Positions 1 through 64,000 of a DNA stretch of 64,000 nt are shown piece after piece. A model generated the notes under the pieces. The model made no database searches. It had not been told where the DNA came from and saw only the letters and a program-made list of their open reading frames with translations. Within the stretch, counting starts at the first letter, position 1. Each line of letters opens with the position of its first letter. Origin of the DNA: Pseudomonadota bacterium (GTDB taxonomy: Bacteria; Pseudomonadota; Gammaproteobacteria; Burkholderiales; Burkholderiaceae_C); contig JAJZUZ010000002.1 of assembly GCA_021845965.1 (NCBI GenBank), positions 1 through 64,000 on the forward strand. The letters run 5' to 3'. Position numbers and translations under genes: made by a program.

Positions 1-77
1 ACGCTGCACTCTTGCAGCTTCATGGCCATGATTGCGCCCCGTTCCTCGGCGCTCAGGTGCTTATAGGTGCCTTGCAT
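1..77 (-). CDS. IS30-family-like transposase, N-terminal fragment (continues beyond window start)
   Basis: Reverse-strand translation from ATG at 77: MQGTYKHLSAEERGAIMAMKLQECS..., matching the IS30-type N-terminus (YKHLS-EER). Open at window edge. Confidence 0.6.
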   Translation of the reverse strand, partial: MQGTYKHLSAEERGAIMAMKLQECS

Positions 78-125
78 GCAACAACTCTCCTTGACGAAGT
101 GTGTTGCACTTCAGGTTTGAATCCG
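1..125. mobile_element. Right end of an IS30-like insertion sequence (partial)
   Basis: Transposase start at 77 followed by a short non-coding stretch (tgtgttgcacttcaggtttgaatccgcc) that is a plausible IS terminus; exact boundary not determined. Confidence 0.4.
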
Positions 126-133
126 CCTCTCTG

Positions 134-493
134 ATGCCGGCTTTCTTCCGCTCCACCCTGTTGCGCCTGCTGCTGTTGAGCGTCGTGCTCAACCTGGGAG
201 ACGCACCCTATGTGGATGAGTTGATTGAGGAAATGTCCCAAGCGTCGACCACGTCTGTTCAGATCGCAGCCTCCGGGGACCAGGCCCAAGATCCTCATGC
301 TCAGGTTGTGACCAAGTCCTACTCGTCAATCTACGACGAGTTGCTAGCCAACGTGCCGATGCCCCAGCAAGAGGCGCAACCTGTTTCGCTCGCCAAGCTG
401 TCGGGTGAAAAACCAGAGACTGTGGCATCTCGTCCGCCGTGCCCTCCCTTGTCTTCAATCGACAAACCTCCTCGATACGAACTCGTGGCTTGA
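134..493 (+). CDS. Small hypothetical protein with N-terminal hydrophobic segment, upstream of heavy-metal efflux operon
   Basis: ORF 101..493; likely start at internal Met MPAFFRSTLLRLLLLSVVLNLGDAPYVDELIEEM. Confidence 0.5.
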   Translation: MPAFFRSTLLRLLLLSVVLNLGDAPYVDELIEEMSQASTTSVQIAASGDQAQDPHAQVVTKSYSSIYDELLANVPMPQQEAQPVSLAKLSGEKPETVASRPPCPPLSSIDKPPRYELVA

Positions 494-557
494 CTGCCGC
501 TTGATCCTGCGCGCGCCTTCAGTGCGGCGCAGGCCGTGAGTTCTTTGGAGGAGTTCC

Positions 558-1916
558 ATGAAAACCTGTTTCGCCGTCGCAGCGGCGGATGTATTGCGCA
601 TGGGCTCGGCTTTGGCCGGGCTCTGCATGGTGCTGGCCGGCTGCGCGTCTTTCGAATCCAAGCCGATCGATCCTCAGGTCGAGGCATCCAAATTCGAGGC
701 CCAGGCCTTGGGCCCGGGACCCTGGGATGCCCCGGCCTTGCAACGCGCGGCTTGGCAGCGACACCCCGAGGCGGTGGCGGCAGAGGCCAGGCGCAAAGTC
801 GCCGAGGCAGCCGTCATCACTGCAGGGGGACGTCTCAATCCATCCCTGGCCGGAGTGATACAGAAAAACGTCAGCGCAAGCCCAGGCGCGGAGCCTTGGA
901 CCTATGGCCTGACCCTGGAAATCCCGCTGGAAGCAGCTGGAAAGAGAGCCAGCAGAGAGGCTCGCTCGCAGTGGCTCGCGCTGGCTGCCGCTTACATCGA
1001 AACCGACGTCCGATGGCGGATTCAGCTGCGCACCCGCGAAGCATATATCGGCGCCTATCCAGCCGATGAGCTTGCGGCCCAACGGCTTGACACCTTGGAT
1101 GCGCTGGCGTTGGAAACGCAAAAGCGACTGGAAGCGGGCCTGGTATCCAGCAACGAAGCCCTCCAAACCCGCCTAGCTGCCAGACAAGCAGCGCTGTCAC
1201 TCGAAGAAGCCCGTCGACGCCGAGGAGAAGCTTTGCGGCGTTTGGCAGCGTCCATCGGAATTCCTGAGCGAGCGATCCTTGAGATTGATCTTTCGTACTC
1301 GGACATCAGTTCCGATAGCCTGCGAGACGCCAAGACCCTCGATGCACTGGCAAAAAGCGCCTTGCAGGCCCGCCCCGACGTGCTGGCGGCCCTTGCGGAA
1401 TACGAGGCGTCTCAGGCCGCCTTGCAGTTGGAGATCGCTCGTCAGTACCCCAATGTTTCGATCGGTCCGGGCTATAGCTGGGACGCCGGAGACTCCAAAT
1501 GGAGCCTGGGATTTGCACTCCCATTGCCTTTGCTCAACCGAAACCGCGGCCCAATAGCGGAAGCTGAGGCACAGCGTGAAGCGGTGGCTGCAACTTTTCG
1601 AGTCGTCCAGGAACAAGCCATTGCCGAGATCACGGGTGCGTTGGCTGCCTACCGACAGACCATACGCACACTCGCAATAGCCCAAGCCGCCGCCGAGGAC
1701 ACCAAGGCGCTTGCGCGATCGGCCGAACTGGCCTTTCGTGCCGGTGCTACCGATCGTTTGGCTTTGCTAGCCGTCCGCCTGGAGGCCATCACAGCCGAAT
1801 CCACGCAAAACGACCTGATGCTGGCCGCGCATGCCGCAGCCGGGCGGCTCGAGTACGCCTTACGCATGCCATTGCCGCCCACGTCCCCCACCGCTTCGAA
1901 GGAATCCCAGCCATGA
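558..1916 (+). CDS. CzcC-like outer membrane efflux protein (TolC/OMF family)
   Basis: Lipoprotein-like signal (LAGCASF), long helical regions, GYSWDAGDSKWSLGFALPLPLLNRNRGPIAEAEAQREA typical of OMF; overlaps next gene by ATGA. Confidence 0.85.
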   Translation: MKTCFAVAAADVLRMGSALAGLCMVLAGCASFESKPIDPQVEASKFEAQALGPGPWDAPALQRAAWQRHPEAVAAEARRKVAEAAVITAGGRLNPSLAGVIQKNVSASPGAEPWTYGLTLEIPLEAAGKRASREARSQWLALAAAYIETDVRWRIQLRTREAYIGAYPADELAAQRLDTLDALALETQKRLEAGLVSSNEALQTRLAARQAALSLEEARRRRGEALRRLAASIGIPERAILEIDLSYSDISSDSLRDAKTLDALAKSALQARPDVLAALAEYEASQAALQLEIARQYPNVSIGPGYSWDAGDSKWSLGFALPLPLLNRNRGPIAEAEAQREAVAATFRVVQEQAIAEITGALAAYRQTIRTLAIAQAAAEDTKALARSAELAFRAGATDRLALLAVRLEAITAESTQNDLMLAAHAAAGRLEYALRMPLPPTSPTASKESQP

Positions 1917-2929
1917 ACCGCAAACTCACCTTAGCGATCGTGATCGCAGCCATCAGTGTGGTTGTAGCCTATCTGCTCTGGATGGGGTCCGTCACTCAAT
2001 CCGGTCAGCCGATGACAGATCCCATCAAGAAGGCATCGGATCCAGCGACCCTTTCCATGGATCAAACCGAGCGTGAGCGAGCCGCCATCGAAACGAGGCA
2101 AGCACAGGCAGGTTTTCAGCAGATGCAGTTCACGGCTCTGGCGACGGTGTTATCGGTCCAGGAACTGGTCGAGGCGGCCACATCGGTGGCAACAGCGCAG
2201 GCCCAATCGGACCGGGCCTCTGCACAACGGCATGCATCCCGCCGTGAACTGGATCGACTCCAGGCGCTGCATGCGCAGGATCGCAATGTATCGGACAAAA
2301 GCGTTGAAGCGGCCGAAGCGATGTGGCGCTCGGATGAAGCGGCTGTTCTTGCGACACGGGCCGCGATCGATGCTGCCGTCAGTTCTGCTCGTACCCGGTG
2401 GGGTTCTCAGTTGACGCAAGCACTGGTGAATCGAACCACGCTTTACCGACATCTGGAATCCCAACACAAGGTACTCCTGCGGGTTGTGGCGACCAGCGAC
2501 GTAACGCAGGTACAGATGCCCAAAACCATAGACGTGGAAGACCCAAGTGGCGTTTCTCGTCACGCGCAGCTGATTTCGCGTACCCCATCGGTAGATCCGC
2601 GAATTCAAGGCACCGCCTATTTCTATGTCATGGAGCCGCACGACACGGCTGCTGGTATGGTGCTGAACGCTCGTTTTCACACAGAGCTACCGCAGGCGGG
2701 TGCAGTCGTGCCCACGGACGCGCTGATCTGGTGGCAGGGCAAGCAATGCTTGTACGTCGAGACAGAGCCGGGGCGCTTTGAACGGCGTGTTGTCGTCTCA
2801 GCACGCAGGACCGGCGATGGGTGGTTCATCCCCGGGTTTCCGGCCGTTACCGTCGTCAGCCGAGGAGCCCAAGCCCTGCTATCCCAGCAAATGCGTTCTT
2901 CCATCAAGGTTGGCGAGGAGGGACCATGA
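1913..2929 (+). CDS. Efflux RND periplasmic adaptor subunit (CzcB-like)
   Basis: N-terminal membrane anchor, coiled-coil region, located between OMF and RND genes, overlapping start/stop codons on both sides. Confidence 0.8.
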   Translation: MNRKLTLAIVIAAISVVVAYLLWMGSVTQSGQPMTDPIKKASDPATLSMDQTERERAAIETRQAQAGFQQMQFTALATVLSVQELVEAATSVATAQAQSDRASAQRHASRRELDRLQALHAQDRNVSDKSVEAAEAMWRSDEAAVLATRAAIDAAVSSARTRWGSQLTQALVNRTTLYRHLESQHKVLLRVVATSDVTQVQMPKTIDVEDPSGVSRHAQLISRTPSVDPRIQGTAYFYVMEPHDTAAGMVLNARFHTELPQAGAVVPTDALIWWQGKQCLYVETEPGRFERRVVVSARRTGDGWFIPGFPAVTVVSRGAQALLSQQMRSSIKVGEEGP

Positions 2930-5900
2930 AACCATCTACGACGGGTCTTCTGGTTTCCATAGTCCGCGCGTCTTTGCGATACCGCGGAATCACGCTCACG
3001 GTCGCGGTTCTGTTGGCGATCTACGGGATTTTCCGCTTCCAGGATGCCCGATACGACGTGTTCCCGGAGTTCGCACCACCACAGATTTCCATTCAGACCG
3101 AAGCGCCAGGCCTGGCTCCAGAGCAAGTCGAATTGCTGGTGACTCAGCCCATCGAAAACGCAATCAATGGTGTGACGGGAGTTGCCCGTCTTCGATCCCA
3201 GTCGATTCAAGGCCTGTCCGTGGTAACGGTGGTTTTCGATCCGGATACGGAAATCCATATCGACCGACAGCATGTCACTGAACGTCTGGGGGCCCTGGCG
3301 GGCCAGCTTCCGCAAGGCGTGCAAGCACCCACCATGTCTCCCCTGACATCGTCGGTGAGCACGGTCTTGGTTGTCGGCCTGACCTCCAGTTCACGATCGA
3401 ACATGGACTTGCGCACACTAGCCGACTGGACCGTCAGACCGCGTTTGCTGGCTGTACCAGGTGTGGCCAAGGTCTCCGTTTTTGGCGGTGACGCGAAAGA
3501 AGTGCAAATTCAAGTACGGCGGGATCAGTCGGCCAGGTATGGTTTGGCCATGAGCGAGGTTGTCGAGGCAGCCCGCAAGGCCATCGGTTTACGTGGCGCC
3601 GGGTTCTTCGAGGACGCCAATCAGCGTGTCGTTTTGCGCACCGAGCCTACAACTGCGGCATCTCTGGCGGCCGTGGTCCTGCGCCGGCAGGAGGGTGCCA
3701 ATCTGACGTTAGGTGATGTGGCGCAGATCCGTGAGGCACCGGAGCCGCCGGTCGGGGCCGCCACAGTCAACGGTCTGGCGGCCGTCCAATTGATGGTTTC
3801 GGAGCAATACGGAGCCGACACGATGTCCGTCACCCAAGGCGCCGAACGCGCTCTGCGAGGTCTGCAGCGCCAGTTGGAAGCTGAGGGGGTAGAACTGCAC
3901 CCACAGATCTTCCGGCCGGCCAACTTCATTGAGACTGCCACCCGCAACGTCAAGGAGTCTCTTGCGATCGGTGCGGCATTAGTCGTCGTGGTCGTAGCGG
4001 TTTTTTTGGGTAACTGGCGAACCGCGCTGATTGCCTTGGCGGCCATACCTTTGTCTTTGCTCGCAGCGACGACGGTGCTGATCGAACGGGGGATAAGCCT
4101 GAACACCATGACGCTGGGCGGACTGGCAATCGCCATAGGTCTGCTTGTTGACGATGCCATCATCGTGGTGGAGAACGTTCACCGGCGGCTTGGGCAGAAC
4201 ATGCACGAGGTAGTTCCCCGGTCCCTGCCGCAAGTGGTTCTGGAGGCCACACTGGAGGTCCGTAGCGCCGTGGTCTACGCCACGCTGGCCATAGGCCTGG
4301 TGTTCTTGCCGGTCCTGACATTGCCTGGCCTGGCGGGCCGTCTGTTCACCCCTCTGGCAATCAGTTACCTGCTGGCCACCCTGGCTTCACTTGCGGTCGC
4401 AATTACCGTCACACCAGCGTTATCCTTGGTGCTGCTAACCAGGCACGCACCAGACCGACGAGCCAGTCGCTTCGTAATCAATCTCATGGCCCGTTATCAA
4501 CAGCTGATCACTCTGGCCGAATCCCATTGGCGCATTGTGGTCGCAGGCGCGGTGCTCGTCACGGCCATGGCTTTGCTGGCCTTGACCCGATTGGGTGGGG
4601 AGTTCTTGCCCGAGCTGCGCGAAGGACATTACATCGTTCATGTGTCCATGTTGCCGGGGACTTCGCTGGCGGAGTCGCTACGCGTCGGGCATGTCATCTC
4701 CGAGCGCCTGCTAAAGATTCCACAAGTCCGCTCTGTCGCTCAGCGCGCAGGACGGGCCGAACGTGCTGACGACACCTGGGGGCCCCACTACAGTGAGGTC
4801 GATGTCGATCTGTATCCATTGGCGTCCGAAGATGAGGCAGAAGAAGCAGAGTCGGCCATCCGCTCTGCCTTGTCGCAGACGCCGGGAATTGCCTTCTCGG
4901 TCAAAACGTTTCTGACCGAACGAGTGGAAGAAACCCTTTCGGGATACACAGCTGCGGTGGCCGTCAGTGTGTTTGGCCAGGATCTGCAGGCCCTCGATCA
5001 GGATGCGCAGCGCATAGCCCAGCTGCTGGCTTCCATCCCGGGAGCAACCGACGTTCATGTTGAATCCCCGCCGGGCGCACCCGAAATTTCTATAAGAGTC
5101 CGGAAAGAGGCGTTAACGCGATGGGGCTTGTCCGTGGCCGACGTTCTCGACACAGCACAAACGGCGTTTCAAGGAGCCATCGCGGGTCAGATTCAAGAAG
5201 GCAACCGAGTCTTTAATGTCAACGTCATCCTGCCTCCTGAAGCGCGCCGTGGCGTAGATGACATCAAGGCCCTGCCTATACGTTTGCCTGACGGAAGCCT
5301 GCTGCGCCTGGAGCGGGTCGCGGAGGTCAGCCCTGCTGCAGGTCGATATGCCGTGCTGCGCAGTGGCGCGCGTCGTGTGCAGACCGTAACAAGCAATGTG
5401 GCCGGCAGGGATGTCGCCTCATTTGTCGCCGAGGCCAAAGAGCGAATCGCGAATGAGAGCGCGGTGTCTGCTGGCAACTATGTGGAATTTAGCGGTGCTG
5501 CCGAGGCACAGGCGCAGGCAGCAGGCAAGCTGTTGGCTCATTCCGTGGTGGCGGCCATCGCGATTGCGTTGATGCTGTGGCTTGTTATGGGTAGCCTCAA
5601 GAATGTGGGATTGGCGTTGCTGAACCTGCCATTTGCGCTTTCAGGAGGCGTCCTAGCCTTAGTGATTTCTGGCGACGCGCTGTCGCTTGGAGCTTTGGTC
5701 GGTTTTGTGACCCTGTTCGGGATCAGCCTGCGTAATTCCGTCATGTTGATGTCCCACTATGAACACCTTGTCCAGGTAGACAAACTGCACTGGAGTTGGG
5801 ATGCAGCTGCTCGCGGTGCCGTTGATCGCCTAGTCCCCATCCTGATGACTGCGCTCGCAACTGCACTGGGATTGCTTCCCCTGGCTTGGGGAAGTGGCGC

Positions 5901-6042
5901 ACCTGGTCGTGAAATAGAGGGGCCAATGGCTTTGGTAATCCTAGGAGGATTGTTCACATCGACATTGCTGAACCTGTTGCTTTTGCCCAGTCTGGCGCTG
6001 CGGTTTGGCCACTTTGCTCCCCCTAAACTTGATGACCTTTGA
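2926..6042 (+). CDS. Heavy-metal efflux RND permease (CzcA/HME-RND family)
   Basis: Start MKPSTTGLLVSIVRASLRYR; YDVFPEFAPPQISIQTEAPGLAPEQVELLVTQPIE; LLVDDAIIVVENVHRRL; >1000 aa with RND topology. Confidence 0.92.
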   Translation: MKPSTTGLLVSIVRASLRYRGITLTVAVLLAIYGIFRFQDARYDVFPEFAPPQISIQTEAPGLAPEQVELLVTQPIENAINGVTGVARLRSQSIQGLSVVTVVFDPDTEIHIDRQHVTERLGALAGQLPQGVQAPTMSPLTSSVSTVLVVGLTSSSRSNMDLRTLADWTVRPRLLAVPGVAKVSVFGGDAKEVQIQVRRDQSARYGLAMSEVVEAARKAIGLRGAGFFEDANQRVVLRTEPTTAASLAAVVLRRQEGANLTLGDVAQIREAPEPPVGAATVNGLAAVQLMVSEQYGADTMSVTQGAERALRGLQRQLEAEGVELHPQIFRPANFIETATRNVKESLAIGAALVVVVVAVFLGNWRTALIALAAIPLSLLAATTVLIERGISLNTMTLGGLAIAIGLLVDDAIIVVENVHRRLGQNMHEVVPRSLPQVVLEATLEVRSAVVYATLAIGLVFLPVLTLPGLAGRLFTPLAISYLLATLASLAVAITVTPALSLVLLTRHAPDRRASRFVINLMARYQQLITLAESHWRIVVAGAVLVTAMALLALTRLGGEFLPELREGHYIVHVSMLPGTSLAESLRVGHVISERLLKIPQVRSVAQRAGRAERADDTWGPHYSEVDVDLYPLASEDEAEEAESAIRSALSQTPGIAFSVKTFLTERVEETLSGYTAAVAVSVFGQDLQALDQDAQRIAQLLASIPGATDVHVESPPGAPEISIRVRKEALTRWGLSVADVLDTAQTAFQGAIAGQIQEGNRVFNVNVILPPEARRGVDDIKALPIRLPDGSLLRLERVAEVSPAAGRYAVLRSGARRVQTVTSNVAGRDVASFVAEAKERIANESAVSAGNYVEFSGAAEAQAQAAGKLLAHSVVAAIAIALMLWLVMGSLKNVGLALLNLPFALSGGVLALVISGDALSLGALVGFVTLFGISLRNSVMLMSHYEHLVQVDKLHWSWDAAARGAVDRLVPILMTALATALGLLPLAWGSGAPGREIEGPMALVILGGLFTSTLLNLLLLPSLALRFGHFAPPKLDDL

Positions 6043-6399
6043 AGCCGTCAAGAGAGAAATCTTCGGAGAACTACGCTGCATTAGCTAAAGATGTGGATGC
6101 CACAATGGCTGACTGCTTCGTGGGCGAAACCAGACGCTCTGGCTTCCGACGCGACAGGCGGCAATCGCTGCAAACCGGACAGCTATGGTGGCAATGTCAG
6201 CCCTGAAGCGATAGCCGCATATTTCCGCTCCGAACTTCGGGTGCGCTTCCCCCAAAACAAAGCGGCGCTTCGCGCAATGTGGAGAGCGTCAATAAATTGC
6301 CTCTCAAGGAAGTAGGCATAGCACCCGGCGCATAACCGTCAAGAGGAGAGCAAAAACCACCCTGGTTCGCGTCGTCGTTAGGAAAAAGCCGATCACAGA

Positions 6400-7308
6400 C
6401 TACCAGTCGGCAAATACTGCCTGGGCGGGACGGTCCTTGGCTAATAGTTCTTCTTCGTTGAGAATTCCAACAACCTTCACCTCCCAGTCTTGGCTCGAAA
6501 TCATGTAGACAAGCTCCAACTCCAACTTGACTAGTATCTGATGAAATTTTGAGAAATGTATCAGTCCCAACACTCTTGAGCCGGCCGCTGTATGAAGGGT
6601 GGCGTTAATGCGCTTCTTTGAGCTCAGAATATCGGGAAGTGGGCCACCAGTGTGATCGATGTGATGAATCTTGAATGACAAGGTGCCATTTGGCTTTCCG
6701 TCGTCGTCAACTGCTCGTACGTCAACCAGGGCGCGATAAGTTGAACGGCAAGGCAATTCTTTTTTTAGGTGTTCGTGTCCACCTAGGGTGACGCGCCCCT
6801 TCAACGAGTCGATCTCGATCCGTGGCTCTCGAGCTTGGGAGAGCATGTTGACAATCGTCAAAAAATCCTCGTCGACATTGATGTTGGCGATAAGGTCGTC
6901 GTAGTACTTGATCGAAAATCTTTCGATCCCTTCGACGACGCGCTCAGATGCGCGCCCAGCTTTGTAAATTCGATCGGCATGGAGAGCGCCCATCGCTTGT
7001 GCGACCAGTAGCGGATCGGCTGCACTTGTTCCGCCGTTTTCGAAGTCGAACTCCGCGTCAGGCTTTATCACCTCAAACACACCAAATCTGCCTGTGTCCA
7101 CATTAAGAGCCGTGACAAGAAGCTGATCGACAGCCGGGAGTACGCTTCTAATGCGCTGCTCGCGAGCAATTTCATCGGCATGCAGCTGTGCGCGAGTTAT
7201 CCAGCATGATGGGCCATTGCGTCGCGACTCGATCAACACCTGAGTCATGCGTTCCTGCTCAAGCATTTGACTTAAATACTGGCGCAAATCACTCGGTTTC
7301 ATAATCAT
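6400..7308 (-). CDS. Hypothetical protein (302 aa), directly downstream of the giant recombinase
   Basis: ORF with RBS-like AAAGGA before ATGATTATG; only 23 nt between the upstream gene's stop and its start; no family recognised. Confidence 0.7.
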   Translation of the reverse strand: MIMKPSDLRQYLSQMLEQERMTQVLIESRRNGPSCWITRAQLHADEIAREQRIRSVLPAVDQLLVTALNVDTGRFGVFEVIKPDAEFDFENGGTSAADPLLVAQAMGALHADRIYKAGRASERVVEGIERFSIKYYDDLIANINVDEDFLTIVNMLSQAREPRIEIDSLKGRVTLGGHEHLKKELPCRSTYRALVDVRAVDDDGKPNGTLSFKIHHIDHTGGPLPDILSSKKRINATLHTAAGSRVLGLIHFSKFHQILVKLELELVYMISSQDWEVKVVGILNEEELLAKDRPAQAVFADW

Positions 7309-7331
7309 TCCTTTGCGCTCTAGCGATGGAA

Positions 7332-10300
7332 CTAGAGAAGTAATCCATACAGAAGCCCTGCGACAGCCAGGTGGCCTGCACGACCGTAATGACGAGGCGA
7401 AGCCTTCAGGATGGCGGTGGCATCGCCGCGCCCACGTTTCGAAACCACACCCGTCCGGTCTTTGGCTGTTGACGCACTGAAGGCAAAAAGAAAACGCACC
7501 GTCGCGAGGCTGGACTCTGTGCTGTTGTCAGGGTGAATCAGCACGCCTGAGTTGCTTAACGCAATCTCCGCGTGAGGGAGCTGATGAAGTAAACGGTCTC
7601 GTCCTAGGCGCAAGGCGACGATGAAGCCTGCCTGTTGAATCACCTTTAGTACCGGGAGCAGGTCCAGCAACTGCGACTCGCAATGAATCGTCAAGCGCGA
7701 GCCAGAGCGATCGACGACGGCTGCAATCGACAATGCAGCTCGCACCAGCGTAGGTTTGTTAGCGCAGAGCCAATTTGCGTAGCATTGAATGACATCGTCG
7801 ATCGGCAACTCCTCGCCGCGGAGCCGGCAAACGGTTAGCGGAGTTCGCTCCACTCTGTGTGAGCGAATCCCAAGTGCGTTGCAGTGTTGGGTAAGGTTCG
7901 CGTGAGCCTTCTCCACGAGGTCCTGTGGCAGTTGTGCGGAGTCGCTTGCCGCAGGCACATCCTCTCCCATGGCGCACCTCAGTACAGCTGCTGTCAAGAT
8001 ACTACTATTTGATCCCTTAGATGTCGCTGGAAGGTTGGCGGACAAAGAGGCAATCGTAGGTCCCAGAAGTGGCGTTGGAAACTGGTTAGCCACGTCGCGC
8101 AGAAAGTCATCCAGAATTGTCTGGAAATGCGTTGCCTCAGTGCCGACATTGTCTTTGGAGCGCTTTCGAGATCGGTGCGCCGCGGCGTAAAGCGCCTGAG
8201 GTAGTTTCCCAAAGACAGCGGACAGATACTTGCCGGTGACCGTTGTGCCGACGCTGGCGAGATCGAGGTGGTGCCGGAGATCCAAGACGCCTGCGGAGTT
8301 GTAATAGCGCATCGTCGTGAGGGCGCTCGCATGTCTAGCTTGGCGCCCGGCCCATGCGAAACGGCGATGTTTCTCGCTAATCGAGGTTTCTGTATTTGTT
8401 GTGGATGTAATGCCAGTCCCCTCAGCCAGGCGATTGATTTCCTGGACGACGTCAAACGTACAGTCGGTCGCTGCCGCTGAACGCAAGTCATGCTGTCTGA
8501 AGTGAGTCTGCCCGGTTACATGGATGACGTCGTCGCGCATGGCCGCCGACACGAGATCGAATGCTGCGTAAGTGGCTTTCAATTGGACATCGGCGAAAAG
8601 CAAGGTGTGGGTACCGACACTAATAGCCCGACGTCGTTCAAGAAGTTGCTTCATTTCCTCAGCTAACGGTTCGCTCAACAGTACTGAGCCCCGGCTTCGC
8701 TGTGATTTGAGATGGATATGGCCATTGGTGGTGATGTGAAACAGTCTGGAGTTGGGGTCGAAGTCTTTTGGGCTTGAGTATCGTGGTTCACTGACTCGCA
8801 TTGGCGCCGCTCGCTGTAAAGCGAGCCTTAGACCGGCGAACGAAAAGGTTCCTCCGCGGCCTTCAAATTTCTTATCAATCAAACCCCGAGCAGCGGCGAT
8901 TTCCGCCTGCGTGGTGTACACGGGCAACCGCGGCCACGTCGCCTCCTTGCGTGACTGTGTCTCCAGAAAGCCAGGTGGAACCCGGTACCCGCGGGATTTC
9001 AGGAATGCACATATGTGCAGCATCTGCCAGCGCGCCGAACACGACTGCGTGAAATCTCGATTACCACCCATGGCAGCGTAAATCTCCAGAAAGATCTCCG
9101 GATCGAACTCGAACGCTCCCTCGCGGCGCGCGAAGTCAAAAAATACGCGGTATCCTCCGTCGTAGCTCGGGATAACAGTGGGGCTTAGCGTCCGATACGG
9201 CGCGTCGGGCTGAAGATCTGCACACAGCAGATCAATCCGAAGCGCTTCGGCCTGATCCAGTTCTGCATCGTCGCGACGAGCCTTGAGTTCGGCTAGGCAT
9301 CCCTTACGCCGTGCGCCCTCTTCACCGATGGGGGTATCTTTGTTCGCCCACCGTTTGAGAATTTGATGCGTCGGATCATCTCCAGTGCTGTTGCGCCACG
9401 GTCTTGCTCGGCCAGGTGAGGCTTCGCTTGTGGACAGGCTGCAGCTACGCTGGTAGTAGATGCGTGCAATGTCCTCGGCAGGGATAAACGGTGCCTTGTG
9501 AAGGGCGACGAACAAAGATCCTGCGGGAATCTCGACTGCCGCCCAGTGACTCGCCAGCATGGCCAGGAGCCTTGTTGAGTCAGCGGGGTCGCGCCCTGGC
9601 CAATTCCTGTCAAGCGTCAGAAGTAGGCGATGCATGGACCGCTGCGCATCTGTAATGGTGATAGGAGATTGCTCGTGCGCATGACGGGCAAGTGGTATAG
9701 ATGCCAATGTGCGATCAGTCGGTAGACGTTGCGCAACCGGGCGACCATCATGGCTAGCCTCGATGACTACAAGCCTTCCAGTCGACCAGACTCCATCGCT
9801 CAGCGCTGCATTGAGAAGCGCTTCTTGCTCTGACGGAGTCAGGACGAGTTCCCGCGATATCAAGCAGAACAGGAGGGCGCCAATCGGATGAGCCCGGACA
9901 ACATCGCACTCGATGTAACGACGGCTAAGCCGATTGAGATGGGCGTGGGCGAGCAAGGTCTTCGATGTCGAGGGGGGATCCTGCTCGTATATGCCAACAT
10001 CCTTGATCAATAGATCTGCTGCGGCTAGCTTGCGCTGGAGGAGTATGCTGGGCAGTGCCCTCAGAGTCCGTGGTGCGTGCAGGTCCGGCAGACAAAGGAA
10101 GCGGCTCGCCAGTCGCCCGCGCCCAATCAGCGGCCGAAACCCAAGGGCCTCTTGTAGTTCTGCGACGATAGGTCGAACATAGTCGCTGGCCTCCCTCACC
10201 GAAACTCCCGAACTGAAACCGAAGGCTTCCGCTCCGTTGAGATGATGTCCGAGAATTGCTTCGATAGCGACCTGAGCTACATCTCGCTCCAGCAACGCGT

Positions 10301-12377
10301 TAAACCAGAAGTGACGCGCCGCGTTCAGTTCGTCCACACCAAGCCTCTTTGCGAGATCACTCAGATCCTGGCGCAGAAGTGTTCTTGGGAGCCAGCCTTC
10401 AGACGTCTCCACGTAAATAAAAAAGGCACATTCATGCGGCCTCGCTCCCGCTACAACCTTGGTGACAAAGCCCGTGCTGCTCTCGCAAGCGCGTTCCAGG
10501 CTGTCAATCAGAGATCGAAGATGCTCGAGGTAGTGGCATCGTGTATGGGTTAAGACTTGTGTCGATGGAATGATGCGTTGTCGAGAGTAGCGATCTACCC
10601 GGCGATCGCTGATTGCGAAGTATGACTCGCTGGAGAAGAGTCGTTCAAAGGTAAGAGCAGGAATCCGATCGCCACGTCCTCCAATGCCCCAAATGATTTG
10701 TAGGGCCACTGCGCAGGTGTACAGGTTGTGAAACGCTAGGATTTGTGGGATCGAGGATTTGGGGGTGAGCTGATTTCTGGCTCTCATGACCATTTGATTC
10801 AGTTTGGTCATTGCCTCTCGAAATGCGACTAGAGTGAGAACCTTGGGGGTGCCAATCTGGCGATCGCGCACCGGTGCATCTGGTGGCGTGAGCCCAGCCC
10901 AGTGGCAAAACATCACCATGGCGCTATGAACCTGCGACTCGGAGATGCTGAAGTAGTAGTGGTCAGACGCAGGCGTCACCATCGTGTCACCGGTGATCCG
11001 GGAGACCAGAGCAGGATGGACCTCAAGTGCCAACAAGGCGGGACGCAGACTCATGGCAAACCTGGTGTCCTCCGGCCGGTGACTCGAGGGCCAGGCGTCG
11101 TTAAGCAGCGATTGGCACGCTTCGTAGTCCAAGCCGACTGCATGGATGAGCTCGCCCAGTGTCCGCGCTTGCGGGCACTCGTGCCAAATGTCTTGTAAAG
11201 CTCGGGTTACCTCCTTAGGCAAGCGCGTACGCCACCAGCGACCATGAAAGCGTTTGCGATCTGCGCGGTCCGCTCTGGGCGCAATGGCCAAAGCATCACG
11301 CCGAATCACCCCATGTTTGATGTCCAACTTCATTGAGCCGCGTCGGTGCAGAGGCAGGCGCAGGCACTTTTTCAGAGATATCCCAGCAAAAAAGGACACC
11401 ATTCGCGCTGCGGCATGCGCTCGGCGTTTTCGCGATATTTCTTCGGTGCTGAAATTCAGAAGGTCGCCTTTAAGAATCTGAAGCAGTGGGTGGAGCTCAT
11501 CGGGATGCAGCCGGCCCCAATGCACTGGAAGGCGGTAGCCGTCGACGACGTCCTGCTGGCAATCCCGTTGCTTTTGAAGCTCGAAGAGATCCAGGCGTTC
11601 GGTGACGTCGTCCGGGCGCTTCTCCTTCGGAGCGCTAGAAGGTTCCTCTGCTCTGAGCTCGGAATGGTCCGCGGCTGGCGTAGGTGAGAGCACCTTGAGA
11701 TCCAAATAGCTGGAGGCGGACGGGATGCTCGTTCGATGCAGCTCGAGCAGGTCTGATCGAAACTCGTGAACCGCGGCAACCGTGGTTACAGGCGTCCAGG
11801 TCTGCAGTTGCTCAACGCTTAGGAAATCCTGGGCACAGAATTCGAGCCAACCTTCTTTTTCGGATCGGAATAGCTGTCGCAACCGGTCAGAGAAGCGACT
11901 TGGTGTGCGGTGAAGACTAAAGACGACGGCCATGAATGCATGCCCAGCAATGGCCAAAGATCGTTTGCGTTGCTCAGTTGTTCTGCTTGGCGACGGCTGA
12001 GCGATGATTACTTGCAGGATCGGATGTGGATAAACGTCTTGTTTGTCACAGGCTGCTAGCGCCGACAGGTCGGTGTCGCTCGCGGCCATTTGCTCGAATG
12101 CGACGGCCCAGGCTGTAGATTCATTGCAATGGGGAGCTCGTTGCCTCAGACCAATCGCAACGCTTCGCAAAACGATCTGTTGCTCCCGTTTGGGCAGGAG
12201 TCCTATCCCTGTCTTTGCGTGCAGGTACGTGGCGAGACGTGTCTGCTCCTCCACAGGGACGTGGGGATATGTGTCGGAAATTGGCGGTTGTGGCTGTGCG
12301 CTCAAATCAATCCCTCGAGAAGGCGTGCGGCGTGGACGTAGTCGTGCCCAGCTGCGGGGTGAAAAATCACCCCCCAA
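7332..12377 (-). CDS. Giant site-specific tyrosine recombinase-like protein with two recombinase-like regions (up to 1681 aa)
   Basis: Distal region has GLR-like box LQRAAPMRVSEPRYSSPKDFD, HLKSQRSRGSVLL (Lys strand), QHDLRSAAATD (HxxR), and RHASALTTMRYYN (H...Y). Proximal region has GIGGRGDRIPAL, ELNAARHFWFNALLERDVAQVAIEAILGHHLNGAEAFGFSSGVS. Start codon uncertain. Confidence 0.8.
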   Translation of the reverse strand: MGGDFSPRSWARLRPRRTPSRGIDLSAQPQPPISDTYPHVPVEEQTRLATYLHAKTGIGLLPKREQQIVLRSVAIGLRQRAPHCNESTAWAVAFEQMAASDTDLSALAACDKQDVYPHPILQVIIAQPSPSRTTEQRKRSLAIAGHAFMAVVFSLHRTPSRFSDRLRQLFRSEKEGWLEFCAQDFLSVEQLQTWTPVTTVAAVHEFRSDLLELHRTSIPSASSYLDLKVLSPTPAADHSELRAEEPSSAPKEKRPDDVTERLDLFELQKQRDCQQDVVDGYRLPVHWGRLHPDELHPLLQILKGDLLNFSTEEISRKRRAHAAARMVSFFAGISLKKCLRLPLHRRGSMKLDIKHGVIRRDALAIAPRADRADRKRFHGRWWRTRLPKEVTRALQDIWHECPQARTLGELIHAVGLDYEACQSLLNDAWPSSHRPEDTRFAMSLRPALLALEVHPALVSRITGDTMVTPASDHYYFSISESQVHSAMVMFCHWAGLTPPDAPVRDRQIGTPKVLTLVAFREAMTKLNQMVMRARNQLTPKSSIPQILAFHNLYTCAVALQIIWGIGGRGDRIPALTFERLFSSESYFAISDRRVDRYSRQRIIPSTQVLTHTRCHYLEHLRSLIDSLERACESSTGFVTKVVAGARPHECAFFIYVETSEGWLPRTLLRQDLSDLAKRLGVDELNAARHFWFNALLERDVAQVAIEAILGHHLNGAEAFGFSSGVSVREASDYVRPIVAELQEALGFRPLIGRGRLASRFLCLPDLHAPRTLRALPSILLQRKLAAADLLIKDVGIYEQDPPSTSKTLLAHAHLNRLSRRYIECDVVRAHPIGALLFCLISRELVLTPSEQEALLNAALSDGVWSTGRLVVIEASHDGRPVAQRLPTDRTLASIPLARHAHEQSPITITDAQRSMHRLLLTLDRNWPGRDPADSTRLLAMLASHWAAVEIPAGSLFVALHKAPFIPAEDIARIYYQRSCSLSTSEASPGRARPWRNSTGDDPTHQILKRWANKDTPIGEEGARRKGCLAELKARRDDAELDQAEALRIDLLCADLQPDAPYRTLSPTVIPSYDGGYRVFFDFARREGAFEFDPEIFLEIYAAMGGNRDFTQSCSARWQMLHICAFLKSRGYRVPPGFLETQSRKEATWPRLPVYTTQAEIAAARGLIDKKFEGRGGTFSFAGLRLALQRAAPMRVSEPRYSSPKDFDPNSRLFHITTNGHIHLKSQRSRGSVLLSEPLAEEMKQLLERRRAISVGTHTLLFADVQLKATYAAFDLVSAAMRDDVIHVTGQTHFRQHDLRSAAATDCTFDVVQEINRLAEGTGITSTTNTETSISEKHRRFAWAGRQARHASALTTMRYYNSAGVLDLRHHLDLASVGTTVTGKYLSAVFGKLPQALYAAAHRSRKRSKDNVGTEATHFQTILDDFLRDVANQFPTPLLGPTIASLSANLPATSKGSNSSILTAAVLRCAMGEDVPAASDSAQLPQDLVEKAHANLTQHCNALGIRSHRVERTPLTVCRLRGEELPIDDVIQCYANWLCANKPTLVRAALSIAAVVDRSGSRLTIHCESQLLDLLPVLKVIQQAGFIVALRLGRDRLLHQLPHAEIALSNSGVLIHPDNSTESSLATVRFLFAFSASTAKDRTGVVSKRGRGDATAILKASPRHYGRAGHLAVAGLLYGLLL

Positions 12378-12888
12378 CGTGATTGGGACGAATCAAAGAG
12401 ATGAGCTCTGCGATCCAGATTCAGGAAATCACAAGCCAAGCTGGCCTATGGTGTGGGCCAACCTAAATCGGGATGCAGCCGTGAAGGCCGGTACCCGCCA
12501 GAGCCGATCGAGGTTCTGGATCCATGCGCCACGCTGGCAATGCCACGCGCGACTGGAAAGTTTTATGCGTCAGTCTTGTCGACGCGCTACATCCTCAAAG
12601 TGAGGAGGCTTGATCCTGCTAGGCAGCAGGAAGGCCGGTGCGAAGCACAGGGCATTAGTACATCAATGGACCCAATGGTCGCAATTCGGGAATGCAACCT
12701 GTCTGAATTTCCGATCCATCAGAATCAGCGACCTCACGTGTGAGTGGGTTAGACTGGGATCAATGTGAGGTAAATGACGCTGATACGATGACGCGTAAGT
12801 TGTTGAATTGATAGGGTACAATTCAGACACGCTGGGTTGGGGGCGTCTATTAAAGTCGACTAAAGACTTGCTAACCATATCAAGAACT

Positions 12889-12948
12889 TGGTCAACGAGA
12901 GGCCTCATAACCCAAAGGTCGGAGGTTCAAATCCTCCTCGCGCAACCA
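12889..12948 (+). pseudogene. 3' portion of a tRNA-fMet gene (candidate att site), 5' half missing
   Basis: tggtcaacgagaggCCTCATAACCcaaaggtcGGAGGTTCAAATCCTCCtcgcgcaACCA: CAT anticodon loop, perfect T-arm, encoded CCA, A72 typical of initiator tRNA; the upstream 5' half does not fold as a tRNA. Confidence 0.75.
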
Positions 12949-12972
12949 AACAACGCGGTACACCGCGACCTG

Positions 12973-13003
12973 AAACGCCCACTGTCCAGTGGGCGTTTTT
13001 TTT
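12973..13003 (+). terminator. Rho-independent terminator after tRNA fragment
   Basis: AAACGCCCACT-gtcc-AGTGGGCGTTT (11-bp stem) followed by a T tract. Confidence 0.9.
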
Positions 13004-13030
13004 GCGCATCCGGCCCGCACTGGGCGGGCC

Positions 13031-14278
13031 TCAGCCGATCAGGTAGTAGGCCGCCGTGGCGCCCCGCCGCGCCCGGGCCTTGTCCAGCTCCTCGCGCGCC
13101 AGCACGCGCAAGTGCACTTCGTCCGGCCCGTCCAGGAAGCGCATGGCGCGTCCCCAGGTCCAGAGCGCCGACAGCGGCGTATCGGGCGTGAGCCCCATGG
13201 CGCCGAAGATCTGGATCGCCCGGTCCAGCACGCGGTTTTGCAGCTGGGCGGCCACCAACTTGATGGCCGAGACGTCCACGCGGGCGGCTTCGCCGCCGCG
13301 GCGGTCCAGCAGCCAGGCGGCGCGCAGCACGAGCAGGCGCGCCTGGTCGATCTCCACGCGCGAGTGGGCGATCCAGTCCTGCACATTGGCGAAATCCCCC
13401 AGGTACTTGCCGAAGGCGCGCCGTTCCAGCGCACGCTCGCACATCATCTCCAGCGCCAGCTCGCACTGCCCGATGGTGCGCATGCAATGGTGTACGCGCC
13501 CGGGTCCCAGGCGCGCCTGCGCCAGGGCAAAGCCGGCACCTGGCGCCCCGAGCAGGGCGTCCACTGGCACGCGCACGTTGCGAAAGACCATCTCGCAGTG
13601 TCCCTCCGGCGCGAGGTGGTGCATGACCGGAATGTTGCGCACGACCTCGACGCCAGGCGCGTCCATGGGCACGATGGCCATGGAATGACGCCGGTGCGGG
13701 TCGGCGTTCGCGTCCGTATCCGATGCGCCCATCACGATGGCGAAAGCGCAGTTCGGGTGGGCGGCGCCGGTGATGAACCATTTGCGCCCGTTGATCACGT
13801 AATGGTCGCCATCGCGCAGGATGGTGGTCTGGATGTTGGTGGCATCCGAGGAGGCGACGTCGGGTTCGCTCATGGCAAAGCAGGAGCGGATCCGCCCCTC
13901 CAGCAAGGGGGCCAGCCAACGTTCCCGCTGCCCGGGTGTGGCGAACAGATGCAGCAGCTCCATGTTCCCGGTGTCCGGCGCGCTGCAGTTGAACACCTCG
14001 GGCGCCCAGGCGACGCGGCCCATGATTTCGGCCAGCGGCGCGTACTCCAGGTTGCTCAGGCGCGTGCCGGGCTCATCGTCGCGCAAGCCGGGCAGGAACA
14101 GATTCCACAGACCCAGGGCGCGTGCCTGCGCCTTGAGCGGCTCCAGCACCGCCAGCGGGTAGACGCCGCGGTCGGCCAGCCCTTGCCAGTCGCGGATGCG
14201 TGGCAGCACGCGCTCGTCCATGAAGCGCTGCAGCGTGCGCTGCATCTCGTGGTTCTCGTAGCCGAACTCGAAGTCCAT
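13031..14278 (-). CDS. Acyl-CoA dehydrogenase family protein
   Basis: MDFEFGYENHEMQRTLQRFMDERVLPR; CFAMSEPDVASSDATNIQT; YLGDFANVQDWIAHSRVEI; IQIFGAMGLTPDTPLSALWTWGRAMRFLDGPDEVHLRVLAREEL. Confidence 0.93.
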   Translation of the reverse strand: MDFEFGYENHEMQRTLQRFMDERVLPRIRDWQGLADRGVYPLAVLEPLKAQARALGLWNLFLPGLRDDEPGTRLSNLEYAPLAEIMGRVAWAPEVFNCSAPDTGNMELLHLFATPGQRERWLAPLLEGRIRSCFAMSEPDVASSDATNIQTTILRDGDHYVINGRKWFITGAAHPNCAFAIVMGASDTDANADPHRRHSMAIVPMDAPGVEVVRNIPVMHHLAPEGHCEMVFRNVRVPVDALLGAPGAGFALAQARLGPGRVHHCMRTIGQCELALEMMCERALERRAFGKYLGDFANVQDWIAHSRVEIDQARLLVLRAAWLLDRRGGEAARVDVSAIKLVAAQLQNRVLDRAIQIFGAMGLTPDTPLSALWTWGRAMRFLDGPDEVHLRVLAREELDKARARRGATAAYYLIG

Positions 14279-14421
14279 CGGAGCGTCCTCGCTGTGCTGG
14301 CGCCGCGTGTGCGGCCGCTCGGGGCCAGATTACGCGAGAACGTGCGCGTGGGCCAGAGGTCGCCGGTCCGCCAGGCGACAGCAACGACCTTCTCCCGGCA
14401 TGACGCGGGTCAACGTAGCGC

Positions 14422-15600
14422 TCAGAGTCGTTCGACGATGGTCACATTGGCCATGCCCCCGCCCTCGCACATGGTCTGCAGGCCGTAGCGCGCCTTGCGT
14501 TGCTGCAGTGCATGTACCAGTGTGGTCATCAGCTTGGTGCCCGAGCCGCCGAGCGGATGCCCCAGGGCGATGGCGCCGCCGTGCACATTGAGCCGGTCGG
14601 GGTCGGCGTCGAGCGCCTGCAGCCACGCCAGCGGCACCGAGGCGAAGGCTTCGTTCACTTCGTAGAGATCGATGTCGTCGATCTTCATGCCGGCCTTCTT
14701 CAGGGCGCGCTCCGTCGCCGGTAGCGGGGCCTCCAGCATGATGACGGGGTCATGGCCCAGGACGCTCATGTGATGGATGCGCGCCAGCGGCGCTACCCCC
14801 AGTGCCTTGAGACCGCGCTCATTGACCACCATGACGCCGGACGCGCCGTCGCACACCTGGCTGGCGTTGGCAGCGGTGATGACACCATCTTCACTCAGCA
14901 GCTTGACGCCCTGAATCGATGCCAGGCTGGCATCGAAGCGGATGCCTTCGTCCACCGTGTGCAGCGCATCGACAGCAGTGCCGTCCGCGGCGCGGACCTG
15001 GATGGGGACGATCTCCTGTTCGAAGCGGCCGGCCTGGGTGGCTGCGATCGCGCGCTGATGCGATAGCAGCGCGTAGCTGTCCAGCTGCTCGCGGCTGAAG
15101 CCGTACTTCCGGGCGATCATCTCGGCGCCGGTAAACTGGCTGAATTCCCCGGCGGGATAACGCGCCCGGATCTGCGGGCTCATGTAGCTGCCCATGCCCG
15201 CCTTGGCCGGCAGCACGTGCGGGCTCATCATGGGCACACGCGTCATGCTCTCCACGCCGGCGGCGATCACGCAGTCCATGGTGCCCGACATCACCGCCTG
15301 TGCGGCGAAGTGCAGGGCCTGTTGTGAGGAACCGCACTGGCGGTCCACGCTGGTGGCGGGCACCGATTCCGGCAGCCGCGAGGCCAGCACCGCATTGCGC
15401 GCGATGTTGGTGGACTGTTCGCCGATCTGGCTGACGCAACCCATGATCACGTCCTCCACCAGGGCCGGGTCCGCACCGGTGCGCTCCAGCAGCGTATTGA
15501 GTACCTGCGCGGCCAGATCGGCCGGGTGCCAGCCGGACAGGCGTCCGTTGCGACGGCCACCGGCCGTGCGCGCGGCGGCAACAATATAGGCTTCAGCCAT
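14422..15600 (-). CDS. Acetyl-CoA C-acyltransferase (thiolase)
   Basis: MAEAYIVAAARTAGGRRNGRLSGWHPADLAAQVLN; SVDRQCGSSQQALHFAAQAV; VNEAFASVPLAWLQAL; NVHGGAIALGHPLGGSGTKLM; C-terminal CEGGGMANVTIVERL. Confidence 0.95.
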   Translation of the reverse strand: MAEAYIVAAARTAGGRRNGRLSGWHPADLAAQVLNTLLERTGADPALVEDVIMGCVSQIGEQSTNIARNAVLASRLPESVPATSVDRQCGSSQQALHFAAQAVMSGTMDCVIAAGVESMTRVPMMSPHVLPAKAGMGSYMSPQIRARYPAGEFSQFTGAEMIARKYGFSREQLDSYALLSHQRAIAATQAGRFEQEIVPIQVRAADGTAVDALHTVDEGIRFDASLASIQGVKLLSEDGVITAANASQVCDGASGVMVVNERGLKALGVAPLARIHHMSVLGHDPVIMLEAPLPATERALKKAGMKIDDIDLYEVNEAFASVPLAWLQALDADPDRLNVHGGAIALGHPLGGSGTKLMTTLVHALQQRKARYGLQTMCEGGGMANVTIVERL

Positions 15601-15764
15601 GACAAGCTCCTGCAAAGATGGTGCGAGGATAGCCGCATCGACCCGGGCCGCAAGCTCCCGGCCTCGTCCCGTCGTCCGCCCTTTCTCCCACCGGTCGCGG
15701 CGAAGTTCGATAAGTCGTTGAAAACAAAGGGGTTTCCTCAGGTTGCGCCCTGGATTCAGCTAAA

Positions 15765-15917
15765 ATGAAAGTTTCGCGTCAGCCAGGTCCGTGCCGCGCA
15801 ACGCGAATCCAGCAAGCCCTCGTGCGAGGGTTTTGTTTTTTGTCCTGCGTAGCGCAGGAACTTGCCGCGGACGCGGGCACCGACCTGCAGAGGCAGATAT
15901 TCAAGGAATCGACATGA
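15765..15917 (+). CDS. Possible 50-aa leader ORF upstream of the ABC substrate-binding protein
   Basis: ATG at 15765 to TGA at 15915-15917, stop overlapping the downstream ATG (ATGA). Translation MKVSRQPGPCRATRIQQALVRGFCFLSCVAQELAADAGTDLQRQIFKEST. Confidence 0.25.
   Translation: MKVSRQPGPCRATRIQQALVRGFCFLSCVAQELAADAGTDLQRQIFKEST
15815..15841 (+). terminator. Terminator-like hairpin in the 5' leader of the substrate-binding protein gene
   Basis: CCCTC-gtgc-GAGGG followed by TTTTGTTTTTT. Confidence 0.5.
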
Positions 15918-17044
15918 CGACACGCCGCCAATTCGCGCTGGCTGCTGCCTCGATGCTGGCGGCACCGGCCGTGCTCAGGGCCCAGGGTAGCAACAAGATC
16001 ATTCTGGGCCAGTCCGCCGCCTTCACCGGTCCGGCCGCGGAACTGGGCATCCAGTTCCACCAGGGGGCCAAGCTCTGGTTCGACCAGGTCAACGCACAGG
16101 GCGGCGTGGGTGGCAAGACCATCGAGATCAAGATGCTGGACGACGGCTACGAGCCGGACCGCTGCGCGGCCAACACGCAAAAGCTGATCGCGGACGACGT
16201 GCATGCCCTGTTCGGTTACATCGGCACGCCGACCAGCCTGGCCGCGCTGCCGCTGCTGACCAAGGCCCAGATTCCTTTCATCGCGCCCTTCACCGGCGCC
16301 ATGGGGTTGCGCGAACCCTTCAACCGCCAGGTCTTCCACCTGCGCGCCTCCTACAACGACGAGACCGCGCTGATCGTCCGGCAGCTCACCAACCTGGGGC
16401 TGAAGAAGATCGCCGTCTTCTACCAGAATGACGCCTACGGCAAGGCCGGGCTGGACGGCGTGACGCTGGCCCTGGGCCAGCAGGGGCTCAAACCGATCGC
16501 GACCGCGACGGTCGAGCGCAACTCGGTGGACGTGGCTGCCGCCGTCAAGACCATCAACGCCGCCGCGCCCGACGCCGTGGTGCAGATCAGTGCCTACAAG
16601 TCTTGCGCCGCCTACATCCGCGCTGCGCGCCGGGCCGGCTACGGGGGCACCTTCTACAACGTGTCCTTCGTCGGCACGCAGGCGCTGGCCGACGAGCTGG
16701 GCAAGGACGGCGCCGGCGTGGTCGTGTCGCAGGTCATGCCCTCGCCCTACTCGCCCGCGCGCCCGATCGCGCGTGAATTCGCCGACGCAGTGAAGAAGGC
16801 CGGCGGCAGCGCCCAGGCCAACTTCTCCAGCATGGAAGGCTATCTGGCCGCCAAGGTGCTGACCGAGGGCCTGCGGCGCGCCGGCAGCCGCATCGGCAGC
16901 CGCGAGGGCCTGATCCAGGGGCTGGAAGCCATTGGCAGCCAGAGTTTTGGCGGTTTCCAGGTCGAGTTCTCCGGCAATGACCACGTGGCCTCCCACTTTG
17001 TCGAGCTGTCCATGCTCACGGGTGACGGCCGCGTGCGGACCTGA
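15914..17044 (+). CDS. ABC transporter substrate-binding protein (branched-chain amino acid / LivJ-like)
   Basis: MTTRRQFALAAASMLAAPAVLRAQGSNKIILGQSAAFTGPAAELG; periplasmic binding protein type 1 fold motifs. Confidence 0.9.
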   Translation: MTTRRQFALAAASMLAAPAVLRAQGSNKIILGQSAAFTGPAAELGIQFHQGAKLWFDQVNAQGGVGGKTIEIKMLDDGYEPDRCAANTQKLIADDVHALFGYIGTPTSLAALPLLTKAQIPFIAPFTGAMGLREPFNRQVFHLRASYNDETALIVRQLTNLGLKKIAVFYQNDAYGKAGLDGVTLALGQQGLKPIATATVERNSVDVAAAVKTINAAAPDAVVQISAYKSCAAYIRAARRAGYGGTFYNVSFVGTQALADELGKDGAGVVVSQVMPSPYSPARPIAREFADAVKKAGGSAQANFSSMEGYLAAKVLTEGLRRAGSRIGSREGLIQGLEAIGSQSFGGFQVEFSGNDHVASHFVELSMLTGDGRVRT

Positions 17045-17112
17045 GTCTTGGCCCCGGGGCCGGGGTAAGCCCGCGATGGCAAGGGGGTCAGCTTGGGGCT
17101 AGACTCGGAACC

Positions 17113-18306
17113 ATGAAGGTCATCGATTCCATCGTCGCGCAGGCGGCCGGCATGGCCGCCCTGCGGCGCGACATCCACGCGCATCCCGAGCTGTGTTTCG
17201 AGGAACGCCGCACGGCCGATCTGGTGGCGGCCAGGCTCACCGAGTGGGGCATCCCGGTGCATCGCGGCCTGGGCGGCACGGGCGTGGTGGGCATCATCCG
17301 GCAGGGCAGTTCGACGCGTGCCATCGGTTTGCGGGCCGACATGGACGCCTTGCCGCTGCAGGAGAAGAACACCTTTGCCCATGCCAGCCGCCACGATGGC
17401 AAGATGCACGCCTGCGGCCACGACGGCCACACCGCCATGCTGCTGGCAGCCGCCCAGCATCTGGCGCGACAGCGCAACTTCGACGGCACGGTCTACCTCA
17501 TCTTCCAGCCGGCGGAAGAAGGCGGTGCCGGCGCCAACGAGATGATCAAGGAGGGCCTGTTCGAGCGGTTCCCCATGGAGGCGGTGTTCGGCATGCACAA
17601 CTGGCCCGGCATGCGCGCCGGCACCTTTGCCCTGAGCCCGGGGCCGGTGATGGCTTCCAGCAACGAGTTCAAGATCACGATCCGCGGCAAGGGCGGGCAT
17701 GCGGCCATGCCGCACAACGCCACCGATCCGGTGCTGGTGGCGTGCCAGATGGTGCAGGCCTTCCAGACCATCATCAGCCGCAACCTCAAGCCCATCGATG
17801 CCGGCGTCATCTCCGTCACCATGATCCACGCCGGTCATGCCAGCAACGTCATCGCCGACAGCTGCGAGCTGCAGGGCACGGTGCGCACGTTCACGCTGGA
17901 GGTGCTGGACCAGATCGAGGCGCGCATGCGCGAGGTGGCGCAACATACCTGCGCGGCCTTCGGCGCCAGCTGCGAGTTCGAGTTCGAGCGCAACTACCCG
18001 CCCACCATCAATGCCGAGCGCGAGGTGGAATTTGCACGTCGCATCATGGCGGAAATCGTGGGCGAGGCCAACGTGCTCAGGCAGGAGCCCACCATGGGGG
18101 CGGAAGACTTCGCCTTCATGCTGCAGGCCAAGCCCGGTGCCTATGCCTTCATCGGCAACGGCGACGGTGTGCACCGGGAGATGGGCCACGGTGGCGGCCC
18201 GTGCACGCTGCACAACCCGAGCTACGATTTCAACGACGAACTGATCCCCTTGGGCGCGACCTACTGGGTGAGGCTGGCCGAAGCCTGGCTGGCACCCGGC
18301 CGTTAG
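17113..18306 (+). CDS. M20 family amidohydrolase / hippurate hydrolase-like
   Basis: LRRDIHAHPELCFEERRTADLVAARL; MHACGHDGHTAMLL; QPAEEGGAGANEMIKEGLF; PTMGAEDFAFMLQAKPGAYAFIGNG. Confidence 0.95.
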   Translation: MKVIDSIVAQAAGMAALRRDIHAHPELCFEERRTADLVAARLTEWGIPVHRGLGGTGVVGIIRQGSSTRAIGLRADMDALPLQEKNTFAHASRHDGKMHACGHDGHTAMLLAAAQHLARQRNFDGTVYLIFQPAEEGGAGANEMIKEGLFERFPMEAVFGMHNWPGMRAGTFALSPGPVMASSNEFKITIRGKGGHAAMPHNATDPVLVACQMVQAFQTIISRNLKPIDAGVISVTMIHAGHASNVIADSCELQGTVRTFTLEVLDQIEARMREVAQHTCAAFGASCEFEFERNYPPTINAEREVEFARRIMAEIVGEANVLRQEPTMGAEDFAFMLQAKPGAYAFIGNGDGVHREMGHGGGPCTLHNPSYDFNDELIPLGATYWVRLAEAWLAPGR

Positions 18307-18318
18307 GCCGGTGCGGCC

Positions 18319-19095
18319 TCAGGACTTGTCGCAGAAGCCGCGATGCGCGGCGATCTGCAGCAGGCCGTCAAAGATCAGGCTGTCGACCAGTTCGAAGGGC
18401 GTGGCCAGGCTGGGCGCCATCTTCCAGCCCGCGCCGCCGGCCATCACGCACCAGGGCTCCGCACCGCAATGGGTCCGCACATGCTGCACCATGCGCTCCA
18501 TGGCGCCGGCAATCGCATAGGTGCCGCCGCTGGTCAGCGCGTCGCTGGTGTTGGTGGGGAAGGGGCGCACCTCGCCGGTGGGGACATGCAATCCGGCCGT
18601 GCCCGACTCCAGCGCGCGCAGCATGATGCCGTGGCCGGGCAGGATGTAGCCGCCCAGGAACCTGCCGCCGGCATCAATGGCCTCCACCGTGACCGCCGTG
18701 CCCACCATGGCCACGACGATGGGGCGCGGCTGGCCCATGTCCAGCATGCGGTGCCAGGCGCCGATCATCGCCACCCAGCGGTCCGGACCCAGGCGGGCGG
18801 GATGGTCATAGCCGTTGCTCAGGCCCGCTTCCTGCGCACTGGAGATCACCCATTGGGCCGAGATGTCCCAGTGTTCCATCTGCGCCTCGACGCGGTGCTT
18901 GACGGCGTCGCTGGCCACCACGCAACCCAGCATGCAGCTGGGCGCCGGCAGCTGGGCCCAGGCGGTGTCGCCGAGGCGGTCGATGTTGTCCAGGAATTCG
19001 GCGCCCTGGGCCTGCACCCGGGCGCCCGGCCGCGGTGCATCAAACAGGGCCCACTTGAGGCGGGTGTTGCCAACGTCGATGGCGAGAAAAGACAT
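18319..19095 (-). CDS. coaX: Type III pantothenate kinase
   Basis: [68 protein letters not shown]. Confidence 0.92.
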
Positions 19096-19153
19096 GTGCT
19101 GGATTCAGTTCGCGGCGTTTGGCATCATAAACAAGACGGGCCGTTGGGCTGTC

Positions 19154-20278
19154 TCAACCCTGGCGCCAGGGCAGACCGTGGAAGCGCCAGCCGCCCTTGC
19201 GGCCGCGGTGGGCGTGCTCATCCGGATCGCCTTCGAAACCTTCCAGGATGTTGTAGGCCTCCAGGCCAAGTTCCGTGGCGCGGCGCGCTGCGGCAATCGA
19301 GCGCGCACCGCTGCGGCACAGCATGAGGGCCTTCTTGCCCGCCGGCACGGCCGCCGTGAGGCCGGCATCGAAGTCCGCGTTGGGCACCATGCCAGGCCAC
19401 TGCTTCCACGCCAGGCCGAGCGCGCCCGGGACGAAACCCACCCATTCGCGCTCGGCGTCGCTGCGCACGTCCACCAGGACGGCATCGCCGGCCTGCACCC
19501 ATTGCCAGGCCAGCTGCGGTGAGACATTGCCCGCGTAGCCCTCGGCGGGGCGTACCGCCATCAGCGCAGCGCCGTCGGCGTCGTGGCGCAGACCGGATTG
19601 CAGATTGGCCGGCACGGCCTCGTCGATGCGGCGCGGCTTGGGCAGATGCAGGCTGTCCATGATGGCCTGGAATTCCGCCAGTGTCTTGCCCGCCACGCGC
19701 GGATTGCCGGCCTTCTCCGCCCCGATGGTCGAGTGGCTGCGCCCCTGGTAGTCATGGCCGGGCCAGACGAGCGTGTCATCGGGCAGCGCGAACAGCACTT
19801 CCGTCAGGCTGCGGTACAGCGCTTCGGCACTGCCCGACTGGAAGTCGGTGCGGCCGCAGCCATGGATGAGCAGGGTGTCGCCGGTGAAGACATGGCGCTG
19901 CCCGTCGGTCTCCCAGGTGTAGCTCATGCTGCCCGCCGTGTGGCCGGGGGTGTGCAGCGCGCGGATCTGCTGGCTGCCGAACTTCAGTGTGTCGCCGTGC
20001 TGCAGCTGCACGGCGGCGGTAAGGATGCCGCAGCCGGCCGGCGCCGCCGTGCGTGCACCGGCGTGCTCGGCCAGCAGGCCGGCGCTGGTGATGTGGTCAG
20101 CGTGGGCGTGCGTCTCCACGGCCCACAGCAGCTTGAGGCCATACTCGCGCAACACGCGCAGGTCGCGTTCCAGCTGCTCGTCCACCGGGTCGATGATCAG
20201 AGCATCGCGGGTGGTCGCGTCAAACAGCAGGTAGGTGTAGGTGCTGGAAGCCGGATCGAAGAGCTGGATCGGGTTCAT
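19154..20278 (-). CDS. MBL-fold persulfide dioxygenase (ETHE1-like) fused to C-terminal rhodanese domain
   Basis: VETHAHADHITSAGLL, HTPGHTAGSMSYTW, VFTGDTLLIHGCGRTDFQSG; C-terminal rhodanese with active loop LMLCRSGARSIAAARR. Confidence 0.9.
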   Translation of the reverse strand: MNPIQLFDPASSTYTYLLFDATTRDALIIDPVDEQLERDLRVLREYGLKLLWAVETHAHADHITSAGLLAEHAGARTAAPAGCGILTAAVQLQHGDTLKFGSQQIRALHTPGHTAGSMSYTWETDGQRHVFTGDTLLIHGCGRTDFQSGSAEALYRSLTEVLFALPDDTLVWPGHDYQGRSHSTIGAEKAGNPRVAGKTLAEFQAIMDSLHLPKPRRIDEAVPANLQSGLRHDADGAALMAVRPAEGYAGNVSPQLAWQWVQAGDAVLVDVRSDAEREWVGFVPGALGLAWKQWPGMVPNADFDAGLTAAVPAGKKALMLCRSGARSIAAARRATELGLEAYNILEGFEGDPDEHAHRGRKGGWRFHGLPWRQG

Positions 20279-20400
20279 GGTGGGCCTGTCAGTTCGGGTG
20301 CCCGCAAGGCGGCGCAGGAAGAACCCTGAAGGATACGCAAAAACGGCCGGGCCCGCGTCCCGGGCGTCCGGGAGCGGGCCCGTGCCGTGTCACCGGCGGG

Positions 20401-21186
20401 TCAGACGATCTTCACGCTCAGGTTGGGCAGGCCGTCGATGTGCATCTCGATCACGTCGCCGCGCACCACCGGGCCCACGTTCTCGGGCGTGCCGCAGTAG
20501 ATGATGTCGCCGGGGAAGAGCTCGTTGGCTTCCGACAGCTTGCTGATCTGCTCGGCCACGTTCCAGATCATCTGGTTCAGGTTGGCGTTCTGCTTGAGCT
20601 GGCCGTTGACCTTGAGCCAGATGGCGCCCTGCGTGAAATGACCGGTCTGCGCCACCGTGTGCACCGCACCGACGACGGCGGAGTGGTCGAAGCTCTTGCC
20701 GATTTCCCACGGCTTCTTCTGGTCGCCCATGGCCCGCTGCAGGTCGCGGCGCGTCATGTCCAGGCCGAGGCTGTAGCCAAAGACATGCTCCAGCGCCTTT
20801 TCGGCCGGGATGCTCTTGCCGCCCTTGCCCAGGCAGGCCACCAGCTCGGCCTCGTAATGGTAGTTCTTGGTCAGCGTGGGATAGGGGTGGTCGGCCACCG
20901 TGCCGGCGGGCACGTGCTGGATGGCATCGGTCGGCTTCTGGAAGAAGAAGGGCGGCTCGCGATTCGGATCGGAACCCATCTCGCGCGCATGCGCCGCGTA
21001 GTTGCGGCCGATGCAATAGATGCGGCGCACCGGGAACAGCTCGTCCGTGCCGACGATGGGTAGGTAGGTGTCGGCCACCGCGAAGGGGGTGCGCGGCTTG
21101 TTCTGTGCCACGCCCGGCAATGCACAGCCGGCCAGTGCGCCGCTCGTCACCAGCGCGGTGTTCTGGAAAAAGTGTCGTCGATCCAT
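20401..21186 (-). CDS. Fumarylacetoacetate hydrolase family protein with export signal
   Basis: MDRRHFFQNTALVTSGALAGCALPG then FPVRRIYCIGRNYAAHAREMGSDPN...PFFFQKPTDAIQ; YHYEAELVACLGKGGKSI; DIIYCGTPENVGPVVRGDVIEMHIDGL. Confidence 0.88.
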   Translation of the reverse strand: MDRRHFFQNTALVTSGALAGCALPGVAQNKPRTPFAVADTYLPIVGTDELFPVRRIYCIGRNYAAHAREMGSDPNREPPFFFQKPTDAIQHVPAGTVADHPYPTLTKNYHYEAELVACLGKGGKSIPAEKALEHVFGYSLGLDMTRRDLQRAMGDQKKPWEIGKSFDHSAVVGAVHTVAQTGHFTQGAIWLKVNGQLKQNANLNQMIWNVAEQISKLSEANELFPGDIIYCGTPENVGPVVRGDVIEMHIDGLPNLSVKIV

Positions 21187-21348
21187 CTGTCGTCTCCTCG
21201 TTGTTGGGTCGGGGTTGGCAGCCGCAACGATCGCTGGCCGGCCGAAACCGACGTTATACGAAAAGTGAAAACTGATTTTCACGACGGTCATCGCCGGCCC
21301 CCGGGAAACCCCTAGGGGTGCACCGGAATGGCAGGTAGGAGAATCAAT

Positions 21349-21365
21349 GTAAACGGTAAGTAAAC
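21349..21365 (+). promoter_or_regulatory. 11-bp phased direct repeat GTAAAC-N5-GTAAAC upstream of TRAP dctP gene
   Basis: tGTAAACggtaaGTAAACa read directly. Confidence 0.4.
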
Positions 21366-21396
21366 ACAGCTTTCCGTCCAACCCATGGAGATCCAC

Positions 21397-22518
21397 ATGA
21401 CCGAGAACAAAACCCCGAATCGCCGCAGCCTGCTCAAGGGCGCCGCTGTCGCCGCTGGCGCGATGGCCGCCCCGATGGTGTCCACGGCCCAGACGGCCAC
21501 CACCCTGCGGTTCCAGAGCACCTGGCCGTCGAAGGACATCTTCCACGAATACGCCACCGACTTTGCCGCCATGGTCAACCGCATGTCCGGCGGCAAGCTG
21601 AAGATCGAGGTGTTGGCAGCCGGTTCCGTGGTGCCGGCCTTCCAGCTGCTGGACGCCGTGAACAAGGGCACCCTTGACGGTGGCCACGGCGTGCTGGCCT
21701 ACTGGTACGGCAAGAACTCGGCGCTGGCCCTGTGGGGCTCCGGCCCGGCCTTCGGCATGGACCCCAATATGGTGCTGGCCTGGCATCAGTACGGTGGCGG
21801 CAAGGAACTGCTGCAGGACATCTACAAGAGCCTGAACATCGACGTGGTGTCCTATGTCTACGGCCCCATGCCGACGCAGCCGCTGGGCTGGTTCAAGAAG
21901 CCCATCGCCAAGGTCAGCGACCTGAAGGGCCTGAAGTACCGTACCGTGGGTCTGGCCGTGGACGTGTTCACCGAACTGGGCTGCGCGGTCAACCCGCTGC
22001 CCGGTGGCGAGATCGTGCCGGCGCTGGACCGTGGCCTGCTCGACGCAGCCGAGTTCAACAACGCCACGTCCGACCGCATCCTGGGCTTCCCCGACGTGGC
22101 CAAGAACTGCATGCTGCAGAGCTTCCACCAGTCCGGCGAACAGTTCGAGATCCTGTTCAACAAGACCAAGCTGAACACGCTGCCGGCCGAACTGCGCGCC
22201 ATCATCGACTCGGCCGTCTCCGCATCGTCGGCAGAAATGGCCTGGAAGGCGATCGAGCGCAACTCCAAGGACTACATCGAGCTGCGGACCAAGGACAAGG
22301 TCAATTTCTACAAGACGCCTGACGCCATCCTGCGCGCCCAGCTCGATGCCTGGGACAAGGTGATTGCCAAGAAATCGGCCGAGAATCCGATGTTCAAGAA
22401 GGTGCTGGATTCGCAGCGCGCCTACGCGCAGCGTGCAGGCCAGTGGCAGAATGACTACATGGTCGACTTCAAGATGGCCTACAACCACTACTTTGCCAAG
22501 AAGGGCAAGAAGGCCTAA
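21397..22518 (+). CDS. TRAP transporter substrate-binding protein (DctP family)
   Basis: MTENKTPNRRSLLKGAAVAAGAMAAPMVSTAQTATTLRFQSTWPSKDIFHEYATDFAAMVNRMSGGKLKIEVL; Tat-like RR signal. Confidence 0.93.
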   Translation: MTENKTPNRRSLLKGAAVAAGAMAAPMVSTAQTATTLRFQSTWPSKDIFHEYATDFAAMVNRMSGGKLKIEVLAAGSVVPAFQLLDAVNKGTLDGGHGVLAYWYGKNSALALWGSGPAFGMDPNMVLAWHQYGGGKELLQDIYKSLNIDVVSYVYGPMPTQPLGWFKKPIAKVSDLKGLKYRTVGLAVDVFTELGCAVNPLPGGEIVPALDRGLLDAAEFNNATSDRILGFPDVAKNCMLQSFHQSGEQFEILFNKTKLNTLPAELRAIIDSAVSASSAEMAWKAIERNSKDYIELRTKDKVNFYKTPDAILRAQLDAWDKVIAKKSAENPMFKKVLDSQRAYAQRAGQWQNDYMVDFKMAYNHYFAKKGKKA

Positions 22519-22547
22519 GTACTCGGACCGGCTGGTCTGACCGGCAC

Positions 22548-22579
22548 GAGGGCGCTGCGACTTCCATCGCAGCGCCCTC
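22548..22579 (+). promoter_or_regulatory. Intercistronic stem-loop between dctP and dctQ
   Basis: GAGGGCGCTGCGA-cttcca-TCGCAGCGCCCTC, perfect 13-bp stem, no T tract. Confidence 0.7.
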
Positions 22580-22612
22580 TGCACATTAGAAACCACTGTA
22601 AACGGATCGTAA

Positions 22613-23233
22613 ATGCAGAACTTACTGCTCAAGGTGGACAAGCTCTCCACCTTCATTGGCAAGCTGTTTGCCTGGGCGGCGCTGTTGCTCACCCTGCTCA
22701 TCAGCTGGGAAGTCTTTTCGCGCTATGTGCTCAACCACCCGCATGCCTGGGTGCTGGACCTCCAGATCATGATGTATGGCGCCATGTTCATGACGGCGGG
22801 CGCCTATACGCTGGCCAAGGATGGCCATGTGCGTGGCGACGTGCTGTACGGCTTCTTCAAGCCGCGCACGCAGGCCACGCTGGACCTCATCCTCTATTTC
22901 CTGTTCTTCATCCCTGGCATCATCGCCCTGACCTGGGCCGGCTGGACCTTCTTCAGCGAATCGCTGGCGATCCGGGAGCAGACGTTCAACGCCGATCCGC
23001 TGCCGGTCTATCCGTTCAAGTTCATCATCCCTCTTTCCGGCGCCATTCTGCTGCTGCAGGGCATCGTGGAGATCATCCGCTGCATCATGTGCATCCGCGA
23101 CGGTGAGTGGCCTTCGCGTGAGGAGGACGTGGAAGAGGTGGATGTCGACAAGCTCAAGGCGATGGTGCACGTGAAAGACGAAGACATCGCGGCCCTCGAC
23201 AAGTATGTGACGCATGAGGGTGCCAACAAATGA
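22613..23233 (+). CDS. TRAP transporter small permease (DctQ family)
   Basis: Four hydrophobic segments; LLISWEVFSRYVLNHPHAWVLDLQIMMYGAMFMTAGAYTLAKDGHVRGDVLYG. Confidence 0.92.
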   Translation: MQNLLLKVDKLSTFIGKLFAWAALLLTLLISWEVFSRYVLNHPHAWVLDLQIMMYGAMFMTAGAYTLAKDGHVRGDVLYGFFKPRTQATLDLILYFLFFIPGIIALTWAGWTFFSESLAIREQTFNADPLPVYPFKFIIPLSGAILLLQGIVEIIRCIMCIRDGEWPSREEDVEEVDVDKLKAMVHVKDEDIAALDKYVTHEGANK

Positions 23234-25146
23234 AAATCCGCAAAGAACTCTGGTTCGGCTTCACGCTGATGGGGCTGATCATCGCTGGCGCGCTGGCGAT
23301 GTTGCTGGGCGCCGACAAGATCACCAACGGCCACATCGGCCTGCTGATGCTCTCGCTGGTGGTCGTGGCCATCATGCTGGGTTTCCCGACGGCCTTCACC
23401 CTGATGGGCATGGGCATGATCTTCACCTGGCTGGCCTATGACCGCGACACCGGCAAGGCGCTGGACCTGATGGTGCAGGCCGCTTACAAGGTGATGGGCA
23501 GCGACGTGCTCATCTCCATCCCCCTGTTCGTGTTCATGGGCTACCTGGTCGAACGCGCGAACCTGATCGAGAAGCTTTTCAAGAGCTTGCACCTGTCCCT
23601 GGTGCGTGTGCCGGGCGCGCTGGCCGTGGCGACGCTGGTGACCTGCGCCGTCTTTGCGACCGCCACCGGCATCGTCGGTGCCGTCGTGACGCTGATGGGG
23701 TTGCTGGCCCTGCCGGCCATGCTGAAGGCAGGCTATGACGTGAAACTGTCCGCCGGTGCCATCACCGCCGGCGGCTGCCTGGGCATCCTGATCCCGCCCT
23801 CCGTGCTGCTGATCGTCTACGGAGCGACGGCCGGTGTGTCGGTCGTCCAGCTCTACGCGGGCGCCTTCTTCCCCGGTCTCATGCTCGCCGGCCTCTACAT
23901 CGGCTACGTCATCATCGTGGCCAAGCTCAAGCCGTCGATGGCGCCGCCACTCGCCGAGAACGAGCGCTACGTGCCGCTGCCCCCGATGAGCGAGAAGCTG
24001 GCCCCTGCGCATTCCGCGCGGGCGCTGCCGACCCTGCTGGGCGCTCTCAAGGGCAAGCGCAACCAGGACGTGCCGACGGGCTACATCGTCAAGCAATTGT
24101 TCGTCGTGCTGATGCCCGCGATTCTCTTTGCCGCGATCGCGCTCTGGAGCTACGCCAGTGTTACGGCGCCCGAGGTGAAAGAGGTGGTGACGCTGCAGGC
24201 CATGGGCACGACCACGGCCGATGCGGACGAAGGGTCCGAGGACGAGTCGGGCCTCGCCGCGCCGCCGGGTGCGGAGGACGAGGGCGTGAAGGAGCCCCCG
24301 GGCGCCGAGCCGGATGAGGCTCAGTCGCCGCAAGCTGCAGCCAGCGCTGTCGCAGAGCCGCCGGCAGCGGCGCCGGCGGCACCTGAGCGTGTGCCTGCAT
24401 CCGCCGGGTACTGGATCGGCCTGGCTGTCGGTGCGGGCGTGCTCGTCGGCTATTACGCCTTCCTGAGCTTCACGCGTCTTGAGATTTTCAAGATGCTGCT
24501 GACCAGCTTCTTCCCGTTGCTCCTGATGATCCTGGCGGTGTTGGGTTCCATCGTGCTGGGCCTTGCAACGCCCACCGAAGCGGCCGCCATGGGGGCGCTG
24601 GGTGGCCTGTTGCTGGCGGCGGCCTATCGCCAGTTGACCTTCACCGTCGTCAAGGAAAGCGTCTTCCTGACCGCGAAGACCTCGGCCATGGTGTGCTGGC
24701 TCTTCGTCGGCTCCGCCATCTTCTCCGCTGCCTTCGCGCTGCTGGGCGGCCAGGAGCTGGTGGAGCACTGGGTGCTGTCGATGAACCTGACCAAGACCCA
24801 GTTCCTGGTGCTGAGCCAGGTCATCATCTTCATCCTGGGCTGGCCGCTGGAATGGACCGAGATCATCGTGATCTTCATGCCGATCTTCATCCCGCTGCTG
24901 ACGCACTTCAACGTCGATCCGCTGTTCTTCGGCCTGCTCGTCGCGCTGAACCTGCAGACCGCCTTCCTGAGCCCGCCGGTGGCGATGTCGGCCTTCTACC
25001 TGAAGGGGGTCAGCCCGCCGCACGTGACGCTGAACCAGATCTTCGCTGGCATGCTGCCCTTTATGGGCATCCAGATCCTGGCCATCGTGCTGCTGTACAT
25101 GTTCCCGGGCATCGGGCTCTGGCTGCCGCAGCTGCTGTACAGGTAA
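23230..25146 (+). CDS. TRAP transporter large permease (DctM family) with large acidic/Ala-Pro-rich insertion
   Basis: SIPLFVFMGYLVERANLIEKLF; GAITAGGCLGILIPPSVLLIVYGATAGVSVVQLYAGAFFPGLM; ATPTEAAAMGALGGLLL; 638 aa. Confidence 0.92.
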   Translation: MKIRKELWFGFTLMGLIIAGALAMLLGADKITNGHIGLLMLSLVVVAIMLGFPTAFTLMGMGMIFTWLAYDRDTGKALDLMVQAAYKVMGSDVLISIPLFVFMGYLVERANLIEKLFKSLHLSLVRVPGALAVATLVTCAVFATATGIVGAVVTLMGLLALPAMLKAGYDVKLSAGAITAGGCLGILIPPSVLLIVYGATAGVSVVQLYAGAFFPGLMLAGLYIGYVIIVAKLKPSMAPPLAENERYVPLPPMSEKLAPAHSARALPTLLGALKGKRNQDVPTGYIVKQLFVVLMPAILFAAIALWSYASVTAPEVKEVVTLQAMGTTTADADEGSEDESGLAAPPGAEDEGVKEPPGAEPDEAQSPQAAASAVAEPPAAAPAAPERVPASAGYWIGLAVGAGVLVGYYAFLSFTRLEIFKMLLTSFFPLLLMILAVLGSIVLGLATPTEAAAMGALGGLLLAAAYRQLTFTVVKESVFLTAKTSAMVCWLFVGSAIFSAAFALLGGQELVEHWVLSMNLTKTQFLVLSQVIIFILGWPLEWTEIIVIFMPIFIPLLTHFNVDPLFFGLLVALNLQTAFLSPPVAMSAFYLKGVSPPHVTLNQIFAGMLPFMGIQILAIVLLYMFPGIGLWLPQLLYR

Positions 25147-25167
25147 TCAGTTGCCGACGTGCAGAGC

Positions 25168-25193
25168 AAGGGGCGCGCAAGCGCCCCTTTTTC
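25168..25193 (+). terminator. Rho-independent terminator after TRAP operon
   Basis: AAGGGGCGC-GCAA-GCGCCCCTT plus T tract. Confidence 0.9.
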
Positions 25194-25221
25194 TTGGGCA
25201 AAACAGTGGAAAACGGTAAGA

Positions 25222-25243
25222 TTGACGTTTACGTAAACGTCAA
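25222..25243. promoter_or_regulatory. Perfect 22-bp palindrome upstream of icmF (probable regulator operator)
   Basis: TTGACGTTTACGTAAACGTCAA is identical to its reverse complement; ends 12 bp before the icmF ATG. Confidence 0.75.
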
Positions 25244-25255
25244 CCGAGCCCGCCC

Positions 25256-28200
25256 ATGACACAGCTGTCTGCCGACTACCAGGCCCTGGCCAACTACCGT
25301 CCCAAGCACAAGGTGCGTTTCGTCACGGCGGCCAGCCTGTTCGACGGGCATGACGCCGCCATCAACATCATGCGTCGCATCCTGCAGGGCATGGGCGCCG
25401 AGGTCATCCACCTGGGCCACAACCGCAGCGTCGACGAGGTCGTCACCGCGGCGCTGCAGGAGGATGTGCAGGGCATCGCGGTCAGCTCCTACCAGGGCGG
25501 CCACGTCGAGTACTTCAAGTACATGATCGACCTGCTGAAAGCACGCGGGGGTGCCCACATCCAGGTCTTCGGCGGCGGCGGTGGCGTCATCGTGCCGGCC
25601 GAGATCCGCGAATTGCAGGCCTATGGCGTGGCCCGCATCTACAGCCCGGAGGACGGCCAGCGCATGGGCCTGGCCGGCATGATCGGCGAGATGGTCATGC
25701 GCTGCGACCAGGACCTCAGCGTGCATGCGCCCAAGGCGCTCGACGCGATCCGCGGCCACAGTGAGTTGGCCTGGCGCGCGCTGGCGCAGCTCATGACGGC
25801 GCTGGAAAACGGCCGGGCCGATGCAGCGCTGCTGCAGGCCGTGCGTGAACAGGCCGCTGCGCGCAAGATCCCCGTGCTGGGCATCACCGGCACCGGCGGC
25901 GCCGGCAAGTCCAGCCTGACGGACGAGCTGGTCCGCCGCCTGCGCCTGGACCAGGACGACGCGCTGCGCGTCGCCGTCATCAGCATCGATCCTTCGCGCC
26001 GCAAGAGTGGCGGCGCCTTGCTGGGCGACCGCATCCGCATGAACGCCATCAATCCCTGGCACCGGCCGGCTGGCCAGTCGGCCGAACAGGATACCGGTGC
26101 GCGGGTCTTCATGCGCTCGCTGGCCACGCGCGACACCGGCAGCGAGATCAGCGCCGCCCTGCCCGACGTGCTGGCCGCCGCCAAGTGCGCGGGTTTCGAC
26201 CTCGTCATCGTCGAGACCTCGGGCATCGGCCAGGGCGACGCCGCCATCGTGCCGCATGTGGACGTGCCGCTGTACGTCATGACGCCGGAGTTCGGCGCCG
26301 CCAGCCAGCTCGAGAAGATCGACATGCTGGATTTCGCGGAGTTCGTGGCCATCAACAAGTTCGACCGCAAGGGCGCGGCCGACGCCTTGCGCGACGTGGC
26401 CAAGCAGGTGCAGCGCAACCGCGAAGCCTTCACCACCCCGCCGGAGCAGATGCCGGTGTTCGGCACCATGGCCGCGCGCTTCAACGACGACGGCGTGACC
26501 GCCCTGTACCAGGCGCTGAAAGTCCGCCTGCAGGCCCTGGGCCTGCCGCTCAAGGACGGCCGCCTGCCGCCGGTGGCCGTGCGCCACAGCAGCAACCAGA
26601 CTCCCATCGTGCCGGCCCAGCGTACGCGCTATCTCGCCGAAATCAGCGACACCGTGCGCGGCTACAAGCGCCGCGCGCGCGCGCAGGCGAAGCTGGCACG
26701 CGAAATTCAGCAGCTGAATGCCGTCGCCGACATGCTCAAGGTGGAGAAGCCCGACCGCGCTCGCGCGGCGGAGGCGACCATCGACCTGGCACAGACGCGT
26801 GAGCTGCAGATGGATGCCGACGCGCGCAAGCTGCTGGCCCAGTGGCCGGCCATGCAGCAGGCCTATGCCGGCGACGAGTACGTGGTGAAGATCCGCGACA
26901 AGGAGATCCGCACCGCGCTCACCACCAAGTCGCTCTCCGGTACCACCATCCGCAAGGTGGTGCTGCCGCCCTACGAGGATCACGGCGAGATCCTCAAGTG
27001 GCTGATGCTGGACAACGTGCCTGGCAGCTACCCCTACACCGCCGGCACCTTTGCCTTCAAGCGCGAGAACGAGGACCCCACGCGCATGTTTGCCGGCGAG
27101 GGTGACCCCTTCCGTACCAACCGCCGCTTCAAGCTGCTGTCCGAGGGCATGCCGGCCAAGCGCCTGTCCACCGCCTTCGACTCGGTCACGCTCTACGGCA
27201 ACGACCCGGACCTGCGGCCCGACATCTATGGCAAGGTCGGCAACTCCGGCGTGAGCATCGCCACGCTGGACGACATGAAGGTGCTGTACGCGGGCTTCGA
27301 CCTGTGCAACCCGGCCACCTCGGTCAGCATGACCATCAATGGCCCGGCGCCGACCATCCTGGCCATGTTCATGAATACGGCCATCGACCAGAACATCGAC
27401 AAGTTCAAGGCCGACAATGGCCGCGATCCCACCGACACCGAGGTCGAGAAGATCCGCGAGTGGGTGCTGGAGAACGTGCGCGGCACCGTGCAGGCCGACA
27501 TCCTGAAGGAAGACCAGGGCCAGAACACCTGCATCTTCTCCACCGAGTTCTCGCTCAAGGTCATGGGCGACATCGCCGAGTACTTCGTGCACAACCGCGT
27601 GCGCAACTTCTACTCGGTGTCCATCAGCGGTTACCACATCGCCGAGGCCGGCGCCAACCCCATCAGCCAGCTGGCCTTCACGCTGTCCAACGGTTTCACG
27701 CTGGTGGAGGCCTACCTGGCGCGGGGCATGCACATCGACGATTTCGCGCCCAACCTGAGTTTCTTCTTCTCCAACGGCATGGACCCGGAGTACACCGTGA
27801 TGGGCCGCGTGGCGCGCCGCATCTGGGCCGTGGCCATGAAGGAGAAATACGGTGCCAACGAGCGCAGCCAGAAGCTGAAGTACCACATCCAGACGTCAGG
27901 CCGCAGCCTGCACGCGCAGGAGATCCAGTTCAACGACATCCGCACCACTCTGCAGGCGCTGATCGCGATCTACGACAACTGCAACTCGCTGCACACCAAC
28001 GCCTTCGACGAGGCCATCACCACCCCCACGGAGGACTCCGTGCGCCGTGCCATGGCCATCCAGCTCATCATCAACCGCGAGTGGGGGCTGGCGAAAAACG
28101 AGAACCCGAACCAGGGCGCCTTTGTGATCGAGGAGCTGACCGAGCTGGTGGAGGAGGCGGTGCTGGCCGAGTTCGAACGCATCGCCGAGCGCGGTGGTGT

Positions 28201-28579
28201 GCTCGGCGCCATGGAGACTGGCTACCAGCGCAGCAAGATCCAGGACGAGAGCATGCACTACGAGATGCTCAAGCACACCGGCGAGCTGCCCATCATCGGC
28301 GTCAACACCTTCCGCAACCCGCACGGCGACGTGATTCCGGAGAAGCTGGAGCTGGCGCGCTCGACCGAAGAAGAAAAGCAGAGCCAGCTCCGGCGCCTGC
28401 AGGACTTCCACACCCGCCACGCGGCCGAGGCGCCGGTGCAACTGCAGCGCCTGCAACAGGCGGTGATCGAGAACCGCAATGTGTTTGCGGTGCTGATGGA
28501 CGCGGTGCGCTGCTGCTCGCTCGGCCAGATCACCAACGCCCTGTTCGAGGTCGGCGGGCAGTACCGCCGCAGCATGTAG
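25256..28579 (+). CDS. icmF: Fused isobutyryl-CoA mutase (IcmF; B12-dependent mutase with G-protein chaperone domain)
   Basis: B12-binding region [41 protein letters not shown]; GTPase P-loop [18 protein letters not shown]-terminal mutase [30 protein letters not shown]...[42 protein letters not shown]. Confidence 0.96.
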
Positions 28580-28612
28580 GGCAGCCGGCCGAGCCGGCGC
28601 GTCGCGCTGCGT

Positions 28613-29590
28613 TCAGGAGCGTGCCGCTTGCGGCGACGCGGGCGGCGGGACCAGGCGGCCCTGCGCGAGCAGCAACAGGGTGCGGACCAGCAGGAAGGCG
28701 ATGACCAGCGAGGCCAAGCCCAGCGCCAGCCCGGCCACGGCCGGCGGCCAGCCTCCGCGGCGCACCACCTCGACCATGCTGGCGGCGAAGGCCGCTGCCG
28801 GGAAGGAGAAAGACCAGAAGCCGGGGGCGAAAGGCACGTGGCCCCACCACCTGTAACGCGCCAGCACCGCCACGAGGGGGCCGGCCGCGATCCCCAGGCC
28901 GATGATGAGCAGTTCGCCTGGCAGCTGCGGCCACAGCGTGGCCACGGTGAGCGTCCCCACGGTAGGGGCCGCGAGTTCCAGGCCGATGGTGGGGCGCAGC
29001 GGCTCCGCCATGGCGCCTTCAAACAGGCGGTTGAGCACGCGCAGCTCAAGCAAGCCCCAGCTGACCAGGCCCATGCCGAACAGCAGCGCGGCCCAGCCCG
29101 GGTAGCCCAGCACCTGCAGTGCCATGCCGCCCACCAGGCCGCCGCCGACCGGCGGCACATAGAGCGCGGGGGTCACCATGGCGGCCGGCAGGGCGCCGGT
29201 GCTGATGACACCGACGACGCGGATGGCAATGACACCCATGAGCAGCAGCACCAGCAGGGTCAGCGTCAGCCAGCCGGCATGGCCGGGCACGCCGAAGGTG
29301 ACGATGCACAGGAGGAGGGAGAGCGGCAACAGGGCCAGCAGCGAGCCGGCGACGGGATGCGCAAACTCGGCGGCGACGGCCTTTCGGTGGCGCAACAGCT
29401 TGGCCAGGTAGATCAGCAGGAGGACAGCCAGCACCGCCAGCGCACAAGCGGCCAGCAGCTCGGCCAGGGGCTGGGCGTAGGACCAGCCGAAGGCACCGGC
29501 GCGGCGCCAGGCGCCACCGAGCGCGAAGAGTCCGACGGGGATGGCAAAGAGAGCCGCGGGAAAACGGGGGAGCCAGGAGGGGGTCGTCAT
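28613..29590 (-). CDS. SLAC1/TDT family transporter (tellurite-resistance/dicarboxylate transporter-like)
   Basis: Ten hydrophobic segments; FPAALFAIPVGLFALGGAWRRAG; FWSFSFPAAAFAASMVEVVRR. Confidence 0.82.
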   Translation of the reverse strand: MTTPSWLPRFPAALFAIPVGLFALGGAWRRAGAFGWSYAQPLAELLAACALAVLAVLLLIYLAKLLRHRKAVAAEFAHPVAGSLLALLPLSLLLCIVTFGVPGHAGWLTLTLLVLLLMGVIAIRVVGVISTGALPAAMVTPALYVPPVGGGLVGGMALQVLGYPGWAALLFGMGLVSWGLLELRVLNRLFEGAMAEPLRPTIGLELAAPTVGTLTVATLWPQLPGELLIIGLGIAAGPLVAVLARYRWWGHVPFAPGFWSFSFPAAAFAASMVEVVRRGGWPPAVAGLALGLASLVIAFLLVRTLLLLAQGRLVPPPASPQAARS

Positions 29591-29641
29591 GCGCTCGATG
29601 CTAGCACCGCGTCGCGGCGCAGCCGGCGTCTGCCGCCCGGC

Positions 29642-29872
29642 TCAGTGCCCCAGCGCGCCGGGCACCGTGTCGGCCGTCTGCAACTCGTCCTCGTCGTCCA
29701 GCACGCCGGCCGCGTAGGGAATCAAGGGCTTGTCCAGCGGGCGCAGCTGGTGGCGGCGCAGCTGGCGCAGCGTGGTGGAGCGCTCCATGGCCTGGAGCAC
29801 GAGTTCCGGCTCCATCATGAGGCTGAAGGGGTTGAGCGAAATGGGGTTGGTTCTCACGGGTTTTCCTTGCAT
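29642..29872 (-). CDS. Small hypothetical protein (~76 aa)
   Basis: Start at internal Met MQGKPVRTNPISLNPFSLMMEPELVLQAMERSTTLRQLRRHQLRPLDKPLIPYAAGVLDDEDE; within ORF 29642..29935. Confidence 0.55.
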   Translation of the reverse strand: MQGKPVRTNPISLNPFSLMMEPELVLQAMERSTTLRQLRRHQLRPLDKPLIPYAAGVLDDEDELQTADTVPGALGH

Positions 29873-29929
29873 CACACCAACATGCGATGTGGTGAAATAA
29901 CTGTAGGCCCCGTGTCGGCCAACTTGAAT

Positions 29930-29970
29930 CGGCAATTGCCGGTTTGTCGTGTCAGAAAAAACCTGACACG
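29930..29970. promoter_or_regulatory. Two adjacent inverted repeats between GMC oxidoreductase and small ORF
   Basis: CGGCAATTGCCG (perfect 12-bp palindrome, 29930-29941) and CGTGTCAG-N7-CTGACACG (29948-29970). Confidence 0.55.
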
Positions 29971-30013
29971 CGTGCCTGTCCCCGTCGCCATCTGCCGGAT
30001 CCGCCGGCCGTCT

Positions 30014-31609
30014 TCAGGCCGTTGCGGCCTTGATCATGTCCGCCGCCTTCTCGGCAATCATGATCACCGGCGCGTTCGTGTTGCCGCCCACCAGGCTGGG
30101 CATGATGGACGCATCCACCACCCGCAAGCCCTGCAGCCCGTGCACGCGCAGCTGCGCATCCACCACATCCATGTCGCCTCCCGGTCCCATGCGGCAGCTG
30201 CCCGCCGGGTGGTAGATGGTGTCGGCATGGTTGCGGATGAACTGTTCGATCTGCGCGTCGCTGTGTGCCCGGGCCGAGGCGGGCAGTTCCCGGGCGCCGA
30301 AGCGCGAGAGCGCCGGCTGCAGCAGGATGCTGCGCATGAGCTTGAAGCCGCGGATCAGCCGGTCCACATCGTCGCGCTCGCCCAGGAAGTTGGGGTCGAT
30401 CAGCGGCGCGCTCAGCGGATCGGCGTTGAGCAGGCGCACGCTGCCGCGGCTCTTCGGCCGCAGCAGGCAGACATGGCAGGAGTAGCCGTGGCCGGTGGTG
30501 GTGGTGCGGCCGTGGTCGACCAGCTTGCCCACCACGAAGTGCAGCTGCAGGTCAGGGATGGTCTCGCCGGGCTGGCTGCGGATGAAGCCGCCCGCTTCGG
30601 CGAAGTTGGTGGTCAGCATGCCGCGGCGATGGCGGCGCCATTCCCAGATGCCGCGCAGCACATTAAGGCCGCCCTTGAAGGACAGGCCGAACAGGTCAGT
30701 CAGCTGCGGCGCGTCGTACACCAGCACCACGTCGATGTGGTCATGCAGGTTCTGACCGACCCCCGCCAGCTCGTGCACCGGTGTGATGCCCACCTTATGC
30801 AGCAGGCCGCCCGGACCGATGCCCGAGAGCATGAGCAGCTGCGGTGACTGCAGCGCCCCGGCGCTCAGCAGCACCTCGCGCGCCGCGCGCAGCTCGTGGC
30901 GCTGCCCGTCCTGCAGGAACTCCACCCCCACGGCGCGCTGCCCTTCCAGCAGGATGCGCGTGGCGTGCGCGCCGGTGATGACCTTCAGGTTGGGGCGGCC
31001 CAGGTTGGGCGTGAGGTAGGCCTTGGCGGCGGAGTAGCGTTCGCCGTTCTTGTGCGTCACCTGGTACAGGCCCACGCCCTCTTGCTCGGCGCCGTTGAAG
31101 TCCTCGTTGGGCGTGAAGCCGGCCTGCACGCAGGCCTGCACGAAGTGCGGGCTGTAGCGATTCGGGCTGCGCAGGTCCATCACGTGCAGCGGGCCGCCTT
31201 CGCCGTGATAGCGATCGGTGCCGCGTTCGTTGTCCTCGGCGCGCCTGAAGTAGGGCAGCACATCCTGGTAGCCCCAGCCGGGGTTGCCCTGTGCGGCCCA
31301 GTCGTCGTAGTCCTGGCGGTGGCCGCGGGTGTAGATCATGGCGTTGACCGAGCTGGAGCCGCCCAGCACCTTGCCGCGCGGCTGGTAGCCGCGCCGGCCG
31401 TTGAAGCCGGTCTGGGGCGTGGTCTGGAAGCCCCAGTTGGCCTGACCGGTCTTGGCCAGCAGGGCCAGGCCGGCGGGGCAGTGGATCAGCACGCTCTTGT
31501 CCGGCGGGCCGGCCTCCAGCAGCGCCACCTGCACCTGTGGATCCTCGGACAGCCTGGCGGCCAGCACGCAGCCGGCCGAGCCGCCACCGATGATGATGTA
31601 GTCGTACAT
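30014..31609 (-). CDS. GMC family oxidoreductase (choline dehydrogenase-like)
   Basis: [79 protein letters not shown]...[17 protein letters not shown]. Confidence 0.95.
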
Positions 31610-31775
31610 GGGGTGTCTCCCGTCCTTCTTGTTGCTTTGCCCGCCACCTTAACCGAACTCGGCCGCGGCGACAGGCCGGGCTATCCCGGCCCGGCCGGGA
31701 CTTCTGTCGCCGGCATGACAAGAAAAAATTGCGACCTGCGGGGCCGGTGGCGGACGGGCGAGGCATACTGCGTGC

Positions 31776-32528
31776 ATGCGACTGGCCCTGTTGTCTGATA
31801 TCCACGCCAATCTGCAGGCATTGGAGGCCTGCCTCGCACATGCCCAGTCCCAGGGGGCCGACCGCCTGGCCTTTCTGGGCGACCTGGTGGGCTACGGCGC
31901 CCAGCCCGGCGCCGTCGTGCAGCGGGTGATGGCGCTGGCCGCCCAGGGGGCGCTGGTGCTCAAGGGCAACCATGACGAGATGGCGGTCCAGCCGCCGCGG
32001 CAGAACCAGTCCATGGGCGAGAGCACCGCGCTGTGGACGCACGACCAGCTGGACGACACGCAGCTCGCCTTTCTCGATGGCCTGCCGCTGACCCTGCAGC
32101 ATGAGCGCGTGCTGCTGGTGCATGCCTCGGCCGATGCGCCGGAACAGTGGCGCTACGTCTACGACACCCCCATGGCCGAGCTCAGCCTGCACGCCGCCAG
32201 CATGCTGCAGGGCGTGCGCTACGTCTTCGGCGGGCACGTGCATCGCCAGTCGCTCTACTACCGCGGCGCGGACGGCCGCCTGATCGCCTTCGCGCCCACC
32301 GAGGGCGTGGCGGTGCCGGTCTCCCCGCATCGCCACTGGCTGGCCACCATCGGCTCGGTGGGCCAGCCGCGCGACGGCAGCACCAAGGCCATGTACGCGC
32401 TGTTCGACAGCACACGGGCGCAACTCACCTTTCACCGGGTGGCCTACGACCACCATGCCGCCGCCACCGCCATCCGCCGCGCCGGCCTGCCGGATTTCTT
32501 TGCCGATCGACTGGAGATAGGGCGATGA
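31776..32528 (+). CDS. Metallophosphoesterase (calcineurin-like)
   Basis: LLSDIHANLQALEA; FLGDLVGYGAQP; LVLKGNHDEMA; LLVHASAD; VFGGHVHRQSLYY. Confidence 0.92.
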   Translation: MRLALLSDIHANLQALEACLAHAQSQGADRLAFLGDLVGYGAQPGAVVQRVMALAAQGALVLKGNHDEMAVQPPRQNQSMGESTALWTHDQLDDTQLAFLDGLPLTLQHERVLLVHASADAPEQWRYVYDTPMAELSLHAASMLQGVRYVFGGHVHRQSLYYRGADGRLIAFAPTEGVAVPVSPHRHWLATIGSVGQPRDGSTKAMYALFDSTRAQLTFHRVAYDHHAAATAIRRAGLPDFFADRLEIGR

Positions 32529-33988
32529 AACTGCTGGAAGAGGGCTCCGAACTGGACGGTTTCCTCGTGGGCGGCTGCATCCACTACGGCAGCATGGCCC
32601 ACATCTATCGCGTCAAGTACGCGCAGGGCGCGGCCGATCCGGGCTTCCCCATGATCATGAAGGTGCCGCGCATGACCGCGGGCGACGGCGCCGAGAACAT
32701 CATCAGCTTCGAGGTCGAGCACCAGATCCTGCAGGCGCTGAGCGGTCCGCACGTGCCGCGCTTCGTGGCCGCGGGCGACCTGGAGCGCCTGCCTTACCTC
32801 GTGATGGAATACGTGCCCGGCCGCACGCTGGAGCACTGGCTGGAGCAGTCTGAGCGGCCCTCGGTGGACGAGGTGGTGCGCCTGGGCATTGCCATGGCAC
32901 ACGCCGTGCACAGCCTGCACCAGCAGAATGTGGTGCATCTCGACCTCAAGCCCGCCAATGTGCTGGTGCGCGAGGATGGCGGCGTGGTGCTGCTGGACTT
33001 TGGCCTGTCCTGCCACGCCCATTTCCCCGACCTGCTGGCCGAGCAGCTGCGCCGCGCGGTCGGTTCGCCGGCCTGGATGGCGCCGGAGCAGGTGGTGGGC
33101 GTACGTGGCGACCCGCGCAGCGACGTCTTCGCCATCGGCGTCATGCTTTACCAGCTGCTGACCGGCGAGCTGCCCTTCGGTGACCCGCAGACCGATGCCG
33201 GTTTGCGCCAGCGGCTGTGGATGGACCCGCCGCCGCCGCGGCAGCACCGGCCGCTGTTGCCGCCCTGGCTGCAGGAGGTGGTGCTGCGCTGTCTGGAGCC
33301 CGTGGCGGCGCAGCGCTACCCATCTGCCGCCCATCTGGCCTTCGACCTGCTGAACCCGCAGCAGGTCCGCGTGACCAAGCGTGGCGAGGCGACGCGAGGG
33401 ACCGGGGCCTGGACCCATTTCAGGCGCTGGCTGCGTGCCGCCGGCATGCACTACCAGCCCAGCCCGCTGCCGCAGCGCCAGATTGCCGAAGTGCCCATCG
33501 TCATGGTGGCGCTGCCGCACAAGGACGTGACGGACGCAACCTTGTACTCGCTGCGCGAGGCCGCGGCGCGCTCGCTGGGCACGCGCCCGGGTGCGCGGCT
33601 GGCGGTGGTGACCGTCATCGGCAGCGGCGCGGCCAGCGTCGCCGGCGATGAGGACAGCGAGACGACCGCGCAGCGCCGCTATCTCACGCAGCTGCACCAG
33701 TGGGCGCAGCCGCTGGAGAGCGCCGGGCACCAGACGTCCTGCCACGTGCTGGAGTCCGGCGACACGGCGCAGGCGCTGCTGAACTATGCGCGCGGCAACC
33801 AGGTCAGCGTCATCGTCATGGGCGCGGCCACGCACGGCATCAAGTGGCGGCGCTTCATTTCCACCGTGCCGATCAAGGTGGCCATGGAGGCGCCGTGCAC
33901 GGTGATCCTGGTCAAGCAGGCGCTCCCCTTCGAGCACCTCAGCGAGAGCGACGTCGAGGAAGAAGAGGACTGGGACGTCCCCTTCTAG
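32525..33988 (+). CDS. Serine/threonine protein kinase fused to C-terminal universal stress protein domain
   Basis: Kinase motifs MIMKVPRM, VVHLDLKPANVLV, VVLLDFGLSC, WMAPEQVVG; C-terminal USP-like VSVIVMGAATHGIKWRRFISTVPIKVAMEAPCTVILVKQ. Start overlaps preceding stop by ATGA. Confidence 0.9.
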   Translation: MKLLEEGSELDGFLVGGCIHYGSMAHIYRVKYAQGAADPGFPMIMKVPRMTAGDGAENIISFEVEHQILQALSGPHVPRFVAAGDLERLPYLVMEYVPGRTLEHWLEQSERPSVDEVVRLGIAMAHAVHSLHQQNVVHLDLKPANVLVREDGGVVLLDFGLSCHAHFPDLLAEQLRRAVGSPAWMAPEQVVGVRGDPRSDVFAIGVMLYQLLTGELPFGDPQTDAGLRQRLWMDPPPPRQHRPLLPPWLQEVVLRCLEPVAAQRYPSAAHLAFDLLNPQQVRVTKRGEATRGTGAWTHFRRWLRAAGMHYQPSPLPQRQIAEVPIVMVALPHKDVTDATLYSLREAAARSLGTRPGARLAVVTVIGSGAASVAGDEDSETTAQRRYLTQLHQWAQPLESAGHQTSCHVLESGDTAQALLNYARGNQVSVIVMGAATHGIKWRRFISTVPIKVAMEAPCTVILVKQALPFEHLSESDVEEEEDWDVPF

Positions 33989-33999
33989 GGAACCGGCCG

Positions 34000-35250
34000 C
34001 TACAGGCTGAAGTGCTTGCGCACCATGCGCTCCAGCATCGTGTGCAGCTGTTCTTCGCCGGCGTCGAGCACGTTGCGGTGGATGGCCGCGGCCTGGCCCG
34101 CGAACACCTGCACCAGGTGCGGATCGAAATGCCGCCCGGCCTCCTGCTGCATCTGCTGCAGCGCCTGCGCCAGGGGCACCGGCTCGCGGTAGGGCCGGCG
34201 CGAGCACAGGTTGTCAAACACGTCGGCGATGGCAAAGATGCGCGCCACCAGCGGGATGTCCGTGCCCGCCTGGCCGCGCGGGTAGCCCGTGCCGTCCCAT
34301 TTCTCGTGGTGGCTGGCCACCACGGCCTGGCCGCCGCCCAGCCAGCCGGCGCCGCTGACGATGTCCTCGCCCAGGCCCACGTGCGTGCGCATGATGCGCA
34401 TCTCTTCCTCGCTCAGCGGCCCGGGCTTGAGCAGGATGTGGTCCGGAATGCCGATCTTGCCCACGTCGTGCAGGAAGCTGCCCACCAGCAGCTCCTGCAT
34501 GCGCGTGCCGTGCAGGCCCACGGCTTCGGCCAGCGTGGCCGAGATCAGCGCCACGCGGTAGTTGTGCAGGCCGCTGTCGGAGTCGCAACGCGCAATCGCG
34601 CGGCCCAGTGCCTCCATCATCGCCACGTGCGACTCCAGCAGCTCGCGCTGGCGGCGCTGGTTGGCCGCATTGAGCTGCAGCACCACCGGGTACAGGGCCG
34701 CGCCGCCCAGCAGCACCGCCAGCGCCGTCAGCAGGCCGGCGCGGCGTGCATCGGACTCCAGGCGCTCGCGCTGCCCGTCCGGCACCAGACGCGCGCCCTC
34801 GAAGTAGGCGATCAGGCTCTGCTCGTCGCCGCGCAGCGGAATGAACACACGCAACACCGGCCGGCGCCCCGGCAGCCAGCGGCGCTCGAACCAGGGCTGG
34901 GTGTAGCCGCGCGCCGTCGGCGGGCGCGGCAGTTCGGTGTCCAGCGCGCGGCCGGCCTCGCTGAACTGCTCGGCCATCAGCAGGCCGCCGGCAGTGTAGA
35001 TCTGCGCAATGTCATAGTGCGCGGCGGCCAGCGCCTGCGCGGCGGCCAGCGCATTGCGGGTGGCCTGCGCCCCGTCGGGGCGATAGGCTTCATGGCGCAG
35101 CAGGCGCTGCGCGTCGGCCACCGCCTGCGCGACCAGGGTGTCTTCGCCCTTGTCCTGCGCAATGAAGCCTGCACCCAGGCCGGCCAGCGCCGCCACGGCC
35201 AGCGAGACGGCACTGAGGCGCAGGGCGAGTTTGCGGCTGTAGCTTTGCAT
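34000..35250 (-). CDS. HD-GYP domain protein (putative c-di-GMP phosphodiesterase) with N-terminal sensory region
   Basis: HDVGKIGIPDHILLKPGPLSEEE...THVGLGEDIV...ASHHEKWDGTGYPRGQAGTDIPLVARIFAIADVFD; start MQSYSRKLALRLSAVSLAVAALAGLG. Confidence 0.93.
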   Translation of the reverse strand: MQSYSRKLALRLSAVSLAVAALAGLGAGFIAQDKGEDTLVAQAVADAQRLLRHEAYRPDGAQATRNALAAAQALAAAHYDIAQIYTAGGLLMAEQFSEAGRALDTELPRPPTARGYTQPWFERRWLPGRRPVLRVFIPLRGDEQSLIAYFEGARLVPDGQRERLESDARRAGLLTALAVLLGGAALYPVVLQLNAANQRRQRELLESHVAMMEALGRAIARCDSDSGLHNYRVALISATLAEAVGLHGTRMQELLVGSFLHDVGKIGIPDHILLKPGPLSEEEMRIMRTHVGLGEDIVSGAGWLGGGQAVVASHHEKWDGTGYPRGQAGTDIPLVARIFAIADVFDNLCSRRPYREPVPLAQALQQMQQEAGRHFDPHLVQVFAGQAAAIHRNVLDAGEEQLHTMLERMVRKHFSL

Positions 35251-35346
35251 GGGTGGCGGGGCCGGAGTCGAATTCAGTTTGCCATGGCCCGCCGGGCACG
35301 GCATAGGGGAAAACGCCAGCGCCGCCGCGGCAGCGACAATCGGAGC

Positions 35347-36375
35347 ATGACAAATTCCACAGCCGCCGAGCGCCACCCTTTCGAGCAGCTGACGCCGGAC
35401 GTCGTGCTCGACGCCCTCGAAGGCCTGGGCCTGGCCTGTGATGGCCGCCTGCAGGCCTTGAGCTCCTACGAGAACCGTGTCTACCAGGCGCACCTGGAAG
35501 ACGGTCAGGTACTGGTGGCCAAGTTCTACCGCCCGGCCCGCTGGAGCGCCGAGCAGATCAAGGAGGAACACGACTTCGCCGCCGAGCTCGCCGCCGCCGA
35601 AGTGCCCGTGGTGGCGCCGCTGGTGCTGCAGGGCGCGACGCTGCATCGGCACGCGGACTTTCTGTTCTCGGTCAGCCCGCGCCGCGGTGGCCGCGCGCCT
35701 GAGCTGGAAGACGAGGAGGTGCTGGAATGGATCGGCCGCTTTCTCGCACGCCTGCACGGCGTGGGGGCCGCGCGGCCGTTCGCCCATCGACCGGCGCTGG
35801 ATCTGCGGGGCTTCGGCCGCGAGCCCATGGACTGGCTGCTGCAGCACCAGATGATCCCGCTGGATGTGCAGTCGGCCTGGCAGCGCCGGTGCGAAGAGGC
35901 GCTGGCGCTGATAGGGCAGCACGCCGCGCTCACCGGCGCCGCCAGCGACATCCGCCGCCTGCGCCTGCACGGCGACTGCCATGTGGGCAACATCCTGTGG
36001 ACGCCGGTGGACGTGCCGGCCACGGCCGGCCCCGGCCCGCATTTTGTGGACCTGGACGATGCGCGCATGGGCCCCGCGGTGCAGGACCTGTGGATGCTGC
36101 TGTCGGGCGAGCGGGCCCAGCGCACCTACCAGCTGTCCTGCCTGCTGGACGGCTACGAGCAGATGCGGGCGTTCGACCGGCGTGAACTGGCCCTCATCGA
36201 GCCGCTGCGCACGCTGCGCCTCATCCATTACAGCGCCTGGCTGGCCCGGCGCTGGGACGACCCGACCTTCCCGCTGAACTTCCCCTGGTTCGGCAGCAGC
36301 GACTACTGGCAGGGCCAGGTCCAGATGCTGGAAGAGCAGATCGAGGCCATGCAGGAAGAGCCCCTCATGGCGTGA
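35347..36375 (+). CDS. srkA: Stress response serine/threonine kinase (YihE/RdoA family)
   Basis: MTNSTAAERHPFEQLTPDVVLDALEGLGLACDGRLQALSSYENRVYQ; RLHGDCHVGNILW; HFVDLDDARMGPAVQDLWMLLSG. Confidence 0.92.
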   Translation: MTNSTAAERHPFEQLTPDVVLDALEGLGLACDGRLQALSSYENRVYQAHLEDGQVLVAKFYRPARWSAEQIKEEHDFAAELAAAEVPVVAPLVLQGATLHRHADFLFSVSPRRGGRAPELEDEEVLEWIGRFLARLHGVGAARPFAHRPALDLRGFGREPMDWLLQHQMIPLDVQSAWQRRCEEALALIGQHAALTGAASDIRRLRLHGDCHVGNILWTPVDVPATAGPGPHFVDLDDARMGPAVQDLWMLLSGERAQRTYQLSCLLDGYEQMRAFDRRELALIEPLRTLRLIHYSAWLARRWDDPTFPLNFPWFGSSDYWQGQVQMLEEQIEAMQEEPLMA

Positions 36376-36472
36376 GGGCGGCGGGCTGCTTCATGTGGAA
36401 ACTACGGCAGGGATAGTCCCGGTGCGGCACGCCTGAGGGCGCACTAGCATGAAAGATTCTGAGGAGGTCTCC

Positions 36473-37441
36473 ATGCGCATCCGTGCCTTGCAATGGTTCA
36501 CCGTCATGTTCGCGGCGCTGCTGGCGGCGCCGGCCTGGGCGCAGGGCTACCCCAGCAAATCGGTGCGCATCGTCGTGCCCTTTGCCGCCGGTGGCCCGGC
36601 CGACAACTACGCCCGCTTCATCGGCCAGCGCCTGAGCGAAGCGCTGGGCCAGCCCTTCGTGGTGGACGACCGGCCCGGCGCCGGCTCCATCATCGGCACC
36701 GACATCGTGGCCAAGGCGCCGGCCGACGGCTACACCCTGCTCATGATGTCCAACACCCACACGGTGAACGAGACGCTGATTCCCAACAAGCCCTTCGTGC
36801 TGCTGCGCGACTTCGTGCCGGTGGCGCCAGTCAACTACTCGGACCTCGTGCTGGTGACGCATCCCGGGCTGCCGGTGCAGAACCTGCAGGACCTCATCCG
36901 GCTCGCCAAGGCACACCCGGGCAAGTACAACTACGCCTCCAGCGGCCCGGGCACGCCGTACCACATGGCCGGCGAGCTGTTCAAGAGCCTGGCCGGTATC
37001 TACCTGGTGCACATCCCCTACCGCGGCAGCTCGGGCGCCCGCACCGACATCATCGGCGGCCAGGTCGACATGATGTTCGACGCCGTCACCACCATGGCCG
37101 AGCAGGCCCGTGCCGGCAAGGTACGCGCCATTGCCACCAGTGGCCGCCAGCGCTCCGCCGTGCTGCCCGACGTGCCCACGCTGAACGAGGCTGGCGTGCC
37201 GGGCTACGAGGCCACCATCTGGCTCGGCCTCATGGCACCCAAGGGCACGCCGGCAGCCATCGTGCAGCAGCTCAACGAAGCGGTGAGCAAGATCGTGAGC
37301 GACCCGCAGGTGCGCCAGCTCTGGACCACGCAGGGCGCCACGCCGCTGCTGATGAACCCGCAGCAATTCGAGCTCTATGTGCGCGAGGACATCGGCAAAT
37401 GGGCGAAGGTGATCAAGAGCGCCGGCATCCGCGCCGACTGA
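36473..37441 (+). CDS. Tripartite tricarboxylate transporter substrate-binding protein (Bug family)
   Basis: YPSKSVRIVVPFAAGGPADNYARFIGQRLSEALGQPFVVDDRPGAGSIIGTDIVAKAPADGYTLL. Confidence 0.95.
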   Translation: MRIRALQWFTVMFAALLAAPAWAQGYPSKSVRIVVPFAAGGPADNYARFIGQRLSEALGQPFVVDDRPGAGSIIGTDIVAKAPADGYTLLMMSNTHTVNETLIPNKPFVLLRDFVPVAPVNYSDLVLVTHPGLPVQNLQDLIRLAKAHPGKYNYASSGPGTPYHMAGELFKSLAGIYLVHIPYRGSSGARTDIIGGQVDMMFDAVTTMAEQARAGKVRAIATSGRQRSAVLPDVPTLNEAGVPGYEATIWLGLMAPKGTPAAIVQQLNEAVSKIVSDPQVRQLWTTQGATPLLMNPQQFELYVREDIGKWAKVIKSAGIRAD

Positions 37442-37476
37442 TTGTTCCGCAAGCCAGGAAGACAACAAGGAATTTC

Positions 37477-38172
37477 ATGAGTTCATTGCACATCCTCAGT
37501 GGTGGCGCCGCCCAGGGCCTGGTCAACGCGCTGCGCGGGACCATCTACAACGAAACCGGCCGCGCGGTGGAGGGCCACTTTGGCGCCGTCGGCCTCATGC
37601 GCGACAGGCTGCTGGCCGGCGAGCCCTGTGACGTGCTCATCCTCACCCAGGCGCTGATCGACGAGCTCGCTGCCGGCGGCCACGTGCTGCCCGGCAGCGC
37701 CATGCCGCTGGGCGTCGTACGCACCGGCGTGGCCGTGAAGAGCGGCGAGCCGCAGCCGCGGGTGGACACGGCGGAGTCGCTCAAGGCCGCGCTGCTGGCT
37801 GCCCAGGGCATCTACTTCCCCGACCCCGTCAAGGCCACGGCCGGCATCCATTTCATGAACGTACTCAGGAAGCTGGGCATCGAGCAGCAGGTGGCCGGCG
37901 CCCTGCGCCCCTTCCCCAACGGCGCCACGGCCATGAAGGAGATGGCCGCCGCCAGCGGTCCCGGCCTGATCGGCTGCACCCAGGTGACGGAGATCCTCTA
38001 CACGCCCGGCGTGCAGCTGGTCAGTGTGTTGCCGAAGGAGTTTGAGCTGGCCACCGTCTACACCGCCGCGGTCGCCGCCGGGGCCGAGCAGCCGCAGGCG
38101 GCGCGCATGATGATCGATCTGCTGGCGGCGCCGGCCGCAGCGGGTGTCCGGCGCAGTGGCGGGTTTGAATAG
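37477..38172 (+). CDS. Substrate-binding domain protein (ModA-like, molybdate-type ABC SBP fold)
   Basis: MSSLHILSGGAAQGLVNALRGTIYNETGRAVEGHFGAVGLMRDRLLAGEPCDVLILTQALIDELAAGGHV. Confidence 0.82.
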   Translation: MSSLHILSGGAAQGLVNALRGTIYNETGRAVEGHFGAVGLMRDRLLAGEPCDVLILTQALIDELAAGGHVLPGSAMPLGVVRTGVAVKSGEPQPRVDTAESLKAALLAAQGIYFPDPVKATAGIHFMNVLRKLGIEQQVAGALRPFPNGATAMKEMAAASGPGLIGCTQVTEILYTPGVQLVSVLPKEFELATVYTAAVAAGAEQPQAARMMIDLLAAPAAAGVRRSGGFE

Positions 38173-38247
38173 CGCACGCCTGTCCCTGCCTCCCGGCGAG
38201 CGGCAGGCGCCTGCGGTATGCTGCCGCTCACATGCATCGCCACCCTC

Positions 38248-38718
38248 ATGGATAGGTCCGAGTCCCAGGCGCTGAAGTCCTTGCTGGAACAGACGGCGGT
38301 TGCCGCCCTGGCCACGCTGCACAAGGCGGAGCCCGCTGTCTCCATGGTGCCCTACGCGCTGCTGCCCGGAACGGCCCGCTTCATCATCCACGTCAGCCAA
38401 CTCGCCACGCACACGCAGGACATGCTGGCGCATCCGGCGGTGAGTCTGCTCGTCACCGCGGCGCCGGCGCCCGCGCTGTCGCCCCTGGCCTTGCCGCGCG
38501 CCAGCGTGACGGGGCAGGCCCGCGTCTGCCGTCCGGATGAAGCGGACTATGCGACGGCGCGCGCGGCCTACCTGGCCAAGCTGCCGGATGCCGAGGAGCT
38601 GTTCTCCTTTTCCGATTTCTCGCTGTTCACCATCGAGCCGCGCGCGCTGCGTTATGTGGCCGGCTTCGGCCGGGCGATGTCGCTGCAGGCCGGGCAGCTG
38701 GCCGCGCTCTGGGCCTAG
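38248..38718 (+). CDS. Pyridoxamine 5'-phosphate oxidase/HugZ-type FMN-binding family protein
   Basis: MDRSESQALKSLLEQTAVAALATLHKAEPAVSMVPYALLPGTARFIIHVSQLATHTQDMLAHPAVSLLV. Confidence 0.8.
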   Translation: MDRSESQALKSLLEQTAVAALATLHKAEPAVSMVPYALLPGTARFIIHVSQLATHTQDMLAHPAVSLLVTAAPAPALSPLALPRASVTGQARVCRPDEADYATARAAYLAKLPDAEELFSFSDFSLFTIEPRALRYVAGFGRAMSLQAGQLAALWA

Positions 38719-39560
38719 AAACGCGTGCCGAGCGAGAGGCGCCAGAGGTCCTCGGTGCCGAAATTGGCATTCGGGTCATAGACCAGCCGCAGGAAGTAGC
38801 GCGGCCAGTCATAGCTGAGACTGGCACCCCAGCGGTGGATGGTGACGCCGTCCACCCGGCCTTCCTTGTACAGCAGGTCCACGGTCAGGCGCTGCGCATC
38901 GGGCAGGGCCTGGCGCCAGTACAGGTGCAGGTGGCGCTGGTCCGGGTTCTCGCGGTTGTCCTGGATCCACTGCAGGGCCAGCGTGCGGCCGTTGTCGGCG
39001 CGGTGGCCGGCGGACAGCAGGTAGGCATCGTTCGGGTCGAAGTTCAGGTTCCAGTAGGGCTGCAGATTGGTACGCCCCAGGCCAGCGCCGACGAACCAGC
39101 GCTCGCCCGTCTCCACCTGCAGGCTGCCGCCGACAAAGCCTTGCGAGGCCAGTTGCAGCGATGGGGTGACGCGTACGGGCTCACCCCAGGTGCGGTCCCA
39201 GCCGGCACGCCCCTGGCGCACGTCCTGTCCGGTGGATTCGAAGTAGCCGATCCACGCGTTGCCCAGCGCGGAGCTGTGGCGCAGGTTCACGTCGGTGCCG
39301 GTGGCGCCGCCGGCGAACTGGTAGTGGCCGGCGGTGAACTTGAAGGGTGCCGAAGGCGGGGCGCTTTCCGGCAGCGCGGGCGAGGCCGCATCGGCCCGCG
39401 CGCCGCCAGCGGCCAGCAGGAGCGCGGCCAGCGCCAGCGCACGGTGCCGGCCCGGGCGCGTCGGGAAGGCCGGGGCTGCCAAGCTGCGCTCGCGCGAAGC
39501 GGGTCTCGTCAGCCGACCCTCAAGGCGCCGGCCGCTCCGGCCCCTGGCGCCCGTCGGCAC
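38715..39560 (-). CDS. Putative outer-membrane beta-barrel protein (start uncertain)
   Basis: Signal-like ALALAALLLAAGGARADA and alternating amphipathic strands ending ...DLWRLSLGTRF (C-terminal Phe). Confidence 0.6.
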   Translation of the reverse strand: MPTGARGRSGRRLEGRLTRPASRERSLAAPAFPTRPGRHRALALAALLLAAGGARADAASPALPESAPPSAPFKFTAGHYQFAGGATGTDVNLRHSSALGNAWIGYFESTGQDVRQGRAGWDRTWGEPVRVTPSLQLASQGFVGGSLQVETGERWFVGAGLGRTNLQPYWNLNFDPNDAYLLSAGHRADNGRTLALQWIQDNRENPDQRHLHLYWRQALPDAQRLTVDLLYKEGRVDGVTIHRWGASLSYDWPRYFLRLVYDPNANFGTEDLWRLSLGTRF

Positions 39561-40020
39561 GTGCCGACAGGTAGGCGTAGAGGTCCAGGATGTGCGCGTT
39601 CACGCGCGGCTCGTCCTGCCAGGCCGGCATGGTGATGGGCTGTTCCTTGCGCTGCATGATGGCTTCCACCTGGGCTTCGCTCGGCGTGCGCGGTGTGGCC
39701 GGCGGGGTGCCCTGCAGGGTGGCGTCATAGCGCAACAGCACCAGGCTGACGAACTGGCGCGAACTGAGGTTCTGCACGCGCGACAGCAGATTGGGTGCGT
39801 TGCTGGTGCCGCCGGCGTCGGCGCCGTGGCAGCGTGCGCAGCGGTCCTGGAAGACGCGCCAGCCCATGTAGGCCGAGCCTGGGGGCTGCTGCTCCTGCGC
39901 CACCTGGCGTGCGGCCTTGGGGTTCTCCCATTCGACGGCACAGCCGGTCGCCAGCAGGGCGGCGGCGGCCAGCGCGCCCCACCAGCGGCCCTGTCCTGTC
40001 ATCGTGGTCTTCTGTTTCAT
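39520..40020 (-). CDS. Cytochrome c-type lipoprotein
   Basis: MKQKTTMTGQGRWWGALAAAALLATGCAVEWENP; heme motif DRCARCHGADAGGTSNAPNLL. Confidence 0.88.
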   Translation of the reverse strand: MKQKTTMTGQGRWWGALAAAALLATGCAVEWENPKAARQVAQEQQPPGSAYMGWRVFQDRCARCHGADAGGTSNAPNLLSRVQNLSSRQFVSLVLLRYDATLQGTPPATPRTPSEAQVEAIMQRKEQPITMPAWQDEPRVNAHILDLYAYLSARADGRQGPERPAP

Positions 40021-40167
40021 GGATCTGCCTCGTGTATGCTGCTCGCTGAGGTTCATTGTGCATGAAGCGATGGGTGCCGGCCCGGGCAGCGCCTGCTAGA
40101 CTGCTGGCCCGCGCAGCGCCCGGCGAAGGCCGGGTGGCGCGACCCGCCGCCACCCCCTGCCTGCTCC

Positions 40168-41094
40168 ATGATTCTTCGCGACCGTCCCTCCGGCCTCAGG
40201 CTGTTTCTCGTGCTGCGCGGTTCCGTGATGGCGCGCATCCGCAATGTGCTGCTGTTCAACGTGGCGCTGGCGACGGCGGTCACCTTCACCCATGGCGTGC
40301 TGTTCCAGTTCAAGGTCACGCTGACGACGATCCCCTTCACCCTGATCGGGCTGGCGCTGGCGATCTTCCTCGGCTTTCGCAACACGGCTGCCTACGACCG
40401 CTACTGGGAGGCGCGCAAGCTGTGGGGCGAGCTGGTGCTGCGCAGCCGCAACCTGGCGCGCCAGTGCCTGCACCTGATCGAGGCGCCGGCACCGGGCCAG
40501 CCGGACCTGCGCGAGCGCATGGTGCGCCGCTCGGTCGCCTTCTGCCATGCCCTGCGGGTGCAGTTGCGCGGCAGCGCTGACACGCGGGCCATCGAGGCCA
40601 TGCTGAGTCCGCAGGAGTGGCAGCAGGTGGCCGGCAGCGGCAACCGCCCCCAGGCCCTGATGCTGCGCATGGGCGCCGACCTGGCCGCCTGTCATCGCCT
40701 GGGCCAGATCGACAGCCCGCTGGCGGCGCAGATCGACGATACGCTCTCGGCCATGACCTCGGCCGCGGCTTCATGCGAACGCATCGCGGGCACGCCGCTG
40801 CCCTTCTCCTACACGCTGCTGCTGCACCGCACGGCCTACCTCTACTGTTTCCTGCTCCCCTTCGGGCTGGTCGACACCATCGGTGTCATGACGCCCGTGG
40901 TGGTGGGCATCGTGGCCTACACCTTCTTCGGTCTGGACGCGCTGGGGGACGAGATCGAGGAGCCCTTCGGCACCGAGCCCAACGATCTGCCGCTGGATGC
41001 CATCTGCCGCGGCATCGAGATTGCCCAGCTGGAAGCGCTGGGCGTCACCGAGCTGCCGCCGCCGCTGGAACCGGTGGACTACTGCCTGCTGTGA
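40168..41094 (+). CDS. Bestrophin family protein
   Basis: FTLIGLALAIFLGFRNTAAYDRYWEARKLWGELVLRSRNLARQ; YTFFGLDALGDEIEEPFGTEPNDLPLDAICRGIE. Confidence 0.93.
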   Translation: MILRDRPSGLRLFLVLRGSVMARIRNVLLFNVALATAVTFTHGVLFQFKVTLTTIPFTLIGLALAIFLGFRNTAAYDRYWEARKLWGELVLRSRNLARQCLHLIEAPAPGQPDLRERMVRRSVAFCHALRVQLRGSADTRAIEAMLSPQEWQQVAGSGNRPQALMLRMGADLAACHRLGQIDSPLAAQIDDTLSAMTSAAASCERIAGTPLPFSYTLLLHRTAYLYCFLLPFGLVDTIGVMTPVVVGIVAYTFFGLDALGDEIEEPFGTEPNDLPLDAICRGIEIAQLEALGVTELPPPLEPVDYCLL

Positions 41095-41115
41095 GCGCGG
41101 GCCGCTGGCCGTGCG

Positions 41116-41415
41116 TCAATGCGCCGCCGGCTGGGCGGTGAGGGTGACGGGCACGGTCCGCGGGAGCGCGCCGGCCACCGTGCGCGCCTCGCGCCGGCGC
41201 CGGATCCAGGCCATCGGTGTGGTGCTGGTGTACTTGAAAAACAGCGCGTTGAGCGTCTGGTGGTCCAGGCCGCTGTACTGCATGAGTTCCTGCCAGCCCA
41301 GCGGCGCATCGAGCTGAGCGTCGATCCAGGCACAAAGGTCATCAAACTTCTGCTTGAGATCGGTCAAGGCCGGTCGTTTGCGACCGGGTACGGGCGGTTC
41401 CAACACGCTTGGCAT
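41116..41415 (-). CDS. Small AraC-type HTH domain protein (99 aa)
   Basis: LKQKFDDLCAWIDAQLDAPLGWQELMQYSGLDHQTLNALFFKYTSTTPMAWIRRRREA. Confidence 0.7.
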   Translation of the reverse strand: MPSVLEPPVPGRKRPALTDLKQKFDDLCAWIDAQLDAPLGWQELMQYSGLDHQTLNALFFKYTSTTPMAWIRRRREARTVAGALPRTVPVTLTAQPAAH

Positions 41416-41540
41416 TTTCTTGTCTCCGCTAGAGGTTCTCGCAATGGCGCTGAGCCGAATCAGCTTGCCGTCCCATGCAGGCGACGGGCAAGGGCGCGGC
41501 TGGCGCCAAGGGGAACCGGCATGGTACTGCCGGTCCGGCA

Positions 41541-41568
41541 AAAAAAAGACTGCCCGGGGGCAGTCTTT
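41541..41568. terminator. Rho-independent terminator (minus-strand liv operon)
   Basis: AAAGACTGCC-cggg-GGCAGTCTTT; A tract on + strand upstream (T tract for minus transcription). Confidence 0.88.
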
Positions 41569-41583
41569 GTAAGCATTGGTATC

Positions 41584-42504
41584 TCAGGGCTTCCTCGCCA
41601 GCCGGTGCTCGATCTCGCCCACGATGCCGCGGCGGAAGACCAGCACACAGACCACGAAGGTGCTGCCCATGATGATGGTGACCCAGGAGCCCAGGTCGGC
41701 CAGGTAGTTCTGCATGGTGATGACGACGCTGGCGCCCAGCGCCGGGCCCAGGATGGTGCCCATGCCGCCCAGCAGGGTCATCAGCACCACCTCGCCGGAC
41801 ATCTGCCAGCTCACGTCGGTCAGCGTGGCCAGGCCCAGTGCGAGCGCCTTGCTGGCGCCGGCCATGCCGGCCAGCGTGGCCGAGAGCACGTAGGCCATGA
41901 GCTTGTAGCGGTCCACGTTGTAGCCCAGCGAGAGGGCGCGCGCCTCGTTCTCGCGGATGGACTTCAGCACCTGGCCGAAGGGCGAGTGGATGGTGCGGTG
42001 GATCAACGCAAAGCCCGCCACGGCCACCGCCAGCACGAAGTAGTACATGACGCGGTCGTCGCTCAGGTCGACCAGGCCCAGCAGCTTGCCGCGCGGCACG
42101 CTCTGGATGCCGTCTTCAGCGTAGGTGAAGGGCGCCTGCACGCAGATGAAGTAGACCATCTGCGCCAGCGCCAGCGTGACCATGGCGAAGTAGATGCCCT
42201 GGCGGCGCACGGCCAGCCAGCCGGTGACGATGCCGATGGCGGTGGCGCTCAGCGTGCCGGCCAGCACCGCCAGCTCGGGCGTCAGGCCCCAGACCTTGGC
42301 GGCGTGCGCGGATACATAGGCCGCGAAGCCGAAGAACATGGCGTGCCCGAAGGAGAGCAGGCCGGTGTAGCCGATCAGCAGGTTGAAGGCGCTCGCGAAC
42401 AGGGCGAAGCACAGGCAGGTCATCAGGAAGATGGGGTAGCCCACGAAGGGGGCCGCGATCAGCGCCAGCAGCAGGACGACGTAGAGGAGGGCTGACTTCT
42501 TCAT
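41584..42504 (-). CDS. livM: Branched-chain amino acid ABC transporter permease (LivM)
   Basis: MKKSALLYVVLLLALIAAPFVGYPIFLMTCLCFALFASAFNLLIGYTGLLSFGHAMFFGFAAYV. Confidence 0.92.
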   Translation of the reverse strand: MKKSALLYVVLLLALIAAPFVGYPIFLMTCLCFALFASAFNLLIGYTGLLSFGHAMFFGFAAYVSAHAAKVWGLTPELAVLAGTLSATAIGIVTGWLAVRRQGIYFAMVTLALAQMVYFICVQAPFTYAEDGIQSVPRGKLLGLVDLSDDRVMYYFVLAVAVAGFALIHRTIHSPFGQVLKSIRENEARALSLGYNVDRYKLMAYVLSATLAGMAGASKALALGLATLTDVSWQMSGEVVLMTLLGGMGTILGPALGASVVITMQNYLADLGSWVTIIMGSTFVVCVLVFRRGIVGEIEHRLARKP

Positions 42505-43391
42505 TATTTTTCCCGGCCGAACAAACCTGCGGGGCGCACGAGCAACACGATCGCCATGATGATGAACACCACTGTGGTGGAGGCCTCGGCGTAGAACACC
42601 TTGGTCAGGCCCTCGATCAGGCCCAGCCCCAGGCCGGTCAGGATGGAGCCGAGGATGGAGCCCATGCCGCCGATCACCACCACCGCGAACACCACGATGA
42701 TGATCTGCGAGCCCATCAGCGGGCTCACCTGATAGATGGGCGCAGCCATCACGCCGGCCAGGCCGGCCAGGCCGACGCCGAAGGCGTAGGTCAGCGTGAC
42801 CATGAGCGGCACGTTGATGCCGAAGGCCTTGACCATATTGGGGTTCTCGGTGCCGGCGCGCAGGTAGGCGCCCAGCTTGGTCTTTTCGATCACGAACCAG
42901 GTGAACAGGCACACCACGAGGGCCACCACCACCACCCAGGCGCGGTACTTGGGCAGCATCATGAAGCCGAGGTCGAACACGCCGCGGAAGACGTCGGGCA
43001 GGTCGTAGGGCAGGCCGGAGGAGCCGTAGGCCTCGCGGAACACGCCTTCCAGGATCAGGGCCAGGCCGAAGGTCAGCAGCAGGCCATAGAGATGGTCGAG
43101 CTGGTGCAGCCAGCGCAGCATGGTCTTTTCGATGACGATGCCGATCACTGCCACCCCGATCGGGGCCAGCACGAGGGCAAACCAGTAGTTGATACCGGCG
43201 TAGTTCAGCAGCATCCAGGCAAAGAAGGCGCCCACCATGTAGAGCGCGCCATGCGCGAAGTTCACGATGTTGAGCATGCCGAAGATCACGGCCAGGCCCA
43301 GCGACAGCATGGCATAGAAGGCACCGTTGACCAGCCCGATCATGAGCTGGCCCAGCAGGGCCTGGATGGGAACACCGAAGATTTCTGTCAT
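42504..43391 (-). CDS. livH: Branched-chain amino acid ABC transporter permease (LivH)
   Basis: MTEIFGVPIQALLGQLMIGLVNGAFYAMLSLGLAVIFGMLNIVNFAHGALYMVGAF. Confidence 0.93.
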   Translation of the reverse strand: MTEIFGVPIQALLGQLMIGLVNGAFYAMLSLGLAVIFGMLNIVNFAHGALYMVGAFFAWMLLNYAGINYWFALVLAPIGVAVIGIVIEKTMLRWLHQLDHLYGLLLTFGLALILEGVFREAYGSSGLPYDLPDVFRGVFDLGFMMLPKYRAWVVVVALVVCLFTWFVIEKTKLGAYLRAGTENPNMVKAFGINVPLMVTLTYAFGVGLAGLAGVMAAPIYQVSPLMGSQIIIVVFAVVVIGGMGSILGSILTGLGLGLIEGLTKVFYAEASTTVVFIIMAIVLLVRPAGLFGREK

Positions 43392-43457
43392 GTCTTGCTC
43401 TTCAGGGGCGGTCCGCAACGCGGGTTGCGCACCGCCCCGCCTCAACTCAGGAGGTGC

Positions 43458-44675
43458 TTACTTCTTGATGGCGGCGCACTTGCTCTGGGACAGCGGCAGG
43501 AAGGCGTCTTCGCCCTTGACCGTGCCCTTGAGCTTGTAATAGTCCCAGGGGCCCTTGGATTCGGCCGGGCTCTTGACCTGGAACAGGTACATGTCGTGCA
43601 CCATGCGGCCGTCCTCGCGGATCTTGCCGCCCTTGGCGAACATGTCGTTGATCGGCATCTCGTGCATCTTCTTCATCACGGCGGCGGTGTCGTCCGTGCC
43701 GGCGGCCTTGACGGCCTGCAGGTAGTGCATCGTCGCGGAATACACGGAAGCATGGTCCGAGTTCGGCTTGCGGCCGTTCATCTGCTTGCTGTAGCGCTCG
43801 GCCCAGGCGCGGGTCTCGGGGTTCAGGTCCCAGTACCAGCCTTCGGTCAGGTACAGGCCCTGCGCCGTGTTCAGGCCGATGGAATGCACGTCGGTGATCA
43901 GCATCAGCAGCGCGGCCAGGTTCTGCTTCTTGGTCAGGCCGAACTCGGCGGCCGCCTTGACGCTGTTGACCGTGTCCATGCCGGCATTGGCCAGGCCGAT
44001 CACCTTGGCGCCGCTGGACTGGGCCTGCAGCAGGAAGGAGGAGAAGTCGCCCGTGGAGAGCGGGTGGCGCACGGCGCCCAGCACCTTGCCGCCGGCGGCC
44101 TTGACCACCTCGCCGGTGTCCTTCTCCAGCGAGTGGCCGAAGGCGTAGTCGGCGGTCAGGAAGTACCAGGTGTTGCCGCCGTCCTTCACGATGGCCTTGC
44201 CCACCACATTGCTCAGCGCCACGGTGTCCATCAGGTAGTGCACGGCGGTGGCGGGGGAGCAGTCCTCGTTCGTCAGGCGCGCGGTGGCGGCACCGTTGAC
44301 GATGGTGATCTTGTTCTTTTCCTTGCCCAGGGCCTGCACGGTCAGGGCCACGGCAGAGTTGAGGTTTTCCACCGTCATGTCCACGCCGTCACGGTCGAAC
44401 CACTGCTGGGTGACGTTCTTGGCGATATCGGGCTTGTTCTGGTGGTCGGCGTTGAGCACCTCGATCGGCTTGCCGAACATCTTGCCGCCGAAGTCCTGCA
44501 CGGCCATCTTGGCGGCCACCAGGGCGCCCTGGCCGCCGTAGTCGGCATAGACGCCCGACATGTCGGTCAGCACGCCGATCTTGACGGCGTCGCCCGAGAG
44601 TTTCTGGGCTTGCGCCAGGCCGAAGCTGCCGGCCAGCGTAGCCGCGACAGCGGCGGCGATGAGTTTGCGTTTCAT
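43458..44675 (-). CDS. Branched-chain amino acid ABC transporter substrate-binding protein
   Basis: MKRKLIAAAVAATLAGSFGLAQAQKLSGDAVKIGVLTDMSGVYADYGGQGALVAAKMAVQDFGGKMFG. Confidence 0.94.
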   Translation of the reverse strand: MKRKLIAAAVAATLAGSFGLAQAQKLSGDAVKIGVLTDMSGVYADYGGQGALVAAKMAVQDFGGKMFGKPIEVLNADHQNKPDIAKNVTQQWFDRDGVDMTVENLNSAVALTVQALGKEKNKITIVNGAATARLTNEDCSPATAVHYLMDTVALSNVVGKAIVKDGGNTWYFLTADYAFGHSLEKDTGEVVKAAGGKVLGAVRHPLSTGDFSSFLLQAQSSGAKVIGLANAGMDTVNSVKAAAEFGLTKKQNLAALLMLITDVHSIGLNTAQGLYLTEGWYWDLNPETRAWAERYSKQMNGRKPNSDHASVYSATMHYLQAVKAAGTDDTAAVMKKMHEMPINDMFAKGGKIREDGRMVHDMYLFQVKSPAESKGPWDYYKLKGTVKGEDAFLPLSQSKCAAIKK

Positions 44676-44714
44676 GGTTTGCTCCTCGTGGTGGGTTTGT
44701 GGTTGGCGGGAAAT

Positions 44715-45422
44715 TCAGACACCCAGATATTCGTTCAGCATGGCCGCCTTGGCGGACAGCTCGTCCTTGCCGACGGTGGCCACGATCTGGCCGTGCTCCA
44801 TCACGTAGTGGCGGTCGGCCAGCGGCGCGGCGAAGCGGAAGTTCTGCTCGACCAGGATCATGGTCTGGCCCTTGGCCTTGAGCGCGCGGATCACGCGGCC
44901 CAGCGTCTGCACGATGACCGGGGCCAGGCCCTCGGTGATCTCGTCCAGCAGCAGCACCTGCGCGCCCGAGCGCAGGATGCGTGCCATGGCCAGCATCTGC
45001 TGCTCGCCGCCGGACAGGCGGGTGCCCGGGCTGTGGCGGCGTTCCTGCAGGTTGGGGAACATCTCGTAGATCTCGTCCAGCGACATGCCGCCGGGCCCCA
45101 CCTTGGGCGGCAGCAGCAGGTTCTCCTCGCAGGAGAGGGTGGAGAAGATGCCGCGTTCTTCCGGGCAGTAGCCCAGGCCGAGGCGGGCGATCTTGTTGGT
45201 GGGCAGGTGCACGGTCTGCTGGCCCATCACCTCGACCGAGCCGCTGCGCCGGCCCGTCAGGCCCAGGATGGCCTTCAGCGTGGTGGTGCGGCCGGCACCG
45301 TTGCGGCCCAGCAGGGTGACCAGTTCGCCTTCGCGTACCTCGAAGTCCACGCCGTGCAGGATGTGCGACTCGCCGTACCAGGCGTGCAGGCCGGCCACCT
45401 TGAGCAAAGTCTTGCCGCTCAT
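44715..45422 (-). CDS. livF: Branched-chain amino acid ABC transporter ATP-binding protein (LivF)
   Basis: LHAWYGESHILHGVDFEVREGELVTLLGRNGAGRTTTLKAI; LSGGEQQMLAMARIL; LLLDEITEGLAP. Walker A reads GRNGAGRTT (Arg in place of the usual Lys). Confidence 0.92.
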   Translation of the reverse strand: MSGKTLLKVAGLHAWYGESHILHGVDFEVREGELVTLLGRNGAGRTTTLKAILGLTGRRSGSVEVMGQQTVHLPTNKIARLGLGYCPEERGIFSTLSCEENLLLPPKVGPGGMSLDEIYEMFPNLQERRHSPGTRLSGGEQQMLAMARILRSGAQVLLLDEITEGLAPVIVQTLGRVIRALKAKGQTMILVEQNFRFAAPLADRHYVMEHGQIVATVGKDELSAKAAMLNEYLGV

Positions 45423-46183
45423 GCGTGCTGCTCCTCGCTGGAGCCCACATAGGCTTCGAGCACGCGCGGATCCTTGGACACCTGCGCGTACGGCCCCTCG
45501 GCCAGCACGCTGCCGCGCGCCAGCACGGTGATGGTGTCGCACAGGTTGGAGATCACGCTCATGTTGTGTTCCACCATCAGCACCGTGCGGTTGGCGGCCA
45601 CCTTGCGGATCAGCTCCACCACGCGGCCCACGTCCTCGTGGCCCATGCCCTGCGTGGGTTCGTCCAGCAGCATCAGCTCCGGCTCCAGCGCCAGGGTGGT
45701 GGCAATCTCCAGCGCGCGTTTGCGGCCGTAGGGCAGCTCCACCGTCTTGGTCTGCGCGAAGGAGGCCAGGTCCACCGATTCCAGCAGCGCCATGGCCTGG
45801 TCGTTCAGGGTGTACAGCGTGGACTCGGGTTTCCAGAAGTGAAAGCTCGTGCCCAGCTTGCGCTGCAGGCCCACGCGCACGTTCTCCAGCACGGTCAGGT
45901 GCGGGAACACGGCCGAGATCTGGAACGAGCGCACCAGGCCGGCGCGCGCCACCGCGGCCGGCGCCGTGTAGGTGATGTCTTCGCCCTTGTAGAGGATCTG
46001 GCCCGAGGTGGGCGGCAGGAACTTGGTCAGCAGGTTGAAGACGGTGGTCTTGCCGGCGCCGTTGGGGCCGATCAGCGCGTGGATGGAGCCGCGTTTGACC
46101 TTCAGGTTGACGTGGTCTACCGCGACGAAGCCCTTGAATTCGCGGGTGAGCTCGCGCGTTTCGAGAATGATGTCTGCACTCAT
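45419..46183 (-). CDS. livG: Branched-chain amino acid ABC transporter ATP-binding protein (LivG)
   Basis: ALIGPNGAGKTTVFNLLTKFLPPTSGQI; LVRSFQISAVFPHLTVLENVRVGLQ; LMLLDEPTQGMGHEDVGRVVELI. Confidence 0.93.
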   Translation of the reverse strand: MSADIILETRELTREFKGFVAVDHVNLKVKRGSIHALIGPNGAGKTTVFNLLTKFLPPTSGQILYKGEDITYTAPAAVARAGLVRSFQISAVFPHLTVLENVRVGLQRKLGTSFHFWKPESTLYTLNDQAMALLESVDLASFAQTKTVELPYGRKRALEIATTLALEPELMLLDEPTQGMGHEDVGRVVELIRKVAANRTVLMVEHNMSVISNLCDTITVLARGSVLAEGPYAQVSKDPRVLEAYVGSSEEQHA

Positions 46184-46457
46184 GTGGCGGGGCCTGGGCC
46201 CTGTCTCCGATTCTTCTCACCAGGTCACCATGGACCCGATGCTATTCACACACACGGATGGTAGCCCCCGCCTTCCGGCGCGAGCATGAGGGATTCCCCT
46301 CGCTCACCGCCGGGTGGAAGCAGTTTTTACCCGTGCGGCGTAAGTAGATTCCACAGTGGCGCCACCTCCGGCGCGCCATTCCCGGCGGCAGAGCTGGTCG
46401 CGCGGCACGGGCCGCTCCTGGCGCTGCAGGCCGAAGGCCCGGTGCCGCAGCGTAGGC

Positions 46458-47702
46458 TCAATGCCTGGCGTGCCGGCGGTGATACGTCAACGCGAACAAG
46501 ACCGCGCCAAAACCTGACGCCGCCCCCATCCCCAGCGCCCAGCGCGGGCCCCAGGTGTCGGCCACCCAGCCCACCAGCGGCGCGCCCAGCGGCGTGCAGC
46601 CCAGGAAGATGGCCATGTAGATCGCCATCACGCGCCCGCGCATGGCGGGCTGCGTGCGCAGCTGCACCAGGCTGTTGGTGGAGGTGGTGAAGGTCTGCGC
46701 GCTGGCACCCATGGCCACCAGCGCGGCGCCGAAGGTCCAGGCGTTGGGCATCAGCGCCGCCAGCGTGCAGGCCAGGCCGAAGGCCAGCGCGCTCAGGGCC
46801 AGCAGCGCCACGCGCGGTGACTCGCGCCGCGCCGACAGCAGGGCGCCGAAAACCGAGCCCAGCGCCATGGTGGACGAGAGCGCGCCATACAGGTGCGGCC
46901 CGCCGTGAAATTCCGTGACCGACATGGTGGAGATGAAGATCGGAAAGTTCAGGCCGTAGGTGCCCACCAGGAAGAGCATGGTCAGCGCAATCACCAGGTC
47001 CGGCCGCTGCCGCACATACCGCAGGCCGTCCAGCATGCCCGCGCCGGACACCGGTGCCTTGGGCAGGTGGCGCAGTTCACTCGCGCGCATCTTCAGCAGC
47101 GCCGCCAGCACGGCCACGAAGCTCAGCGCGTTGACGAAGAACAGCCAGCCCGTACCGATGGCGGCAATGACGACGCCCGCCACCGCCGGGCCGATCAGCT
47201 GCGCGCTGTTGAACAGCGTGGAGTTCAGCGCCACGGCATTCGGCAGGTCCTCGTCGCCCACCAGCTCGGCCGCGAAGATCTGGCGCACCGGCGCATCAAA
47301 GGCGGCGATGCAGCCCATCAACCCCGCGAACAGATACACGTGCCAGAGCGTGACCCAGCCCGTGACCACCAGCAGCCCCAGGCCCAGCGCCGTGCCCGCC
47401 AGCGCGGACTGCGTGACGAGCAGGATCTTGCGCCGGTCCACCCGGTCGGCCAGGCGACCGGCCCAGGGCATGAGAGCGATGGGCGGGCCGAACTGCAGCG
47501 ACATGACGATGCCCACGGCCGCGCCACTGTGGTTGGTGAGCTGCGTGAGCACCAGCCAGTCCTGCGCAATGCGCTGCATCCACGTGCCCACGTTGGAGAT
47601 GAAAGCACCCGCGGCCCAGAGGCGGTAGTTGTAGCGGCGCAGCGAGCGGAAGGTCTTGCTCAGGAAGCCGCCGGAGTGCGGGGTGGGGGCGGTGGAGGGC
47701 AT
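46458..47702 (-). CDS. MFS transporter (Enterobactin exporter/DUF894-like)
   Basis: FRSLRRYNYRLWAAGAFISNVGTWMQRIAQDWLVLTQLTNHSGAAVGIVMSLQFGPPIALMPWAGRLADRVDRRKIL. Confidence 0.92.
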   Translation of the reverse strand: MPSTAPTPHSGGFLSKTFRSLRRYNYRLWAAGAFISNVGTWMQRIAQDWLVLTQLTNHSGAAVGIVMSLQFGPPIALMPWAGRLADRVDRRKILLVTQSALAGTALGLGLLVVTGWVTLWHVYLFAGLMGCIAAFDAPVRQIFAAELVGDEDLPNAVALNSTLFNSAQLIGPAVAGVVIAAIGTGWLFFVNALSFVAVLAALLKMRASELRHLPKAPVSGAGMLDGLRYVRQRPDLVIALTMLFLVGTYGLNFPIFISTMSVTEFHGGPHLYGALSSTMALGSVFGALLSARRESPRVALLALSALAFGLACTLAALMPNAWTFGAALVAMGASAQTFTTSTNSLVQLRTQPAMRGRVMAIYMAIFLGCTPLGAPLVGWVADTWGPRWALGMGAASGFGAVLFALTYHRRHARH

Positions 47703-48004
47703 GGCGGGTGTGGGTCGGCTGTACAGGACGCCGTGACATCGCAGGTCACCCTGTCACCCGGTCGTGGCGCCGGGTTGCCGAGATCTTAGGTTGCCGATGT
47801 AAAGCCTTGCAGGCCAAATGGCAAAGTTGATGAGCGCGTGGCGCAAGGAGGCAATTGAGTATGTGACCTGTGGAGCTTCAGAGACGGTTCTCGCCCCATT
47901 GCAGACGGTCGTTGGGGATTAAAGCGGAGGCTCGATGTTGGAGTTCAATCGTCGACGCTGAGGGGGCGTGGACTTGGACGGGCCAAGGTGGCATTATCGC
48001 GAAC

Positions 48005-49078
48005 GTGCCACTACGAGCAGTTTGCGATTCAGGGAGCAGCATCCAGGCCTTCGAGCTGGATGCGGCGCAATGGCAAGAGCTCAAGGGAAGCTACCGCAAG
48101 CTCGGACTGCGAATGCACTGCTGTAGCAAGCCGGCCATCCCGAAAACCTCCAGGCTCGGTACGTTCTTTTTCGCCCACCAGCGCAAAGGCGACTGCGTAT
48201 CTGTTCCAGAGAGTGCCGAGCACCTGTACTGCAAGCATCTCATCGCCCAAGCCGCCATGACAGCGGGTTGGACGGTGTCAACCGAGTTTCCGGGATCGAC
48301 GCCGGCAGGCGACAAGTGGGAAGCTGACGTCTACTGCACCAAGGGAATAGCGAAGATTGCCCTAGAGATCCAGATGTCGCCTCAGGATCGATTCGAGACC
48401 CAAAGAAGACAGGATCGGTATGAGGCGTCGGGAGTTCGCTGTGCCTGGTTTTTTGGCCCAAAGGGTCTCTCCGGTGCGTCTGAGAATTACTTTTCTCAGA
48501 AGACGCCCGCCTTCGTCCTCAAGGAGATTGAAATTGGCCAAGAACCCCTGGTGGCCAGTCAGGGCGCCCCGCTGGGAGAATTCGTTCGCGCACTATTGAG
48601 TAAGCGCGTCATCTGGCACACCGAGACGGAGGCTGTCACGCATCTGATTGTGTACGTTGAAGATGTCTGTCATCGATGCAAGCGATCTGTGAAACAGATC
48701 TATGAGCATGCCGTAGAAGGGTACGAAGACTTCCTCGATAGAGCGTATACGCCGGCAACACTCTCGACAGCTCTAGAAGGAATTGCGGAGTCGTTCTCGA
48801 ACGGGGAGTTGCTGGCCTTGGGACTCAACAAGATCGGCAGGATCCAGCACATCAAAGGCAAGCCTGCACGCTGGCCCTATCTGAACATCTGTCGGCATTG
48901 CGGCGCACACCAGAGCAACTTCTTTCTTAGCAAGAGAATTCTGGAGGCGATGAAGGCTGTGCCAGGGCAGCCGCTGGATCCTTTCAGTGAGCCACTCTCA
49001 CAAGGACCCTTTGGAGTAGAAAAGCTGCCACGAATACATAAGGGGAAGTCGTATTGGAAGCTGCTACGAGAAGAGTGA
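48005..49078 (+). CDS. CoiA-like nuclease family protein with Cys-rich C-terminal region (GTG start proposed)
   Basis: GTG at 48005 (VPLRAV..., RBS-like AAGGTGG upstream); CCSKPAIPKTSRLGTFFFAHQRKGDC...EHLYCKHLIAQAAMTAGWTVSTEFPGSTPAGDKWEADVYCTKGIAKIALEIQMSPQ (D...ExQ nuclease core); CHRCKR and ICRHCGAH. Confidence 0.75.
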   Translation: MPLRAVCDSGSSIQAFELDAAQWQELKGSYRKLGLRMHCCSKPAIPKTSRLGTFFFAHQRKGDCVSVPESAEHLYCKHLIAQAAMTAGWTVSTEFPGSTPAGDKWEADVYCTKGIAKIALEIQMSPQDRFETQRRQDRYEASGVRCAWFFGPKGLSGASENYFSQKTPAFVLKEIEIGQEPLVASQGAPLGEFVRALLSKRVIWHTETEAVTHLIVYVEDVCHRCKRSVKQIYEHAVEGYEDFLDRAYTPATLSTALEGIAESFSNGELLALGLNKIGRIQHIKGKPARWPYLNICRHCGAHQSNFFLSKRILEAMKAVPGQPLDPFSEPLSQGPFGVEKLPRIHKGKSYWKLLREE

Positions 49079-49186
49079 CGTAGGATTTCGGTGATTCAGA
49101 GTGAGCCGCAGCTGCTTAGATGACTGCTTAGCGGCGCGATTGCGAAGGACATCTCCTGGCCGACTACGGCCATCGACACGCAAACA

Positions 49187-49210
49187 AAAAGCCGCCCGAA
49201 GGCGGCTTTT
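49187..49210. terminator. Rho-independent terminator downstream of htpG (minus strand)
   Basis: AAAAGCCGCC-cgaa-GGCGGCTTTT. Confidence 0.9.
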
Positions 49211-49230
49211 GCTTGGTGCGCCGTAGCCAT

Positions 49231-51189
<1,959 letters not shown>

Positions 51190-51292
51190 AGGTTTTCAGA
51201 TCGTGACAAACAGGGCAAGACGGCGCCGGCAGGCGCGGGCAAAACCGGGAATTATGGGCGCCGCCCCGGGTTTCAAGGGCCCGGGATCGGGC

Positions 51293-52198
51293 TCAGAATG
51301 ATTCGTGCGGCGCCAGGTAGCGCCACTGCCCCAGCGGCAGGTTGCCCAGCATCACGCGGCCGATGCGCACGCGCTTGAGGCCCACCACTTTCAGGCCCAC
51401 CAGCTCGCACATGCGGCGGATCTGGCGCTTCTTGCCTTCCTTGAGCACGAAGCGCAGCTGCTCCGGGTTTTCCCATTCGACCTTGGCGGGCTTGAGGGCC
51501 TGGCCGTCCAGGCTCAGACCGTGGCGCAGCTTGGCGAGCAGGGCCGGCGGGAAGATGGCCTGCACGTTGGTGGAGACGGGGGCGCCCTCGTCGATGCGCG
51601 AGAGTTGGCTCGGGGCCGCATCTGCCGCGGCGGTGCCCTGGTAGACCACGCGCACCAGGTATTCCTTCTCCACGGAGGAGTCTTCGCCGATGAGCTGGCG
51701 CGCCACGCGGCCGTCCTGCGTAAGGACCAGCAGACCGGTCGAGTCGATGTCCAGCCGGCCCGAGGGGGCCAGGCCGCGCAACTGGCTGCCGTTGAAGCGC
51801 TGGGGGGATCGGTCTTCGCGCCAGCGGTTCTGCGGCTGAATCAGCACCACGGCGGGTTCGTGCCCGTCCTCGGCCTGGCCGCTGACGTAGCCGATGGGCT
51901 TGTGCAGCAGGATGGTGACCTGCGTGGCCTGCCTGTTCTGAGCCTGCTTGTCGATCTCGATGCGGTCGGTGGGGCTGACCTGCTGGCCCATCTCGGCCAC
52001 CTTGCCGTTGACCTTGACCCAGCCGTTTTCGACCCATTCGTCGGCCTCGCGGCGCGAGCACAGGCCAAGTTCGGCCATGCGCTTGTTGATGCGGCTGGTG
52101 GCGGGGGAGCCGTCAGGCCTGGGCGCGGGGGCGCCCGCGGGACGCGGGGCGCGGCGCAGGGGGCCGGATGGCTTGCCGGGCGGGAAATCGTCCTTCAT
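51293..52198 (-). CDS. RNA pseudouridine synthase, RsuA/RluB/RluF family
   Basis: [108 protein letters not shown]. Confidence 0.93.
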
Positions 52199-52232
52199 GG
52201 GGCAGCCATTCTAGGCGCCCGCCCGCGCCGTG

Positions 52233-52829
52233 CTACTTCCAGGCGTTGGCCAGGAAGTGCGCGAGGTCGTCCAGGTGCTCGTCCTTCAGGCCGTACAAGG
52301 CGTTGGTCATGACGGTGTCGCGCCCGGGGCCGGGGTGGTCGCGGTACTCCTCCATCACGGTGCGCAGGAAGCGCTCATGCTGGCCGGCCAGGCGCGGGAT
52401 CTGGTCGCGTCCTTTGTAGTCGGGCAGGTGGCAGGTGCCGCACAGCATGCTGTGCGCCAGCGCGCGGCCGCGCTCGAAGCGCTCGGCGTCCACGGCGCCG
52501 ACCGGCGGGGTGGGGGTCTGCGCCGAGAAATATTGCGCCAGCACGATGAGGTCGGCATCCGTCAGGCCGTCGAGCGAGCCCTTCATCTGCGGGATGTCGC
52601 GCAGGCCCTCGCGGATCAGCACCAGCTGGTTTTCCAGGAAGGTCCGGGGCTGGCCGGCCAGTGCGGGAATGCGCGGGTTGGTCGAATTGCCCTGCGGGCC
52701 GTGGCAGGCCTGGCACAGCTCGAGCCGCTGTGGCTGCTGGGCCGGTGCGCTGGCCATGCCCAGCAGCAGGCCGGCGGCAGCCAGCGCCTTGCAGAACGGG
52801 GCAGGGACGGGAAGAGGTCGGAGCGGCAT
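52233..52829 (-). CDS. Cytochrome c family protein (two heme motifs)
   Basis: LELCQACHGPQGNSTNPRIPALAGQP and MLCGTCHLPDYKGRDQIPRLAGQH. Confidence 0.92.
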   Translation of the reverse strand: MPLRPLPVPAPFCKALAAAGLLLGMASAPAQQPQRLELCQACHGPQGNSTNPRIPALAGQPRTFLENQLVLIREGLRDIPQMKGSLDGLTDADLIVLAQYFSAQTPTPPVGAVDAERFERGRALAHSMLCGTCHLPDYKGRDQIPRLAGQHERFLRTVMEEYRDHPGPGRDTVMTNALYGLKDEHLDDLAHFLANAWK

Positions 52830-52890
52830 GGAAGCTGGCCTTGAAAAGAAAGCAGGGCCGCAAGCGGCCCTGCTGTGTGGACCGGCCCGC

Positions 52891-54165
52891 TCAGGGGCGC
52901 GAGTAGGAGATCCGGTAGATGGCGCCGGTCTGCTCGTCGGAAACGAGCAGTGCGCCGTCGGGCATCTGCAGGAAGTAGGTCGGACGGCCCCAGAAGGTGT
53001 TGGCCTTGGGGTCGGCGAAGCCGGTGATGAAGGGGGTGACCTTGGCGTTCGTGCCGTCGGCATTGGCGTGCACGACGACGATGTCGTAACCGTTCTTCAC
53101 GGTGCGGTTCCAGGAGCCCTTGCGTGCCACGAAGAGGGCATTCTTGTACTCGGCCGGGAACATGCTGCCGGTGTAGAACTGCACCCCCATATTGGCGGCG
53201 TGCGCGCCCATGGTGGTGACGGGCAGGGTCACACCGCCGCAGGCGTTGGCCTTCTTGATGTCCGGATCCGGGATGCCCTGCGCGTGGCAGTAGGGGAAGC
53301 CGAAGAACTGGCCCGGGCGGCCCAGGCGGTTGAGTTCGTCTTCAGGCATGTTGTCGCCCAGCCAGTCGCGGCCATGGTCGGTGAACCACAGCTCCTTGGT
53401 CACGGGGTGGAAGTCGAAGCCCTGGGTGTTGCGCACACCGGTGGCGATCACTTCCATCTCCGAGCCATCGGGCGTGTAGCGGCGGATCTGCGCGTACTCG
53501 CCGGTCGGCGGCACGCAGATGTTGCACGGCGCGCCGAAGGGCACGTAGAGCATGCCGTCCGGACCGAAGCGCAGGTACTTCCAGTTGTGGTGCTGCAGCG
53601 GCGGCAGCTTGAAGTTGGCCGTCAGGTCGACCGGGGCCACATTGGGGCTGGACTCGATGCCGTCAAAGCGGAGCACCTTGTCAATGGCCATCACGTACAG
53701 CGAGCCCTGGTGGATGGTGGCGGCCGGCTGGTTGAGCCGGTCCACCACGACACGGCTGCTGCGCGAGGTGCCATGGTCGGTGATCTCGTACACGCGGCCC
53801 AGGGCGCGTGTGCCGCCGTAGACCTTGCCGCTGTCGCCGCGCGAGATGGCGCGGATGCCGGGCGTGCCGGTGGACCAGATCTCGATCTTGAAGCCCGGCG
53901 GCAGCTTGAGCTTGCTGAGCGGGATGTCGGACGCGGGTGTCACGGTGTTCTTGCCGGCCAGCGGGGCCAGGGTGGAGTCGGCCATGCTGGCCGGGCGGCC
54001 TTGCTGCCAGGCCGGCGCCTGCGGGGCTGGTGTGGCCGCAGCCGCGGCCGGGGCCGCCGCTGTGGCGGGCTGGGCCGGTGTGGCCTGCGGGGTGGACGGT
54101 TGGCTGGCGCAGCCGGCCAGTGCGGCGGCCAGCAGGGTGCTCACGAGAGTCAGGGAATGGCGCAT
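52891..54165 (-). CDS. PQQ-dependent sorbosone dehydrogenase family protein (lipoprotein)
   Basis: Lipobox AAALAGCASQ; KLPPGFKIEIWSTGTPGIRAISRGDSGKVYGGTRALGRVYEI; WFTDHGRDWLGDNMPEDELNRLG; LFVARKGSWNR; GALLVSDEQTGAIYRISYSRP. Confidence 0.92.
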   Translation of the reverse strand: MRHSLTLVSTLLAAALAGCASQPSTPQATPAQPATAAAPAAAAATPAPQAPAWQQGRPASMADSTLAPLAGKNTVTPASDIPLSKLKLPPGFKIEIWSTGTPGIRAISRGDSGKVYGGTRALGRVYEITDHGTSRSSRVVVDRLNQPAATIHQGSLYVMAIDKVLRFDGIESSPNVAPVDLTANFKLPPLQHHNWKYLRFGPDGMLYVPFGAPCNICVPPTGEYAQIRRYTPDGSEMEVIATGVRNTQGFDFHPVTKELWFTDHGRDWLGDNMPEDELNRLGRPGQFFGFPYCHAQGIPDPDIKKANACGGVTLPVTTMGAHAANMGVQFYTGSMFPAEYKNALFVARKGSWNRTVKNGYDIVVVHANADGTNAKVTPFITGFADPKANTFWGRPTYFLQMPDGALLVSDEQTGAIYRISYSRP

Positions 54166-54462
54166 GAAGAGTGTCTCCTCGGTTTAGTTGTATCTGCCAC
54201 GAACGATGCTAGTGCCGCGTGTATCGGGCGCCGCTAGGGTTTCCACCGACGCGGGCCCGGGGTGCAATACAACGCATACATAAGAATGCAGTGATAGAGC
54301 GTGTCGCGGAGTGCTTCAAAAATTGACACTCGATTCGGTGCTTTCCCTAGAGCTCAGTGTGGGTAGTGCATGAAGCCTTGCAAATCGATGCAAAGGTTTG
54401 CCTAATGCGCATTCCAAATTCATTTTGGAAACAGACGAATCAATCGCAGCAGAGGAGCACAA

Positions 54463-55743
54463 ATGAAGATGGGAAAGCTTTGCGCAGCCTTGTTGGTGGC
54501 GGGTCTCGCCACCGGGGTGAGCGCGCAATCGGGCAAGGACAATCTGGCCACGCTCAAGCAGATGAAGGTCGCCACGACCGACCTCAATATTCCACCGGTG
54601 CCGCAGGAAGGGCGCAATGCAGACGCGATCCGCGCCAACCTGAAGAACATCAAGATGCCGCCGGGCTTCAAGATCGATCTCTTCGCCGTGGTGCCGGATG
54701 CGCGCCACATGGCGGTGGCGCCGTCGACCAATATGCTGTTCGTCGGCACGCGCAAGACCAAGGTGTGGGCCGTGACGGACCGCAACGGCGACGGTTATGC
54801 CGACGAGGTGAAGGCCTTCGCGCCCTCGCTGAATTTCAAGGTGCCCAACGGCGTGTGCTGGACCAAGGACGGTTTTCTCGTTGTGGTGGAGCACAACCGT
54901 GTGCTCAATTTCCCGGCCGCCGAGTTCTTCTATGAAGGCCCGGACGTGGCGGTGATCGAGGTGGTGCCGCAGGGCAAGCTGATCCCCGAGGAAGAGGAGT
55001 CCTTCAACCACGGCGCGCGCACCTGCCGCGTCAGCGATGACGGCAAGCTCTACATCACGCTGGGGCAGCCCTACAACGTGCAGCCGGCCAACAAGGTGGC
55101 GCTGTACGAGAAGCTGGGTATCGGCGGCATGATCCGCATGGATCCGTTCGATGGCTCGCACCGCGAGGTGGTGGCGCGCGGCGTGCGCAACTCGGTGGGC
55201 ATGGACATCAACCCCAAGGACAAGTCCGTGTGGTTCACCGACAACCAGACCGACGGCATGGGCGACGACACGCCGCCCGGCGAGCTCAACCGCGTCAGCA
55301 AGATGGGCGAGCATTTCGGCTACCCCTTCATCCACGGGCATGACGTGAAGATCGCCGGCACCGCCGCCGCGCCCGACCTGAAGGACATGAAAGCCCCGGC
55401 CAACTGGACCAAGCCGCAGGTGGAGTTCCCCGCGCACCAGGCGCAGCTGGGCATGACCTTCTACAACGGCAAGATGTTCCCGGCCAAGTACCGCGGCGGC
55501 ATCTTCGTCGCATCCCACGGTTCCTGGAATCGCACCAAGGCCAGTGGCGGCCTGATCAACTTCGTGCCGCTCAAGGCCGATGGCAACGCGGGCGCCTCGG
55601 AAGTCTTTGCCGAGGGCTGGCTCGATCCCAACACCGGCATCTACAAGGGCCGCCCGGTGGACGTGGCGGTCATGAAGGACGGCTCGATGCTGATCTCGGA
55701 TGACTACGTCGGTGCGATCTACCGCGTGACCTATTCGGACTGA
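54463..55743 (+). CDS. PQQ-dependent sorbosone dehydrogenase family protein
   Basis: KMPPGFKIDLFAVVPDARHMAVAPSTNMLFVGTRKTKVWAVTDRNGDG; WFTDNQTDGMGDDTPPGELNRVS; IFVASHGSWNRTKASG; GSMLISDDYVGAIYRVTYSD. Confidence 0.93.
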   Translation: MKMGKLCAALLVAGLATGVSAQSGKDNLATLKQMKVATTDLNIPPVPQEGRNADAIRANLKNIKMPPGFKIDLFAVVPDARHMAVAPSTNMLFVGTRKTKVWAVTDRNGDGYADEVKAFAPSLNFKVPNGVCWTKDGFLVVVEHNRVLNFPAAEFFYEGPDVAVIEVVPQGKLIPEEEESFNHGARTCRVSDDGKLYITLGQPYNVQPANKVALYEKLGIGGMIRMDPFDGSHREVVARGVRNSVGMDINPKDKSVWFTDNQTDGMGDDTPPGELNRVSKMGEHFGYPFIHGHDVKIAGTAAAPDLKDMKAPANWTKPQVEFPAHQAQLGMTFYNGKMFPAKYRGGIFVASHGSWNRTKASGGLINFVPLKADGNAGASEVFAEGWLDPNTGIYKGRPVDVAVMKDGSMLISDDYVGAIYRVTYSD

Positions 55744-55785
55744 GCGCGGCTAGGCCGGGCGCCGTTTCTGCGGCGCCCATGAACC

Positions 55786-55821
55786 GATGGCGGAGATCCG
55801 GGGGATCTTCGCCATCTTTTT
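55786..55821 (+). terminator. Rho-independent terminator between sorbosone dehydrogenase and cytochrome c genes
   Basis: GATGGCGGAGATC-cgggg-GATCTTCGCCATC (one G-U) followed by TTTTT. Confidence 0.82.
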
Positions 55822-55835
55822 GAGGGAGCAAGGGA

Positions 55836-56150
55836 ATGCGTTCATGGATGCTGGGGGCGCTGTTGCTGGCGCTCGCCGGGAGTTGTGCGGCCGATGTCGC
55901 CGCCGGCAAGGCCAAGGCGGCCGCGGCCTGCGCCATGTGCCACGGCCCGCTGGGCCTGTCGATGCAGCCGGGCGTGCCCAATCTGGCGGGGCAGCAGGAG
56001 ATCTACCTGGCGGAACAGTTGAAGCACTTTCGCAATGGGAAGCGCGTCAATGAAGTGATGTCGGTCATCGTCAAGCCCCTGAGCAACGAGGACATCGACA
56101 ATCTCGCCGCCTGGTACGGCTCGCTGCGCGTGCAGGTCGAGGAGCCGTGA
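55836..56150 (+). CDS. Small c-type cytochrome
   Basis: MRSWMLGALLLALAGSCAADVAAGKAKAAAACAMCHGPLGLSMQPGVPNLAGQQEIYLAEQLKHFRNGKR. Confidence 0.92.
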   Translation: MRSWMLGALLLALAGSCAADVAAGKAKAAAACAMCHGPLGLSMQPGVPNLAGQQEIYLAEQLKHFRNGKRVNEVMSVIVKPLSNEDIDNLAAWYGSLRVQVEEP

Positions 56151-56235
56151 GCCCGGCCTGCGGCGCGAGTGCCAGTGCGATACGGCCCGTTCTCAAGGGC
56201 AGCCGTTCCAACGACAAGACGATGACGGGAGACCA

Positions 56236-58302
56236 ATGAATTCCACGAAGAGCATGATCAGCCTGGCGGTGGCCACGGTGGTCGCCACCCCGCTGGCGGC
56301 GCAGACGCTGGACAGCGTGGTGATTTCGGCCTCGCGGGCCGAGCAGCGCAGTTTCGATGCGCCGGCCGCGATCGAGGCGGTGGACCGCGACACCATCCAG
56401 GGCGGTGGGCCGCAGGTCAACCTGTCCGAGGCCCTGAATCGCGTCCCCGGCCTGACCATCCTGAACCGGCAGAACTATGCCCAGGATCTACAGGTTTCGA
56501 TCCGCGGCTTCGGTGCGCGCTCGGCCTTCGGCATCCGCGGCATCCGCCTGCTGATCGACGGCATTCCGGCCACCACACCGGACGGCCAGGGGCAGAGCTC
56601 TTCCATCAGCCTGACCTCGGCCGAGCGCATCGAGGTGCTGCGTGGGCCGCTGGCGCTGATGTATGGCAACTCGGCCGGTGGCGTGATCCAGGCCTTCACG
56701 CGCGAGGCGCCGGCCGAGCCCGAGGGCAGCGTGCAGTACTACGCCGGCTCCTACGACATGCACCGCACGGATTGGCAATACGCCGGCCGCGTCGGCGCGG
56801 TGGGGCTGGTGGCGGACTACAGCACTTTCAATACCAACGGCTTTCGCGACTACAGCACGACGGAGCGCAAGCAGTTCAACGGCAAGCTGAGCTTCGGTCC
56901 CGACGCCGGCACGCGGGTGAACGTGGTCTTCAACAACTTCGACATGCCGCTGGCGCAGGATCCGCAGGGACTGACGGCCGCTCAGCTGGCGCAGGATGCC
57001 ACGCAGGCGAACAGCGCGGCCGTGGCGACGCGCACGCGCAAGATCACGGGGCAGAGCCAGCTGGGCACCTCGGTGACGCATGCGCTGGATGCAAGCCGCT
57101 CGGTGACGGCGCGGCTGTATTACGGCAGCCGCGACAACCTGCAGTACCAGTCGAACAACATCTGGATCGGGCTGAACCGCGACTACTACGGCGCCGGCCT
57201 GCAATACAACGAGGAAACGCGCTGGGGCAGCCGGCCGGCGCGCTGGGTGGCGGGCTACGAGTTCGACTATTCGAAGGAGCGGCGCAAGTCGGGCGCGGCG
57301 GCGCTGGGCGAGAAGACCACGACCACGCGCAACGAGGACAACGTGGCGCAGAACAGCGACGTCTATGCCCAGGGCACGGTGCTGGCGGCCGATCGCCTCT
57401 CAGCCACCGCCGGCCTGCGCGCCAGCCAGGTGCGCCTGACCAGCGAGGACTACTACCTGAGCAACGGCAACGGTTCGGGTTCGGTCAGCTACGCAGCTGC
57501 CAACCCGGTGCTGGGCCTGACCTGGCATACGACCGACAGGCTCAACCTGTACGCCAATTACGGCCGCGGCTTCGAGACCCCGACGCTGGTGGAAACGGCG
57601 TATACCAGCGCCGGTGCGCCGACCTTCAACCCCAACATCAATGCGGCGCGCAGCCAGCACTACGAGCTGGGGGCGAAATGGCTGCCGAACGCGGTGTCGC
57701 GGGTCGACTTCACCGTCTACCAGATCAATACCACGGATGAGATCGTGGTGGCCTCCAGCAGCGGTGGCGCGACGGTCTACCAGAATGCGCCAGGAACGAG
57801 TCGTACAGGCCTGGAGCTGGCCAGCCGCAGCCTGCTGACGCCGCACTGGCGCGCCACGCTGTCGGCCAACGCCATCGACGCCCGCTTCAGCGAAACTTTT
57901 GTCAGCAACGGGGTCAGCGTGGCTTCCGGCAACAAGATCCCGGGCATTCCCCAGCATTTCCTGTTTGCCGAACTGCTGTGGTCGGGGCTGGCGCTGGACG
58001 GCGCGCGCGGGGCCGGCGCGCTGGGCACGCGTGCCGGGGCGGAGGTGATCAGCGCCGGCCGCCTGTATGCCAACGACGTGAACACGGCCTCGGCCGACGC
58101 CTACACCACGCTCAACCTCAAGGCCAGCCACGGCTGGTCGGTGGCCGGCAATGGGATGCTGACCGCCTACGCCCGCCTGGACAACGTCACCGACCAGCGC
58201 TACGTGGGCTCGGTGATCGTCAACCAGACGTCCAGCCAGTTCTACGAGCCGGCGCCGGGGTTCAACTGGACGCTGGGCGCACGGCTGAATGTGCCCTTGT
58301 GA
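56236..58302 (+). CDS. TonB-dependent receptor, PqqU/YncD-like (putative PQQ receptor)
   Basis: NLSEALNRVPGLTILNRQNYAQDLQVSIRGFGARSAFGIRGIRLLIDGIPATTPDGQGQSSSISL; RGFETPTLVE; DEIVVASSSGGATVYQNAPGTSRTGLELA; RYVGSVIVNQTSSQFYEPAPGFNWTLG - recalled as closely parallel to E. coli YncD. Confidence 0.88.
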   Translation: MNSTKSMISLAVATVVATPLAAQTLDSVVISASRAEQRSFDAPAAIEAVDRDTIQGGGPQVNLSEALNRVPGLTILNRQNYAQDLQVSIRGFGARSAFGIRGIRLLIDGIPATTPDGQGQSSSISLTSAERIEVLRGPLALMYGNSAGGVIQAFTREAPAEPEGSVQYYAGSYDMHRTDWQYAGRVGAVGLVADYSTFNTNGFRDYSTTERKQFNGKLSFGPDAGTRVNVVFNNFDMPLAQDPQGLTAAQLAQDATQANSAAVATRTRKITGQSQLGTSVTHALDASRSVTARLYYGSRDNLQYQSNNIWIGLNRDYYGAGLQYNEETRWGSRPARWVAGYEFDYSKERRKSGAAALGEKTTTTRNEDNVAQNSDVYAQGTVLAADRLSATAGLRASQVRLTSEDYYLSNGNGSGSVSYAAANPVLGLTWHTTDRLNLYANYGRGFETPTLVETAYTSAGAPTFNPNINAARSQHYELGAKWLPNAVSRVDFTVYQINTTDEIVVASSSGGATVYQNAPGTSRTGLELASRSLLTPHWRATLSANAIDARFSETFVSNGVSVASGNKIPGIPQHFLFAELLWSGLALDGARGAGALGTRAGAEVISAGRLYANDVNTASADAYTTLNLKASHGWSVAGNGMLTAYARLDNVTDQRYVGSVIVNQTSSQFYEPAPGFNWTLGARLNVPL

Positions 58303-58336
58303 AGCGCCCCGAAGCGGCGTCAGCCGCTCGGGGGCA

Positions 58337-59044
58337 TCAGGTCCTGCTCGTGCGCAGCCCTTCCAGGTCGAGCACGCGCAGGCCGCCGTACTCGACCCGG
58401 ATCAGGCCCTGCTTTTCCAGCGTCGCCAGTGCCTCGTTGACGCGCTGGCGTGACAGGCCGACCAGGTAGGCCAGCTCCTGCTGCGTGATGCGCAGCACCT
58501 GGCCCACACCGGGGTAGAGCACGGGGTTGAAAAGCGCGGCCAGATTGCGCGCGACGCGCAGGTCGGGATTGTTCATGCGATCGATCTCGCGCGCCGCGAT
58601 GAACTGGCCCAGGCGCTCGTTGAGCTGGTTCATGACGAAGCGGTTGAAGCCGATGGACTGGTCCAGCAGGCGATGGAAGGTCTCCACCGGCAGGCCCGCG
58701 ACCAGGCTCTTGCGCAGCGTGGCCACGTTGTAGCGGTAGGTCTCGCGCTTGAGCACCGTGCCCTCGCCGAACCAGCCACCGGGCGGCAGGCCGGCGAAGG
58801 TGAGGGTCTGGCCGTCGACGTTCTCGCCACTCATCTTGAGCAGGCCATCGACCACGCCGAACCAGTAGGTCACGGGCCGCCCGACGCGACACACCAGGTC
58901 GCCGGGCAGGGCTTCGCTGATCTGCAGTTCCGGCACGGCGAGGGCGCGCTCCGCGTCGCTGAGCTGGGACAGCCAGGGAATGCCGGCCAGTTCGGCGGCG
59001 CTCGGGGCGCGCCGGCGCTGATGCAGGCTGGGGCTCTGGGTCAT
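58337..59044 (-). CDS. Crp/Fnr family transcriptional regulator
   Basis: cNMP-binding fold GLPPGGWFGEGTVLKRETYRYNVATL; HTH LRITQQELAYLVGLSRQRVNEALATLEKQGLIRVEYGGLRVLDLEGL. Confidence 0.93.
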   Translation of the reverse strand: MTQSPSLHQRRRAPSAAELAGIPWLSQLSDAERALAVPELQISEALPGDLVCRVGRPVTYWFGVVDGLLKMSGENVDGQTLTFAGLPPGGWFGEGTVLKRETYRYNVATLRKSLVAGLPVETFHRLLDQSIGFNRFVMNQLNERLGQFIAAREIDRMNNPDLRVARNLAALFNPVLYPGVGQVLRITQQELAYLVGLSRQRVNEALATLEKQGLIRVEYGGLRVLDLEGLRTSRT

Positions 59045-59189
59045 GGCGGCTCTCCGGATCGAGGGTAAGTACCAGCTAGGGTCTACCCTGAATTGTCGTC
59101 ACACTGACAGCATGGCGTCAAATTGAGTCCTACTATGACCTCAAGGGACGGTGCGAGATCACCGTTGCGCGAGTAGACAAGGAAACGGG

Positions 59190-61127
59190 ATGCAGACGAC
59201 TTTTCCGCGACTTCTGATGCAGCATGCGGCCGAGCGCCCGGCGGCGCCCGCCATGCGCGAGAAGGAATATGGCATCTGGCAAACCTGGAGCTGGGAACGC
59301 GCCGCCGAGGATGTGCGGCTGATGAGCGGCGGGCTGGCGGCGCTGGGTTTTGCGCCCGGGCAGAACCTGGCCATCGTCGGCGACAACCGTCCGCATCTGT
59401 ACCTGGCGTTTCTCGCCGCGCAAAGCCTGCGCGGCGTACCGGTGCCGCTGTACCAGGACGCGATTGCCAGCGAGATGGCTTTTGTGCTGCAGGACGCCGA
59501 GATCCAGTTTGCCTTTGCGGAAAACCAGGAGCAGGTGGACAAGCTGCTGGAGCTGCGCGAGAGCGTGCCGGGCCTGCTGCAGCACATCATCTACGACGAC
59601 CCGCGCGGCCTGCGCAACTACCGTTACGAGGGCCTGATCAGCATCGAGCGCCTGTTCGAGCTGGGGCGCGAGTACGAGCGCCAGCACCCGGGCTTCTACC
59701 GGGAGTCGGTCGCGCAGATCCAGCCGGGCGACGTCTCGGTCATCCTCTACACCTCGGGCACCACGGGGCGGCCCAAGGGCGTGTGCCAGACGCACGCCAG
59801 CTTCATCGACGCCGCGCGCGGCGGCGTGGAGGTGGATGGCCTGGGCCCGCAGGACAACATCATTTCCTACCTGCCGCCGGCCTGGGTGGGTGACCACCTG
59901 TTCTCCATTGCGCAATGGCTGGTGGCGGGCTTCACCATCAACTGCCCGGAGTCGGCCAACACCGTGAGCATCGACCTGCGCGAGATCGGGCCGAGCTACT
60001 ACTTCGCGCCGCCGCGCGTGTTCGAGGGCATGCTGACCTCGGTCTCCATCCGCATGGAGGACGCGGCCGCGCCCAAGCGCTGGCTGTACCGCAAGTTCAT
60101 GGAAGTGGCGCGCCGCTGCGGCGCCGAGATCCTGGACGGGCACCCGGTGCCCTTCACTGATCGCGTCCTGTACGCGCTGGGCAATGTGCTGGTCTACGGC
60201 CCGCTGCGCAATGTGCTGGGCTTGAGCCGCATCCGCGTTGCCTACACGGCGGGCGCGGCTATCGGGCCGGACCTGTTCCGCTTCTACCGTTCCATCGGCA
60301 TCAACCTCAAGCAGCTCTACGGCCAGACCGAAACCTGTGCCTACGTCTGCATCCAGAAGAACGGCCGCGTCAAGCTCAACAGCGTGGGCGAGGCGGCGCC
60401 GGGCATCGAGATCCGGATCGCCGACAACGGCGAGGTGCTGGTCAAGGGCGTGTCGGTGTTGAAGGAGTACTACAAGCGCCCGGACGCGACTGCCGAGGTG
60501 ATGGATGCCGAGGGCTACTTCCACACCGGCGACGCCGGGCGGCTCGACCACGACGGCCACCTGCACATCATCGACCGCGCCAAGGACGTGGGCAAGATGG
60601 CCACGGGTGCGATCTTCGCGCCCAACTACATCGAGAACAAGCTCAAGTTCTTCCCGCAGATCAAGGAGGCGGTGGTGTTTGGCGATCGCCGCGACGAGGT
60701 TTGCGCCTTCGTCAACATCGACTTCGAGGCGGTGGGCAACTGGGCCGAGCGCCAGGGCCTGCCCTACAGCGGCTATGTAGACCTGGCGGGCAAGCCGCAG
60801 GTGCTGGATATGGTGGCCGACTGCATCGAGAAGGTGAACGCCGACCTGGCGGCCGAGGAAGGCATGGCCGATACGCAGATTGCCCGCTTCCTGGTGCTGC
60901 ACAAGGAGCTGGATCCGGACGATGACGAGCTCACCCGCACGCGCAAGGTGCGCCGCGGCTTCATCGGCGACAAGTACGTGGTGCTGATCGACGCCCTGTA
61001 TGGCGGGCGCAGCGAGCAGTTCATCGAGACGCAGGTGAAATTCGAGGACGGCCGCACCGGCACCGTGTCGGCCACGCTGCGCATCCGCGACGTGAAACGC
61101 TACCCGGCCGTGGCCGAGGCGGCCTGA
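59190..61127 (+). CDS. AMP-dependent synthetase/ligase (long-chain fatty acid--CoA ligase-like)
   Basis: VSVILYTSGTTGRPKGVCQTH; KQLYGQTETCAYVCIQ; GYFHTGDAGRLDHDGHLHIIDRAKDVGKMATGAIFAPNYIENKLKF. Confidence 0.95.
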   Translation: MQTTFPRLLMQHAAERPAAPAMREKEYGIWQTWSWERAAEDVRLMSGGLAALGFAPGQNLAIVGDNRPHLYLAFLAAQSLRGVPVPLYQDAIASEMAFVLQDAEIQFAFAENQEQVDKLLELRESVPGLLQHIIYDDPRGLRNYRYEGLISIERLFELGREYERQHPGFYRESVAQIQPGDVSVILYTSGTTGRPKGVCQTHASFIDAARGGVEVDGLGPQDNIISYLPPAWVGDHLFSIAQWLVAGFTINCPESANTVSIDLREIGPSYYFAPPRVFEGMLTSVSIRMEDAAAPKRWLYRKFMEVARRCGAEILDGHPVPFTDRVLYALGNVLVYGPLRNVLGLSRIRVAYTAGAAIGPDLFRFYRSIGINLKQLYGQTETCAYVCIQKNGRVKLNSVGEAAPGIEIRIADNGEVLVKGVSVLKEYYKRPDATAEVMDAEGYFHTGDAGRLDHDGHLHIIDRAKDVGKMATGAIFAPNYIENKLKFFPQIKEAVVFGDRRDEVCAFVNIDFEAVGNWAERQGLPYSGYVDLAGKPQVLDMVADCIEKVNADLAAEEGMADTQIARFLVLHKELDPDDDELTRTRKVRRGFIGDKYVVLIDALYGGRSEQFIETQVKFEDGRTGTVSATLRIRDVKRYPAVAEAA

Positions 61128-61150
61128 ACCGCACAGCGAAAGAAAGAGCG

Positions 61151-61936
61151 ATGAAAGAACGCAAGCTCGGCGAAGTCATCCTGGATGTGCAGAACATCTC
61201 CCTGGCCTTTGGCGGGGTGAAGGCGCTGACCGACATTTCCTTCAATGTGCGCGAGCACGAGATCCGCGCCATCATCGGGCCCAACGGCGCCGGCAAGAGC
61301 TCCATGCTCAACTGCATCAACGGCGTTTACACGCCGCAGCACGGCACCATCACCTTTCGCGGCCAGACCTTCCACCACATGAACAGCCGTCAGGTGGCGG
61401 AGATGGGCGTGGCGCGCACCTTCCAGAACCTGGCGCTGTTCAAGGGCATGAGCGTGCTCGACAACATCATGTCCGGGCGCAACCTGAAGATCCGCAGCAA
61501 CATCCTGCTGCAGGCGCTGCACATCGGCCCGGCCCGGCGCGAGGAGATTCGCCACCGCGAGTTCGTCGAACACATCATCGACTTCCTGGAGATCCAGGCG
61601 CACCGCAAGACACCGGTGGGCCAGCTGCCCTACGGCCTGCAAAAGCGCGTGGACCTGGGCCGCGCCCTGGCCATGGAGCCGCAGGTGCTGCTGCTCGATG
61701 AGCCGATGGCCGGCATGAACGTGGAGGAGAAGCAGGACATGTGCCGCTTCATCCTGGACATCAACGACGAGTTCGGCACGACGGTGGTGCTGATCGAGCA
61801 CGACATGGGCGTGGTGATGGACATCAGCGACCGCGTGGTGGTGCTGGACTACGGCAAGAAGATCGGCGACGGCACGCCGGACGAAGTGCGCAACAACGAG
61901 GAAGTGATCCGGGCCTACCTGGGCACGAGCCACTGA
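61151..61936 (+). CDS. ABC transporter ATP-binding protein (LivG-like)
   Basis: AIIGPNGAGKSSMLNCINGVYTPQHG; GVARTFQNLALFKGMSVLDNIMSGRN; VLLLDEPMAGMNVEEKQDM. Confidence 0.94.
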   Translation: MKERKLGEVILDVQNISLAFGGVKALTDISFNVREHEIRAIIGPNGAGKSSMLNCINGVYTPQHGTITFRGQTFHHMNSRQVAEMGVARTFQNLALFKGMSVLDNIMSGRNLKIRSNILLQALHIGPARREEIRHREFVEHIIDFLEIQAHRKTPVGQLPYGLQKRVDLGRALAMEPQVLLLDEPMAGMNVEEKQDMCRFILDINDEFGTTVVLIEHDMGVVMDISDRVVVLDYGKKIGDGTPDEVRNNEEVIRAYLGTSH

Positions 61937-61948
61937 CGGAGCAAGGAC

Positions 61949-62878
61949 ATGGGATTCTTTCTTGAGACCCTCTTCGGCGGCCTGATGGCGGGCATGCTGT
62001 ACGCGCTGGTGGCGCTGGGCTTCGTGCTGATCTTCAAGGCTTCGGGCGTGTTCAATTTCGCCCAGGGCGCCATGGTGCTGTTCGCGGCCCTGGCCATGGC
62101 GCGTTTTGCCGAATGGCTGCCGCAGTGGACCGGGCTGGAGTCCAAGGTGCTGACCGACCTGCTGGCCTTCATCCTGGCCGGGCTGGTGATGTTCATCCTG
62201 GCCTGGCTGGTGGAGTTGCTGGTGCTGCGCCACCTGGTGAACCAGGAAGGGGCCACGCTGCTGATGGCCACGCTGGGCATCACCTATTTCGTCGAGGGGC
62301 TGGGCCAGACGCTGTTCGGCAGCGACATCTACAAGATCGACATCGGCATGCCCAAGGACCCGGTGTTCGCATTCGACAAGGTCTTCGAGGGCGGCATCCT
62401 GATCAACCAGGAAGACCTGATTGCGGCCGGCATCGCCGCCGTGCTGGTGGCCGCCCTGTCGCTGTTCTTCCAGAAGACCTCCACCGGCCGCGCGCTGCGC
62501 GCCGTGGCCGATGACCACCAGGCCGCGCAGAGCATCGGCATTCCGCTCAACCGCATCTGGGTCATCGTCTGGTGCGTGGCCGGCGTGGTGGCGCTGGTGG
62601 CCGGCATGATCTGGGGCTCCAAGCTGGGGGTGCAGTTCTCGCTGACCACGGTGGCGCTGCGCGCCCTGCCGGTGATCATCCTGGGCGGGCTCACCTCGGT
62701 GCCGGGCGCGATCATCGGCGGGCTGGTGATCGGCGTGGGCGAGAAGCTGTCCGAAGTGTTTCTCGGTCCCTACGTCGGCGGCGGCATCGAGATCTGGTTC
62801 GCCTATGTGCTGGCGCTCGTGTTCCTGCTGGTGCGGCCCCAGGGCTTGTTTGGGGAAAAAATCATCGATCGCGTGTAA
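61949..62878 (+). CDS. Branched-chain amino acid-type ABC transporter permease (LivH-like)
   Basis: MGFFLETLFGGLMAGMLYALVALGFVLIFKASGVFNFAQGAMVLFAAL; LRALPVIILGGLTSVPGAIIGGLVIGVGEKL. Confidence 0.94.
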   Translation: MGFFLETLFGGLMAGMLYALVALGFVLIFKASGVFNFAQGAMVLFAALAMARFAEWLPQWTGLESKVLTDLLAFILAGLVMFILAWLVELLVLRHLVNQEGATLLMATLGITYFVEGLGQTLFGSDIYKIDIGMPKDPVFAFDKVFEGGILINQEDLIAAGIAAVLVAALSLFFQKTSTGRALRAVADDHQAAQSIGIPLNRIWVIVWCVAGVVALVAGMIWGSKLGVQFSLTTVALRALPVIILGGLTSVPGAIIGGLVIGVGEKLSEVFLGPYVGGGIEIWFAYVLALVFLLVRPQGLFGEKIIDRV

Positions 62879-62895
62879 CGCGCTCGATGATTTTT
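62857..62895 (+). promoter_or_regulatory. Large intercistronic stem-loop at livH stop codon
   Basis: AAAAATCATCGATCGCG-tgtaa-CGCGCTCGATGATTTTT: 17-bp stem with one mismatch. Confidence 0.75.
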
Positions 62896-62905
62896 CAGCG
62901 AAGAC

Positions 62906-62926
62906 TAACTTTGCGCAGCAAAGTTA
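62906..62926 (+). promoter_or_regulatory. Second intercistronic stem-loop before livM-like gene
   Basis: TAACTTTGC-gca-GCAAAGTTA: perfect 9-bp stem. Confidence 0.65.
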
Positions 62927-62970
62927 AACGAAGTGGGTCGAAGCTAAAAGATCATTGACCGGTAACTGAA

Positions 62971-64000
62971 ATGTTTTACAGAGAAAACGGCCAGTTCAAG
63001 ACCTCCTACGCGGCGGACCAGCAGATCTTCCCGATCCGGCAGGACCGCTACGCCATCGGCCTGCTGCTGGTGCTGGCGTTTGTCGTCGTGCCCTTGACGG
63101 CCAGCGACTACACCTTCCGCGCCATCCTCGTGCCTTTCCTGGTCATGGCGCTGGCCGCGCTCGGCGTGAACGTGCTGGTGGGCTACTGCGGCCAGATCTC
63201 GCTGGGCTCCGGCGCCTTCATGGCGGTGGGTGCCTACGGGGCCTACAACTTCTTCGTGCGCATCCCGAACATGCCGCTGGTGCCGGCCCTGCTGCTGGGC
63301 GGCCTGTGCGCCACGGTCTTCGGCATTCTGTTCGGCCTGCCCAGCCTGCGCGTCAAGGGCCTGTACCTGGCCGTGGCCACGCTGGCGGCGCAGTTCTTCA
63401 GTGACTGGATGTTCCTGCGCATCCAGTGGTTCACCAACGACTCGCCCTCGGGCTCCGTGTCGGTGTCCGGGCTGCAGGTGTTCGGCCTGCCCATCGACAG
63501 CGCGCAGAGCAAGTACTGGTTCTGCCTGTCCATCCTGGTCGTGATGGCGCTGCTGGCCAAGAACCTGGTGCGCGGTGCCATCGGCCGCGAATGGATGGCC
63601 ATCCGCGACATGGACGTGGCGGCCGCCGTGATCGGCATCCGGCCCATGTACGCCAAGCTCAGCGCCTTTGCGGTGAGCTCCTTCATCATCGGCGTGGCCG
63701 GCGCGCTGTGGGCCTTTGTGCACCTGGGGGCCTGGGAGCCGGCGGCGTTCTCGGTGGACGTGTCCTTCCGCCTGCTGTTCATGGTCATCATCGGCGGCCT
63801 GGGTTCCATCATGGGGGCCTTCTTCGGTGCCGCCTTCATCGTGGTGCTGCCCATCCTGCTCAACCAGTTCCTGCCCTGGCTGTTCGGCCTGTTCGACGTC
63901 GAGATCTCCACCGCGGCCGTCTCGCATGCCGAGCTGATGATCTTCGGCGGCCTGATCGTCTGGTTCCTCATCGTCGAGCCCCATGGCCTGGCCAAGCTCT
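62971..64000 (+). CDS. Branched-chain amino acid-type ABC transporter permease (LivM-like), truncated by window end
   Basis: ATG at 62971 (MFYRENGQFKTSYAADQQIFPIRQDRYAIG); LGVNVLVGYCGQISLGSGAFMAVGAYGAYNFF; no stop before 64000. Confidence 0.9.
   Translation, partial: MFYRENGQFKTSYAADQQIFPIRQDRYAIGLLLVLAFVVVPLTASDYTFRAILVPFLVMALAALGVNVLVGYCGQISLGSGAFMAVGAYGAYNFFVRIPNMPLVPALLLGGLCATVFGILFGLPSLRVKGLYLAVATLAAQFFSDWMFLRIQWFTNDSPSGSVSVSGLQVFGLPIDSAQSKYWFCLSILVVMALLAKNLVRGAIGREWMAIRDMDVAAAVIGIRPMYAKLSAFAVSSFIIGVAGALWAFVHLGAWEPAAFSVDVSFRLLFMVIIGGLGSIMGAFFGAAFIVVLPILLNQFLPWLFGLFDVEISTAAVSHAELMIFGGLIVWFLIVEPHGLAKL

Follow-up and report, generated by a model that had tools for sequence, protein, structure and literature searches.

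A giant tyrosine recombinase with a fused recombinase-type domain that lacks the catalytic tyrosine, the probable integrase of a genomic island in a tRNA-fMet gene

Introduction

Tyrosine recombinases (TRs) work by half-of-the-sites chemistry, with two of the four protomers inactive at any moment. Some mobile elements build inactivity into their gene content by encoding a degenerate TR-type protein next to active ones. For example, GInt islands encode GinA, GinB, GinC, and GinD, all four gin genes being essential, and GinC is a degenerate TR-fold protein that works together with active recombinases (PMC5385486). Strand-biased circularizing elements (SEs) encode IntA, Tfp, IntB, and Srap, of which Tfp is a recombinase-fold protein without catalytic residues (PMC10214605). 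Recombinase-in-trio (RIT) elements carry three separate recombinases of 315-410 aa, all with the catalytic Tyr (PMC10214605, Table 1 note), and ordinary tRNA-targeting islands carry an integrase of ~400 aa, as in Islander (PMC4383910). The Gamma-mobile-trio (GMT) consists of GmtY, GmtZ, and GmtX; it combines a recombinase with a second, large integrase-like protein and a third protein of ~200 aa.

The locus analyzed here lies in a 64-kb stretch of DNA (the window), the first 64 kb of a 109-kb contig in a metagenome-assembled genome (MAG) that is 83% complete. An earlier note on this DNA had proposed that a single ORF of ~1681 codons holds two recombinase-like regions, and this was borne out: 7332..12377 on the minus strand is one unbroken ORF of 1,681 codons, running from TTG 12377 to 7332, with a TR region in its middle (proximal) and another toward its C terminus (distal). 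The gene call is supported by the open frame and by an end-to-end homologue (L070/L093), and the two-domain observation is, at the level of sequence, far above chance. TTG 12377 has no evident ribosome-binding site; because GAGGGA precedes TTG 12305, the latter is the likelier start, giving a predicted protein of about 1,657 aa. The giant protein matched no NCBIfam model. It is followed, 23 nt downstream, by a 302-aa partner gene (6400..7308, minus strand) that has an AAAGGA ribosome-binding site and belongs to no known family.

As in GInt islands, a recombinase operon stands at the island end with cargo behind it and a small accessory protein in attendance; unlike GInt, which has three separate TR-type proteins plus the small GinD, the window has a single chain in which one unit is active and the other inactive, alongside a ~300-aa partner. 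The ginABCD layout is thus absent, one fused TR gene and one ~300-aa gene being found at the edge, and GinC was compared by its published description only. The locus resembles SEs, whose operon combines a recombinase-fold protein lacking catalytic residues with active recombinases, but differs in that SEs have two active recombinases and four separate genes; comparison of the pAQU1 SE proteins with the proximal and distal profiles gave no significant match beyond short motifs. RIT elements are similar in having several TR units per element, whereas the single chain with one active unit lacks the three adjacent, separate, active recombinases that define them. The GMT resembles in layout the split form of the family described below, but neither the window nor those relatives that were scanned matched a GMT model in NCBIfam, and the positive control (L137), which NCBIfam recognizes, was not recognized by the giant-integrase family profiles.

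The earlier note had regarded an active/degenerate pair in one chain as a distinct architecture. This holds for the fusion and for the reduced gene set, which appear to be new, but not for the pairing itself, which is already known from GinC and Tfp (PMC10214605, PMC5385486). Searches of the open-access literature on fused or tandem tyrosine integrases returned nothing relevant, which falls short of proof of absence. The arrangement is therefore real, conserved, and apparently undescribed, a variation on the known theme of a recombinase with a degenerate partner in which the partner is fused and there is one active unit.

The island edge and its tRNA target

The giant gene lies next to a truncated tRNA gene. 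At 12904..12953 (plus strand) lies a presumed attachment-site remnant, made up of a tRNA-fMet 3' half and a further 6 bp; its 50 bp match the intact gene on contig C22 exactly, from the first base of the anticodon loop onward; Rfam did not recover this half tRNA. The leader that separates the giant gene from the crossover point (12378..12903) presumably contains the element-side att sequences; it has one 15-nt inverted repeat (12695-12709/12820-12834), and a search for arm-type repeats across it found none. GC content is 0.52-0.63 to the left of about 12.9 kb, including 0.58-0.63 in the cargo, and 0.65-0.70 to the right of the edge. The likely cargo (558..6042, plus strand) encodes an outer-membrane efflux protein (Pfam OEP, E = 1.9e-30), a 338-aa protein, and an RND transporter (ACR_tran, E = 4.3e-236). 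The chromosomal flank holds an acyl-CoA dehydrogenase gene (13031..14278, minus strand); several genomes of the window's genus have a homologue of it, with 71-74% identity at the DNA level. In the island segment of the window, the operon of the giant gene is the only one with the look of a recombination gene. The contig start (window:1-120) has, by eye, a transposase-related look, which may explain why the assembly ends inside the island and the left end is missing.

A T-loop scan that covered as much as 2.5 kb of upstream sequence at the recombinase genes of 23 loci picked out three of them, the window, L070, and L077, and the matches share one orientation. In each case an exact repeat of 47-51 bp of an intact tRNA gene of the same genome was found (fMet in the window, Arg-CCG in L070, and Pro-CGG in L077), and all three repeats start at the anticodon loop or no more than two bases away from it. 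These att sites differ from those described for GInt, which are protein-gene ends with imperfect repeats of 10-17 nt, as opposed to tRNA anticodon loops with repeats of about 50 bp in the three cases here. The elements resemble ordinary tRNA islands in that the tRNA is split at the anticodon loop, with a displaced 3' fragment at one end and, in the L077/L113 case, an intact copy at what may be the other. They differ in that the integrase is about four times larger, has a second, inactive domain, and sits beside the displaced fragment. An island integrase usually adjoins the intact tRNA. The intact tRNA-Pro of L113, on a separate contig from L077, sits where GC falls from about 0.60 to 0.46, which would fit the opposite end of an island; it is the sole intact-tRNA junction with a GC shift that was seen, and the corresponding end of the window island lies outside the contig.

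Most relatives had no tRNA fragment in the T-loop scan, so target choice appears to vary and to include other targets. In several other relatives, the GC content likewise shifts just beyond the recombinase gene, and an empty-site comparison of one relative's island (G092 versus G711) found one boundary and not the other. As side observations, the leader of L070 (coordinates of L093) contains a second copy, 89% identical, of a 19-nt stretch of the tRNA-Arg anticodon arm (9629-9647 and 9402-9420), which lies 227 nt from the attachment site and is a candidate second binding site; and the sequence just 3' of the intact tRNA-fMet differs among genomes of the window's genus (L060, which is G000:C22, and L061, L062, L063, and L067), as at an insertion hotspot.

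The distal recombinase domain

The distal unit (residues 1040-1419; 8121..9260, minus strand) is supported by Pfam Phage_integrase, a 24-member profile, and residue counts. Its catalytic residues in the window are R1194, K1224, H1296/R1299, H1349, and Y1358/Y1359; the complete set of motifs that had been read from the sequence is located where it was claimed, with the Tyr codons at 8301-8306. The distal Phage_integrase domain was the sole Pfam match on the whole giant protein, covering residues 1186-1305 with E = 4.5e-6 and 27.0 bits against a curated cut-off of 27.1. Among 24 divergent relatives, the distal Arg, Lys, and Arg and the aligned nucleophile Tyr are each present in all members, the second His in 23 (Gln in the remaining one), and the first box II position is His, Tyr, or Arg in 20, 3, and 1, respectively. 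The Tyr lies mostly at H+10 (counted from the second His), compared with H+9 in XerD. The 24-member profile matched XerA, Tn1549 Int, XerH, and Cre in the PDB. Together with the Pfam match and the residue counts, this indicates that the distal domain carries the TR superfamily catalytic set R-K-H-R-H/W-Y, and the C-terminal unit is, as far as its residues and profile matches tell, a complete XerC/D-like recombinase.

Fused and split relatives

When 301 genomes of the same family were searched, seven further ones had matches, mostly in uninterrupted frames of 1,393-1,872 aa, with one split pair in addition; order- and phylum-wide searches added further relatives. The closest (L070, the same as L093), in a Rhodocyclaceae MAG, matches end to end at 29% identity over 1,662 aa, and fused chains, mostly of 1,670-1,950 aa, occur in over a dozen genomes besides this one. 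In a two-domain tree, the window falls in a clade of seven fused members with support of 100/99, and two changes between the fused and the split state suffice over 24 rows. The end-to-end homologue and the all-fused clade argue that the fusion is stable, inherited, and no artefact. The search for full-length homologues proposed in the earlier note thus yielded L070 over its whole length and, as to genomic position, three elements, the window included, beside split tRNA genes.

In more distant relatives, the halves occur as neighboring genes, for example at L011, L078, L080, and L083 and on plasmids of Acinetobacter, Vibrio, and Ketogulonicigenium, a Sphingobium plasmid carrying a seemingly shortened version. 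The two-gene state therefore exists in nature, though not in the closest relatives. Of four annotated split pairs, three overlap, by 4-19 bp, which fits one functional unit. A tblastn search of plasmids with the window protein found no match, whereas other family relatives do match plasmids, and no relative was found among the viral contigs searched. The giant gene most likely encodes the integrase of an island type that is widespread. Two loci (L017 and L082) have a frameshifted appearance. One genome of the window's genus (G015) holds two different family members, L013 and L017, which are 38% identical, one of them split near the C terminus, and at L076 both domains, proximal and distal, lie in a 1,326-aa ORF that comes after one of 777 aa, through either fission or a frameshift.

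The proximal domain and the proposed role of the fusion

The proximal pseudo-recombinase domain (residues 490-754; 10116..10910, minus strand) is supported by the match of a 25-member profile to XerD (1a0p) and by residue counts. In the window, it has R568, R592 (Lys in relatives), R601, N685 in place of His, R688, H711, and F719/F721 near the expected Tyr. Of the motifs previously placed around 10210-10340, box II is indeed there (N685-A-A-R688 and ILGH711), whereas R568 (GGRGD), the Arg of box I, is found at a higher coordinate, near 10675. The window region alone was not recognized by Pfam, and Phage_integrase was found in 9 of the 25 members at E values up to 1, the best being 7.9e-5. The 25-member profile, on the other hand, matched XerD (1a0p, E = 1.7e-8) and archaeal XerA (4a8e, 1.1e-6) in the PDB with boxes I and II in register, and the proximal and distal profiles find each other with an hhalign probability of 73-85%. 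AlphaFold models of residues 230-790 and 780-1681, built with four admissible sequences, were poor (pLDDT 43 and 46), and PDB fold searches with them gave nothing significant, although the top ranks for the distal half were mostly tyrosine recombinases, among them XerH, Tn1549 Int, and Cre. With models of this quality from four sequences, the fold assignment rests on the sequence profiles.

The alignments comprise 24-25 members at 13-38% identity to the window, 16-38% in the proximal set. Across the latter, R568 is conserved in 25/25, the K592 position in 24/25 (the window having Arg), R688 in 25/25, and H711 in 24/25. The Asn that had been noticed in place of the first box II His is N685 in the window and is found in 23/25 members. 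The claim of Phe at the expected nucleophile position also stands, the window having Phe at H+8 and H+10 and Ser at H+11. No member (0/25) has Tyr at H+9 or H+10. Tyr does occur at H+11, where the family varies, in 6/25; the window has thus clearly lost the nucleophile, but the loss is not proved for all members. The proximal domain is homologous in sequence to the Int catalytic domain and lacks its catalytic Tyr: as the alignment reads, it is a recombinase-type domain that keeps the Arg, Lys or Arg, Arg, and His predicted to grip the DNA phosphate, without the tyrosine nucleophile. Retention of these four residues, together with the Asn in 23/25 and the missing Tyr at H+9 and H+10, argues that the inactive twin is conserved and not decaying. 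Conservation over 24-25 divergent relatives thus supports the proposal of an active and an inactive unit paired in one chain.

Our analyses suggest that the giant protein is probably the site-specific integrase of a genomic island in a tRNA-fMet gene, with a fused, non-cleaving recombinase-type partner. This reading is based on the complete distal site, the conserved proximal site without Tyr, the inherited fusion, the tRNA halves, and the GC step. The distal domain would cut and rejoin DNA at the 7-bp anticodon loop, whereas the proximal domain would grip DNA through its Arg/Lys/His pocket without cleaving it. The fused inactive domain may sit on an adjacent recombinase-binding site within that synapse, as a protomer that never cleaves and that determines specificity, direction, or the order of the strands; such a structural partner would have its precedent, by analogy, in GinC and Tfp.

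We consider it rather unlikely that the proximal domain is instead a DNA-binding regulator of the island that acts outside the synapse, with the fusion merely coupling expression. Non-cleaving regulators with the TR fold are known, MrpR of SPbeta being described as a recombinase-fold repressor without cleavage (PMC10516654), and the Arg, Lys, and His of the pocket also touch DNA. The tight coupling to an active recombinase, in fused and split forms alike, and the strict retention of pocket residues that are important at the scissile phosphate speak against such a role. It is very improbable that the proximal domain is active through a shifted tyrosine, which would make the chain a double recombinase. 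The six members with Tyr at H+11 and the distal H+10, versus H+9 in XerD, indicate that the spacing can vary, but in the window H+11 is Ser and neither H+9 nor H+10 is Tyr, H+11 is itself variable, and Asn replaces the first His in nearly all members. That the proximal domain is a decaying copy, or that misassembly or a frameshift joined two genes that normally stand apart into this ORF (the outcome that the earlier note had named as refuting its reading), is scarcely credible despite the separate halves of many distant relatives and the frameshifted look of L017 and L082, since end-to-end homologues with the same fused architecture rule out an assembly fusion, the all-fused clade is well supported, and the proximal Arg, Lys, Arg, and His persist in 24-25 of 25 members as little as 16-38% identical to the window.

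Returning to the integrase with a non-cleaving partner, a permanently inactive domain that is fused in many lineages would allow a direct test of the role of the inactive protomer. It also explains very large proteins, annotated as "hypothetical" or "site-specific integrase," that annotation does not recognize, the proximal half being mostly invisible to Pfam, and suggests that Proteobacteria have an island type which may escape tools built around integrases of ~400 aa. More speculatively, each active protomer may bring its own fused or translationally coupled non-cleaving protomer, the synaptic complex being asymmetric by construction across a widespread class of islands. If so, the asymmetric synapse would enforce one-strand or strictly ordered exchange, possibly completed by replication, as opposed to the symmetric two-step Holliday pathway.

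Partner genes

A gene for a ~300-aa protein lies closely 3' of the giant gene in most members of the window's clade; alongside L010, no partner gene was seen. The L070 partner occupies the corresponding position and is homologous to that of the window (E = 2e-4), whereas the partners of L012, L069, L013, and L017 make up a second group, whose sequence relation to the first is weak (leave-one-out E = 0.15). This ~300-aa operon protein may serve as an accessory factor, in place of an excisionase or of Srap/GinD. Most split systems have instead a gene for a protein of 160-240 aa just upstream, which by profile is unrelated to the ~300-aa partner; at L078, L080, L083, L011, L085, and L087, it usually overlaps the start of the pseudo-recombinase gene. 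Comparison of these upstream proteins with one another by blastp gave no significant matches. By eye, several of them share a motif, hydrophobic-G-(F/x)-x-x-F/hydrophobic-x-x-A, that is reminiscent of ParB-like N-terminal domains.
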